DNA of 37,739 bases from a virus. The stretch covers positions 1 to 37,739 of IMG/VR virus record IMGVR_UViG_3300027508_000016; one strand, written 5' to 3'. Both the position numbers and the translations under genes were made by a program. Under the pieces are notes generated by a model. That model did no database searches and was not told the origin of the DNA. It worked only from the letters and a program-made list of their open reading frames with translations. How positions within the stretch are numbered: position 1 is the first letter of the stretch; every line of letters begins with the position of its first letter. Shown one piece after another: positions 1 to 37,739 of this stretch.

Positions 1-675
1 ATTAATAATATAGCAGTAACACCTGGAGAAACATTAACAGTAGTAGTAGGAACAAGTGGTGCTGGTGGAGCAGGATTGAATGTTGGAACTTCTGGTGGAC
101 TTTCTAGTATTGCAAGAGCTGCTACAATTCTATTACAAGCAGATGGTGGAACAAGAGGTAATTGTTTTGCAATTAGTGGAAATAATAATGGTGGCGCTGG
201 TGGAAATGTAGTAACTGGTTCAGGTGGTACTGGTGGTGCTGGTGGCGCTGGTAACTCATCAGGTGGTGCAGGAGGAGGTGGTGCTGGAGGATATTCGGGT
301 ACTGGAGGTGCTGGTGCAATTGGTGCAACGCTTGGCCTTGCAGGCGGTAGTGGCAGTGGCGGTTCTGGTGCTGGCGGTTGTGGATCAAATACTAGAGGCG
401 GTGGCGGCGGCGGAGTTGGACTTGGTGGAACGGGAGTTGGGGTTAATGGAGTGGCTAACACTACTAATAGTAGTGGAGGAGGTGGTGGTGGCTCTGGTGG
501 AGGTGACGGCTCTAGCGGTGCCGTAAGTGGAGCAGGCGGCCTATACGGTGGTGGAGGTGGCGGCGGGTCGGATGATGCAACAGGAACAGGTGGTCCAGGT
601 GCCACTGGCGCAATAAAAATATTCTATAGTGCCTATGGACAAAGTGCTCCTACATTTCCAAATGCTTTTGTTTAA
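1..675 (+). CDS. Glycine-rich tail fibre/adhesin protein, 5' truncated
   Basis: The reading frame is open from base 1 and ends at TAA 673-675, so the start lies outside the window; an internal TTG at 76 is not needed. The visible 224 residues begin with a segment containing VTPGETLTVVVG, typical of phage Gly-rich tail domains. A long run of Gly, Ser and Ala blocks follows, rich in GGGG and GGAGG. A short non-glycine end contains GAIKIFYSAYG. Such polyglycine sandwich domains occur at receptor-binding tips of phage fibres (for example T2-type gp38 adhesins). It sits at the head of a fibre gene cluster. A receptor-binding role is inference; membership of a Gly-rich tail protein class is well supported by composition. 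Confidence 0.75.
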   Translation: MNNIAVTPGETLTVVVGTSGAGGAGLNVGTSGGLSSIARAATILLQADGGTRGNCFAISGNNNGGAGGNVVTGSGGTGGAGGAGNSSGGAGGGGAGGYSGTGGAGAIGATLGLAGGSGSGGSGAGGCGSNTRGGGGGGVGLGGTGVGVNGVANTTNSSGGGGGGSGGGDGSSGAVSGAGGLYGGGGGGGSDDATGTGGPGATGAIKIFYSAYGQSAPTFPNAFV

Positions 676-696
676 ATATTAAGGTAAGTACAATAA

Positions 697-2253
697 ATGG
701 CTAAGCTCAATTCAGGAACCCGAATATATGGAACCGCTAATGTTGATACACAAATCAACATTGGTACTAATGTTGTTGCAAATACTACGGGGATATTTCC
801 AGCTTCCAATACTGTTGGAACTCAATTAGGTAACACAATATCCAGATGGGTGGTAAATGCTAATACTGGTAACTTTAGTGGTGCAGTTTCCGGTATAACG
901 ACACTAGCTACTGGTAACACAACTATAACAGGTTTTGCTAACATATCAACCAGTGTTAACAGTGCACTTCTAACTGTTGGTACTTCATTCATTGCAAATA
1001 CAACTGGTGCCTACCATACTGGTCTTGTTAATGCAGCCAGTATAACTATTGGATCTAGTTCGTTTACTGCAAACTTAACAGCAATTGTTATTGCTAATCC
1101 TTTGACTGCTAACGGCACTACAGGCACTTCTGGCCAAGTTTTAACTTCCAATGGAACATCTGGAGCTCCGTACTGGGCTGCATCAGGAGGAGAATCGATA
1201 AGAACAGTTGCGTACTATACTGGAGACGGTAGTACAACCAATTACGGTATAAATTATGATATTGGATATCTTGATGTGTATGTTAACGGTGTTAAGTACA
1301 AGTTTGGATCAGATTACACAGCTTCAAACGGTACAGGTGTATCGATACTGTCAACACCTCTTGACGGTGATAATATTGAATTAGTAGCATATCACAATGA
1401 TGCTGTACTTCTGGATGCTGTTTTAAAAGCAGGTGATACAATGACAGGAACGCTGAATGTTCCTGTTTTAAATTCTTCTGGTAGTGTAAATGCTGCTAGC
1501 CACACTATTGGATCAATACTAATTGCTAATACAACAGGTGTATATCATACTGGTACCATTAACGCTGCTAGCCACACTATTGGTTCAACGTTGATTGCTA
1601 ATACGACAGGTGTATATCACACTGGAACTATTAATGCAGCCAGTATAACTATTGGATCTAGTTCCTTTATTGCAAACTCAACTGCTGTTCTTATTGCTGA
1701 TCCTCTGACAGCAAATGGTACAACAGGAATAGCTGGCCAAGTACTTGCATCAAACGGAACAACAGGTTCTCCGTATTGGGTAACATCTGGTAGTGGAGCA
1801 ACTGCTTCAGATGATACATCTACGAACGGTACGAGGTATGTATTATTTGCAAACCAAACATCCGGATCAATAGCTAACGCATATGTTTCAAGTACGAGAC
1901 TATTGTATAACCCATCATCAGGAACACTAACTTCAACTGTAGTTACTTCATCATCTGATCAGAAACTTAAAACCAATATTGAAACTATTGTGGATCCACT
2001 AGAGGTTGTTGGTAGTATTCGTGGGGTGTCTTTTGATAGGATAGACACTGGTGTTAAAGATTACGGAGTTATTGCTCAGGAGATTGAGAAGATTATTCCT
2101 GAGGTGGTCCATGTTGACAGTGAAGGGTTCAGATCCGTATCCTACAATAGTATTATTGGATTCTTGATTGAAGGAATGAAAAAACAACAACACCAAATCA
2201 ATCAATTACAAGATAACATAAATAAAATATTAAAAGATAATAATATCAAATGA
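697..2253 (+). CDS. Tail fibre protein with C-terminal S74 intramolecular chaperone
   Basis: A 518-residue structural protein. Residues 1-419 are Asn/Thr/Gly-rich with repeated fibre motifs (IANTTG, YHTG). A 49-residue block occurs twice (residues 112-160 and 313-361), and a 24-residue unit occurs twice in tandem (265-288 and 289-312). The last 99 residues are a peptidase S74 domain: SDQKLKTNI carries the family's Ser-Lys pair (S420 and K425), followed by YGVIAQEIEKIIPEVV and a C-terminal coiled coil. In endosialidases and related fibres this domain assists trimerisation and then cuts itself off just before the SD motif, so the mature fibre probably ends near residue 419. The start is ATG 697 after AAGGTAAG. 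The stop overlaps the next gene by ATGA. Confidence 0.88.
   Translation: MAKLNSGTRIYGTANVDTQINIGTNVVANTTGIFPASNTVGTQLGNTISRWVVNANTGNFSGAVSGITTLATGNTTITGFANISTSVNSALLTVGTSFIANTTGAYHTGLVNAASITIGSSSFTANLTAIVIANPLTANGTTGTSGQVLTSNGTSGAPYWAASGGESIRTVAYYTGDGSTTNYGINYDIGYLDVYVNGVKYKFGSDYTASNGTGVSILSTPLDGDNIELVAYHNDAVLLDAVLKAGDTMTGTLNVPVLNSSGSVNAASHTIGSILIANTTGVYHTGTINAASHTIGSTLIANTTGVYHTGTINAASITIGSSSFIANSTAVLIADPLTANGTTGIAGQVLASNGTTGSPYWVTSGSGATASDDTSTNGTRYVLFANQTSGSIANAYVSSTRLLYNPSSGTLTSTVVTSSSDQKLKTNIETIVDPLEVVGSIRGVSFDRIDTGVKDYGVIAQEIEKIIPEVVHVDSEGFRSVSYNSIIGFLIEGMKKQQHQINQLQDNINKILKDNNIK
1030..1779 (+). repeat. Internal repeats of the tail fibre gene
   Basis: Bases 1030-1176 and 1633-1779 are two 147-bp, in-frame, diverged copies of one 49-codon block. 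Between them, 1489-1560 and 1561-1632 are two tandem 72-bp copies of a 24-codon block, and a shorter related block lies upstream near 976-1029. They look like modular duplication of fibre shaft segments. Confidence 0.8.
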
Positions 2254-2930
2254 CAACAAGATCCTCAGACTTATCACAGCTGTCATCATATTTTGATGTA
2301 GTTACTAAAGGTGCACCTGTTGAATATGATTCGTTGGTTTCCAAGTTTAATGGAATTACAAAGGATTTTGTTTTGAGAGCTAACAATGTTGTATCTACAG
2401 TTTATACTGATGATCAACTATTGGTTACTTCTGGTGGATCAACTCTAGACAATGTTGATTATACAAAGACAGATTATTTCAACTCTCCTGTCTTTTATAG
2501 TGATTTTACACATGGATATAGATTAGATAGATCCGCGTTGGTTGTAAATGTTGTAAGTACTTCTATATCAAGAGATTCAGAAGTTTATCAATTAGATTCT
2601 AATAACTGTGTAGTATTCACAGCAACTTTAGTCGAGAGTAGTCCAACATCATTGACACTGACTAATGTGAGAACTGACGGCAGTATCATATCAACAAATA
2701 CATCGCCCGTAATAAGTGGTACTATTGTTAGTAGAAAAAGTGGGTCAGCAGTAGTTGCTAACCTATCAGTATCATTTGTATCTGTAATTAACTTTGCAGG
2801 CGCGCCTACTAAATACAACACAAACCTTAAAATTAGAAGGATAAGTACTTCTGATGTTAGTCCAAAAACACAGAGAGTATTCAACAACTTAATCCCATTC
2901 AGCCCGATCAACATTATGTTATCAGAATAA
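2250..2930 (+). CDS. Hypothetical protein in tail fibre cluster
   Basis: A 226-residue protein starting at ATG 2250, which overlaps the stop of the preceding fibre gene by 4 bases and implies translational coupling. I do not recognise a family. The sequence is Ser/Thr/Val-rich, with no cysteine motif beyond a single Cys, no transmembrane segment and no coiled coil. It contains aromatic patches such as DYFNSPVFYSDFTHGY in the first half and a beta-rich second half. Its position between two large fibre or baseplate-associated genes suggests a virion component, perhaps a fibre connector. That is inference from context only. Confidence 0.6.
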   Translation: MTTRSSDLSQLSSYFDVVTKGAPVEYDSLVSKFNGITKDFVLRANNVVSTVYTDDQLLVTSGGSTLDNVDYTKTDYFNSPVFYSDFTHGYRLDRSALVVNVVSTSISRDSEVYQLDSNNCVVFTATLVESSPTSLTLTNVRTDGSIISTNTSPVISGTIVSRKSGSAVVANLSVSFVSVINFAGAPTKYNTNLKIRRISTSDVSPKTQRVFNNLIPFSPINIMLSE

Positions 2931-2945
2931 CGGAGAAATAAAACC

Positions 2946-5900
2946 ATGGCAAGAAGAGTAATTCCTGACTTTATATACACTTTCAACACGGTAGCTCAGA
3001 CACTTGTTGTTCGTGGTTATTATCCTCTAGAAAAACTAGCACTGATAACTAACGTAACAGATAATCTGGTAATGTATAATTTTGCAGATTCTACATTTGC
3101 AGGTACTACAGCTGTGTTTAATAGTAATACAAACGCCACTACTATTACATTGAACTACAACACAGCTTCAATGAGCAATACCGATGTAATTCAGGTGCTT
3201 GTTGATGAAACTGATACGGCAATAACGGCATCTGAAGAGTTGACAGATCCAGTTAACAAGATGCGTGTTTCTACACCACAATCAATGATTGATACTGACT
3301 TTGAATACAGTACTCAGTCTACCAAGTGGGAATCAGTTGCCATGATCAACTATCAACCGTTTGGATATGTCAATAACGCACAGACACTTACTCTGACAAC
3401 TTTAACTGCTGCAGCAAACGGTAGTAAAACTATAATTCTTACACCAAACAACAGTCTTGTACAGGGCCAACCTGTTTTCTTGTATGATACTGCATGGCAC
3501 GGCTCTGATGGAACATTTAATGTGGTTGTTGCTAACTCAACAGCTGTCACATTGAATGCTAAGTATCCATTTCCCAATACAACCTCAAATAATATATTAA
3601 GTGCTTTTACTGTTGGATATGCTGGCCAACAGTACGTTGGCGCCAACGTTGCTCACACAATGGCTGTGTTTAGTACTAAGATGGTTAACGTGACAACTAC
3701 ACAGGCTCACGGACTATCAATTGGTAACGAGGTTGCGGTTATCAATTCAGTTGCTACCGCTTCTTTTAGCAACACACACGTCGTGGTATCTGTTGCTAAC
3801 AGTACAATGTTTAGTATTGTGCCTACATCAGCTCCGGGTACAATTACTTCACAACAGCTAGCATATCAACCTTCAGGCGGTGTTGCGCACCGAGCGTTTG
3901 ACGGTGGTGTTAAATTTAGTACATTCAGCCAAAGTCATGGACAGCAGCTAATAAGACAAACGAGAAGATATTTTAGATACCAGTCTGGTAAGGGTATTCA
4001 GATGAGTACCGGTACTATTCTAAAACCTGAAATAACAATAGATAGTTTGACTTCGTCAGGTACCACAGTTACACTTATAACTAAAGAACTTCATAACATT
4101 AATCCTGGAGCAGAGATACTAGTAGCTGGGGCAGATCAAACAGCGTATAACGGAACATTCACAGTTGTTGATGTAATAACTCCTTACAGGTTTACATATA
4201 CTGCTCTATCAACCCCAACAGATGCAACTGCTTCTGGTGATTATAGACTGAACGTGACAGCGTGGAACGGTGCTGGATCACGTATTGGTTTGTTTGACGA
4301 TCAAAACGGTCTCTTTTTTGAGTATGATGGTCAGCAGCTATATGCAGTTATCAGGCAAAGTGTCTTCCAGTTATCTGGAGGAGTCACACTAACCAATAAC
4401 TCTGCAGCTGTCGCAAGTGCCACTCTTATCAACGGAGCAACAACTAGATTTGCTCGTCAGCTAGTACCTGGAGATTCGGTAGTAATCAGAGGTCAATCTT
4501 ATAAAATAAATACGATTACTTCTGATATAGCAATGACAATTAACCCCCCATATAAAGGACCAACTGTATCAGCTCCTTCATATGCAATTGTTACAAAAAC
4601 GATAGACACTAGAATTCCTCAGTCTCAGTGGAACATTGATGCATGTGATGGAAGTGGAAGAAGTGGATTCAATCTTGATGCATCTAAGATGCAGATGTTC
4701 TATATCGATTACTCTTGGTACGGTGCTGGATTCATTAGATGGGGGTTCAGAGGACCTGATGGTAACATAGTTTATTGTCACAAGGTTGTTAACAATAACA
4801 AGAACTACGAAGCATACATGCGATCTGGTAACTTACCAGCAAGATATGAAAATCATACTCATGCAAAATATACAGAGTTGACTGCTACTCTTGATGCAAG
4901 TAATACAACATCGATTGCAGTAGCAAATGCAATGTACTGGCCAAATTCAGGTATTGCATGGGTTCGTAATGATACGCAGAGTGAATTTATTAAGTATGCA
5001 TCAAGATCTAATACATCACTTAATTCTCTAACAAGAACTGGTCAAGGTAATCTTGTAGCTACTATTACGACAACTGCGGGTTCATCTACATTATTAATGT
5101 CGGATACAACTGGTATCAGTGAAGGGATGTATATTCAATCTAATAATGCTTCTGGACTTTGGATTGTACCGCCTGACTCGTTCGTTGTTAGTGTTACGAC
5201 AAATGCATCAGTTAAGTCTAGTAAGGCAGCATTACAATCAACATCCGCAAACGTTGCTGCTATTGTTTCTTCTGGTATGTCAGCAGCTCAAACTTTCTCA
5301 TTCTCAACAACAACTCCTGTTCAGGTTCAACTTCATGCACCTGCATTTGCCCCGACAATCAGTCACTGGGGTAGTAGTGTGATTATGGACGGTAGGTATG
5401 ATGATGATAAGTCATTCATATTTACACAGGGTATGACAACTGGTCTATCTGTTGCTGGAGCAGCAACCAATGTGTTGCAAAGCTTCAGAGTAGCTCCGAG
5501 TGTTCATAACGGTATTCCTGGTGCTCAAGGTACAAGAGAACTTATCAATAGAATGCAGATGGTGTTGAGACAGCTAGATATGTTATCTGCTGGTCAGTTC
5601 CTTGTAACATTAGTTCTGAATGGAAGTATAAACGCAGGTGCATCAACTGCTGCGCAAGTATGGTTGCCGGCTGGTGGATCAAGCTTGGCTCAATACATTA
5701 ATCACTCTGCTGCAACAACGATTACTGGTGGTGAAGTTATTTACGGTTTCTTCACAAACAGCTCTGGTGGTACTACTAACCTAACAACAACAAGTCAAGA
5801 ATTACCGTTGGTTAGAGACTTAGGTAACTCTGTTCTTGGTGGATATTCCGGCCAGAATTCAACATACGGAAGTTCGAACTCTACATTTACAGCACTTACT

Positions 5901-6020
5901 GGTGCAGCTGCTGTGTTTCCAGACGGTCCAGATGTTGTAAGCGTTGTTGTTAGAAACTTGACCCCGTCAACAGCATTCAACATTTTTAGTCGTATGTCTT
6001 GGACAGAAGCACAAGCGTAA
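2946..6020 (+). CDS. Large virion structural protein (tail fibre/baseplate associated)
   Basis: A 1024-residue protein starting at ATG 2946 after an ACGGAG ribosome site. It is rich in Thr, Ser, Asn, Val and beta-forming residues and has almost no Cys, as expected of an extended phage structural protein. Around residues 100-140 it carries the segment RVSTPQSMIDTDFEYSTQ followed by TKWE, which I associate from memory with large virion proteins of marine T4-like phages. Repeated beta-sandwich-like blocks follow (several GTTVTL and NGTFTV motifs). The C-terminal region from about residue 750 has a different composition and may be a separate domain. It starts 16 bp after the preceding stop. The exact location in the particle is unknown. 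Confidence 0.72.
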   Translation: MARRVIPDFIYTFNTVAQTLVVRGYYPLEKLALITNVTDNLVMYNFADSTFAGTTAVFNSNTNATTITLNYNTASMSNTDVIQVLVDETDTAITASEELTDPVNKMRVSTPQSMIDTDFEYSTQSTKWESVAMINYQPFGYVNNAQTLTLTTLTAAANGSKTIILTPNNSLVQGQPVFLYDTAWHGSDGTFNVVVANSTAVTLNAKYPFPNTTSNNILSAFTVGYAGQQYVGANVAHTMAVFSTKMVNVTTTQAHGLSIGNEVAVINSVATASFSNTHVVVSVANSTMFSIVPTSAPGTITSQQLAYQPSGGVAHRAFDGGVKFSTFSQSHGQQLIRQTRRYFRYQSGKGIQMSTGTILKPEITIDSLTSSGTTVTLITKELHNINPGAEILVAGADQTAYNGTFTVVDVITPYRFTYTALSTPTDATASGDYRLNVTAWNGAGSRIGLFDDQNGLFFEYDGQQLYAVIRQSVFQLSGGVTLTNNSAAVASATLINGATTRFARQLVPGDSVVIRGQSYKINTITSDIAMTINPPYKGPTVSAPSYAIVTKTIDTRIPQSQWNIDACDGSGRSGFNLDASKMQMFYIDYSWYGAGFIRWGFRGPDGNIVYCHKVVNNNKNYEAYMRSGNLPARYENHTHAKYTELTATLDASNTTSIAVANAMYWPNSGIAWVRNDTQSEFIKYASRSNTSLNSLTRTGQGNLVATITTTAGSSTLLMSDTTGISEGMYIQSNNASGLWIVPPDSFVVSVTTNASVKSSKAALQSTSANVAAIVSSGMSAAQTFSFSTTTPVQVQLHAPAFAPTISHWGSSVIMDGRYDDDKSFIFTQGMTTGLSVAGAATNVLQSFRVAPSVHNGIPGAQGTRELINRMQMVLRQLDMLSAGQFLVTLVLNGSINAGASTAAQVWLPAGGSSLAQYINHSAATTITGGEVIYGFFTNSSGGTTNLTTTSQELPLVRDLGNSVLGGYSGQNSTYGSSNSTFTALTGAAAVFPDGPDVVSVVVRNLTPSTAFNIFSRMSWTEAQA

Positions 6021-6021
6021 T

Positions 6022-6741
6022 ATGCCTGTTTTTAATAAACTAGTTCTTGATCAGGATGGTTTACTTGTCGGTAAAAGACAAATAGACGCATCCCAGGATG
6101 GTGTTTATTTTTCCGGAAACGGAATGTTTGGTGACAACCTTGTTGTTACTGGTAACACTACAGCTAATGTATTCAGCGGTTCAGGTGCCTCACTTACATC
6201 TTTGAATGGAACCAACATCTCTTCTGGAACAATATCAAGATCAAGACTACCTGCAGGGTCTGTGTTGCAAGTTGTAGACACATACTTTACAACACCAGTA
6301 TCACAATCAATGACCGGTGCTGCTGTCAACAACATCACTGGTCTACAAGCAACAATACAACCAACTTCAACTAGCAGTAGAATTTTAATTTTTGTTCGTT
6401 GGTTTGGTGAACACGGTACAGATGGTATGAACTGGGAGAGTATGTTTGGAATAACTAGAGATGGAACGGCAATAGGATTACCTGCACAACCGGGTAGCAA
6501 TCTTTTAGGTATGTCAATGGCTTCTTTATCACATTATTCTGCAAATGCAGATTCAACACCAGAAAATGTTTTTTATAATTATATAGATTCACCTGGTACA
6601 ACATCTACGGTTACATACAGGGCTTATTATACACCACAATCTACTGAAACTTTGTATACTAATAGAACTGTTAATGCTGCCACTACTGTTGGTTTTGAAA
6701 GAGGAACATCCTCTATTATTCTAATGGAGATTGCAGGATGA
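6022..6741 (+). CDS. Tail fibre-like protein
   Basis: A 239-residue protein starting 2 bp after the preceding stop. The N-terminal part (residues 1-75) has fibre shaft features: VYFSGNGMFGDNLVVTGN and FSGSGASLTSLNGTNI, the latter being the familiar phage-fibre linker before SRLP. The C-terminal part (about 80-239) forms a compact beta domain ending in SSIILMEIAG, a common ending of phage fibre head domains. The order shaft then globular tip suggests a short receptor-contacting fibre or one accessory to the large fibre upstream. The stop overlaps the next start by ATGA. Fibre identity is supported by motifs; receptor function is inferred. Confidence 0.72.
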   Translation: MPVFNKLVLDQDGLLVGKRQIDASQDGVYFSGNGMFGDNLVVTGNTTANVFSGSGASLTSLNGTNISSGTISRSRLPAGSVLQVVDTYFTTPVSQSMTGAAVNNITGLQATIQPTSTSSRILIFVRWFGEHGTDGMNWESMFGITRDGTAIGLPAQPGSNLLGMSMASLSHYSANADSTPENVFYNYIDSPGTTSTVTYRAYYTPQSTETLYTNRTVNAATTVGFERGTSSIILMEIAG

Positions 6742-7031
6742 TTGCACAGGCACTAGTAAAATTGAGACCGGGTTCTTCATGGGAAGTTATTGGTGATGAT
6801 GTATATGATAATATCAACTGGAAAGACACAGTTCAAAGCAAACCAACTAGACAAGAAGTTGAAGATACCGTTGCTGAGTTAGTTCAAGCTCGAATAAATA
6901 CACAATATCAAAGAGATAGAAGAAAAGAATATCCTAGTTTTGCTGATCAGTTTGATTTGCTATATCACGGTGGGTACGATGTTTGGAAAGCATCAATTGA
7001 AGAGATAAAGATCAAATATCCTAAACCCTAG
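6738..7031 (+). CDS. XkdW-like small tail protein
   Basis: A 97-residue protein whose ATG overlaps the preceding stop. The first half contains RPGSSWEVIGDD; the second half has R(R/K)EYPSFADQFDLLYHGG followed by WKASIEEIKIKYPKP. The pattern EYPS-DQ-D-LY-GG-WK-I-K-KYPKP is shared by a widespread family of short phage proteins next to tail fibre genes (XkdW-like), which I place from memory. Such proteins are thought to be fibre-associated or fibre assembly factors. It is the last gene of the fibre group; a late promoter for the neck genes lies just downstream. Confidence 0.7.
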   Translation: MIAQALVKLRPGSSWEVIGDDVYDNINWKDTVQSKPTRQEVEDTVAELVQARINTQYQRDRRKEYPSFADQFDLLYHGGYDVWKASIEEIKIKYPKP

Positions 7032-7058
7032 TAGCTATTTTTTTCTTAATTAAATAAA

Positions 7059-7066
7059 CATAAATA
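7059..7066 (+). promoter_or_regulatory. T4-type late promoter upstream of gp13
   Basis: CATAAATA followed by CTCC lies 23 bases before the neck gene ATG, in the intergenic gap. It differs from the T4 late consensus TATAAATA at the first base only. A gp55 gene in this window supplies the matching sigma factor. Confidence 0.7.
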
Positions 7067-7088
7067 CTCCAAAGAACAAGGAGTAATA

Positions 7089-7829
7089 ATGGCTGTTCCA
7101 ACCTCAAGATCTACTTTTAAAGAATATTGTTTACGCAAGCTAGGTAAACCTGTAATTGAAATTAACGTTGATGATGATCAAGTAGAAGACCGGATTGATG
7201 AAGCTTTAAAGTATTACTGGGATTACCATTTTGATGGTACTGAGAGAGTATACTATAAGCATCTGATTACTTCAACTAATATTACAGACAAGTATATTAC
7301 TTTACCTGAAAATATTATAGGGGCAGTAAGAATATTTAACATTGGTGATCCAATGGTTACCAATAATCTTTTTGATATCCGCTATCAAATTGCTCTTAAC
7401 GACCTGTATACTCTTACATCGGTCTCAATGATTCCCTACTACATGATGTTCCAGCACATTCAGCTGCTAGAACAAATGCTCGTAGGTCAGCAACCAATCA
7501 GATATAACAGACATATGAATAGAATGTTTGTTGATATGGATTGGAATAAAGTTAACGCTGGTAATTATTTAATAGTTGAAGCATATCAAGTTGTTGATCC
7601 TGACGTGTATACTGATGTGTGGGGGGACAGGTGGCTATCTCTTTATACGTCTGCACTAATTAAAAAACAATGGGGATCTAACCTCACTAAATTTAGTGGT
7701 CTGCAGTTACCTGGTGGTGTTCAATTCAACGGTGACAAGATTTACAACGATGCAGTTAATGAAATTGAAGCAATGGAAAAAGAGATGAGTAGCAGTTACT
7801 CGCTTCCAGCTTTTGATATGATTGGTTAA
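7089..7829 (+). CDS. 13: Neck protein gp13
   Basis: A 246-residue homologue of T4 gp13, the neck protein that with gp14 closes the filled head and prepares it for tail joining. The opening MAVPTSRSTFKEYCLRKLGK and the following EINVDDDQVEDRIDEAL and YYWDYHFDGTE are the conserved start of this family in marine T4-like phages. The aromatic-rich middle (MIPYYMMFQHIQLLEQML) and the C-terminal FDMIG are also in place. Start is ATG 7089 after AAGGAG. It is the first gene behind a late promoter and precedes gp14 by only 11 bases. Confident by order and sequence. Confidence 0.92.
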   Translation: MAVPTSRSTFKEYCLRKLGKPVIEINVDDDQVEDRIDEALKYYWDYHFDGTERVYYKHLITSTNITDKYITLPENIIGAVRIFNIGDPMVTNNLFDIRYQIALNDLYTLTSVSMIPYYMMFQHIQLLEQMLVGQQPIRYNRHMNRMFVDMDWNKVNAGNYLIVEAYQVVDPDVYTDVWGDRWLSLYTSALIKKQWGSNLTKFSGLQLPGGVQFNGDKIYNDAVNEIEAMEKEMSSSYSLPAFDMIG

Positions 7830-7843
7830 GGGGTAACAAAATC
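7828..7843 (+). promoter_or_regulatory. 14: Ribosome site deciding the gp14 ATC start
   Basis: AAGGGG at 7828-7833 overlaps the stop of gp13 and stands 7 bases before ATC 7841. This is normal initiation spacing, which supports initiation at the non-AUG codon rather than at ATG 7925, which has no good upstream purine run. Confidence 0.6.
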
Positions 7844-8563
7844 GCCACCTCCTTCTATTTCAATAATTTTGGTGCCAGCCAAGAACAACTACTGATTGAA
7901 GATTTAGTAGTCGAGTCAATCCGTATGTACGGACATGATTTGTATTATCTTCCAAGAACTAGAATTAATGACGACTTAATTCTGGGTGAGGACTCGTACT
8001 CAGAGTTTAACACTCAATATTTTGTTGAGATGTATATTAAGAATGTAGAAGGATTTGCTGGTCAAGGTGATTTTCTTTCTAAATTTAATTTAGAGATAAG
8101 AGACCAGGTAACATTCACAGTAGCAAGAAGAACATTTAGTAATGAAGTTGGTGCTTACACTTCATTTGTAAGGCCAAGAGAGGGTGATCTAATATACTTC
8201 CCTCTAAATAATAAGTTGTTTGAGATTAAGTTTGTTGAGCACGAAGCAATATTCTATCAACTAGGGTCTCTTCAGACTTTTGATATTAGTTGTGAGTTGT
8301 TTGAATACAGTAATGAAATATTTAACACAGGTATATCTTTAATTGATGATAAGCAAAGAGATCTAACCTTTAATCTGACAGATTTTGCAATCAAGTTAGA
8401 GACCGGTCTTGCACTTGCAGATGAGGACGGATACGACCTTGTTTTAGAATCGTTCAACATGGATACACAAGATCCAATTTCTGATAATGTTGAGTTGGAA
8501 TCTGAAGGTGATAGTATATTAGACTTCAGTGAAATTGATCCTTTCAGTGAGGGAACGTACTAA
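7841..8563 (+). CDS. 14: Neck protein gp14, apparently starting at ATC
   Basis: A homologue of T4 gp14, partner of gp13 in the head-tail neck. The first ATG of the frame is at 7925, but coding sequence clearly continues upstream: bases 7841-7924 read (I/M)ATSFYFNNFGASQEQLLI followed by EDLVVESIR, the conserved gp14 N-terminus. The frame is closed by TGA at 7814, and no ATG, GTG or TTG lies between that stop and 7925. The only start fitting homologues is ATC at 7841, 7 bases after AAGGGG. From there the protein is 240 residues. It is acidic at the C-terminus. TAATG overlaps its stop with the next start. Function is secure; the start is unusual. Confidence 0.88.
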   Translation: MATSFYFNNFGASQEQLLIEDLVVESIRMYGHDLYYLPRTRINDDLILGEDSYSEFNTQYFVEMYIKNVEGFAGQGDFLSKFNLEIRDQVTFTVARRTFSNEVGAYTSFVRPREGDLIYFPLNNKLFEIKFVEHEAIFYQLGSLQTFDISCELFEYSNEIFNTGISLIDDKQRDLTFNLTDFAIKLETGLALADEDGYDLVLESFNMDTQDPISDNVELESEGDSILDFSEIDPFSEGTY

Positions 8564-9363
8564 TGTTTAATCAAGTTTTTTATCACGATACCATAAAAAA
8601 ATATGTTGTTTTGTTTGGAACAATATTTAATGACATCTATATTCTTAAAGGCGATGGTACAGATACTACACAAACAATAAAGGTTCCTGTATCGTACGGA
8701 CCAAAGCAGAAATTCATTTCTAGACTTACACAAGATCCAGATCTAACAAAACCTGTTGCTATCCAGCTCCCTAGGATAGGTTTTGAGATGACGGATATAA
8801 GTTATGCATCAGAGCGTAAGCTACCAACTATTAACAGAGTTGCAGTTCAAGATCCAACTAATCCAGATAGATTAAAATATCAATACATGCCTGTGCCGTA
8901 TGATTTTAATTTCAGTATGTACATACTTGTTAAAAATGCCAATGACGGAACAAGGATACTTGAGCAGATTCTACCGTTCTTTACACCGGACTGGACTGCT
9001 ACATTAAATCTCGATTCTTCCATGCAGCATAAATATGATATACCTATAATATTAGATGATGTTAGATCCGAAGATACCTATGAGGGTAATTTTATAGAAA
9101 GAAGAGTTCTTACTTGGACTCTTAATTTTACTCTCAAAGGTTATATATTTGGACCATCAAGAAAATCCGAACAAATTAAGACTTCTGCTATCAATCTTTA
9201 TAATGTTGATAGTGCTAGATCGTTAACAACTGCAATAGGTAATACTCAGATACAGGATACCATAACAACTATTCCAATTGTAACAGGCAAGACTCTCGCT
9301 CAAGTTGAAGCAGATGATGACTATACGTTTAGTCAGACAATAGAGCAGTTTTATGAACAATGA
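8563..9363 (+). CDS. 15: Tail sheath stabiliser and completion protein gp15
   Basis: A 266-residue homologue of T4 gp15, the ring that caps the contractile tail and binds the neck. The N-terminus MFNQVFYHDTIKKYVVLFGT and the following FNDIYI match this family, as do IKVPVSYGPKQKFISRL and the PRIGFEM segment. Its first base overlaps the gp14 stop (TAATG), so the two are coupled. The C-terminus overlaps the small terminase start by 11 bases. Position between gp14 and gp16 agrees with T4 order. Confidence 0.92.
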   Translation: MFNQVFYHDTIKKYVVLFGTIFNDIYILKGDGTDTTQTIKVPVSYGPKQKFISRLTQDPDLTKPVAIQLPRIGFEMTDISYASERKLPTINRVAVQDPTNPDRLKYQYMPVPYDFNFSMYILVKNANDGTRILEQILPFFTPDWTATLNLDSSMQHKYDIPIILDDVRSEDTYEGNFIERRVLTWTLNFTLKGYIFGPSRKSEQIKTSAINLYNVDSARSLTTAIGNTQIQDTITTIPIVTGKTLAQVEADDDYTFSQTIEQFYEQ

Positions 9364-9739
9364 TCCAATAGGTGATGCTTTGAATATGAACCCACTACAA
9401 CCTCTACTAACTAGTGCACAAAGAAAGTCGTTGGTGCCAACAGACTATGAGTATGCTCGTGGTAGTATGATTTCTGTTATTGAAAAAGGAAGCGAAGCAC
9501 TTAATGATATGCTCGGAGTTGCGCAACAAAGTCAACAGCCAAGGGCTTATGAGGTAGTTGCTACTCTTTTAAAGACAATAGCTGATACTAATAAAGATTT
9601 ACTTGAGCTTCAAAAGAGACATAAAGATATAGAGAGTATGGATGGTCCACAGACACCTCAAACAATTAACAATAATTTATTTGTTGGGTCGACTGCAGAA
9701 CTTCAAAAATTGATTAAACAGCAAAATGAACAAGAATGA
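9353..9739 (+). CDS. 16: Terminase small subunit gp16
   Basis: A 128-residue protein in the slot of T4 gp16, the DNA-recognition and regulatory subunit of the packaging motor. It has a short disordered N-terminus (PLQPLLTSAQ), a central helical region (SMISVIEKGSEALNDMLG, then YEVVATLLKTIADTNKDLLE and LQKRHKDIE) fitting the oligomerising coiled-coil core, and a C-terminal tail with NNNLFVGSTAELQKLIK, a pattern typical of T4-like small terminases. It overlaps gp15 and gp17 by 11 and 14 bases. T4 gp16 is longer (164 residues); marine relatives are often this short. Confidence 0.87.
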   Translation: MNNDPIGDALNMNPLQPLLTSAQRKSLVPTDYEYARGSMISVIEKGSEALNDMLGVAQQSQQPRAYEVVATLLKTIADTNKDLLELQKRHKDIESMDGPQTPQTINNNLFVGSTAELQKLIKQQNEQE

Positions 9740-11342
9740 TATCTATCTTGGTAATAAGAATCTAAAGCGTACTGATGTAAAGGTAGAATTTACAAGAGAA
9801 GAGATTCAAGAGTACATCAAATGTGCACGTAGTCCTGAGTATTTTATTGAGACTTATGTAAAGATTGTAAACGTTGATAGAGGTCTCATCCCGTTTATTC
9901 CTTATGACTATCAAAGAGATATTATAAGGTTAAATGAAAAAGAGCGTTTTGTTATATGTAAAATGCCGCGACAAGTTGGAAAGACAACAGCTGTTGTTGG
10001 TATTCTCCTTCATTCGATTCTTTTTAACGAGTTATATTCTGTTGCTATTCTTGCTAATAAGGAAGCGCAAGCGCAGGAGATTCTAAGTAGAATCCAACTT
10101 GCATATGAGCACTTACCTAAATGGCTACAACAAGGTGTAAAAGAATGGAATAAGACGTCTATTGAGCTTGAAAATGGATCTACTATTCTTGCCAGCTCAA
10201 CAGCTTCAAGCGCTATTCGTGGTACATCTCAAAACTTTATTTACTTAGATGAATTTGCTTTTGTTCCAAATAGTATACAAGAAACATTCTTCTCTTCTGT
10301 CTATCCTACAATCTCATCAGGTACAACTACTAAAGTGTTGATTACATCAACCCCTAACGGGTTGAATTTATTTTATAAATTGTGGGTAGATAGTGAGAAC
10401 GGAGACAACTCGTACAAGAGAATTGATGTTCATTGGTCAGATGTTCCAGGAAGAGATCAAGCCTGGAAAGAAGAAACTATTAGAAACACTTCTAAAGAAC
10501 AATTCAGACAAGAGTTTGAATGTGAGTTTCTCGGTTCTTCTAATACATTAATTTCGCCAGAAGTACTCAGAAGACTTGTTTACAAGCAACCACTCAGTAG
10601 CAACGAACACTTTAAGTTATTCTATGAACCCAGACAAATGGGATTATATATTATAATGGTGGATGTGTCAAGAGGGCTGGGTGGAGATTATTCAGCATTT
10701 ATTGTATATGATATATCTGATGCACCTTACAAAGTAGTTGCAACATATAGAAATAACAACATCTCACCTCTCCTATTTCCGGAAGTAATATATAATACAG
10801 CATTGAAGTATTTTAATGCTCATGTTCTTATTGAAACGAATGATATTGGCCAGCAAGTAGCTGATATTCTACATGAAGAGCTTGAGTATGAAAATATAGT
10901 ATACACGTCCAAAAATCCAAAGGGATCAGTTGAAGTATCTCAGGGGTTTGGTGGGACGTCTGTTAAAGGATTAAGAACAACTAAATCAACCAAGAAAATT
11001 GGATGTAACAATTTTAAAGCATTGGTTGAGAATGATAAGGTTGAATTGAATGACCTTGATCTTATTTCAGAGCTTTACAGATTCGTAAGTAACGGTAACA
11101 CATACGAAGCAGAAGATGGTAATGACGATCTAGCAATGTGTGGTGTACTGTTTGGGTGGACGATGACTCAGCCATTCATTAAAGAGATAACAAATTTAGA
11201 TATCAGACGCAGGCTTGTTGATGAGAAACAAAGAATGCTTGATGAGGAGATCACTCCTTTTGGTATCATATATGATGGACAGTCAATAGAGGACCAACCA
11301 ATAGTTTATGTTGATAATTTTGCAAGATATATGAATTCCTAG
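9726..11342 (+). CDS. 17: Terminase large subunit gp17 (ATPase-nuclease)
   Basis: A 538-residue packaging motor and headful nuclease. The N-terminal ATPase carries Walker A PRQVGKTT (81-88), Walker B FIYLDEF (171-177, D175 and E176) and coupling motif LITSTPNG (about 205-212). The C-terminal RNase H-like nuclease shows MVDVSRG (D313), VLIETND (E370, D373) and the acidic GNDDLA (D467/D468), the expected metal ligands. The protein translocates concatemeric DNA into the prohead through the portal. It overlaps gp16 and is followed by a late promoter before the sheath gene. Length is below T4 gp17 (610 residues) but normal for marine relatives. Confidence 0.96.
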   Translation: MNKNDIYLGNKNLKRTDVKVEFTREEIQEYIKCARSPEYFIETYVKIVNVDRGLIPFIPYDYQRDIIRLNEKERFVICKMPRQVGKTTAVVGILLHSILFNELYSVAILANKEAQAQEILSRIQLAYEHLPKWLQQGVKEWNKTSIELENGSTILASSTASSAIRGTSQNFIYLDEFAFVPNSIQETFFSSVYPTISSGTTTKVLITSTPNGLNLFYKLWVDSENGDNSYKRIDVHWSDVPGRDQAWKEETIRNTSKEQFRQEFECEFLGSSNTLISPEVLRRLVYKQPLSSNEHFKLFYEPRQMGLYIIMVDVSRGLGGDYSAFIVYDISDAPYKVVATYRNNNISPLLFPEVIYNTALKYFNAHVLIETNDIGQQVADILHEELEYENIVYTSKNPKGSVEVSQGFGGTSVKGLRTTKSTKKIGCNNFKALVENDKVELNDLDLISELYRFVSNGNTYEAEDGNDDLAMCGVLFGWTMTQPFIKEITNLDIRRRLVDEKQRMLDEEITPFGIIYDGQSIEDQPIVYVDNFARYMNS

Positions 11343-11358
11343 TGACGGTTGGCAATAT

Positions 11359-11366
11359 TATAAATA
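11359..11366 (+). promoter_or_regulatory. T4-type late promoter upstream of gp18
   Basis: TATAAATA, an exact match to the T4 late consensus, lies in the 54-base gap between terminase and sheath, 31 bases before the ATG and followed by an AGGAG ribosome site. Confidence 0.85.
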
Positions 11367-11396
11367 GAAAGAAACTCTAGTCTTTAGGAGATAAAA

Positions 11397-13472
11397 ATGG
11401 CATTTCAAGTTAGCCCAGGCGTAAATGTTTCAGAAATCGACTTAACAACCGTTGTCCCAGCAGTATCTACTTCTGTTGGAGCAATCTCTGGTGTGTTTAA
11501 GTGGGGTCCTGTCGGAAAAAGAACCCTTGTAAATTCTGAATCAGATCTAGTAACAAAGTTTGGTAAGCCTACCAATCACAATCCAGAAACATTTTTCACA
11601 GCTGCAAACTTTTTGGCGTATGGTAATGCACTTTATGTAGTAAGAGCAGCAAACACTGTCAACTTTGCAAACGGTGTTATTTCAGCTATTGCTAATACTA
11701 CTGGTACAGTGGCTAATGCTCAAGTGTTCACTGTAAAGAACGAAGAAGCATATGACACCATTACATGGAGCACAGATACAGATGTATTGTATGTTGCTAG
11801 ATATCCTGGTGAGATAGGTAACTCACTAAAGATTTCAGTTTGTGATTCTGGTAATGCTTTCAGTAAATCCATTGATATTAAGAATGGTGATGCTAACCTA
11901 GCTGTAGGTACAGTATCTGCCGTAGTCGGTTCAAATACAATAACAGTTGCAGTATCTAATACCGCTACAGGGACATTAGCTGAAGCAAACACAAGATTAG
12001 TGTCCGTGCTTAGCTCATTACAAGTGAATGATTTAATCGAAGTTGGTAATACTTCTATTGGCAAGCAGTATTTAAAAATTACAAGTTTACCAACAGCAAT
12101 GGGTACAAACGCATCATTTGCAAATTTGACACATAGATATTTTACAATCTCAACAGATAACTCTCTTCAGCTATCTGTAAACTGCTCAAGTAATAGTGTT
12201 TCAAAGTATTGGGAATATTTCCGTAATGTTCCTGGAGCTCCAGGTACCTCTGATTACCAATCAACATATGGAAACACTTCCGCTGTTGATGAGTTGCATG
12301 TAATCGTATCTGATCAAGACGGTAAGTTTACAGGTGTTCCTGGTACAATACTAGAGGTATATTCTGGGCTGTCTAGAGCAACAGATGCTAAAACGACAGA
12401 TGGCTCTACTAACTATTATAAAACTGTTATTAATGACAGTAGTAGACACATATGGTTTGGAAATGACCGAGCAGGTGTTCTATCAAATACTGCATTGAAT
12501 ATTACTAGCGTCGATACAGATCCATTATATTTGTCTTTTCAGTTGGGGCAAGACGGGGACACAGAAACAGATGTGGCTATCAGCACTGTTATTGGTGGAT
12601 ATGATTTATTCACATCTGCTGAAGATGTAGATATCTCTTTGATAATGACTGGTAAGTCAAGAGGCGGCACAAATGGTGAACAACTATCAAACTACCTTGT
12701 TGATAACATTGCAGAAGTACGTAAAGACTGTATTGTTTTAACATCTCCAGACAAGGCTGACGTTGTTAACAACTCTGGTCTAGATGAATCACAAGACACC
12801 GTTGATTTCAGAAACTCTTGCAGATCTTCTTCATATTTGGTAATCGATTCTGGTTACAAGTACCAGTACGACAAGTACAACGATATATTCCGTTGGATTC
12901 CACTTAACGGTGACATTGCTGGCTTATGTGTTCGTACAGATGCACAGCGTGATCCCTGGTTCTCTCCTGCTGGATTTAACCGTGGTCAGATTAAGAATGT
13001 TGTCAAGTTAGCTTATAACCCTAAGCAAGCCGACCGCGATCTTTTATATAAAAACGGTATCAACCCAGTTGCAACATTCCCAGGACAAGGTACAATCCTG
13101 TACGGTGATAAGACAGCATTGGCTAAGCCTAGTGCATTTGATCGTATCAACGTTCGTAGATTGTTTATTGTGCTTGAAAAAGCAATTGCAACTGCATCTA
13201 AATTCTCTTTATTCGAATTGAATGATGAGTTCACAAGAGCGCAATTTGTTTCTCTTGTAGAACCATTCTTAAGAGATGTACAGGGACGTAGAGGTATTTA
13301 CGACTATAGAGTTGTTTGTGATGAAACAAACAATACTGGCGAAGTGATTGATAGAAATGAATTTATCGGAGATATATACGTTAAGCCAGCCAAATCAATT
13401 AACTTTATCCAACTTAACTTTGTTGCAGTAAGAACTGGTGTTGCGTTCGATGAAGTTGTTGGTAGATTTTAA
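11397..13472 (+). CDS. 18: Tail sheath protein gp18
   Basis: A 691-residue contractile sheath subunit. The N-terminus contains QVSPGVNVSEIDLTTVVP, the classic sheath opening, followed by GVFKWGPV. The C-terminal core includes RWIPLNGDIAGLCVRTD, then PWFSPAGFNRG, a highly conserved sheath motif, and SLVEPFLRDVQGRRGIYDY near the end. The variable middle (about 100-380) fits the surface protrusion domains. It polymerises around the gp19 tube and contracts on infection. It starts behind a perfect late promoter and is followed 15 bp later by the tube gene. Length is close to T4 gp18 (659 residues). Confidence 0.96.
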   Translation: MAFQVSPGVNVSEIDLTTVVPAVSTSVGAISGVFKWGPVGKRTLVNSESDLVTKFGKPTNHNPETFFTAANFLAYGNALYVVRAANTVNFANGVISAIANTTGTVANAQVFTVKNEEAYDTITWSTDTDVLYVARYPGEIGNSLKISVCDSGNAFSKSIDIKNGDANLAVGTVSAVVGSNTITVAVSNTATGTLAEANTRLVSVLSSLQVNDLIEVGNTSIGKQYLKITSLPTAMGTNASFANLTHRYFTISTDNSLQLSVNCSSNSVSKYWEYFRNVPGAPGTSDYQSTYGNTSAVDELHVIVSDQDGKFTGVPGTILEVYSGLSRATDAKTTDGSTNYYKTVINDSSRHIWFGNDRAGVLSNTALNITSVDTDPLYLSFQLGQDGDTETDVAISTVIGGYDLFTSAEDVDISLIMTGKSRGGTNGEQLSNYLVDNIAEVRKDCIVLTSPDKADVVNNSGLDESQDTVDFRNSCRSSSYLVIDSGYKYQYDKYNDIFRWIPLNGDIAGLCVRTDAQRDPWFSPAGFNRGQIKNVVKLAYNPKQADRDLLYKNGINPVATFPGQGTILYGDKTALAKPSAFDRINVRRLFIVLEKAIATASKFSLFELNDEFTRAQFVSLVEPFLRDVQGRRGIYDYRVVCDETNNTGEVIDRNEFIGDIYVKPAKSINFIQLNFVAVRTGVAFDEVVGRF

Positions 13473-13487
13473 TTAAGGAGACAATAA

Positions 13488-13997
13488 ATGGCTTTCAGTA
13501 TTAATGCATTCAAGTCGTTAGTAAGCACTACCGACTTTGCAAGACCAGCGCTGTTTCAGGTGTTTATTTCAACACCTCCAGGCGTGCCTGCTCTGATCCC
13601 TTTCAGTCCTTTCCTAGTTCGTTCTGCCAGCCTTCCAGCATCTACAGTTGGACAGGTATCCATTCCTTATGGTGGTAGAACAATCAAAATTGCAGGTGAG
13701 AGACAATATGGTGATTGGTCAACAACAGTAATGAACGACGAAGGGTTCATTATCAGAAACGCAGTTGAGCAATGGGTTGAAATCATCAACCAGAGGACAA
13801 CTAATTTCAGAGCATTTCCTAGTGAATATAAAGTTGACTTAACAGTCAGTCAGTATTCCAAAAAAGGACCACCTCTGAAGATTGTTAAGCTAGTTGGATG
13901 TTTCCCAACAAATATTAGTGAAATTGCTTTGGATTGGGGATCTGCGGATCAGATTGAAGAATATAGTATTACTTGGTCTTACGACTACTGGGAATGA
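13488..13997 (+). CDS. 19: Tail tube protein gp19
   Basis: A 169-residue tube subunit directly after the sheath gene. It has the gp19 pattern: DFARPALFQVFISTPPG, then FLVRSASLPASTVGQVSIPY and GRTIKIAGERQYGDW, and a C-terminal beta strand ending in EYSITWSYDYWE. It stacks as hexameric rings inside the sheath to form the DNA conduit. Length is close to T4 gp19 (163 residues). A strong AAGGAG precedes the ATG. Confidence 0.95.
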   Translation: MAFSINAFKSLVSTTDFARPALFQVFISTPPGVPALIPFSPFLVRSASLPASTVGQVSIPYGGRTIKIAGERQYGDWSTTVMNDEGFIIRNAVEQWVEIINQRTTNFRAFPSEYKVDLTVSQYSKKGPPLKIVKLVGCFPTNISEIALDWGSADQIEEYSITWSYDYWE

Positions 13998-14039
13998 AAT
14001 GAGGGGGAGATTATCTCCTCTTCTAATATAGGATAAAAT

Positions 14040-15560
14040 ATGGCCAGTCTATTTGGATTTGAATTCAAACGGGTTACTCCTGAGGAGCCGCCCGTTTCCT
14101 TTGCACCACAGTCTAATGACGATGGTGCTGTTGTTGTTGCAGCCGGAGGGTCATACGGAACATATGTAGATCTAGAAGGTACTGCAAGAACAGAAGCAGA
14201 GTTAGTTACACGATATAGAGATATGTCTATCACAGCTGATATTGATAGAGCTGTTGAAGAGATTGTCAATGAAGCTATTGTTCATGAGACAGATGAGAAG
14301 ATAGTTGAACTTAACTTGAATGGATTAAATTATCCAGATAATATTAAAGCTGCAATTATTCAAGAGTTTAATACAGTTAAGAATCTTTTGAATTTTGAAG
14401 AAAAGTCATATGATCTTTTCAAGAGATGGTATATTGATGGTAGATTATACTACCATGTAATTATAGATGAGAAGAATCCTCGTTTAGGAATCAAAGAGCT
14501 TAGAAACGTTGATCCTAGAAAGATCAGAAAGATTCGCGAGCAGAAAAAGAAAAAAGATCCTAAGTCAGAATCAGTTGTTACTCAGACCACAAAAGAGTAT
14601 TACATCTACAATGAAAAAGGATACAATGCACAGGGTATAGGTAGCGGAGCAGCTGCTTACTCTGCAACTGGTATCAAGATAGCAAAAGACGCAATCGTCC
14701 ATTGTACGTCCGGTCTAATGGATACAAACGGTACGATGGTTATATCTTATTTGCACAAAGCAATTAAGCCATTGAACCAGTTGAGAGTACTTGAAGATGC
14801 AACAGTTATTTACAGAATATCAAGAGCACCAGAGAGACGTATATTTTACATTGATGTAGGTAACCTACCTAAGATGAAGGCAGAACAATATCTTCGTGAT
14901 ATGATGGTTCGCCATAAGAACAGATTAGTATACGATGCTACTACTGGTGAAGTAAGAGATGACCGTAAGTTCATGACAATGTTGGAAGATTACTGGCTTC
15001 CTCGTCGTGAAGGTGGTAAGGGTACAGAAATTACTACATTACCAGGTGGTGAGAATCTTGGTAAGATGGAAGATGTTGAATACTTCCAAAAGAAATTATA
15101 TCAAGCTCTTAATGTACCAGCAACAAGATTACAAACCGAACAGACATATTCGATTGGTAGAGCAACAGAGATTACAAGAGACGAAGTTAAATTCTCAAAA
15201 TTTATCTCAAGAATGAGAGCTAAATTCTCTACATTATTTTTGAAATGTCTTGAAAAACAGTTAGTGTTGAAGGGTATTGTCACAGTTGAAGACTGGAAGT
15301 CAATGTCCCAAGCTATTAAGTTTGATTATGCAAAAGATAACTACTATGAAGAGTTAAAAGAAACTGATGTCTTAAATTCTAGACTACAGGTTGCTGGTTT
15401 ACTGACTCCATATATTGGTAAGTATTATTCGCATGATTGGATTAGATCTAACATTTTCAAACAAAGCGATGAAGATAGAGAGCAGATGGATGAGCAGATC
15501 AAAGAAGAGCTGAGCAATCAAATCTACTATCCACCTCCACCGCCAGAACCTCAACAATAA
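14040..15560 (+). CDS. 20: Portal protein gp20
   Basis: A 506-residue homologue of T4 gp20, the dodecameric portal at the head vertex through which gp17 drives DNA. Conserved parts include ELVTRYRDMSITADIDRAVE, then IVNEAIV, the YYHVIIDEKNPRLGIKELRN and VDPRKI region, the stem/crown segment ISRAPERRIFYIDVGNLP and the RRxGGKGTEITTLPGG tunnel-loop region. The C-terminus is a charged helical tail ending in a proline run (YYPPPPPEPQQ). It starts 42 bp after gp19 and is followed by prohead core genes as in T4. Confidence 0.96.
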   Translation: MASLFGFEFKRVTPEEPPVSFAPQSNDDGAVVVAAGGSYGTYVDLEGTARTEAELVTRYRDMSITADIDRAVEEIVNEAIVHETDEKIVELNLNGLNYPDNIKAAIIQEFNTVKNLLNFEEKSYDLFKRWYIDGRLYYHVIIDEKNPRLGIKELRNVDPRKIRKIREQKKKKDPKSESVVTQTTKEYYIYNEKGYNAQGIGSGAAAYSATGIKIAKDAIVHCTSGLMDTNGTMVISYLHKAIKPLNQLRVLEDATVIYRISRAPERRIFYIDVGNLPKMKAEQYLRDMMVRHKNRLVYDATTGEVRDDRKFMTMLEDYWLPRREGGKGTEITTLPGGENLGKMEDVEYFQKKLYQALNVPATRLQTEQTYSIGRATEITRDEVKFSKFISRMRAKFSTLFLKCLEKQLVLKGIVTVEDWKSMSQAIKFDYAKDNYYEELKETDVLNSRLQVAGLLTPYIGKYYSHDWIRSNIFKQSDEDREQMDEQIKEELSNQIYYPPPPPEPQQ

Positions 15561-15572
15561 ATAGGAGTATCG

Positions 15573-15791
15573 ATGGATTCTACAGCAACACAATATGGAG
15601 TGAGTGACCTTGTGAGACATGCTTACGAGGGACAACCTGCCAAGATGCAGGATGTATTTAATGAATTGATGGCAGGCAGAATCTATGACTCCATTCAACA
15701 AAAGAAGGTCGAAGTAGCGCAGCGCTTCTTCAACAAAGACACAGAAGAATTTAACTCACAAGAAGAGGACGAATATGGCGAAAACTCTTAA
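15573..15791 (+). CDS. 67: Small prohead core protein, gp67-like
   Basis: A 72-residue acidic, helical protein between portal and the longer core gene, the position of T4 gene 67. Motifs include VRHAYEGQPAKMQDVFNELM and VEVAQRFFN, with an acidic tail (QEEDEYGE). In T4 gp67 is part of the internal scaffold and is processed by gp21; no clear L/I-x-E cleavage site stands out here. Its end overlaps the next gene by 17 bases. Assignment rests mainly on position, size and composition. Confidence 0.62.
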   Translation: MDSTATQYGVSDLVRHAYEGQPAKMQDVFNELMAGRIYDSIQQKKVEVAQRFFNKDTEEFNSQEEDEYGENS

Positions 15792-16506
15792 CCAAATTCT
15801 AGAGGTATATGCTCCTAAATCCAAGGACGAGAAAAAGTTCATGGATAAACACATTACCACTAAGAATAAATTAGACGATCGTGGTACTCAAGATGATAAG
15901 CTGTTTAATGCTACAAACATTAAAGCAGTAAATCGTGAGACAGAGCACGGATATAATCCAGGTAATGATGAGAAGGTATATGAAGAAGCCACAAAGGGTT
16001 TGCACCCAATGGCCCTTCACGTAATGCCAGTTAAAAAAGATGGTAAAACAAAATACCATGTTATGAAGGTTGGTAGAGATCTCGAGCAACATATATCTAA
16101 GGGTGAGCATCTTTCTGATTCAGAGCTTGACGATGCCACAGAAGCTGGTGCAAAAATCAAGAATGTTACAGTCATCGGCCGAAACAAAATTACAGAAGAA
16201 GAGTTGGATGAAAAGACTCTTACTCCAGCAGAGATGAAGAAACGCGAAGAAGTAGCAAAAGCTATCGAGCGTGATAATCCAAGCATGCCAATGTCTAAAA
16301 AGATGGCTATTGCAACTGCTACTGCTAAGAAGGTTGCTGAAGAAGTAGAAGAGTTGACAGAAGATGAAGAACTAACTCAATTACTCAATACAATTTACGA
16401 AAATCTATCTGATGAAAATAAAGAGATCTTTGAGCAGATTCTTGACGAAGATCCAGAACAAATGATTGAATTCTTAGAACAATTGGAGCTGCAAGATGGC
16501 GAGTAG
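15775..16506 (+). CDS. 68: Prohead core protein, gp68-like
   Basis: A 243-residue, highly charged protein in the slot of T4 gene 68, between gp67-like and gp21. It opens with MAKTLNQILEVYAPKSKDEK and has a lysine-rich middle with the helix LTPAEMKKREEVAKAIERD and KKMAIATATAKKVAEE, a segment I recall in prohead core proteins of marine T4-like phages. The end is very acidic (TEDEELTQLL, ILDEDPEQMIEFLEQLEL). This is consistent with a scaffold core protein lost or degraded during head maturation. It is longer than T4 gp68 (141 residues), so homology is inferred. Confidence 0.58.
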   Translation: MAKTLNQILEVYAPKSKDEKKFMDKHITTKNKLDDRGTQDDKLFNATNIKAVNRETEHGYNPGNDEKVYEEATKGLHPMALHVMPVKKDGKTKYHVMKVGRDLEQHISKGEHLSDSELDDATEAGAKIKNVTVIGRNKITEEELDEKTLTPAEMKKREEVAKAIERDNPSMPMSKKMAIATATAKKVAEEVEELTEDEELTQLLNTIYENLSDENKEIFEQILDEDPEQMIEFLEQLELQDGE

Positions 16507-16843
16507 AACATTAATTAACCAAAAGGGCGGCAAGTTTGTTGTCCTTTTTACATCTAACACAGAATTAACAGTAGCTTCAGCAAACTCCGGTATTGCTGGG
16601 GAAACAGTTACTGGTCTTCATATTAACCAAGTATGGTATGGACTAGATAGTGGTTTTTGGAAAATAGCACGTGGAGCTAATAATATACTTTTTGCCGAGA
16701 CATCAGTATACTTAGATTTTGCAGGCAACGGAGCATCTATTCAAGTAGATCCATCAGCTAATGTGGTTGTAAATTGTACATCAGCAAATAGTACACTTAT
16801 TATTGATTTCCAAAAAGTATCTACATTCACTAGCGAATATTAA
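16496..16843 (+). CDS. Hypothetical structural protein in head operon
   Basis: A 115-residue protein that overlaps the preceding gene by 11 bases and precedes gp21 by 11. It is beta-rich, has a hydrophobic middle (GLHINQVWYGLDSGFWKIAR) and Ala/Ser/Asn-rich strands (SIQVDPSANVVVNCTSANST), and lacks charged coiled-coil segments. I do not recognise a named T4 equivalent. Because it sits within the prohead assembly operon, a capsid-associated or decoration role is possible but unproven. Confidence 0.6.
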   Translation: MASRTLINQKGGKFVVLFTSNTELTVASANSGIAGETVTGLHINQVWYGLDSGFWKIARGANNILFAETSVYLDFAGNGASIQVDPSANVVVNCTSANSTLIIDFQKVSTFTSEY

Positions 16844-16854
16844 GAGGAACTAAG

Positions 16855-17502
16855 ATGAAGCTCATGTGCGAAGTTAACGAGAGTGTAAATTTTCTTGTAG
16901 AAGAAAAAGAAGGTAAGAATCACTACTTTATTGAAGGCATCTTCATGCAAGCCGACTTACCTAACCGTAACGGTAGAATGTATAAGAGTAACATTCTTGA
17001 GAGAGAAGTCAATAGATATAATACAGAGTATGTTAAAGAGAACAGAGCGTTTGGCGAATTAGGTCATCCATCTGGTCCTAATATTAACCTTGAGCGTGTC
17101 TCGCACATGACACAAAAGTTAGTCAAAGAAGGATCTAACTTTGTTGGCAGAGCAAAGATTATGGATACTCCTTATGGTCAAATTGTTAAAAACTTGATGA
17201 GTGAAGGTGCAAAGCTTGGTGTTTCTTCAAGAGGTATGGGCTCTCTTGTTGCAAACAGAGAAGGTATCAATGAAGTACAGGATGACTTTCATCTTGCCAC
17301 TGCTGCTGATATCGTTGCAGATCCATCAGCTCCTGAGGCATTCGTAAGAGGCATCATGGAGGGAGTAGAATGGGTTTGGGACAATGGTATTCTCAAGGCA
17401 CAGCGTCTTGAAGAAATGAAAAAAGAAATTCAAAAGACTTCTAGCCGCAATCTAGAAGAACAGAAGATTAAAGTCTTCTCAGAATTCCTTCGCTCACTGT
17501 AA
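16855..17502 (+). CDS. 21: Prohead maturation protease gp21
   Basis: A 215-residue serine protease that cuts the scaffold and capsid proteins inside the prohead. Recognisable parts are IEGIFMQADLPNRNGRMY, then GELGHPSGPNINLERVSHM with the catalytic-type H71, and GVSSRGMGSL with the candidate nucleophile in SSRG (124-127). The family shares the herpesvirus assemblin fold. It is followed by its main substrates, gp22 and gp23, behind separate late promoters. Length matches T4 gp21 (212 residues). Confidence 0.94.
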   Translation: MKLMCEVNESVNFLVEEKEGKNHYFIEGIFMQADLPNRNGRMYKSNILEREVNRYNTEYVKENRAFGELGHPSGPNINLERVSHMTQKLVKEGSNFVGRAKIMDTPYGQIVKNLMSEGAKLGVSSRGMGSLVANREGINEVQDDFHLATAADIVADPSAPEAFVRGIMEGVEWVWDNGILKAQRLEEMKKEIQKTSSRNLEEQKIKVFSEFLRSL

Positions 17503-17512
17503 GAATTTAAAA

Positions 17513-17520
17513 TATAAATA
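17513..17520 (+). promoter_or_regulatory. T4-type late promoter upstream of gp22
   Basis: TATAAATA, an exact late consensus, lies in the 44-base gap between gp21 and gp22. An AAGGAG ribosome site follows before ATG 17547. Confidence 0.85.
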
Positions 17521-17546
17521 ATAAAAGAACATTTAAGGAGTTATAA

Positions 17547-18518
17547 ATGGCAACAAGAAAACAATTAGATGAATTAACAGTGGGTGGTGGCGCTACAGGA
17601 GTCTCTATGGTTCCTGATGCTGGCACTAAAAAAACCACACTGCCTAATTCTAAAAGTCAAGGCGACATGAATCCTCAGTCAGTAGCTGGTGATCAGGAAG
17701 AAACTGATCCACAAAACAACACAGCTCCAACTGGTGATATGTCTGCTCAGAATAAAGCATCCGTTGCAATGAAAGGCGCAGCAATGAAAGAGCATATCGA
17801 CGCAATGTTTAACGGAGAAGATCTTTCCGAAGACTTCAAAGAAAAAGCATCTACTATTTTCGAAGCTGCTGTTCAAGTACGCATTGCTGAAGAAATCGCA
17901 GATCTAGAAGAACAATACTCAACAAAACTAGAAGAAGCTCTTGAAGAAGTTACTACTGAGATGTCGTCTAAACTAGATGACTATCTCGACTATTGTGTTG
18001 AGCAGTGGATGGCAGAAAACGAAGTTGCTATTGAGCATTCTCTAAGAACAGAAATCACAGAAGAGTTCATGGAAGGTATGAAGAAGCTATTTGCTGAAAA
18101 CTATATCGAGATTCCAGAAGACAAATTGAACGTGTTGGAAGAGTTGACAGCAACTGTTGAGCAACTAGAAGACAAATTGAATGCACAGATTAATGAAAAC
18201 ATTGAGCTGTCTAAATCAATTAGCGAATACTCAAAGCACGAAATCTTTGATCAAGTAGCAGAAGGCCTAGTTATGACACAAGTTGAAAAACTTCGTCAGC
18301 TAGCAGAGGGTATTGACTTTGACGGATCAGACAACTATATGAGAAAGTTAGTTCTTGTTAAGGAGAACTATTTCCCATCAAAACCAGCAGCTCAAGACAT
18401 CAGAGAAGAAGAAGAAGCGATTGGTAACAACGATCTAAATGAAGAAACTCAAGTTTCTTTCCAAGATGCAGGAATTAAACGCTACTATAATTCAATCGCG
18501 CGAAATTCAAAAGTATAA
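17547..18518 (+). CDS. 22: Prohead scaffold protein gp22
   Basis: A 323-residue scaffold protein around which gp23 assembles, then degraded by gp21. The first 80 residues are low-complexity (Gly, Thr, Gln, Asn); the rest is acidic and strongly helical, for example ADLEEQYSTKLEEALEEVTT and VLEELTATVEQLEDKLNAQI, as expected of the coiled-coil scaffold core. It contains several L/I-x-E sites that would suit gp21. It lies between the protease and the major capsid gene, as in T4. Confidence 0.92.
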   Translation: MATRKQLDELTVGGGATGVSMVPDAGTKKTTLPNSKSQGDMNPQSVAGDQEETDPQNNTAPTGDMSAQNKASVAMKGAAMKEHIDAMFNGEDLSEDFKEKASTIFEAAVQVRIAEEIADLEEQYSTKLEEALEEVTTEMSSKLDDYLDYCVEQWMAENEVAIEHSLRTEITEEFMEGMKKLFAENYIEIPEDKLNVLEELTATVEQLEDKLNAQINENIELSKSISEYSKHEIFDQVAEGLVMTQVEKLRQLAEGIDFDGSDNYMRKLVLVKENYFPSKPAAQDIREEEEAIGNNDLNEETQVSFQDAGIKRYYNSIARNSKV

Positions 18519-18521
18519 ATA
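18514..18521 (+). promoter_or_regulatory. T4-type late promoter upstream of gp23
   Basis: TATAAATA overlaps the gp22 stop codon (TAA 18516-18518) and stands 30 bases before the capsid gene ATG, giving the most expressed protein its own promoter. A CTAAGGAGA ribosome site follows. Confidence 0.85.
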
Positions 18522-18551
18522 AAATCATATTAACCCTCTAAGGAGATCCAC

Positions 18552-19883
18552 ATGAACTTACAAGAAGACATCCAAAGAAAGTGGGAGCCAATCCTGGCTC
18601 ACCCAGACTTGGCCCCTATCAAAGATACGCACCGTAGAAGTGTAACAGCTGTTATTCTAGAGAATACAGAAAAAGCTCTTCGCGAAGCTAATCACTATGT
18701 TCCACAAACATTGACAGAAGCAGCACCTGCTAACCAAACAGGTAATGACATTGATACGTTCGATCCAGTTTTAATCAGCTTGGTTCGTCGTGCAATGCCT
18801 AACTTGATTGCTTATGACATCTGCGGCGTACAACCAATGACAGGCCCAACAGGCTTGATCTTCGCAATGCGTTCTAAGTACAGCAACAGCTCTAACGCTG
18901 GTGTTGAAAACTTCTACAACGAAGTTAACACATCATTCACCTCTGTTGTTTCAGGTGCTAACACACTTGGCCAGAAGATGGTTGGTACTGTTCCAGGTAA
19001 CACAACAAGTGGTACAGCTAACTTGGCTGAAACAGGCATCTATAACTTCGGTTCTGGTATGTCTACAGCACAATCAGAAGCACTTGGTACTTCTGGCAAC
19101 GTTGCATTTGCTGAGATGGCATTCTCTATCGAGAAAGTTACTGTTACAGCTAAATCACGTGCTTTGAAAGCAGAATACACAATGGAACTTGCACAAGACT
19201 TGAAAGCAATCCATGGTCTAGACGCAGAAACAGAATTGTCTAACATTCTATCTGCTGAGATTCTTGCTGAAATTAACCGTGAAGTTGTTCGTACAATCAA
19301 TATCACTGCTACACGTGGTGCTACTGAGAATACAACAACAGTTGGTCGTTTCGACTTAGATACAGACTCTAACGGTCGTTGGTCAGTTGAGAAGTTCAAA
19401 GGTTTGATGTTCCAAGTTGAACGTGAAGCAAACCAAATCGCTAAAGCAACAAGACGTGGTAAGGGTAACATGATCATCTGTTCATCTGATGTAGCTTCTG
19501 CTCTTCAAATGGCTGGTGTTCTAGATTACACTCCTGCTCTAAACAGCAACAACTTGAACGTTGATGACACAGGCAATACATTTGCTGGTGTGTTAAACGG
19601 ACGTGTTCGTGTTTACATCGACCCATATGCTGGTGGCAACTATATGGTTGTAGGTTACAAAGGTTCTAGCGCATTTGACGCTGGCTTGTTCTACTGCCCA
19701 TACGTTCCTCTACAAATGGTTCGTGCTGTTGATCCAGATAGCTTCCAACCTAAGATTGGTTTCAAGACTCGTTACGGTATGGTTGCAAACCCATATGCAG
19801 AAGGCGCAACAGCTGGCCTTGGCGCATTGACAAAAGACTCTAACGTTTACTACAGAAGAATCTTAGTTGACAACTTGATGTAA
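18552..19883 (+). CDS. 23: Major capsid protein gp23
   Basis: A 443-residue HK97-fold capsid protein. The propeptide is residues 1-56; LTE/A at 54-57 fits the L/I-x-E cleavage rule of gp21, so the mature protein should start at Ala57. Conserved segments include DPVLISLVRRAMPNLIAYDI followed by CGVQPMTGPTGLIFAMRSKY, the hallmark of T4-like gp23, and GYKGSSAFDAGLFYCPYVPL near the C-terminus. Codon use appears enriched in AAC, GGT and CGT, consistent with high expression. It follows its own late promoter and is closed by a strong terminator. Confidence 0.97.
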   Translation: MNLQEDIQRKWEPILAHPDLAPIKDTHRRSVTAVILENTEKALREANHYVPQTLTEAAPANQTGNDIDTFDPVLISLVRRAMPNLIAYDICGVQPMTGPTGLIFAMRSKYSNSSNAGVENFYNEVNTSFTSVVSGANTLGQKMVGTVPGNTTSGTANLAETGIYNFGSGMSTAQSEALGTSGNVAFAEMAFSIEKVTVTAKSRALKAEYTMELAQDLKAIHGLDAETELSNILSAEILAEINREVVRTINITATRGATENTTTVGRFDLDTDSNGRWSVEKFKGLMFQVEREANQIAKATRRGKGNMIICSSDVASALQMAGVLDYTPALNSNNLNVDDTGNTFAGVLNGRVRVYIDPYAGGNYMVVGYKGSSAFDAGLFYCPYVPLQMVRAVDPDSFQPKIGFKTRYGMVANPYAEGATAGLGALTKDSNVYYRRILVDNLM

Positions 19884-19908
19884 TCAAGAATCCCCGCAGA
19901 GGGATATT

Positions 19909-19937
19909 GAGAGGACCTTCGGGTCCTCTCTTTTTTT
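19909..19937 (+). terminator. Rho-independent terminator after gp23
   Basis: A perfect 9-bp stem, GAGAGGACC at 19909-19917 and GGTCCTCTC at 19922-19930, is closed by a TTCG tetraloop and followed by seven T. It would end the capsid transcript. Confidence 0.95.
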
Positions 19938-19943
19938 GCCTAA

Positions 19944-19951
19944 CATAAATA
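19944..19951 (+). promoter_or_regulatory. T4-type late promoter upstream of gp3-like gene
   Basis: CATAAATA directly follows the gp23 terminator and restarts late transcription 26 bases before ATG 19970. An AAAGGA ribosome site lies between. Confidence 0.72.
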
Positions 19952-19969
19952 GTAGAAAGGAATACTACT

Positions 19970-20500
19970 ATGAGTGCATTAACAAACACCCCAACAAATA
20001 GAAACTTTCTCTCACCTCTAAACTTTAGATTGGTGCTGCAGAAAGCTCCTCTTCTTAACTTCTTTTTGCAAAGTGCATCCATTCCAGGATTGACATTTGC
20101 TGGCAATGTAATCATGCCAACTCCTCTTCTTGATATTCCAATCCCTGGTGAACGTCTTGTGTATTCACCACTAACTGTGTCATTCATGGTTGATGAAGAT
20201 ATGACCAATTATCTAGAAATATACAATTGGATGTTATCTCTTGCTGCAAAAGATCTACAACCGTTTGCAAGATACCAAGCTCAGACATCTATTGATTCGG
20301 ACGTCAATGGTAGAGATAGGTCAGATATTAAGCTAATGATTCTTACAAGTTCAAAGAATCCGAACATTGAAGTTAACTTTACTGATGCCTTCCCGTCTCA
20401 GCTCGGAGAACTGAACTTCAACACAACAGCATCCGGTGTAAACTATCTTGAAACCTCTGTTACATTTGAGTATATTAAGTACACAATTAATATGATTTGA
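19970..20500 (+). CDS. 3: Tail completion/tube-like protein, gp3-like
   Basis: A 176-residue tail protein. NRNFLSPLNFRLVLQKAP and FFLQSASIPGLTF, followed by PIPGERLVYSPLTVSFMVDE and NYLEIYNWM, resemble tube-type folds of phage tails (gp19/gp54/gp3 relatives), with the conserved order substrate strand, IPG loop, PG-strand and NYLEIYNW helix. Marine T4-like phages carry a gp3-annotated tail completion gene between gp23 and uvsY, and T4 gp3 is also 176 residues. I therefore prefer gp3, the tube terminator that joins the tube to gp15. An additional tube-initiator type protein is the alternative. It has its own late promoter. Confidence 0.62.
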   Translation: MSALTNTPTNRNFLSPLNFRLVLQKAPLLNFFLQSASIPGLTFAGNVIMPTPLLDIPIPGERLVYSPLTVSFMVDEDMTNYLEIYNWMLSLAAKDLQPFARYQAQTSIDSDVNGRDRSDIKLMILTSSKNPNIEVNFTDAFPSQLGELNFNTTASGVNYLETSVTFEYIKYTINMI

Positions 20501-20530
20501 GTTGACTTTTATAATAATATGTAAGACAAT
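20487..20530 (+). promoter_or_regulatory. Candidate host-type promoter before uvsY
   Basis: A perfect -10 TATAAT (20510-20515) has TTAATA (20487-20492) 17 bases upstream. Alternatively TTGACT (20502-20507) with GACAAT (20525-20530), also 17 bases apart, could serve. Either would let the recombination genes be read before late genes. Confidence 0.5.
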
Positions 20531-20532
20531 TG

Positions 20533-20549
20533 TGTCCTGCAGGAGGACA
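20533..20549 (+). promoter_or_regulatory. Ribosome site within a hairpin, uvsY leader
   Basis: TGTCCT (20533-20538) can pair with AGGACA (20544-20549), loop GCAGG. The Shine-Dalgarno AGGAGG (20541-20546) lies partly in this stem just ahead of ATG 20551, so initiation could be held back by structure. Confidence 0.45.
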
Positions 20550-20550
20550 A

Positions 20551-20985
20551 ATGAAGACCGATGAAATTATTACAGCATGGGAAACAGATAGCGAGATTGA
20601 TAAGACCGAGCTCGGTAAAGAGTCTTTGCGGATTCCTCAACTTCACTCCAAATACCTGAAAGAGTTCTACATGGCTAAGACAACATATGTAAAACTCAAT
20701 CAAGATTATAAAAACACGTACAGATTAAAATATCAATACTATCAGGGTATTCTTTCAAAAGAAGAACAAGAAGAGCATGGATGGGACATCCAGCCATTAA
20801 AGATTTTGAAAGCAGATATTCCTGTATACATTGAGTCAGATGAAGATCTTCAGTTAATTAAAAATAAGATACAGTTAACGGAAGATAAGATAGAAATTCT
20901 TGAGAACATAATAAAAACACTCAACAATCGTGGATATTTAATAAAAAATGCGATTGAATGGGAACGGTTTAAGATGGGTCTATGA
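20551..20985 (+). CDS. uvsY: Recombination mediator UvsY
   Basis: A 144-residue homologue of T4 UvsY (137 residues), which loads UvsX recombinase on gp32-coated single-stranded DNA. Seen: RIPQLHSKYLKEF near the start and a basic, helical remainder with QDYKNTYRLKYQYY and LILIENIIKTL-like leucine spacing near the end. The frame opens upstream at 20530, but ATG 20551 sits 5 bases after AGGAGGAC and gives the homologous start, so it is chosen. It overlaps uvsW by ATGA, coupling the two recombination genes. The start lies just after a hairpin that includes the ribosome site. Confidence 0.85.
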   Translation: MKTDEIITAWETDSEIDKTELGKESLRIPQLHSKYLKEFYMAKTTYVKLNQDYKNTYRLKYQYYQGILSKEEQEEHGWDIQPLKILKADIPVYIESDEDLQLIKNKIQLTEDKIEILENIIKTLNNRGYLIKNAIEWERFKMGL

Positions 20986-22418
20986 TACAGATAGAAAAGT
21001 TTAACGAGACGTACAATAAGATTCATTGCAGTGATGATATTGCAAGAGAGCTTAGTGATTACTTTACTTTTGAAGTACCTGGTGCTCGTTTTATTCCGTC
21101 TGTAAGAAAAAAGAAGTGGGATGGTAAGATAAGACTATTCAACTCTGGCACCCATCACATATATGCTGGACTGATTGAATATGTTGAAGACTTTGCAAAG
21201 CAAAACACATACCAGTGTGAGAGGTTAACAGACTTCTCTGATGATGTAATTGATACCGTTTCCGATATTGTTTCCAGCTTCAACCTCACCAAAGAGCCAC
21301 GTGATTATCAGCTTGCTGCATTTGCCCATGCAATAAGAAAAAGAAGATCATTGCTTTTATCACCAACAGCGTCTGGTAAGTCATTAATTATCTACATGCT
21401 TTGCAGATACTATAATGTAAAGACTTTGTTGATTGTACCTACAACCTCGCTTGTTCATCAAATGTATTCTGACTTTGAAGAGTACGGATTCGATTCAAAA
21501 CAAAACTGCCATATGATCTTCTCTGGTCAAGAAAAGGATGAAGACAAGCAAATATTCATATCAACTTGGCAATCAATATACAAGCAACCCAAGAAGTGGT
21601 TTGATCAGTTTGATTGTGTAATAGGAGACGAGGCTCACCTGTTCAAAGCAAACTCCCTTTCAACTATAATGAAGAGTCTGAGCAGTTGCAAATACCGCTT
21701 TGGATTTACTGGTACATTAGATGGATCACAAACCCATAAGCTAGTGCTAGAAGGATTATTCGGAACAGTTAAAAAGGTAACAACAACATCTGAATTGATT
21801 GAACAGAAGCACCTCTCAGAGTTCAAAATTAAAGCTGTAATACTTGACTATGATCAAGAAACAAGACAGTTGATGAAGAAAGCTACATATCCGGATGAGA
21901 TGAATTTCCTTGTCAATCATCTTCCGAGAAACAAGTTCATATGCAACCTGGCGATATCGTTGAAGGGTAACACGTTAGTTTTGTATCAGTATGTTGACAA
22001 ACACGGTAAGGCAATATATGATGAGATTAAAAATAAAGCAGATGGTAGACAGATTTACTTCGTCTCTGGTACGGTTAATGGTGCGGATAGAGATGATATT
22101 AGAAGATCTGTGGAGCTGGAAGTTGATTCGATTATTGTCGCTTCTTATGGTACTTTTTCTACTGGCGTCAATATTAAGAACTTGCACAATATCATTTTCG
22201 CTTCACCTTCAAAATCAAGGGTCAGGAATCTCCAATCAATCGGCCGGGGACTTAGACTCGGGAACAATAAAGAGAAAGCATGTCTATACGATATAGCTGA
22301 CGACTTGCAATGGAAGCAAAGTAGGAATCATACACTAAATCATTTTGTTGAGCGAATTAAAATATATAATGAAGAGAAGTTTGAGTATAAGACGTACGTA
22401 ATCCCACTCAAAGGATAA
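20982..22418 (+). CDS. uvsW: Recombination helicase UvsW
   Basis: A 478-residue superfamily 2 helicase that unwinds R-loops and drives branch migration, shifting T4 replication from origin- to recombination-dependent. Residues 1-95 form the small DNA-binding N-terminal domain. Motif Q-like RDYQLAAF (108-115) precedes Walker A PTASGKS (128-134), DEAH (216-219) and motif III GFTGTL. The second RecA domain includes motif V SYGTFSTGVNIKNLHN and motif VI QSIGRGLRLG. It is coupled to uvsY by a 4-base overlap. Length is close to T4 UvsW (503 residues). Confidence 0.95.
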   Translation: MIQIEKFNETYNKIHCSDDIARELSDYFTFEVPGARFIPSVRKKKWDGKIRLFNSGTHHIYAGLIEYVEDFAKQNTYQCERLTDFSDDVIDTVSDIVSSFNLTKEPRDYQLAAFAHAIRKRRSLLLSPTASGKSLIIYMLCRYYNVKTLLIVPTTSLVHQMYSDFEEYGFDSKQNCHMIFSGQEKDEDKQIFISTWQSIYKQPKKWFDQFDCVIGDEAHLFKANSLSTIMKSLSSCKYRFGFTGTLDGSQTHKLVLEGLFGTVKKVTTTSELIEQKHLSEFKIKAVILDYDQETRQLMKKATYPDEMNFLVNHLPRNKFICNLAISLKGNTLVLYQYVDKHGKAIYDEIKNKADGRQIYFVSGTVNGADRDDIRRSVELEVDSIIVASYGTFSTGVNIKNLHNIIFASPSKSRVRNLQSIGRGLRLGNNKEKACLYDIADDLQWKQSRNHTLNHFVERIKIYNEEKFEYKTYVIPLKG

Positions 22419-22420
22419 AG

Positions 22421-22828
22421 ATGATAAAAATAATAAAGCTCGTTAATGATCATGAAATTATTGGTGAAGTAGTTGCAGAGTCATCCGAACACATAGTGAT
22501 CAACCAACCTTTTTCTATCCACTACATGATGTCTCAAAGAACAGACAAGCCAATCATTGGATTGTTACGCTACATGCCTTTTGCTAAAAGTAGAGAGTTA
22601 TCCTTTAAAAGCAGAGATATAATTAACTCGGTAGAAGCAAGAGAATCAATGGCTGGTTACTACAGCCATGTTATGACAAACCATATCAAATATGTCGATG
22701 ATAACATTGACCAAGAACTCGAACAAGTTGCTGCTGAAGAGCAGTCAATAGAAGAGCAAGCGGAGATGACACCAGCTGAATTAATGGCGTCACTCCTTAG
22801 TAATTTCACTAACGATAAGATGCACTGA
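22421..22828 (+). CDS. Small conserved protein between uvsW and gene 55
   Basis: A 135-residue protein starting 2 bases after uvsW and ending one base before gene 55. Residues 1-85 form a compact beta-rich domain (IIKLVNDHEIIGEVVAESSE, then IVINQPFSI and an aromatic PFAKS loop); 95-135 are an acidic tail with EELEQVAAEEQSIEEQ-type helix and PAELMASLL. Genes in the same slot of marine T4-like phages share the K-LV-EIIGEV start. The short curved-strand pattern could be an LSm-like barrel, but this is only a fold guess. Its place ahead of gp55 suggests a link to RNA or transcription. Confidence 0.6.
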   Translation: MIKIIKLVNDHEIIGEVVAESSEHIVINQPFSIHYMMSQRTDKPIIGLLRYMPFAKSRELSFKSRDIINSVEARESMAGYYSHVMTNHIKYVDDNIDQELEQVAAEEQSIEEQAEMTPAELMASLLSNFTNDKMH

Positions 22829-22829
22829 T

Positions 22830-23369
22830 ATGGCTCAACACTACATTGACAATAAGACGTTCTTCGAAGCTATCAAAAAGCACAGAGAGAATATTAAGCT
22901 AGCAGCAGAAGAAGGAAGGCCAAAGCCAATCATTCCAAACTATATTGGTAGCTGTATCCTAATGATTGCTAACAGGTTGGCAACTAAACCTAACTTTATC
23001 AACTACTCTTACAAAGATGAGATGATATCGGACGGTGTTGAGAACTGTATCATGTATATTGATAATTTTGATCCTGAGAAATCAACTAATCCATTTGCCT
23101 ACTTCACACAGATTATCTACTTTGCCTTTCTAAGACGAATACAAAAAGAAAAGAAACATCTGTATATCAAGCACCAGGTGTTTAGGAATTTTGCTATTAC
23201 GGATGAGCTGTACGATGTACAAGAGGGTGATGACTTTGGTGGCTCGCCAGTTAACAATATGATGGATACAGAAAAGATGGATGACTTTGTGAAAGCGTTT
23301 GAATTAGGATTAGAAAAGAAACGTAAGCCAGCACAAAAGGTCGGTATTGAGAACTTCGTAGAGGAGTAA
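22830..23369 (+). CDS. 55: Late transcription sigma factor gp55
   Basis: A 179-residue homologue of T4 gp55 (185 residues), the sigma factor that directs host RNA polymerase to TATAAATA late promoters together with the sliding clamp. Conserved parts are NYIGSCILMIANRLATKPNF and YKDEMISDGVENCIMYIDNF, followed by NPFAYFTQIIYFAFLRRIQK, a sigma region 2-like helix set that reads the promoter. The short C-terminal tail carries basic residues and GIENFVEE, which fits a hydrophobic/acidic clamp-binding tail. It immediately precedes gp47. The matching late promoters are found throughout this window. Confidence 0.94.
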   Translation: MAQHYIDNKTFFEAIKKHRENIKLAAEEGRPKPIIPNYIGSCILMIANRLATKPNFINYSYKDEMISDGVENCIMYIDNFDPEKSTNPFAYFTQIIYFAFLRRIQKEKKHLYIKHQVFRNFAITDELYDVQEGDDFGGSPVNNMMDTEKMDDFVKAFELGLEKKRKPAQKVGIENFVEE

Positions 23370-23370
23370 C

Positions 23371-24426
23371 ATGAAGATTGCATTGGTGACAGATACCCAC
23401 TTCGGGGCAAGAGGGGATCATTTAGCATTTGATAAACAGTTTGATAAATTCTACACAGAAACCTTCTTTCCTACACTGGTAGAACGCGGTATAAGGAACG
23501 TAATCCATCTTGGGGATATGTTCGACAGGCGCAAGTATATAAACTACTTAACGCTGCGTAATTGCCGTAAATACTTCTTTGATCCTATGTTTGATCTTGG
23601 TATTAAGCTAGATGTAATCATTGGTAACCATGATGTGTTTTACAAAAACACTAACGACATCAACTCACCAGGATTGTTACTGCAACAGTATGATAATATA
23701 TCTGGATATGATAGACCGGTAGAGTTGACATATGCTGGTCTTGATATACTGATCCTTCCTTGGATCTGTACTGACAACTACGAAGATTCAATGGCGATAA
23801 TCAAAGATACAAGCGCAACTGTTTGCTTTGGTCATCTAGAGCTAGCTGGTTTTCAAATGTATAAGGGGCAAGTAAATGATCATGGATTTGATTCAAAGAT
23901 ATTCAACAGGTTTGACCTTGTTTGTTCTGGGCATTTTCACCATCGTTCAAATAATGGGAATATTCATTATCTTGGAAACCCTTACGAGCTTACCTGGGCT
24001 GATTACCAAGATCCGAGAGGGTTTCACATCTTCGATACGGAAACTAGGGAGCTGGAATTCATAGAAAATCCTAACAAGATGTTCTATAAGATATTCTTTA
24101 ACGATCAGTTCCAAGCTGAAGCATACGAATATCAATACTTAAAAGATTGCTTTGTTAAAGTAATTGTTCAAACCAAAGAGAACCAAGCTAACTTTGATAT
24201 GCTGATTGATAGATTGGAGAAAGCTGGTCCTGCAGATCTACAAGTAGTTGAAGACCATCTTCACATGGACCTTGAAGATAATGATGATATATTGGAGAGT
24301 GCGGAGGATACAATGACTCTTCTTTCTAAGTTCTGTGCACAGATCGATACCAAGGCTGATAAGAAAATGCTTGACTTATTGTTAAGAGATCTGTATAATG
24401 AGGCGATCAATTTAGAATCAACATAA
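23371..24426 (+). CDS. 47: Recombination nuclease subunit gp47 (SbcD/Mre11-like)
   Basis: A 351-residue metallophosphoesterase-fold nuclease that with gp46 resects DNA ends. Metal-binding motifs in order: DTHFGARGDH (D8, H10), LGDMFDRR, GNHDVFY and GHFHHRSN. The remaining C-terminal third contains the capping and gp46-binding region. It starts one base after gp55 and ends one base before gp46. Complex formation with gp46 parallels SbcCD and Mre11-Rad50. Family certain. Confidence 0.96.
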   Translation: MKIALVTDTHFGARGDHLAFDKQFDKFYTETFFPTLVERGIRNVIHLGDMFDRRKYINYLTLRNCRKYFFDPMFDLGIKLDVIIGNHDVFYKNTNDINSPGLLLQQYDNISGYDRPVELTYAGLDILILPWICTDNYEDSMAIIKDTSATVCFGHLELAGFQMYKGQVNDHGFDSKIFNRFDLVCSGHFHHRSNNGNIHYLGNPYELTWADYQDPRGFHIFDTETRELEFIENPNKMFYKIFFNDQFQAEAYEYQYLKDCFVKVIVQTKENQANFDMLIDRLEKAGPADLQVVEDHLHMDLEDNDDILESAEDTMTLLSKFCAQIDTKADKKMLDLLLRDLYNEAINLEST

Positions 24427-24427
24427 T

Positions 24428-26143
24428 ATGATATTGTTTCAAAAAGTAAGATGGAAGAATCTTCTATCTACTGGAGATGTATGGACTGAGATAAACTTTA
24501 TAAAGTCCAAGTCTACTTTAATAGTGGGAGAGAATGGTGCTGGAAAGAGCACCATTCTTGATGCTGTTTGCTTTGGTCTATTCGGTAAGCCATTCCGCAA
24601 GATCAATAAGCCACAGCTAGTAAACTCAATTAACAGAAAAGGTATGTTGGTTGAGTTGGAGTTTAAGATTGGTAATAGACAGTACCTGATTAGACGAGGT
24701 CATAAGCCGTCTGTATTTGAGATACTGCAAGATGGTAACATCATCAATCAGAATTCCGAAGCAAGAGAGTATCAGGAGTACTTGGAGAGTAATGTTCTTA
24801 AGCTGAACTTTAAATCGTTTCAGCAGATTGTTATTCTCGGTAGTGCTTCTTTCACTCCGTTCATGCAGCTACCTGCATCGCACCGTAGAGAGATTATTGA
24901 AGACCTATTAGACATTCAAATCTTTTCTACAATGAATTCGTTGCTAAAAGACAAGATTACCATTAACAGAACTTCTCTTTATCAGGTTGATTATGAGATC
25001 AAAGGATCCGCTGAGAAGATTGAATTGTACAAGAAGCATATCGAGTCGTTGAAGCAGAATAATGATCAGATTGTTGAGCAAAAGCAAGTACAATTAGATG
25101 AGCTCAATAGTCAAGTTAATTCTGCTAATGAATTTGCAACTACCCTGCAGGGCCAGATAGATCTACTCAGTAAAAGTATTGACGATCATAACAAAGTTAT
25201 CTCTAAGTCAAATAAGTTTGCATTATTAAATAGACAATTAGACAGCAAGCTAGACAAGATCAAAAAAGAACTTGACTTTTTCTACGAGAGTGATGATTGT
25301 CCTACTTGCCGTCAGGGAATTGCTCATCAACACAAAAGTGAGATTGTTGAAAAGAATCATAAACAAGTTGCTGAGATAGAAGAAGGCAAACAAAAGATGT
25401 TGGTTGAGATAGAAGCAATTGAAAATAGATTGACAGAGATTGCCAATATCAATACTCAAATATCCACTCTTAATAGAAGGGTAACAGATGGCAACATTCA
25501 GATTAAAATATGGATGTCAATGGCTACTGGTATTCAAACAGAGATTACTAACCTAAAGACAAACAACAAACAGATTGATACTAATACTGAAGAGTTAAAG
25601 GTTCTTAAAGAGCAACTAAGAGCAGCATTGCAATCAAAAGAAGATCTTACAAAAGAGAAAGCAGTACTTGATGTTGCGTCTGTTCTTCTCAAAGACTCTG
25701 GTGTCAAGACTAAGATTATCAAGCAATATATACCTGTAATAAACAAACTTGTTAACAAGTATCTTGCTGCAATGGACTTCTTTGTTGCATTCGAATTGAA
25801 CGAGAACTTTGAAGAAACAATTAAGTCTAGACATAGAGATGACTTTAGTTACGAGTCATTTAGCGAAGGTGAGAAGATGCGTATTGACTTAGCACTTCTT
25901 TTCACTTGGAGAGCAATTAGTAAACTGCGCAACTCTGCTTCTACCAACCTTTTGATTATGGACGAAGTGTTTGACAGCTCACTTGACAATAACGGAACAG
26001 AGGAGTTCCTTAAAATTATCAGTACACTTACGGCTGATACTAATTTGTTTATCATAAGTCACAAAGGTGATCAGTTGTTTGATAAGTTTCATTCTCTGAT
26101 CAAATTCGAGAAACATAAAAACTTTTCAAGGATATCAAAATGA
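24428..26143 (+). CDS. 46: Recombination ATPase subunit gp46 (SbcC/Rad50-like)
   Basis: A 571-residue SMC-like ATPase partner of gp47. Walker A GENGAGKST lies at 34-42. A coiled coil follows and is interrupted at 291-294 by CPTC, the zinc hook that dimerises Rad50-type proteins. After the returning coil come the signature-containing SYESFSEGEKMRIDLALL and Walker B NLLIMDEVFDSSLD. ATP binding opens and closes access of gp47 to DNA ends, supplying 3' tails for UvsX/UvsY. It overlaps the next small gene by ATGA. Confidence 0.96.
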   Translation: MILFQKVRWKNLLSTGDVWTEINFIKSKSTLIVGENGAGKSTILDAVCFGLFGKPFRKINKPQLVNSINRKGMLVELEFKIGNRQYLIRRGHKPSVFEILQDGNIINQNSEAREYQEYLESNVLKLNFKSFQQIVILGSASFTPFMQLPASHRREIIEDLLDIQIFSTMNSLLKDKITINRTSLYQVDYEIKGSAEKIELYKKHIESLKQNNDQIVEQKQVQLDELNSQVNSANEFATTLQGQIDLLSKSIDDHNKVISKSNKFALLNRQLDSKLDKIKKELDFFYESDDCPTCRQGIAHQHKSEIVEKNHKQVAEIEEGKQKMLVEIEAIENRLTEIANINTQISTLNRRVTDGNIQIKIWMSMATGIQTEITNLKTNNKQIDTNTEELKVLKEQLRAALQSKEDLTKEKAVLDVASVLLKDSGVKTKIIKQYIPVINKLVNKYLAAMDFFVAFELNENFEETIKSRHRDDFSYESFSEGEKMRIDLALLFTWRAISKLRNSASTNLLIMDEVFDSSLDNNGTEEFLKIISTLTADTNLFIISHKGDQLFDKFHSLIKFEKHKNFSRISK

Positions 26144-26334
26144 GCCAATTCGAATCTGGTAAACCTGTAAAAACATTATTAGCTGAATATGTTGATGGTG
26201 GTCCTAAGTGCATAAGAGACGATTGTGATATTCGTATACAGAGCTCTGAACGAACTATTTTATCATCTGACATACCGATGCTTGAAGAGAATGTAAAGAG
26301 ATGTGTATCGTGCGGAAAAACCTGGAAGGAATAA
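26140..26334 (+). CDS. Small zinc-ribbon-like protein
   Basis: A 64-residue protein whose ATG overlaps the gp46 stop. It has paired cysteines C24 and C29 (C-x4-C) and C55 and C58 (C-x2-C, RCVSCGKTWKE), a classic zinc-ribbon layout with a 25-residue spacer. The final CVSCGKTW resembles ribbons of transcription or nucleic-acid binding proteins. No name can be given. Its placement after recombination genes and before the deformylase does not settle a role. Confidence 0.65.
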   Translation: MSQFESGKPVKTLLAEYVDGGPKCIRDDCDIRIQSSERTILSSDIPMLEENVKRCVSCGKTWKE

Positions 26335-26341
26335 ACATATT

Positions 26342-26860
26342 ATGGTACTAGACTTAGTTAAACCTGATCATCCTTTATTGAGGACAAAGTTGGAGAGATT
26401 TGACTTCAACAAACAACCAACTAACCCTCATGAGTTAGCTAACAACCTAATTGAGACAATGATTCACTATAAAGGGTTGGGGCTTTCTGCAAACCAATGT
26501 GGACTACCTTACCGTGTATTTGTCCTGTGGTCGAATCCAACAAAGGTTATGTTCAACCCTGTTATTGCTGATGTATCGACGGAAGAGATTCTTTTAGAAG
26601 AAGGATGCTTGACTTATCCTAATTTATTCGTTAAAGTGAAGCGTCCTAAGCTGATTCGTATTCGTTATATGGATTCACATGGCGAGGCTCATACAGATAA
26701 GTTTACAGGAATCTCAGCGAGATGTGTACAGCATGAGATGGATCATCTTGATGGTATAATCTATACATCAAAGGCTAACAAGTTTCATTATGATCAAGCA
26801 ATGAGACAGCGTAAGAAATACAAACGTGAATATAAGGTACCAGAATATGCAGAAAATTAA
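26342..26860 (+). CDS. def: Peptide deformylase
   Basis: A 172-residue metalloenzyme that removes the formyl group from nascent proteins. All three motifs are present: GLGLSANQ (45-52), EEGCLTYP with metal Cys89, and QHEMDHL (130-136) with H131, E132 and H135. The frame opens upstream at 26303, but ATG 26342 has a GGAAGGA ribosome site and gives the usual N-terminus. Phage deformylases are common in marine myoviruses; here it lies beside QueE/QueD and upstream of a tRNA array, so a translation-support role is likely. The lysine-rich C-terminal tail overlaps queE. Confidence 0.95.
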   Translation: MVLDLVKPDHPLLRTKLERFDFNKQPTNPHELANNLIETMIHYKGLGLSANQCGLPYRVFVLWSNPTKVMFNPVIADVSTEEILLEEGCLTYPNLFVKVKRPKLIRIRYMDSHGEAHTDKFTGISARCVQHEMDHLDGIIYTSKANKFHYDQAMRQRKKYKREYKVPEYAEN

Positions 26861-27701
26861 AATAGCAGAACTGTTCTACAGTTTGCAGGGTGAGGGAAAG
26901 TATGTAGGTACACCTAGTGTATTCTTGCGTACTTTTGGTTGTAACTTTACCTGTGGTGGGTTTGGTATGCCAAAGGATGAGATGTCAAATGAACGGTTCA
27001 AGATTCAACCTGAACAATACAGGAAGTATGATGACTTACCTCTTGTACATACTGGATGTGATTCATATGCAAGCTGGGATGTTAGATTCAAACACCTATC
27101 TCCATTAATGACAACTGGTGATATTGCAGAAAAGATTGTTGACATGCTTCCAGAGAAGAAGTGGAACAAAGAACATCTTGTGATTACAGGTGGTGAGCCA
27201 TTGCTTGGATGGCAACGTGCTTTTCCGGAGTTACTGACTCATGAAAGTATGAAGAACTTAAAGTATGTTACTTTCGAGACAAACGGTACTCAGAAGATAA
27301 CAGATGAATTTAAGAAGTTTCTATTTAACTACAGTAACAAGTACGGTATGGGTGATACAGAGTTTACATTCTCTGTTAGTGCAAAGCTGAGTGCCTCTGG
27401 TGAGAGTTGGGAAGATGCAATCCTTCCGCAAGTTGTAAATACATACAACACCTACGGTCAAGTGTATCTCAAGTTTGTGATCGATAAAGATACAGACATT
27501 GAAGAGGTTGAACGAGCTGTCAAAGCATATAGAGAATACGGACTAGGATTAGAGTGTGATGTCTACTTGATGCCAGTTGGCGGAACAGATGTCAAATACT
27601 TTAGCAACTATAAGCAAGTTGCTGAGATGGCAATGAAGAAGGGCTGGAAATATAGCCCACGATTACAAGTTGATATTTGGCGCAATGCCTGGGGAACATG
27701 A
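26847..27701 (+). CDS. queE: 7-carboxy-7-deazaguanine synthase QueE (radical SAM)
   Basis: A 284-residue radical-SAM enzyme that converts carboxytetrahydropterin to 7-carboxy-7-deazaguanine, the ring-contraction step towards preQ0. It opens with IKIAELFYSLQGEGKYVGTP, diagnostic for QueE. The cluster cysteines appear as C32 and C36 in GCNFTC, with the third apparently C71 in TGCDSYASWD. The usual CxxxCxxC is thus interrupted by a 34-residue insertion. TGGEPLL (114-120) is the SAM-binding motif. ATG 26847 is preferred to the in-frame codon at 26826 because it gives the typical start. It overlaps def by 14 bases and is followed by queD. Confidence 0.9.
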   Translation: MQKIKIAELFYSLQGEGKYVGTPSVFLRTFGCNFTCGGFGMPKDEMSNERFKIQPEQYRKYDDLPLVHTGCDSYASWDVRFKHLSPLMTTGDIAEKIVDMLPEKKWNKEHLVITGGEPLLGWQRAFPELLTHESMKNLKYVTFETNGTQKITDEFKKFLFNYSNKYGMGDTEFTFSVSAKLSASGESWEDAILPQVVNTYNTYGQVYLKFVIDKDTDIEEVERAVKAYREYGLGLECDVYLMPVGGTDVKYFSNYKQVAEMAMKKGWKYSPRLQVDIWRNAWGT

Positions 27702-27702
27702 T

Positions 27703-28224
27703 ATGAATGAAACAACAAGTCGTTGGATGTCAGCAAGACAATACAAGTATGTGAGTACAAAGGAATATCACGATGCGTTTCCTTGTGCGTACAGACAATG
27801 GAGAGCGGATAGTCACTGTAACTTGATTCACGGGTACAGCTTCTCTATGAAGTTTTACTTTGGTACGGATAATCTTGATGTTCGTAATTGGGCTGCTGAT
27901 TATGGTGGTTTAAAAGAACTGAAGAATGTACTAGAGAGTCAATTTGATCATACGTTGTTAGTAGCAGAAGATGATCCTGAACTTAATTTCTATCTACAGT
28001 TACAGGAAAGAAAGCTAGCTAAGCTAACAATTCTTCCTAAGTTAGGATGTGAAGGTCTTGCTGATCAGCTATACAAGTATGTTAATGGTGTCTACATTCC
28101 AGATATGTGGGGGCCAAGTGAATCAGAACGTCTATGGTGCTATAGAGTAGAGGTACGTGAAACCCAAAGCAATATGGCTTTCAGAGAAGGTCATCGCGAA
28201 TGGAATGAGGACTTGTTTGCATAA
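27703..28224 (+). CDS. queD: QueD-like 6-carboxytetrahydropterin synthase
   Basis: A 173-residue T-fold enzyme of the 6-pyruvoyl-tetrahydropterin synthase family, supplying the substrate of QueE. Family marks: SHCNLIHGYSFSM (C39, H43), NWAADYGGLKELK, FDHTLLV, and C-terminal VEVRETQSNMAF. The usual zinc triad is altered: FPCAYRQW replaces the F-x-AAH segment and HGY replaces HGH, a variant I recall in some bacterial and phage members. ATG 27703 follows GGGG and lies one base after queE. The other preQ0 genes folE and queC are not in the window. Confidence 0.85.
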   Translation: MNETTSRWMSARQYKYVSTKEYHDAFPCAYRQWRADSHCNLIHGYSFSMKFYFGTDNLDVRNWAADYGGLKELKNVLESQFDHTLLVAEDDPELNFYLQLQERKLAKLTILPKLGCEGLADQLYKYVNGVYIPDMWGPSESERLWCYRVEVRETQSNMAFREGHREWNEDLFA

Positions 28225-28436
28225 TGGCTTTCAAACAATTTGCATGGGTGCCTGATGGCACCTACGATTACACTGAATATCTACTTCGTTATGTCATTGT
28301 TGATGGTAATCCTAAAACAGTGATATCGAAGCAATGGATTGATGAGGGTGGACCAGAACTGATAGCACCTGAACTCAGACAACCATGGAATACTTTTCCA
28401 GACTTCCCTCCTAAACCACCAAAGAAGTTGACTTGA
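28224..28436 (+). CDS. Small hypothetical protein after queD
   Basis: A 70-residue protein whose ATG shares one base with the queD stop. It has an aromatic N-terminal half (FAWVPDGTYDYTEYLLRYVI) and a proline-rich end (FPDFPPKPPKK). No family is recognised. Tight coupling to queD suggests co-expression only; it need not act in deazaguanine synthesis. Confidence 0.55.
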   Translation: MAFKQFAWVPDGTYDYTEYLLRYVIVDGNPKTVISKQWIDEGGPELIAPELRQPWNTFPDFPPKPPKKLT

Positions 28437-28456
28437 CCAAAACTATGTGATACAAT
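28428..28456 (+). promoter_or_regulatory. Host-type promoter before small gene and first tRNA
   Basis: TTGACT (28428-28433), a 17-base spacer and TACAAT (28451-28456) form a good sigma-70-like promoter, with the -35 inside the end of the preceding gene. It starts the accessory/tRNA region. Confidence 0.75.
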
Positions 28457-28476
28457 CCATTTTTGGAGATTACATT

Positions 28477-28680
28477 ATGGACAACACACACATCAGAGAT
28501 TGCTTTATCAAAGCTGTTCATGCTTTCAAGAACAAGCCTAAAGTGCTTGGACAAGTATTTCGTGACGCTATGATGTACAAAGATCAAGGTGTATTGTCTG
28601 AAACTGACATAAGTATGTTAAGAACTTTGAGCTCTCAGCATCATGCTTTACGTGGTGTTGACTTTTCAAAACAGTTCTAA
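28477..28680 (+). CDS. Small hypothetical protein
   Basis: A 67-residue helical protein of unknown function (MDNTHIRDCFIKAVHAFKNK onward). A GTG at 28447 is in frame but lies within the promoter and upstream of the likely transcript start; ATG 28477 follows TTGGAG at good spacing and is chosen. Mixed charge, no membrane segment. It ends 5 bases before a tRNA and so is probably co-transcribed with it. Confidence 0.6.
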   Translation: MDNTHIRDCFIKAVHAFKNKPKVLGQVFRDAMMYKDQGVLSETDISMLRTLSSQHHALRGVDFSKQF

Positions 28681-28685
28681 TACAA

Positions 28686-28763
28686 TGCGCTGGTAGCTTA
28701 GCGGTCTAAAGCAGCGGACTCATAATCCGTTGATCGGGGGTTCAAATCCCTCTCAGCGCACCA
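28686..28763 (+). tRNA. tRNA with CAU anticodon (Met or Ile2)
   Basis: The acceptor TGCGCTG pairs with CAGCGCA, anticodon loop is CTCATAA, T-loop TTCAAAT and CCA is encoded. The T1-A72 pair and normal body rule out initiator; the ACTCATAATC context resembles tRNA-Ile2 read by TilS, but elongator Met remains possible. Confidence 0.92.
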
Positions 28764-28782
28764 TTTTTAAACGGAGTATATT

Positions 28783-29244
28783 ATGAATAAAACATCTTGG
28801 GTAATTACTGTTGAAGAAGATCCTGTCTCTGGTGATATGATTCTTCCTTTGAATGATGAGATTCTTGAAGCGATCAACCTTAAAGAAGGTGATCCAATTG
28901 AGTGGTTTAATCGTGGTGATGGATCTTGGGAGATTCGCAAGGTAGAGAACCACAAAGAAACTGAATGGGTATTGGTTGAGTGTACTTCAACATACCGTAT
29001 GCGTTACATGGTTGAGGTGCCAAAAGGCAAGGCTGAATGGGCACTTGATACAGTGACAATGGAAGAAGCTAAAGAATTTAGTCAAGAACATTTAGGTGAA
29101 CAGATCTTTAGTCACCGTGTTGTGACATATGACGAGGCTCTTGAGATGTGTGATAAAGATAATGATTACTGTAAAACGTGGCCAGATGAAGTTAAAGTTA
29201 AGAACTTCTTTACACGTGTAGATGAAGTTAAGGAATCGTTTTGA
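28783..29244 (+). CDS. Hypothetical protein with AbrB/MazE-like N-terminus
   Basis: A 153-residue protein. Residues 5-52 (GDMILPLNDEILEAINLKEG then DPIEWFNRGDGSWEIRKV) have the LP-LKEGD-W pattern of AbrB/SpoVT-type swapped-hairpin domains. Residues 60-153 form a second domain (VLVECTSTYRMRYMVEVPKG, then WPDEVKVKNFF) found in other phage small proteins but without known function. ATG 28783 follows a CGGAG ribosome site just after the tRNA. DNA binding is possible for the first domain, but the AbrB link is from pattern only. Confidence 0.65.
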   Translation: MNKTSWVITVEEDPVSGDMILPLNDEILEAINLKEGDPIEWFNRGDGSWEIRKVENHKETEWVLVECTSTYRMRYMVEVPKGKAEWALDTVTMEEAKEFSQEHLGEQIFSHRVVTYDEALEMCDKDNDYCKTWPDEVKVKNFFTRVDEVKESF

Positions 29245-29912
29245 AAGTTTACATAAGCAATTATCGCGATCATTGGATTAGTCCTTATACTATTCTTGAA
29301 AAAGTCTGCTTTTGGGAAAAAGATAAGGATGTATTCTACAATCATACTGATAAACCAAATGCACCGTATGAAAAGTGGATTAATTTTTTGACACCGATCT
29401 GCGGTGCTATTTCAAAGTTCTTTGACTTTGTACATCCTAAAATTGATTATGTAAAGATCGATAAGTGGGATACGTGGTCAATGGATTCAACATTGGGTAA
29501 GATTGTTCTGCCTATGTTGAAGCAGTTAAAAGCAAATACACACGGTGCCGGATTTGTTGATGATGAAGATGTACCTGAAGAATTCAAGACAACCTCTGCT
29601 CCTCCCAAAGTGAATGAATATGATATTGATGATAATCATTTCAAGCGTTGGGAATATGTTATGGGTGAGATGATTTTTGCATTTGAATCCCACCAAGATC
29701 ACACATGGCAAGATGCATTTCGTTCAGGTGACCATGATATGAAAACTGTAGCATGTGCCTGGGATGATAATGGTAAGGCTACGATGTATCAATGGGTTGA
29801 AGGACCAAACAATACATATAAGTGTGACTATGATGGTATGAGAGTTGTCGAAGACCGAATTAAGAATGGATTCCGATTGTTTGGCAAGTACTATCAAAAC
29901 CTTTGGGATTAA
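29241..29912 (+). CDS. Conserved phage protein of unknown function
   Basis: A 223-residue protein beginning at TTG 29241, which overlaps the previous stop (TTGA). Motifs WDTWSMDSTLGKIVLPMLKQ, then FVDDEDVPEEF, and RWEYVMGEMIFAFES mark a family I recall in large phages, with many Trp and acidic residues but no known activity. No membrane segment. The ribosome site is weak (AAGGA 29230-29234), and translation is probably coupled to the preceding gene. Confidence 0.65.
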   Translation: MKVYISNYRDHWISPYTILEKVCFWEKDKDVFYNHTDKPNAPYEKWINFLTPICGAISKFFDFVHPKIDYVKIDKWDTWSMDSTLGKIVLPMLKQLKANTHGAGFVDDEDVPEEFKTTSAPPKVNEYDIDDNHFKRWEYVMGEMIFAFESHQDHTWQDAFRSGDHDMKTVACAWDDNGKATMYQWVEGPNNTYKCDYDGMRVVEDRIKNGFRLFGKYYQNLWD

Positions 29913-29914
29913 TG

Positions 29915-29943
29915 TTGACATTAGAAGTTGGTCTTGATATAAT
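29915..29943 (+). promoter_or_regulatory. Consensus host-type promoter for the lipoprotein gene
   Basis: TTGACA (29915-29920), a 17-base spacer and TATAAT (29938-29943) are perfect sigma-70 elements. Transcription would begin near 29950, inside a terminator hairpin described separately. Confidence 0.92.
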
Positions 29944-29976
29944 GAGGTTGTGATTAGTTTACAACCTCTTTTTTTT
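29944..29976 (+). terminator. Terminator hairpin overlapping promoter start site
   Basis: GAGGTTGT (29944-29951) pairs perfectly with ACAACCTC (29961-29968), 9-nt loop, followed by eight T. It would stop transcripts coming from upstream. Confidence 0.88.
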
Positions 29977-29988
29977 GAAAGTTATATT

Positions 29989-30555
29989 ATGAAGAAGTAT
30001 TTTGCGATGACAGCTATTGCATTGGCTGTAGTAGGATGTGCAAGCAATCCTAATAAGATGACAGAGATCAAGGAAGCTCCTAGAAGCGCTACCTCTACGA
30101 CCATTCCAGAATGGTTTGTCACTGGTCCTGCTCCTGATGGTAAGGATATTATTGTCACAGCAACTGACACATCGCGTGAGATGCAGTTTGCTATTGACAA
30201 GGCTACAATGAATGCTCGTGTTGAGTTGGCCAACAGAATAAATATTAGAGTACAGTCTATGGTACGTGAAAGCGTTACTGAAGAGGGTGCTGGTAAGATG
30301 AAAGATGTAGAACGAGAAGTGGAACGTGTATCAAAGTTGGTAACGAATCAATCTCTTTCAATGTATACTAGAGATAAATTGCTAGTAGTAAAAGAAGATG
30401 ACGGATTCCGTGCTTATGTGATGCTAAAGTTGAACGTTGACCAAAGTCGTCGTTTGGTAGATAATACACGTAAGGGCTCTCGTGAACGTGATGACAAGTT
30501 CGATGAGCTGGATCAATCAATTAAGAAAGAAAATGCAGAAGGTAAAAAGTCGTAG
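29989..30555 (+). CDS. LPP20-like outer-membrane/periplasmic lipoprotein
   Basis: A 188-residue protein with a signal peptide and lipobox: MKKYFAMTAIALAVVGC with the lipidated Cys at 17. After a linker, IPEWFVTGPAPDGKDIIVTA and the helix region ELANRINIRVQSMV resemble LPP20-type bacterial lipoproteins. The C-terminus is charged and helical. A GTG at 29950 is in frame, but ATG 29989 gives the proper signal start. It has its own perfect promoter and is insulated from upstream transcription, indicating expression early and independently. The host envelope is the expected location. A role such as blocking superinfection is a guess. Confidence 0.82.
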   Translation: MKKYFAMTAIALAVVGCASNPNKMTEIKEAPRSATSTTIPEWFVTGPAPDGKDIIVTATDTSREMQFAIDKATMNARVELANRINIRVQSMVRESVTEEGAGKMKDVEREVERVSKLVTNQSLSMYTRDKLLVVKEDDGFRAYVMLKLNVDQSRRLVDNTRKGSRERDDKFDELDQSIKKENAEGKKS

Positions 30556-30682
30556 AAAAGCAAACGCAGTAGCTAAGGATCTTCGGACTCCTAAGTACAG
30601 ACTGCGTGTTGTTGAATCTAAAATTGCATACGACAGAAAAAAAGTCAAAAAAGTTCTTGAAACTGTTGACCTGTCGTTATAA
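30533..30682 (+). CDS. Small basic conserved phage protein
   Basis: A 49-residue, strongly basic protein (MQKVKSRRKANAVAKDLRTP, then KYRLRVVESKIAYDRKK). The DLRTPKYR-RVV-SK pattern recurs in small proteins of many phages. The frame opens at 30482, but ATG 30533 gives the conserved start and overlaps the lipoprotein end by 23 bases. Nucleic-acid binding would suit the charge; function is unknown. Confidence 0.62.
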   Translation: MQKVKSRRKANAVAKDLRTPKYRLRVVESKIAYDRKKVKKVLETVDLSL

Positions 30683-30685
30683 ATA
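30678..30685 (+). promoter_or_regulatory. Late promoter-like element upstream of a structured RNA
   Basis: TATAAATA exactly matches the late consensus and overlaps the stop of the small basic gene. The only downstream product before a terminator is the structured element 30692-30868. Confidence 0.6.
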
Positions 30686-30691
30686 AAGTAA

Positions 30692-30868
30692 AGTACAATC
30701 TGTTTTGTAAGGAATAAAAGAATGCAGAGTATCCATCTATCACCGTCGACGCCCAAGGCCTCTATTGAGGTTGGGTATCGCTTTGCGTCATGGAGTAATG
30801 ACGTATAGGGGTTCATAGTGTACTTGTATTCTATAACCCCAGTCCTAAACAAACTGGGGTTTTTTTTA
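30692..30868 (+). ncRNA. Structured attenuator-like RNA or leader with 28-codon ORF
   Basis: Between a late promoter and a terminator lies no large gene. Folded by eye: stem 1, CCCAA (30752-30756)/TTGGG (30771-30775) with inner CCTC/GAGG; stem 2, CGTCAT (30786-30791)/ATGACG (30798-30803); stem 3, GGGGTT (30808-30813)/AACCCC (30835-30840) with inner ATAG/CTAT. Stem 3 uses the same AACCCC as the terminator stem, so the two exclude each other. A 28-codon ORF (ATG 30722, TAG 30806) with AAGGA upstream spans stems 1 and 2. It could be a small RNA, attenuator or leader peptide. Confidence 0.5.
30835..30868 (+). terminator. Rho-independent terminator
   Basis: AACCCCAGT (30835-30843) pairs perfectly with ACTGGGGTT (30853-30861), 9-nt loop, and the T-run extends to about 30867. 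It separates the lipoprotein unit from the tRNA region. Confidence 0.93.
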
Positions 30869-30919
30869 GTTGGTCTTTACTGACTAGAAGTAGTTCATTA
30901 ATAATTTACTGGTTTTTAT

Positions 30920-30993
30920 TGGGGTATAGCATAGTGGTAGTGCTGCGGACTTTGAATCCGTAGGTCCTTGTTCGATTCAAGGTACCCCAGCCA
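30920..30993 (+). tRNA. tRNA-Gln (TTG)
   Basis: Acceptor TGGGGTA/TACCCCA with G73 and CCA, as in bacterial tRNA-Gln; anticodon loop CTTTGAA; T-loop TTCGATT. Its CCA forms the base of a long hairpin shared with the next tRNA. Confidence 0.95.
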
Positions 30994-31061
30994 TATAAAA
31001 ACACATTCTCTACTGGGTATGAATAAAATTCTCTGGTGGGTATGAATGTGTTTCTATATGG
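30991..31061 (+). repeat. Inverted repeat joining tRNA-Gln CCA to tRNA-Ser start
   Basis: Arms 30991-31008 and 31044-31061 pair over 18 positions with a single A-C mismatch (CCATATA/TATATGG and AAACACATTC/GAATGTGTTT). The arms include the CCA of tRNA-Gln and the first GG of tRNA-Ser. The loop holds two near-identical copies of TTCTCT..TGGGTATGAAT (31006-31024 and 31029-31047). Confidence 0.85.
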
Positions 31062-31148
31062 GGGGTTATCGGGGCTGGGCCCTGCGCTGTCTTGAAAACA
31101 GATGGACTTTTAACGAGGTTGGAGTTCGATTCTACCATCCCCCCGCCA
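31060..31148 (+). tRNA. tRNA-Ser (TGA)
   Basis: Acceptor starts GGGGGG and ends CCCCCC, G73, CCA encoded; anticodon stem CTGT/ACAG with loop CTTGAAA; long variable arm typical of tRNA-Ser; T-loop TTCGATT. Confidence 0.9.
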
Positions 31149-31163
31149 ACATAAGGAGTTATT

Positions 31164-31340
31164 ATGGAAAGTCTGGTATACCGTTTACGCAAGCGTGCTG
31201 AAATACGCAGGCAAATAAAAGATAGAAAGTCTGTTCAGGAAAATAAACCTGATCGGATTGCGGACCTATTAGAAGAGGCTGCAAATAAGATTGAAGAATT
31301 GGAGAATGGGCAGGATAGTAATGAGGTTACTGATCCGTGA
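31164..31340 (+). CDS. Small hypothetical helical protein
   Basis: A 58-residue protein with ATG 31164 after AAGGAG. The first half is basic (YRLRKRAEIRRQIKDRKS), the second a helix (RIADLLEEAANKIEELENG). The LLEEAA-KIEELE pattern is common in short phage proteins of unknown function. It fills the gap between tRNA-Ser and the promoter of the peptidase gene. Confidence 0.65.
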   Translation: MESLVYRLRKRAEIRRQIKDRKSVQENKPDRIADLLEEAANKIEELENGQDSNEVTDP

Positions 31341-31350
31341 ATCATCAATG

Positions 31351-31379
31351 TTGACAGTCCAATTTGGATCTACTATAAT
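31351..31379 (+). promoter_or_regulatory. Consensus host-type promoter for the peptidase gene
   Basis: TTGACA (31351-31356), 17-base spacer, TATAAT (31374-31379): a perfect sigma-70 promoter directly ahead of the secreted peptidase gene and following tRNA-Ser. Confidence 0.92.
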
Positions 31380-31402
31380 GTAAGATCACTTTGGAGATGT
31401 CG

Positions 31403-32179
31403 ATGAAGATTATTGTTGGAATTGTACTTGCGCTTAGTTCTATATGTTATGCAGCACAAAGACCCAGTGTCCTATTGTATAATTCTACAGACGACAAGCA
31501 CATATACAATGATAACATAAATGTGACAAGACCAATTGCTAGCATTACTAAGTTAATGACAGCGATGGTAACTTTGGATCACGATAAGAATTTGAGTAGA
31601 CAGTTAATGTTATCATTAAAAGTAGGTGGTAGTTTACCTAGACAGAAGTACACAAGGCTAGATCTTATCAATGCAATGTTAGTAAGAAGTGACAATGCAG
31701 CAGCAGAAACACTTGCTGATGACTATCCAGGTGGTAGGAAAGCGTTTATCAAGGCAATGAATGACCATGCAACACAAATGCAATTGAGTGCTAAGTTTGT
31801 AGATCCAACTGGCCTTAGTAAACAAAATACCGGTACTGCTAGCGATGTAGTATCAATGTTTGAGATTGCATCTGGTTACTGGGTAATAAGAGATGCAAGT
31901 GTTCAGAAGCAAATAGTAATAGATGCTAAGTTTAAGAAGAAAGTAAGAAAGATTGTTCTTAATAATACTAATAAGCCAATCTTGTTTGAATTTGATAACG
32001 TAATAGTTAGCAAGACAGGATTTACTAATTCAGCAGGATGGTGTGTTGGATTAGTGGTAGTCAAAGATGAAAAGAAGTATGTTGTTGTTGTACTCGGAGC
32101 AAGAAGTAAACAAAAACGTGCTGATGCGATTGATGAGGTGTTATACAATTATGTTGTTGACACAGAAGTAATAAAGTAG
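31403..32179 (+). CDS. Secreted PBP-type D,D-peptidase (S11 family)
   Basis: A 258-residue penicillin-binding-type serine peptidase acting on peptidoglycan stem peptides (carboxypeptidase or PBP7-like endopeptidase). A signal peptide, MKIIVGIVLALSSICYA, with a likely cut after the CYA motif sends it to the periplasm. Active-site motifs are complete: SITK (47-50), SDN (96-98) and KTG (204-206), with FVDPTGLS between. It lacks the C-terminal membrane-anchor domain of DacA. ATG 31403 lies 6 bases after TTGGAG and follows a perfect promoter. Its TAG overlaps the first base of tRNA-Ser. It may loosen the wall at lysis or alter it early. Confidence 0.9.
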   Translation: MKIIVGIVLALSSICYAAQRPSVLLYNSTDDKHIYNDNINVTRPIASITKLMTAMVTLDHDKNLSRQLMLSLKVGGSLPRQKYTRLDLINAMLVRSDNAAAETLADDYPGGRKAFIKAMNDHATQMQLSAKFVDPTGLSKQNTGTASDVVSMFEIASGYWVIRDASVQKQIVIDAKFKKKVRKIVLNNTNKPILFEFDNVIVSKTGFTNSAGWCVGLVVVKDEKKYVVVVLGARSKQKRADAIDEVLYNYVVDTEVIK

Positions 32180-32268
32180 GAAGACGGGCAGGACGGTAAT
32201 GCAGCGGATTGCTAATCCGTAGACTGATGAAAGTTGGTCATAGGGTTCGACTCCCTAGTCTTCCACCA
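32179..32268 (+). tRNA. tRNA-Ser (GCT)
   Basis: Acceptor GGAAGAC/GTCTTCC, A73 and CCA; anticodon stem GCGGA/TCCGT with loop TTGCTAA; long variable arm; T-loop TTCGACT. Its first base is the last base of the peptidase stop codon. Confidence 0.93.
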
Positions 32269-32276
32269 AAATATAT

Positions 32277-32352
32277 GTCTGCGTGACCCGAAAGGCTAGG
32301 GAGCGGATTGCAAATCCGTTATATGTAGGTTCGATTCCTATCGCAGATTCCA
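32277..32352 (+). tRNA. tRNA-Cys (GCA)
   Basis: Acceptor GTCTGCG/CGCAGAT with a G1-U72 wobble, discriminator U73 as in bacterial tRNA-Cys, CCA encoded; anticodon loop TTGCAAA; T-loop TTCGATT. Confidence 0.9.
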
Positions 32353-32353
32353 G

Positions 32354-33037
32354 TTAACGTTGGTGAGGATGTAGCAGCTTAGGAAGTGCTCCTCTTTTGA
32401 ATAGAGGAATAGAATGTTGTCTTTCAAAATCAGCACCAGACAAAGCTGGTATACCTAATTTTTCTGTAGTAATGTCGATGAGATATACGAGTCTTCTTTT
32501 TGGAGTTAGGTTGAATGCGCTGTGGATATGTTGATTGTTGAATCCAAATAGGTCACTCCAATCAACTTCGACACCTTCGACTTCAAAGAAAATGTCACCA
32601 GGGGGAACAAGAAGGGGAATATGAATACGTAAGGTTCTTCCGTCTCTATTTTCCATTCCTGTGTGTCTTTTTATTAGACTTTTGGATTCAAGAATACTGT
32701 ACATACTGATGTCGCAATCGCTTCCGTATTTCTTTGTAAGGGCGACAGCTGTAGGATATCTTAGTTGTATTTCATTATTTTCTTCACCGTTGAATGCCAT
32801 ACCGGCATCTTTGTGTAAATATTTTACGACATCAACTTTCCAAGCGGCTTTATTAGAAGTCAATGTACCAACATCGTAAAGAGGACTAGTATTAACTACT
32901 CCTTTTTCAAAGTCACCATCAATAAAGTCTGGATGATATTGTAAGAATTCTTCTAGTAGTTTTGGTGCATAAGAAAGTAGATCATCAGCAATGCTGATTT
33001 CTTCTTTCAGCCATATTGTTTTTACTTGATCATTCAT
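32354..33037 (-). CDS. Asp/Asn beta-hydroxylase-like 2-oxoglutarate dioxygenase
   Basis: A 227-residue protein on the minus strand, the only clear gene so oriented. Residues 110-190 have the aspartyl/asparaginyl hydroxylase pattern: KRHTGMENRDGRTLRIHIPL (likely iron ligand H125, 2-oxoglutarate-related R137), GDIFFEVEGVEVDW and HIHSAFN (ligand H172, N176), then RRLVYLID. This family uses two His and 2-oxoglutarate to hydroxylate protein side chains. ATG at 33037 follows AAGGA; a late-type GATAAATA lies upstream on the same strand. The target is unknown. It ends 2 bases from tRNA-Cys. Confidence 0.8.
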   Translation of the reverse strand: MNDQVKTIWLKEEISIADDLLSYAPKLLEEFLQYHPDFIDGDFEKGVVNTSPLYDVGTLTSNKAAWKVDVVKYLHKDAGMAFNGEENNEIQLRYPTAVALTKKYGSDCDISMYSILESKSLIKRHTGMENRDGRTLRIHIPLLVPPGDIFFEVEGVEVDWSDLFGFNNQHIHSAFNLTPKRRLVYLIDITTEKLGIPALSGADFERQHSIPLFKRGALPKLLHPHQR

Positions 33038-33077
33038 GTTAGTCCTTAGGATTAATAAAAAAGTTGATTGTGTTGTA

Positions 33078-33085
33078 TATTTATC
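33078..33085 (-). promoter_or_regulatory. Possible late promoter for the minus-strand dioxygenase
   Basis: Minus-strand GATAAATA is one base off TATAAATA and stands about 40 bases before the dioxygenase ATG. It touches the first base of the convergent tRNA-Trp gene. Confidence 0.4.
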
Positions 33086-33158
33086 TCGGTGTAGTATAAT
33101 GGTAGTACGGCAGCCTCCAAATCTGCTTGCGGGAGTTCGATTCTCTCTACCGAGGCCA
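33085..33158 (+). tRNA. tRNA-Trp (CCA)
   Basis: Acceptor CTCGGTG/TACCGAG with G7-U66 wobble, G73 and CCA; anticodon loop CTCCAAA; T-loop TTCGATT. The last anticodon-stem pair is a C-U mismatch. Confidence 0.9.
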
Positions 33159-33161
33159 AAT

Positions 33162-33235
33162 GCGTGGTTAGTTTAATGGTAAAATAGGACGTTGCCAACG
33201 TCTTGTCAAGAGTTCGATTCTCTTACCCCGCACCA
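33162..33235 (+). tRNA. tRNA-Gly (GCC)
   Basis: Anticodon stem GGACG/CGTCT with loop TTGCCAA; T-loop TTCGATT; CCA encoded. The acceptor GCGTGGT/ACCCCGC contains one T-C mismatch at 4-69. Confidence 0.9.
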
Positions 33236-33248
33236 ATAAAGGATTAAG

Positions 33249-33476
33249 ATGTATAAAGTGAATGAACAAGAATTTAGCACGTTGCCATTTGCGATGGAAT
33301 ATGCTAAGATGCTGAATCAGTTTGTGACAATAGAAGGTCCGGACTGTTCGATTGTAGGTAAGTTCGGAGTTGATAGCGTAGAAGATGGTAAGTGTCCTGA
33401 CGGGATCGCTTACGATTGGAACAAGGCAAGTAGGATAGGTAGATCAAAACACAAGGAGATTCCAAATGGAAAGTGA
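33249..33476 (+). CDS. Small conserved phage protein
   Basis: A 75-residue protein between tRNAs, ATG 33249 after AAAGGA. It contains LPFAMEYAKMLNQFVTIEGP followed by VGKFGVDSVEDGKCPDGIAY, a motif order I recall in small phage proteins of no known function. It is compact, of mixed charge, with two cysteines that do not form a ribbon. Co-transcribed with the surrounding tRNAs. Confidence 0.66.
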   Translation: MYKVNEQEFSTLPFAMEYAKMLNQFVTIEGPDCSIVGKFGVDSVEDGKCPDGIAYDWNKASRIGRSKHKEIPNGK

Positions 33477-33492
33477 CAAGAGCGATAAGATA

Positions 33493-33567
33493 AGGGGGTA
33501 TAACTTAACGGTAAAGTAGTAGGCTTTTAACCTATTAATCAGAGTTCGATTCTCTGTGCCCCTACCA
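33493..33567 (+). tRNA. tRNA-Lys (TTT)
   Basis: Anticodon stem TAGG/CCTA with loop CTTTTAA; T-loop TTCGATT; CCA encoded. The acceptor AGGGG/CCCCT pairs for five bases with mismatches at 6-67 and 7-66. Its CCA begins a long hairpin to the next tRNA. Confidence 0.88.
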
Positions 33568-33644
33568 TATAAGAACATATTGCCTTCTGGTAAGTAAGAT
33601 AAAAATGCTTACAATAAAAGTCCATGCAGTGTGTTCCTATATGG
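33565..33644 (+). repeat. Inverted repeat joining tRNA-Lys CCA to the CAU tRNA start
   Basis: Arms 33565-33583 and 33626-33644 pair over 19 positions, with CCATATA/TATATGG at the base, one A-C mismatch at the eighth position and two G-U pairs. The loop contains a smaller hairpin, GTAAG/CTTAC. The design is the same as at 30991-31061, but the upper stem sequence differs. Confidence 0.85.
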
Positions 33645-33717
33645 TGATGTAGCTTAGTGGTAAAGCGGCTGTCTCATACGCAGTAGATCGTAGGCTCGAA
33701 TCCTACCATCACCACCA
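33643..33717 (+). tRNA. tRNA with CAU anticodon (second; Met or Ile2)
   Basis: Acceptor GGTGATG/CATCACC, A73 and CCA; anticodon loop CTCATAC; T-loop CTCGAAT. The normal G1-C72 pair argues against initiator. With the CAU tRNA at 28686 the pair probably covers elongator Met and Ile2. Confidence 0.92.
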
Positions 33718-33722
33718 GATAT

Positions 33723-33797
33723 CGGTCCTTAGTAAAATGAATATTACACAACGCTACGAACGTTGAAGTGGTGGTTTGATTCCATCAGGACCGGCCA
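33723..33797 (+). tRNA. tRNA-Arg (ACG)
   Basis: Acceptor CGGTCCT/AGGACCG, G73 and CCA; anticodon stem CAACG/CGTTG with loop CTACGAA; A34 would be read as inosine if TadA acts. T-loop TTTGATT. Confidence 0.9.
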
Positions 33798-33802
33798 TTT
33801 AT

Positions 33803-33877
33803 GGAGTCGTTAGTTTAGTGGCAAAACCGCGGGTTGTGATTCCGCTGTCACGGGTTCGATTCCCGTACTTCTCCCCA
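33803..33877 (+). tRNA. tRNA-His (GTG)
   Basis: The anticodon stem GCGGG/TCCGC has loop TTGTGAT, and an extra 5' G pairs with C73, the histidine identity mark. CCA is encoded and the T-loop is TTCGATT. Two acceptor mismatches (4-69 and 5-68) are visible. Confidence 0.88.
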
Positions 33878-33879
33878 AT

Positions 33880-33955
33880 GCAACCTTAGCTGATGTGGTC
33901 ATAGCGCTGGTCTGAAGAACCAGTGAAAGAGGTTCGATTCCTCTAGGTTGCACCA
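33880..33955 (+). tRNA. tRNA-Phe (GAA)
   Basis: Acceptor GCAACCT/AGGTTGC, A73 and CCA; anticodon stem CTGGT/ACCAG with loop CTGAAGA; T-loop TTCGATT. All stems pair. Confidence 0.95.
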
Positions 33956-33963
33956 AAGTATTT

Positions 33964-34037
33964 CTGAGTGTATGATAGTGGTAGTCACCGAGGTTTGGAA
34001 CCTTGTAGTGCAGGTTCGATTCCTGCCACTCAGACCA
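33964..34037 (+). tRNA. tRNA-Pro (TGG), first copy
   Basis: Acceptor CTGAGTG/CACTCAG, A73 and CCA; anticodon stem CGAGG/CCTTG with loop TTTGGAA; T-loop TTCGATT. A second tRNA with the same anticodon occurs at 37047. Confidence 0.94.
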
Positions 34038-34056
34038 AGTTTTGTAAGTGTCAGCA

Positions 34057-34208
34057 AGTAAAATCACGCTACTGTCAATGTTCTTCGAAGGCGTTGTGTA
34101 GTAAAAGGTCAATGGGTTCAACTCCCACCCTGCGGGAAACTGCAGGGGTCTGTAATGGTGACTGACTGGACAGAGCCCAAGTGACGTACCTCATGCCGTC
34201 CGGACTTG
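34057..34208 (+). ncRNA. tRNA-like element in permuted order (candidate)
   Basis: This non-coding stretch holds a canonical T-arm, TGGG (34113-34116), loop TTCAACT and CCCA (34124-34127). CCCTGC (34128-34133) then pairs with GCAGGG (34142-34147) across an 8-nt loop, the order acceptor-3' then acceptor-5'. A D-arm-like stem follows, TCTGT (34149-34153)/ACAGA (34170-34174). Flanking hairpins are CTAC and CAATG pairing with CGTTG and GTAG (34069-34101), and CAAGTGACG against CGTC and ACTTG (34178-34208). No anticodon can be fixed and no CCA is encoded. The arrangement resembles permuted tRNA or two-piece tmRNA genes, but no tag frame is convincing. Confidence 0.4.
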
Positions 34209-34225
34209 TTTAATCGGATAAATGG

Positions 34226-34235
34226 TTGCTATAAT
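34226..34235 (+). promoter_or_regulatory. Extended -10 promoter before tRNA-Leu
   Basis: TTGCTATAAT contains a perfect TATAAT (34230-34235) with the TG extended -10. The -35 is weak (TTGTTT at 34206-34211, 18-base spacer). Transcription would start about 20 bases before tRNA-Leu. Confidence 0.65.
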
Positions 34236-34264
34236 TGAGGGGCAACTACTTACAAATTCAATAT

Positions 34265-34342
34265 GCCCCCATGGACAAATTGGTAAAGTCGACTCTCTCA
34301 AAAGGAGTAGTTCTCTCTGTTCGAATCAGAGTGGGGGCACCA
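34265..34342 (+). tRNA. tRNA-Leu (CAA)
   Basis: Acceptor GCCCCCA/TGGGGGC, A73 and CCA; anticodon stem ACTCT/GGAGT with loop CTCAAAA; T-stem TCTG/CAGA with loop TTCGAAT. The variable region is short for a leucine tRNA. Confidence 0.9.
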
Positions 34343-34344
34343 AA

Positions 34345-34418
34345 GCTCTTGTAGTTAAGTGGTATAACGAATCCATGGTAAGGATTAGTCGACAGTTCGA
34401 TTCTGTACTTGAGCACCA
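34345..34418 (+). tRNA. tRNA-Thr (GGT)
   Basis: Anticodon stem AATCC/GGATT with loop ATGGTAA; A73 and CCA; T-loop TTCGATT. The acceptor GCTCTTG/CTTGAGC has two T-T mismatches, so the upper stem is weak. Confidence 0.88.
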
Positions 34419-34427
34419 AATAGCTAG

Positions 34428-34456
34428 TTGACAATTGGTTGGTCTTTGTATATAAT
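34428..34456 (+). promoter_or_regulatory. Consensus host-type promoter inside the tRNA array
   Basis: TTGACA (34428-34433), 17-base spacer, TATAAT (34451-34456): perfect elements 19 bases upstream of tRNA-Tyr. Confidence 0.9.
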
Positions 34457-34474
34457 GGGGACAAGAGATAAGAA

Positions 34475-34562
34475 GGATGATGCCCCGGTCGGCGGTCTGT
34501 AAAACCGTTACCTCAAGAGATCGGAAGTCAGGTTCGTGGAGCGTTACCATCATCATCCACCA
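34475..34562 (+). tRNA. tRNA-Tyr (GTA) with divergent T-loop
   Basis: Acceptor GGATGAT/ATCATCC, A73 and CCA; anticodon stem CGGT/ACCG with loop CTGTAAA; long variable region. The T-arm appears as GTGG, loop AGCGTTA, CCAT, lacking the usual TTC and A58. The D-arm is also short. Confidence 0.85.
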
Positions 34563-34873
34563 GATCCCGTTACCATTTTCGTTAATAATGGCGTTTGATT
34601 AGCGACAGAGATCCGGTGGCAGAAGACCGTTAGCGTGAGGATGGAAACTACCCTTGCAGACTCTGATAGGCAGAATCCTAACTGCACACAGACATATAGA
34701 ATAAAATGGATGGACAGAGTAACTGCTCAATTAGGGGCTTGTGTGGAAACAAGTAGCCTATTCTAATAAAAAGGTCTTAATGGAGGAATATCCGGTGCAA
34801 GACTTTAAACTAGCACAAATAGTCTCTGAATGTTTGCTGATTTTAACTGCGCCAATAAAATCAGCACGAATTT
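34563..34873 (+). other. Gene-free, hairpin-rich stretch between tRNA-Tyr and tRNA-Asp
   Basis: A 311-base interval without a credible gene. Hairpins seen: CCATT/AATGG (34573-34577, 34587-34591), TGCAG/CTGCA (34655-34659, 34682-34686) with inner TAGG/CCTA, ATTAG/CTAAT (34730-34734, 34763-34767) enclosing CTTGT/ACAAG, and a perfect 9-bp stem GCTGATTTT/AAAATCAGC (34836-34844, 34857-34865). None has a terminator T-run. The word TGGACAGAG is shared with the permuted element near 34166-34174. It may be one folded RNA or a long processed spacer. Confidence 0.5.
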
Positions 34874-34948
34874 GGTGCCAAAGTGTTCATGGACGCACAC
34901 GAGCCTGTCACGCTCGAAGAAGGGGATCGTTACCCCTTGGCACCGCCA
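34874..34948 (+). tRNA. tRNA-Asp (GTC) with divergent T-loop
   Basis: Acceptor GGTGCCA/TGGCACC, G73 and CCA; anticodon stem CGAGC/GCTCG with loop CTGTCAC as in bacterial tRNA-Asp. The T-stem AGGGG/CCCCT is perfect, but its loop is ATCGTTA, with A54 and T58 in place of T54 and A58. Confidence 0.88.
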
Positions 34949-34968
34949 GATGTTGTTAGGAGATGAAA

Positions 34969-35340
34969 ATGAATATAAATGATATGGTTGGAAAAGTGTT
35001 CACATCGGTGACACAAGATGGTAGTGAGATGGTGTTTGCGAATGCTACTGAAACATTCAGATTTTATCACTATCAAGATTGTTGCGAATCAGTCTACATT
35101 GAAAGTATTGTAGGCGAGTTGTCAGATTTAGAAGATGAACCACTTTTGATTGCTGAAGAAGTATCAGGTGAAATACCAGAAGCTAAAGAAGATGAATACA
35201 TTGATTCTCGTACATGGACATTCTACAAATTTGCTACACGCAAAGGATATGTTGATGTTCGTTGGTTAGGAGAATCAAACGGTTACTATTCTGAATCAGT
35301 AGATTTGGAATATGCATCAAAAGAAGAATTGGCCAATTAG
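34969..35340 (+). CDS. DUF7448-like conserved protein
   Basis: A 123-residue protein. HYQDCCESVYIESIVGELSD, then WTFYKFATRKGYVDVRWLGE and SNGYYSESVDLEY match a phage/bacterial family of unknown function (DUF7448, from memory). ATG 34969 is chosen over ATG 34963 because TTAGGAG ends at 34962, giving usable spacing only for the second. Its last codons and TAG (35331-35340) lie within the 5' strand of tRNA-Ile, so the two genes overlap by 10 bases on the same strand. Confidence 0.78.
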   Translation: MNINDMVGKVFTSVTQDGSEMVFANATETFRFYHYQDCCESVYIESIVGELSDLEDEPLLIAEEVSGEIPEAKEDEYIDSRTWTFYKFATRKGYVDVRWLGESNGYYSESVDLEYASKEELAN

Positions 35341-35405
35341 CTCAGGGGTAGAGCAACGTCTTGATAAGGCGTGGGTCGGTGGTTCGAGACCACCATTGGC
35401 TACCA
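35331..35405 (+). tRNA. tRNA-Ile (GAT)
   Basis: Acceptor GGCCAAT/ATTGGCT with G1-U72, A73 and CCA; D-arm AGCTC..GAGC; anticodon stem ACGTC/GGCGT with loop TTGATAA; T-loop TTCGAGA. Its first 10 bases also encode the end of the preceding protein. Confidence 0.94.
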
Positions 35406-35411
35406 AAGATA

Positions 35412-35486
35412 GGGCTGTTAGTATACGGGGTATTATTCCTGCCTTGCACGTAGGAGAAAAGGGTTCGAGTCCCTTACGGTCCACCA
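35412..35486 (+). tRNA. tRNA-Ala (TGC)
   Basis: Acceptor GGGCTGT/ACGGTCC with internal G-U pairs, A73 and CCA; anticodon stem CCTGC/GTAGG with loop CTTGCAC; T-loop TTCGAGT. The G3-U70 alanine identity pair is present. Confidence 0.93.
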
Positions 35487-35497
35487 ATAGGATAAGT

Positions 35498-35740
35498 ATG
35501 GATTATGTTATAACATTTACAGCAATGTTCTTTGTTGATATTGTTTTTGCTTACTACTTGAAAGCAGTAGGTAATGATAAAGCAGTGAAGGCTGGTCTTT
35601 GGGCATCAATAGTTGTATTGCTCAATGTGGTTGCTGTAATTAGTTACACTGAGAATCATTATATGATTATTCCTGCTGTACTTGGCGCATTTGCTGGTAC
35701 ATACATAGGAGTAAAGCATAATAGAGTTGACTCGCGTTGA
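35498..35740 (+). CDS. Small three-helix membrane protein
   Basis: An 80-residue protein with three predicted membrane segments: FTAMFFVDIVFAYYLKAV, then LWASIVVLLNVVAVIS, then IIPAVLGAFAGTYIGV. The frame reads upstream through two tRNAs, but ATG 35498 after AGGATAAG is the sensible start. Similar small phage membrane proteins with LGAFAGTY-type endings occur in marine phages; function is unknown. The -35 of the next promoter overlaps its 3' end. Confidence 0.72.
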   Translation: MDYVITFTAMFFVDIVFAYYLKAVGNDKAVKAGLWASIVVLLNVVAVISYTENHYMIIPAVLGAFAGTYIGVKHNRVDSR

Positions 35741-35757
35741 TTGGTCGCGTATAATGG
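35729..35757 (+). promoter_or_regulatory. Host-type promoter before tRNA-Glu
   Basis: TTGACT (35729-35734), 17-base spacer, TATAAT (35752-35757), 20 bases ahead of tRNA-Glu. Confidence 0.88.
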
Positions 35758-35776
35758 GAAAAGTAATCAATCACTT

Positions 35777-35851
35777 GCTCCGGTCGTCTATCGGTTAGGA
35801 CGCTGCCCTTTCAAGGCGGAAAGAGGGGTTCGACTCCCCTTCGGAGTACCA
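35777..35851 (+). tRNA. tRNA-Glu (TTC)
   Basis: Acceptor GCTCCGG/TCGGAGT with G1-U72, A73 and CCA; anticodon stem CTGCC/GGCGG with loop CTTTCAA; T-stem GGGG/CCCC with loop TTCGACT. Confidence 0.94.
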
Positions 35852-35995
35852 TTTGTTTAGTGTTATCAAGGTATGTTATGGGACGCTATGACTACTCGAC
35901 AGTAAGGGTGCGACCGACACTGTCTGATATAACTGTTATTCGCTTGTCAGTGCTAGCTACATTGTTGACAAATAGACAGATAACACTAAACAAAT
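35851..35995 (+). repeat. 17-bp inverted repeat enclosing a 39-codon ORF
   Basis: Arms 35851-35867 and 35979-35995 are perfect reverse complements over 17 bases. The first base is the final A of tRNA-Glu. The 111-base loop holds GACAGT/ACTGTC and most of an ORF (ATG 35878, stop 35995-35997, 39 codons) with AAGG upstream; the ORF is of doubtful reality. The element lies just upstream of the metallophosphoesterase gene. Confidence 0.8.
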
Positions 35996-36010
35996 AGTAA
36001 GGAGTAACGA

Positions 36011-36877
36011 ATGAAAGTTGCATTAGCTAGTGATGTCCATTTAGAGTTTGGACCTATTTCATTAGAGAATACAGAGGGTGCAGATGTCTTGATTCTATCA
36101 GGTGACATCTGTGTTGCTAAAGATGTAATGGATAGGGATGTATATGGAATATTTGACAGGTTTGACCGCAATAGCTCAATACATCAGTTCTTTCAAGAAT
36201 GCTGTCTACGATTTCCACAAGTCGTTTATGTTATGGGAAACCACGAACATTATCACGGTGATTACAATGACACTGTTACAGTTCTCCGTGATCGGCTTGG
36301 TTATCTGGCTAATCTTCATATATTAGATAAGCAGATGGTTCAGTTGGGCGGTGTATCATTTATTGGTGGTACATTGTGGACTGATATGAATAAAGAAGAC
36401 GCGATTACATTGATGCAGATGAAGGGAATGATGAATGACTTTCGTTGTGTGAAAAACAGCAAGAATGTAGTCAACTACAAGATTTTTGATGAGAATAATA
36501 ATCCTCAATTCAAAACAAGAGCTGCCATGTTTACACCAGAAGATGCTGTTGTAGATCATAGAGCAATGCTTGACTACATTCGTATAATGATTGAAGGTAA
36601 GTTCGATCAGAAATTTGTTGTTGTTGGCCATCACTCTCCGAGTAAATTGTCAACCAAACCTCAGTATGAGGATGAAGTAATTATGAATGGGGGATACAGT
36701 TCAGACTTGTCTGAATTTATTCTAGACCACCCACAAATCAAATTGTGGACTCATGGCCACACTCATCATAAGTTTGATTATATGATCGGTAGCACGCGTA
36801 TTGTGTGTAATCCGAGAGGATATATAAATTACGAGCCAGAAGCTGATAACTTCAAACTCCAGTTTATAGAAGTTTAA
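36011..36877 (+). CDS. Calcineurin-like metallophosphoesterase
   Basis: A 288-residue two-metal phosphoesterase. Motifs in order: SDVHLEF (D8, H10), SGDICVA, MGNHEHYH, VGHHSPS and THGHTHHKFDY, all of the metal-binding residues of the family. The C-terminus NPRGYINYE is typical of bacterial and phage members that act on nucleotides or nucleic acids. The substrate cannot be told. It is distinct from gp47 in length and lacks its capping region. ATG 36011 follows AAGGAG. It ends 2 bases before tRNA-Asn. Confidence 0.92.
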   Translation: MKVALASDVHLEFGPISLENTEGADVLILSGDICVAKDVMDRDVYGIFDRFDRNSSIHQFFQECCLRFPQVVYVMGNHEHYHGDYNDTVTVLRDRLGYLANLHILDKQMVQLGGVSFIGGTLWTDMNKEDAITLMQMKGMMNDFRCVKNSKNVVNYKIFDENNNPQFKTRAAMFTPEDAVVDHRAMLDYIRIMIEGKFDQKFVVVGHHSPSKLSTKPQYEDEVIMNGGYSSDLSEFILDHPQIKLWTHGHTHHKFDYMIGSTRIVCNPRGYINYEPEADNFKLQFIEV

Positions 36878-36879
36878 AT

Positions 36880-36954
36880 TCCCTAATAGCTCAGCGGTAG
36901 AGTAGATGACTGTTAATCATTTGGTCCGTGGTTCGATCCCACGTTGGGGAGCCA
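36880..36954 (+). tRNA. tRNA-Asn (GTT)
   Basis: Acceptor TCCCTAA/TTGGGGA with one T-G pair, G73 and CCA as in bacterial tRNA-Asn; D-arm AGCTC..GAG; anticodon stem GATGA/TCATT with loop CTGTTAA; T-loop TTCGATC. Confidence 0.94.
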
Positions 36955-36964
36955 GTTTAGTTTT

Positions 36965-37038
36965 GCCCTTCTAGTATATTGGTATTACAGTTGCCTTGTA
37001 AGCATCAAAACATAGTTCGATTCTATGGTGGGGCACCA
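36965..37038 (+). tRNA. tRNA-Thr (TGT)
   Basis: Anticodon loop CTTGTAA; A73 and CCA; T-stem ATAG/CTAT with loop TTCGATT. Weak pairs: acceptor T6-T67 and one T-T in the anticodon stem. Confidence 0.87.
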
Positions 37039-37046
37039 AGTATTTT

Positions 37047-37120
37047 CTCCGATTGGTGAAATGGTATCACTCTTGGTTTGGGACCAAGGAGCGCAAGTTC
37101 GATTCTTGCATCGGAGACCA
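37047..37120 (+). tRNA. tRNA-Pro (TGG), second copy
   Basis: Acceptor CTCCGAT/ATCGGAG, A73 and CCA; anticodon stem CTTGG/CCAAG with loop TTTGGGA; T-loop TTCGATT. It is diverged from the tRNA-Pro at 33964 but carries the same anticodon. Confidence 0.94.
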
Positions 37121-37129
37121 TTTATTATT

Positions 37130-37206
37130 GCCCCGGTGACGGAATTGGTATACGTGTTGGTCTTAGAAACCAAATTTTAGGAGTTCGAGTCTCCTCTGGG
37201 GCACCA
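37130..37206 (+). tRNA. tRNA-Leu (TAG)
   Basis: Acceptor GCCCCGG/CTGGGGC, A73 and CCA; anticodon stem TTGGT/ACCAA with loop CTTAGAA; T-stem GGAG/CTCC with loop TTCGAGT. The variable region is short, as in the other leucine tRNA here. Confidence 0.94.
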
Positions 37207-37212
37207 AGAGCA

Positions 37213-37348
37213 GAGGGTAAGTTACATTATCCAGTATGAGTCGCATAGGTAGTGCACTAATCCTATGGGCAAGCAACAGTACTAAGAGGGATGTAACAGG
37301 TGAGCAGTGATCTGCTTCATGGGGAGACCTCAAGAATGCCCTCCACCA
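37213..37348 (+). ncRNA. Folded RNA with acceptor-like stem ending in CCACCA
   Basis: This 136-base element directly follows tRNA-Leu and precedes a gene. GAGGGTA (37213-37219) pairs with TGCCCTC (37337-37343), and the 3' end continues C, A, CCA. Inside, GTTACAT (37221-37227) pairs with ATGTAAC (37291-37297), extended by TCC/GGG and AGTA/TACT. Its tip is CATAGG (37244-37249)/CCTATG (37262-37267), and GAGCAG/CTGCTT (37302-37307, 37312-37317) is a side hairpin. There is no T-arm, D-arm or usable anticodon arm, so it is not a normal tRNA or tmRNA. Confidence 0.5.
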
Positions 37349-37375
37349 AATTAAACAAACAAATGAAAGTTCATT

Positions 37376-37739
37376 ATGGATCTTGAAGTTCTTCGTTTTC
37401 ACGACAATTGTAAACAATTAGTTTCCAAAAGAGAATCGCTTATTGAAAACAGTTCTAATATTGAGACGTTGTGTATTGGATCAAGTCATGGTGATGGAAG
37501 TTTTGATCCAAGATATTTTTCAAACTCTTTTAATCTTTGCTTTAGATCTGCAGATATGGAGCATGTTGATTTATTGTATGATAAAGTAATAGATTCTCTT
37601 CCTAATGTAAAAAACATTATATTCTTTTACCCAATTTATTTTCCTGGTTGGTGTATACAATATGACATGCATGAAGGTTGGATTAGTTTATATCTAAATG
37701 AAATATTTAAACTTAATGTTAAGTATCAAGTCCATGAAG
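37376..37739 (+). CDS. SGNH-like protein, 3' truncated
   Basis: The frame is open from ATG 37376 to the end of the window (121 residues visible). After a helical start comes TLCIGSSHGDGSFDPRYF, then FNLCFRSADMEHVDLLYDKV and LPNVKNIIFFYPIYFPGW. The GSSH block followed by a strand-helix-strand with I-FF-P resembles the first half of SGNH/GDSL-type hydrolases found in polysaccharide or envelope modification loci. The catalytic Asp-His region lies beyond the window, so activity cannot be judged. The ribosome site is weak (GAAAG). Confidence 0.55.
   Translation, partial: MDLEVLRFHDNCKQLVSKRESLIENSSNIETLCIGSSHGDGSFDPRYFSNSFNLCFRSADMEHVDLLYDKVIDSLPNVKNIIFFYPIYFPGWCIQYDMHEGWISLYLNEIFKLNVKYQVHE

Follow-up and report, generated by a model that had tools for sequence, protein, structure and literature searches.

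A conserved structured RNA of phage tRNA islands that is predicted to self-associate

A conserved structured RNA element was found between two tRNA genes in a virus record of 37,739 bases, which was analyzed at its full length and is called the window here. According to the best reading of the sequences, the element is a new RNA, a phage tRNA-island structured RNA that is predicted to self-associate; no homology with GOLLD or ROOL was found. We give a probability of about 0.66 to the following reading: the element is a stable non-coding RNA gene, carried as a cassette of the tRNA array, which would be excised along with tRNA processing, would hold a docked elbow and would form dimers joined through the P6 loop. 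The element has two domains. The 5' domain contains a T-arm, an optional acceptor-like stem and a D-arm-like hairpin bearing GG, arranged in a permuted order, and the 3' domain contains a hairpin with a self-complementary loop (Table 1).

The window carries T4-like genes (tail sheath, portal, major head protein and an SbcC-like subunit) and 22 tRNA genes called by ARAGORN, all on the plus strand. The end of tRNA-Pro (34037) and the start of tRNA-Leu (34265) are separated by 227 bases, in which nothing was called by ARAGORN and nothing by Rfam, and this is where the element sits. The sequence-only reading of this DNA had proposed a unit at 34057-34208. These bounds were too narrow; the true unit spans about 34040-34256 and is closed by the two strands of P1. 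A covariance model matched the window at 34041-34185 with 118.6 bits and an E value of 1e-29. In addition, a TTGTTT-18-TATAAT sequence is present at 34208-34236, within the 3' domain of the element and upstream of tRNA-Leu, and may double as a promoter.

Table 1 Positions of the element, its predicted parts and the flanking tRNA genes in the window, with the basis of each assignment.
Feature	Position	Strand	Basis
tRNA-Pro, directly upstream of the element	33964-34037	+	ARAGORN
Whole RNA element, predicted mature RNA UUUUG...CAAA	34040-34256	+	Ends shared with 108 distinct relatives
P1 closing stem, 5' strand TTTGTAAGT	34041-34049	+	Partner 34248-34256; covaries
P2, 5' strand GTCA	34050-34053	+	Partner TGAC 34182-34185
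HA, variable-arm-like hairpin, TTCGAA at tip	34068-34102	+	Seven pairs changed on both sides
HB, T-arm TGGG-TTCAACT-CCCA, 4 bp	34113-34127	+	Outer pair covaries (UA:27 / CG:24)
HC, acceptor-like stem, GAAA cap, 8 bp here (usually 7)	34128-34147	+	7/7 modelled pairs change on both sides
HD, D-arm-like hairpin GTC/GAC (34148-34150 with 34160-34162), GG at 34157-34158	34148-34162	+	Stem pairs change on both sides
Conserved CTGGAC ... CCAAG	34166-34181	+	Near invariant
P2, 3' strand TGAC	34182-34185	+	Partner GTCA 34050-34053
P6 hairpin, stem CCG/CGG, holds the self-complementary sequence	34196-34217	+	CCCG/CGGG, CCCA/TGGG, CCTG/CAGG, CCTA/TAGG in relatives
Palindrome GTCCGGAC, candidate for a kissing loop; shares its first G with the P6 stem	34198-34205	+	Palindrome counts in relatives
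P7 hairpin GTTGC/GCAAC	34225-34246	+	GTTGC/GCAAC, GTGCC/GGCAC, GTATC/GATAC, GTTCC/GGAAC, GTACC/GGTAC in relatives
P1 closing stem, 3' strand ACTTACAAA	34248-34256	+	Partner 34041-34049; covaries
tRNA-Leu, directly downstream of the element	34265-34342	+	ARAGORN

Comparative support for the secondary structure

When the window sequence was folded alone, the fold was no better than those of its shuffles (z = -0.41). A single-sequence fold is uninformative here, so the case for structure is made by comparison and not by energy. Relatives were parsed by landmarks, which gave 108 distinct sequences of 200-241 nt, mostly 215-230 nt. Two alignments were used, one of 62 sequences by landmarks and one of 52 sequences by MAFFT (A3). 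In A3, 95.1% of the pair cells were paired, and 18 of the 30 pairs had changed on both sides. The covariation score was 0.467, compared with 0.178 +/- 0.008 after shuffling and no more than 0.141 with slid partners. Compensatory changes back P1, P2, HA, HB, HC (7-8 bp), HD, P6 and P7.

The closing stem P1 lies between TTTTG... and ...CAAATT, and both of its strands change length together among the relatives, where it appears as GTAAGT/ACTTAC, GAGAG/CTCTC, GTTAAAGT/ACTTTAAC or GTTGTAGT/ACTACAAC. In P2, GTCA is found with TGAC or TGAT in 85 versions, and GTTA with TAAC in 15. Two alternative pairings, GTCAC/CTGGAC and GTCAC/TGAC, were without covariation support, and the exchange of GTCA/TGAC for GTTA/TAAC favors P2.

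The relative L005, which was reached through its SbcC-like protein, keeps the Pro-to-Leu interval, and compensatory changes have given its helices a different sequence: CCCTGC/GCAGGG of the window is replaced by GGAATC/GATTCC, and TGGG/CCCA by CGGG/CCCG. The sequence-only reading had named a T-arm and a pairing of CCCTGC (34128-34133) with GCAGGG (34142-34147), and had suggested that homologues be aligned for covariation in the latter. The letters of both were read correctly, and in the alignments of homologues both the T-arm and the acceptor-like helix show compensatory changes; the acceptor-like helix reaches 8 bp when an inner G.U and a G-C pair are counted, and is closed by a GAAA tetraloop. 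The D-arm had been placed on a TCTGT/ACAGA stem, a pairing that is lost in L005. The D-arm-like stem is GTC/GAC instead, which is kept in relatives as GTCY/RGAC (GTCT/AGAC, GTCC/GGAC) or GCAG/TTGC with GG in the loop, and also as TCTC/GAGA. Among the distinct versions compared, the forms of HA, of HC/HD and of the 3' part are combined differently in some sequences, which indicates that the modules reassort.

These data bear on the simplest alternative, that the interval holds an ordinary tRNA in decay or inverted repeats that arose by chance. Its location in a tRNA array, the retained T-arm and the ordinary single-sequence fold would all agree with decay. However, more than 100 distinct relatives carry compensatory changes in nearly every helix. 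Decay, which had been named beforehand as a better explanation that would overturn the proposal, is refuted by this covariation, and this alternative keeps almost no probability.

Relation to tRNA, tmRNA and other structured RNAs

By its predicted helices, the topology is that of a permuted tRNA that has been opened elsewhere and whose acceptor end is closed: a variable-arm-like hairpin is followed by the T-arm, the acceptor-like stem and the D-arm. The T-loop reads TTCRANN (UUCRANN) in 107 of the 108 distinct versions, and all 108 have GG in the D-arm region. In tRNA, the elbow is formed by contact between these two parts, the T-loop and the GG of the D-arm (reviewed in PMC4810234). In the element, the T-loop and the D-loop would dock into an elbow of this kind.

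The sequence-only reading took the order of these arms as the hallmark of a circularly permuted tRNA gene or a two-piece tmRNA. In such a gene, the loop between the acceptor strands would be excised, and the pieces would act as a tRNA or a tmRNA. The order of T-arm, acceptor-like stem and D-arm-like hairpin is real, and the three helices covary; the assignment to a permuted tRNA or tmRNA gene does not follow. The likeness to two-piece tmRNA lies in the same order of T-arm, acceptor 3' strand, acceptor 5' strand and D-arm and in the T-loop TTCAACT (UUCAACU). Genuine two-piece tmRNAs in aquatic phages have already been published (PMC9004378), and permuted tmRNA genes with the tag ANDELFALAA were called by ARAGORN in two of the contigs with the element (L144, 3570-3979; L154, 7099-7470). 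In contrast to these, the acceptor-like stem of the element is closed and dispensable. What lies between its strands is a small capping loop of 3-10 nt, which takes the form of a GNRA tetraloop in 51 of the 62 versions, and not an intervening sequence that is processed. The stem is missing outright in 14 of the 108 versions, in three different forms (L313, for example), and the purpose of the RNA therefore cannot be that of a charged tRNA or a tmRNA. There is no room for a tag reading frame upstream of the T-arm, and CCA is absent after the acceptor-like 3' strand. Similarly, no anticodon arm was found; the would-be strands lead into P2 and P1, and ARAGORN called no tRNA there. The tmRNA models that had been recommended as a check gave no match to an Rfam tmRNA family on the element even at E = 10. 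We regard a permuted tRNA gene or a two-piece tmRNA as very improbable. The earlier remark that neither CCA nor a tag is evident agrees with an element that has no CCA, tag or anticodon, and the guess of something new outside both classes was a good one.

GOLLD (RF02032) and ROOL are, like the element, structured phage RNAs close to tRNA islands whose function is unsettled. They form homo-oligomers that are partly held by kissing loops, and covarying palindromes have been reported for GOLLD (PMC12286853). The element differs from them in its length (about 220 nt, whereas GOLLD often exceeds 800), in its secondary structure, in having no Rfam match, in the tRNA-like elbow inside it, and in its position as a cassette tightly between tRNAs. 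GOLLD was found in 10 of the 28 long records that carry the element (G001, G005, G007, G008, G010, G012, G014, G016, G019 and G023), at varying distances, and its matches lie beside the element and never on it. The GOLLD match in L147 encloses a tRNA. The stable RNAs C and D of T4 are also small stable RNAs of a T4-like tRNA cluster; however, no similarity to T4 sequences was seen by eye, and the model finds nothing in T4. The yjdF riboswitch has been reported to take a tRNA-like overall shape (PMC9142559) and is a bacterial non-tRNA RNA. It acts in cis on the translation of a protein gene, whereas the element is a free-standing unit between tRNAs.

Self-complementary loop, excision and possible functions

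The element, known from its sequence, has the self-complementary, covarying loop that is expected of a homo-oligomer. Of the 43 distinct P6 loops, 41 contain a perfect palindrome that is 6 nt or longer, compared with an average of 12.7 and a maximum of 23 of 43 in single-letter shuffles, which ignore the relatedness of the sequences; the palindromes nonetheless differ in sequence. Where the window has GTCCGGAC, the homologous site in relatives reads CTCGAG, GCCGGC, CCCGGG, GTCGAC, TCCGGA, CTCGCGAG, CCTAGG, ACCGGT, CGGCCG or CCGGCCGG. At least nine different palindromes are found at this one position, and TGTGCACA is found in the divergent L311. In type II, P6 hardly varies (CGGCCG), and the lone type III loop has CCGG only.

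Neighboring letters that are complementary cannot form pairs inside a single chain. A loop whose palindrome changes from one relative to the next and is still a palindrome therefore speaks for two molecules that pair with each other, an argument also made for OLE and GOLLD (PMC12286853). The element probably self-associates through kissing P6 loops, and two molecules would be joined by the palindrome in the manner of the kissing loops of OLE, ROOL and GOLLD. If this reading is true, a dimer lost when the palindrome is broken would be restored by a swap from GTCCGGAC to GCTCGAGC. At the tip of HA, few sequences depart from TTCGAA, and the tip is palindromic again as TCTAGA in L246 and TGGCCA in L369. 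This tip (UCGA; CUAG in L246; GGCC in L369) is possibly a second kissing loop.

All 1834 tRNAs around the 108 distinct versions lie on the strand of the element. Upstream, a gap of 2 nt from the end of the tRNA is the most frequent; the downstream gaps are mostly 5-8 nt, and the tRNA directly upstream is of about 20 kinds. Tight gaps on the same strand, as between tRNA genes in arrays, suggest excision by tRNA processing. Maturation of the 3' end of the upstream tRNA, together with RNase P at the downstream tRNA, would cut the element from the tRNA transcript, with cleavage at its frame AG↓UUUUG ... CAA↓AUUCA (cuts at the arrows). Both ends match the RNase E consensus RN↓WUU (PMC5222698), as a match to a short consensus only. 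Other array sequences have the same frame as the element and differ inside, and the comparison suggests that the terminal frame may be a general excision signal in phage tRNA arrays. Sequences unrelated to the element, with an AGTTTTG...CAAATT frame and a closing stem, were seen in L090, L101, L221, L228, L285 and L297 (141-150 nt), a family with 14 pattern matches. Unrelated RNA-like sequences with the same frame and a closing stem are also present in the phage tRNA arrays of L205 and L240 (80 nt), L207 (65 nt) and L311 (112 nt).

The fixed ends, the many different neighboring tRNAs, the mosaic modules and the frame shared with other sequences could also be those of a mobile or selfish element, such as a cryptic ribozyme, a degenerate intron or a recombination site of the array. 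However, exactly one copy is present in every long contig with a match, no gene is interrupted, no intron or ribozyme family was matched at the gathering cut-off, and it is the RNA pairing, with G.U pairs among it, that is conserved. A mobile element is quite unlikely.

Under the preferred reading of an excised, dimeric RNA, the dimer might show its tRNA elbows to an elbow-reading factor, such as RNase P or a T-loop modification enzyme, a role that we hold to be doubtful. Otherwise, the elbow would serve only as a tertiary clamp inside a scaffold RNA. A surface for an elbow-reading factor would be the more interesting and the less likely of the two. In the most divergent copies (L367-L370), the ends, GTCAGCAAG, CCAAG-TGAC and P6/P7 are retained and no canonical T-arm is seen, and the elbow may thus not be essential. 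The same copies speak against an elbow-mimic decoy, which would inhibit a host defence or an RNA enzyme acting on tRNA. A decoy would agree with a T-loop and GG that hardly vary whereas the acceptor-like stem can be lost, and with a single copy in phage tRNA arrays; however, an RNA without an anticodon loop cannot decoy anticodon nucleases, and no target has been identified. We consider a decoy unlikely. A further reading is put forward tentatively: the element may represent a new phage RNA class in which a circularly permuted, closed tRNA elbow is carried on a self-assembling RNA, with the HA tip as a second contact giving chains, rings or cages in place of dimers, and may be the first recognized of several phage tRNA-array RNAs that share one excision frame.

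In most readings, a phage tRNA array is a list of tRNAs separated by short gaps. The element shows that such a gap can be the site of a conserved structured RNA gene, one that large aquatic phages of diverse kinds keep in a single copy. The element is a small system that can be synthesized to study why phages encode self-associating RNAs beside tRNAs. Its predictions are testable: a discrete RNA of about 215 nt, a dimer through one palindrome and an elbow contact.

Distribution and further features of the array

The pattern GGTTCAANTCC-N(20-50)-CTGGAC-N(2-20)-CCCAAG gave 92 matches in viral contigs, nearly all of which were true homologues on inspection. The same pattern gave 27 matches, in unrelated taxa, among 84,980 bacterial and archaeal genomes, a far larger collection, and none of the 27 was recognized by the family model. 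With a second pattern, 91 of 91 loci checked among the matches listed hold one element. Exactly one copy was found in 28 of the 31 long records searched by the model; three relatives chosen by the SbcC-like protein had no copy. Other RNA patterns led to eight records, five of which hold one copy, and seven further records chosen by protein have none. The element is common in uncultured aquatic phages and is not universal.

BLASTN of the region gave no match in cultured phages. Similarly, model R1, run with stricter filters by which weak matches could be lost, gave no match in the cultured phages whose major capsid proteins are closest (DLP_6, phiN3, phiM12, Melnitz, Mosig, S-SCSM2R and S-SKS1), nor in two phages reached through the phosphoesterase next to the element and in T4, which makes ten cultured phages in all. 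No Rfam family matched the element, and no description of it was found in a literature search that mostly excluded subscription papers and preprints.

Two other sequences were observed downstream in the same array. A perfect TTGACA-17-TATAAT promoter (about 34430-34458) lies directly upstream of a tRNA-Tyr(GTA)-like sequence at 34476-34564, which has a non-canonical T-arm, was not called by ARAGORN and is nearly the same in L005. A second conserved structured RNA is located at 34560-34770; it has no Rfam match and occurs in about 20 distinct versions in viral contigs. Its hairpins show compensatory changes relative to L005, where CCATT/AATGG is replaced by CTACTTT/AAAGTAG and CTTGT/ACAAG by CTGGT/ACCAG.
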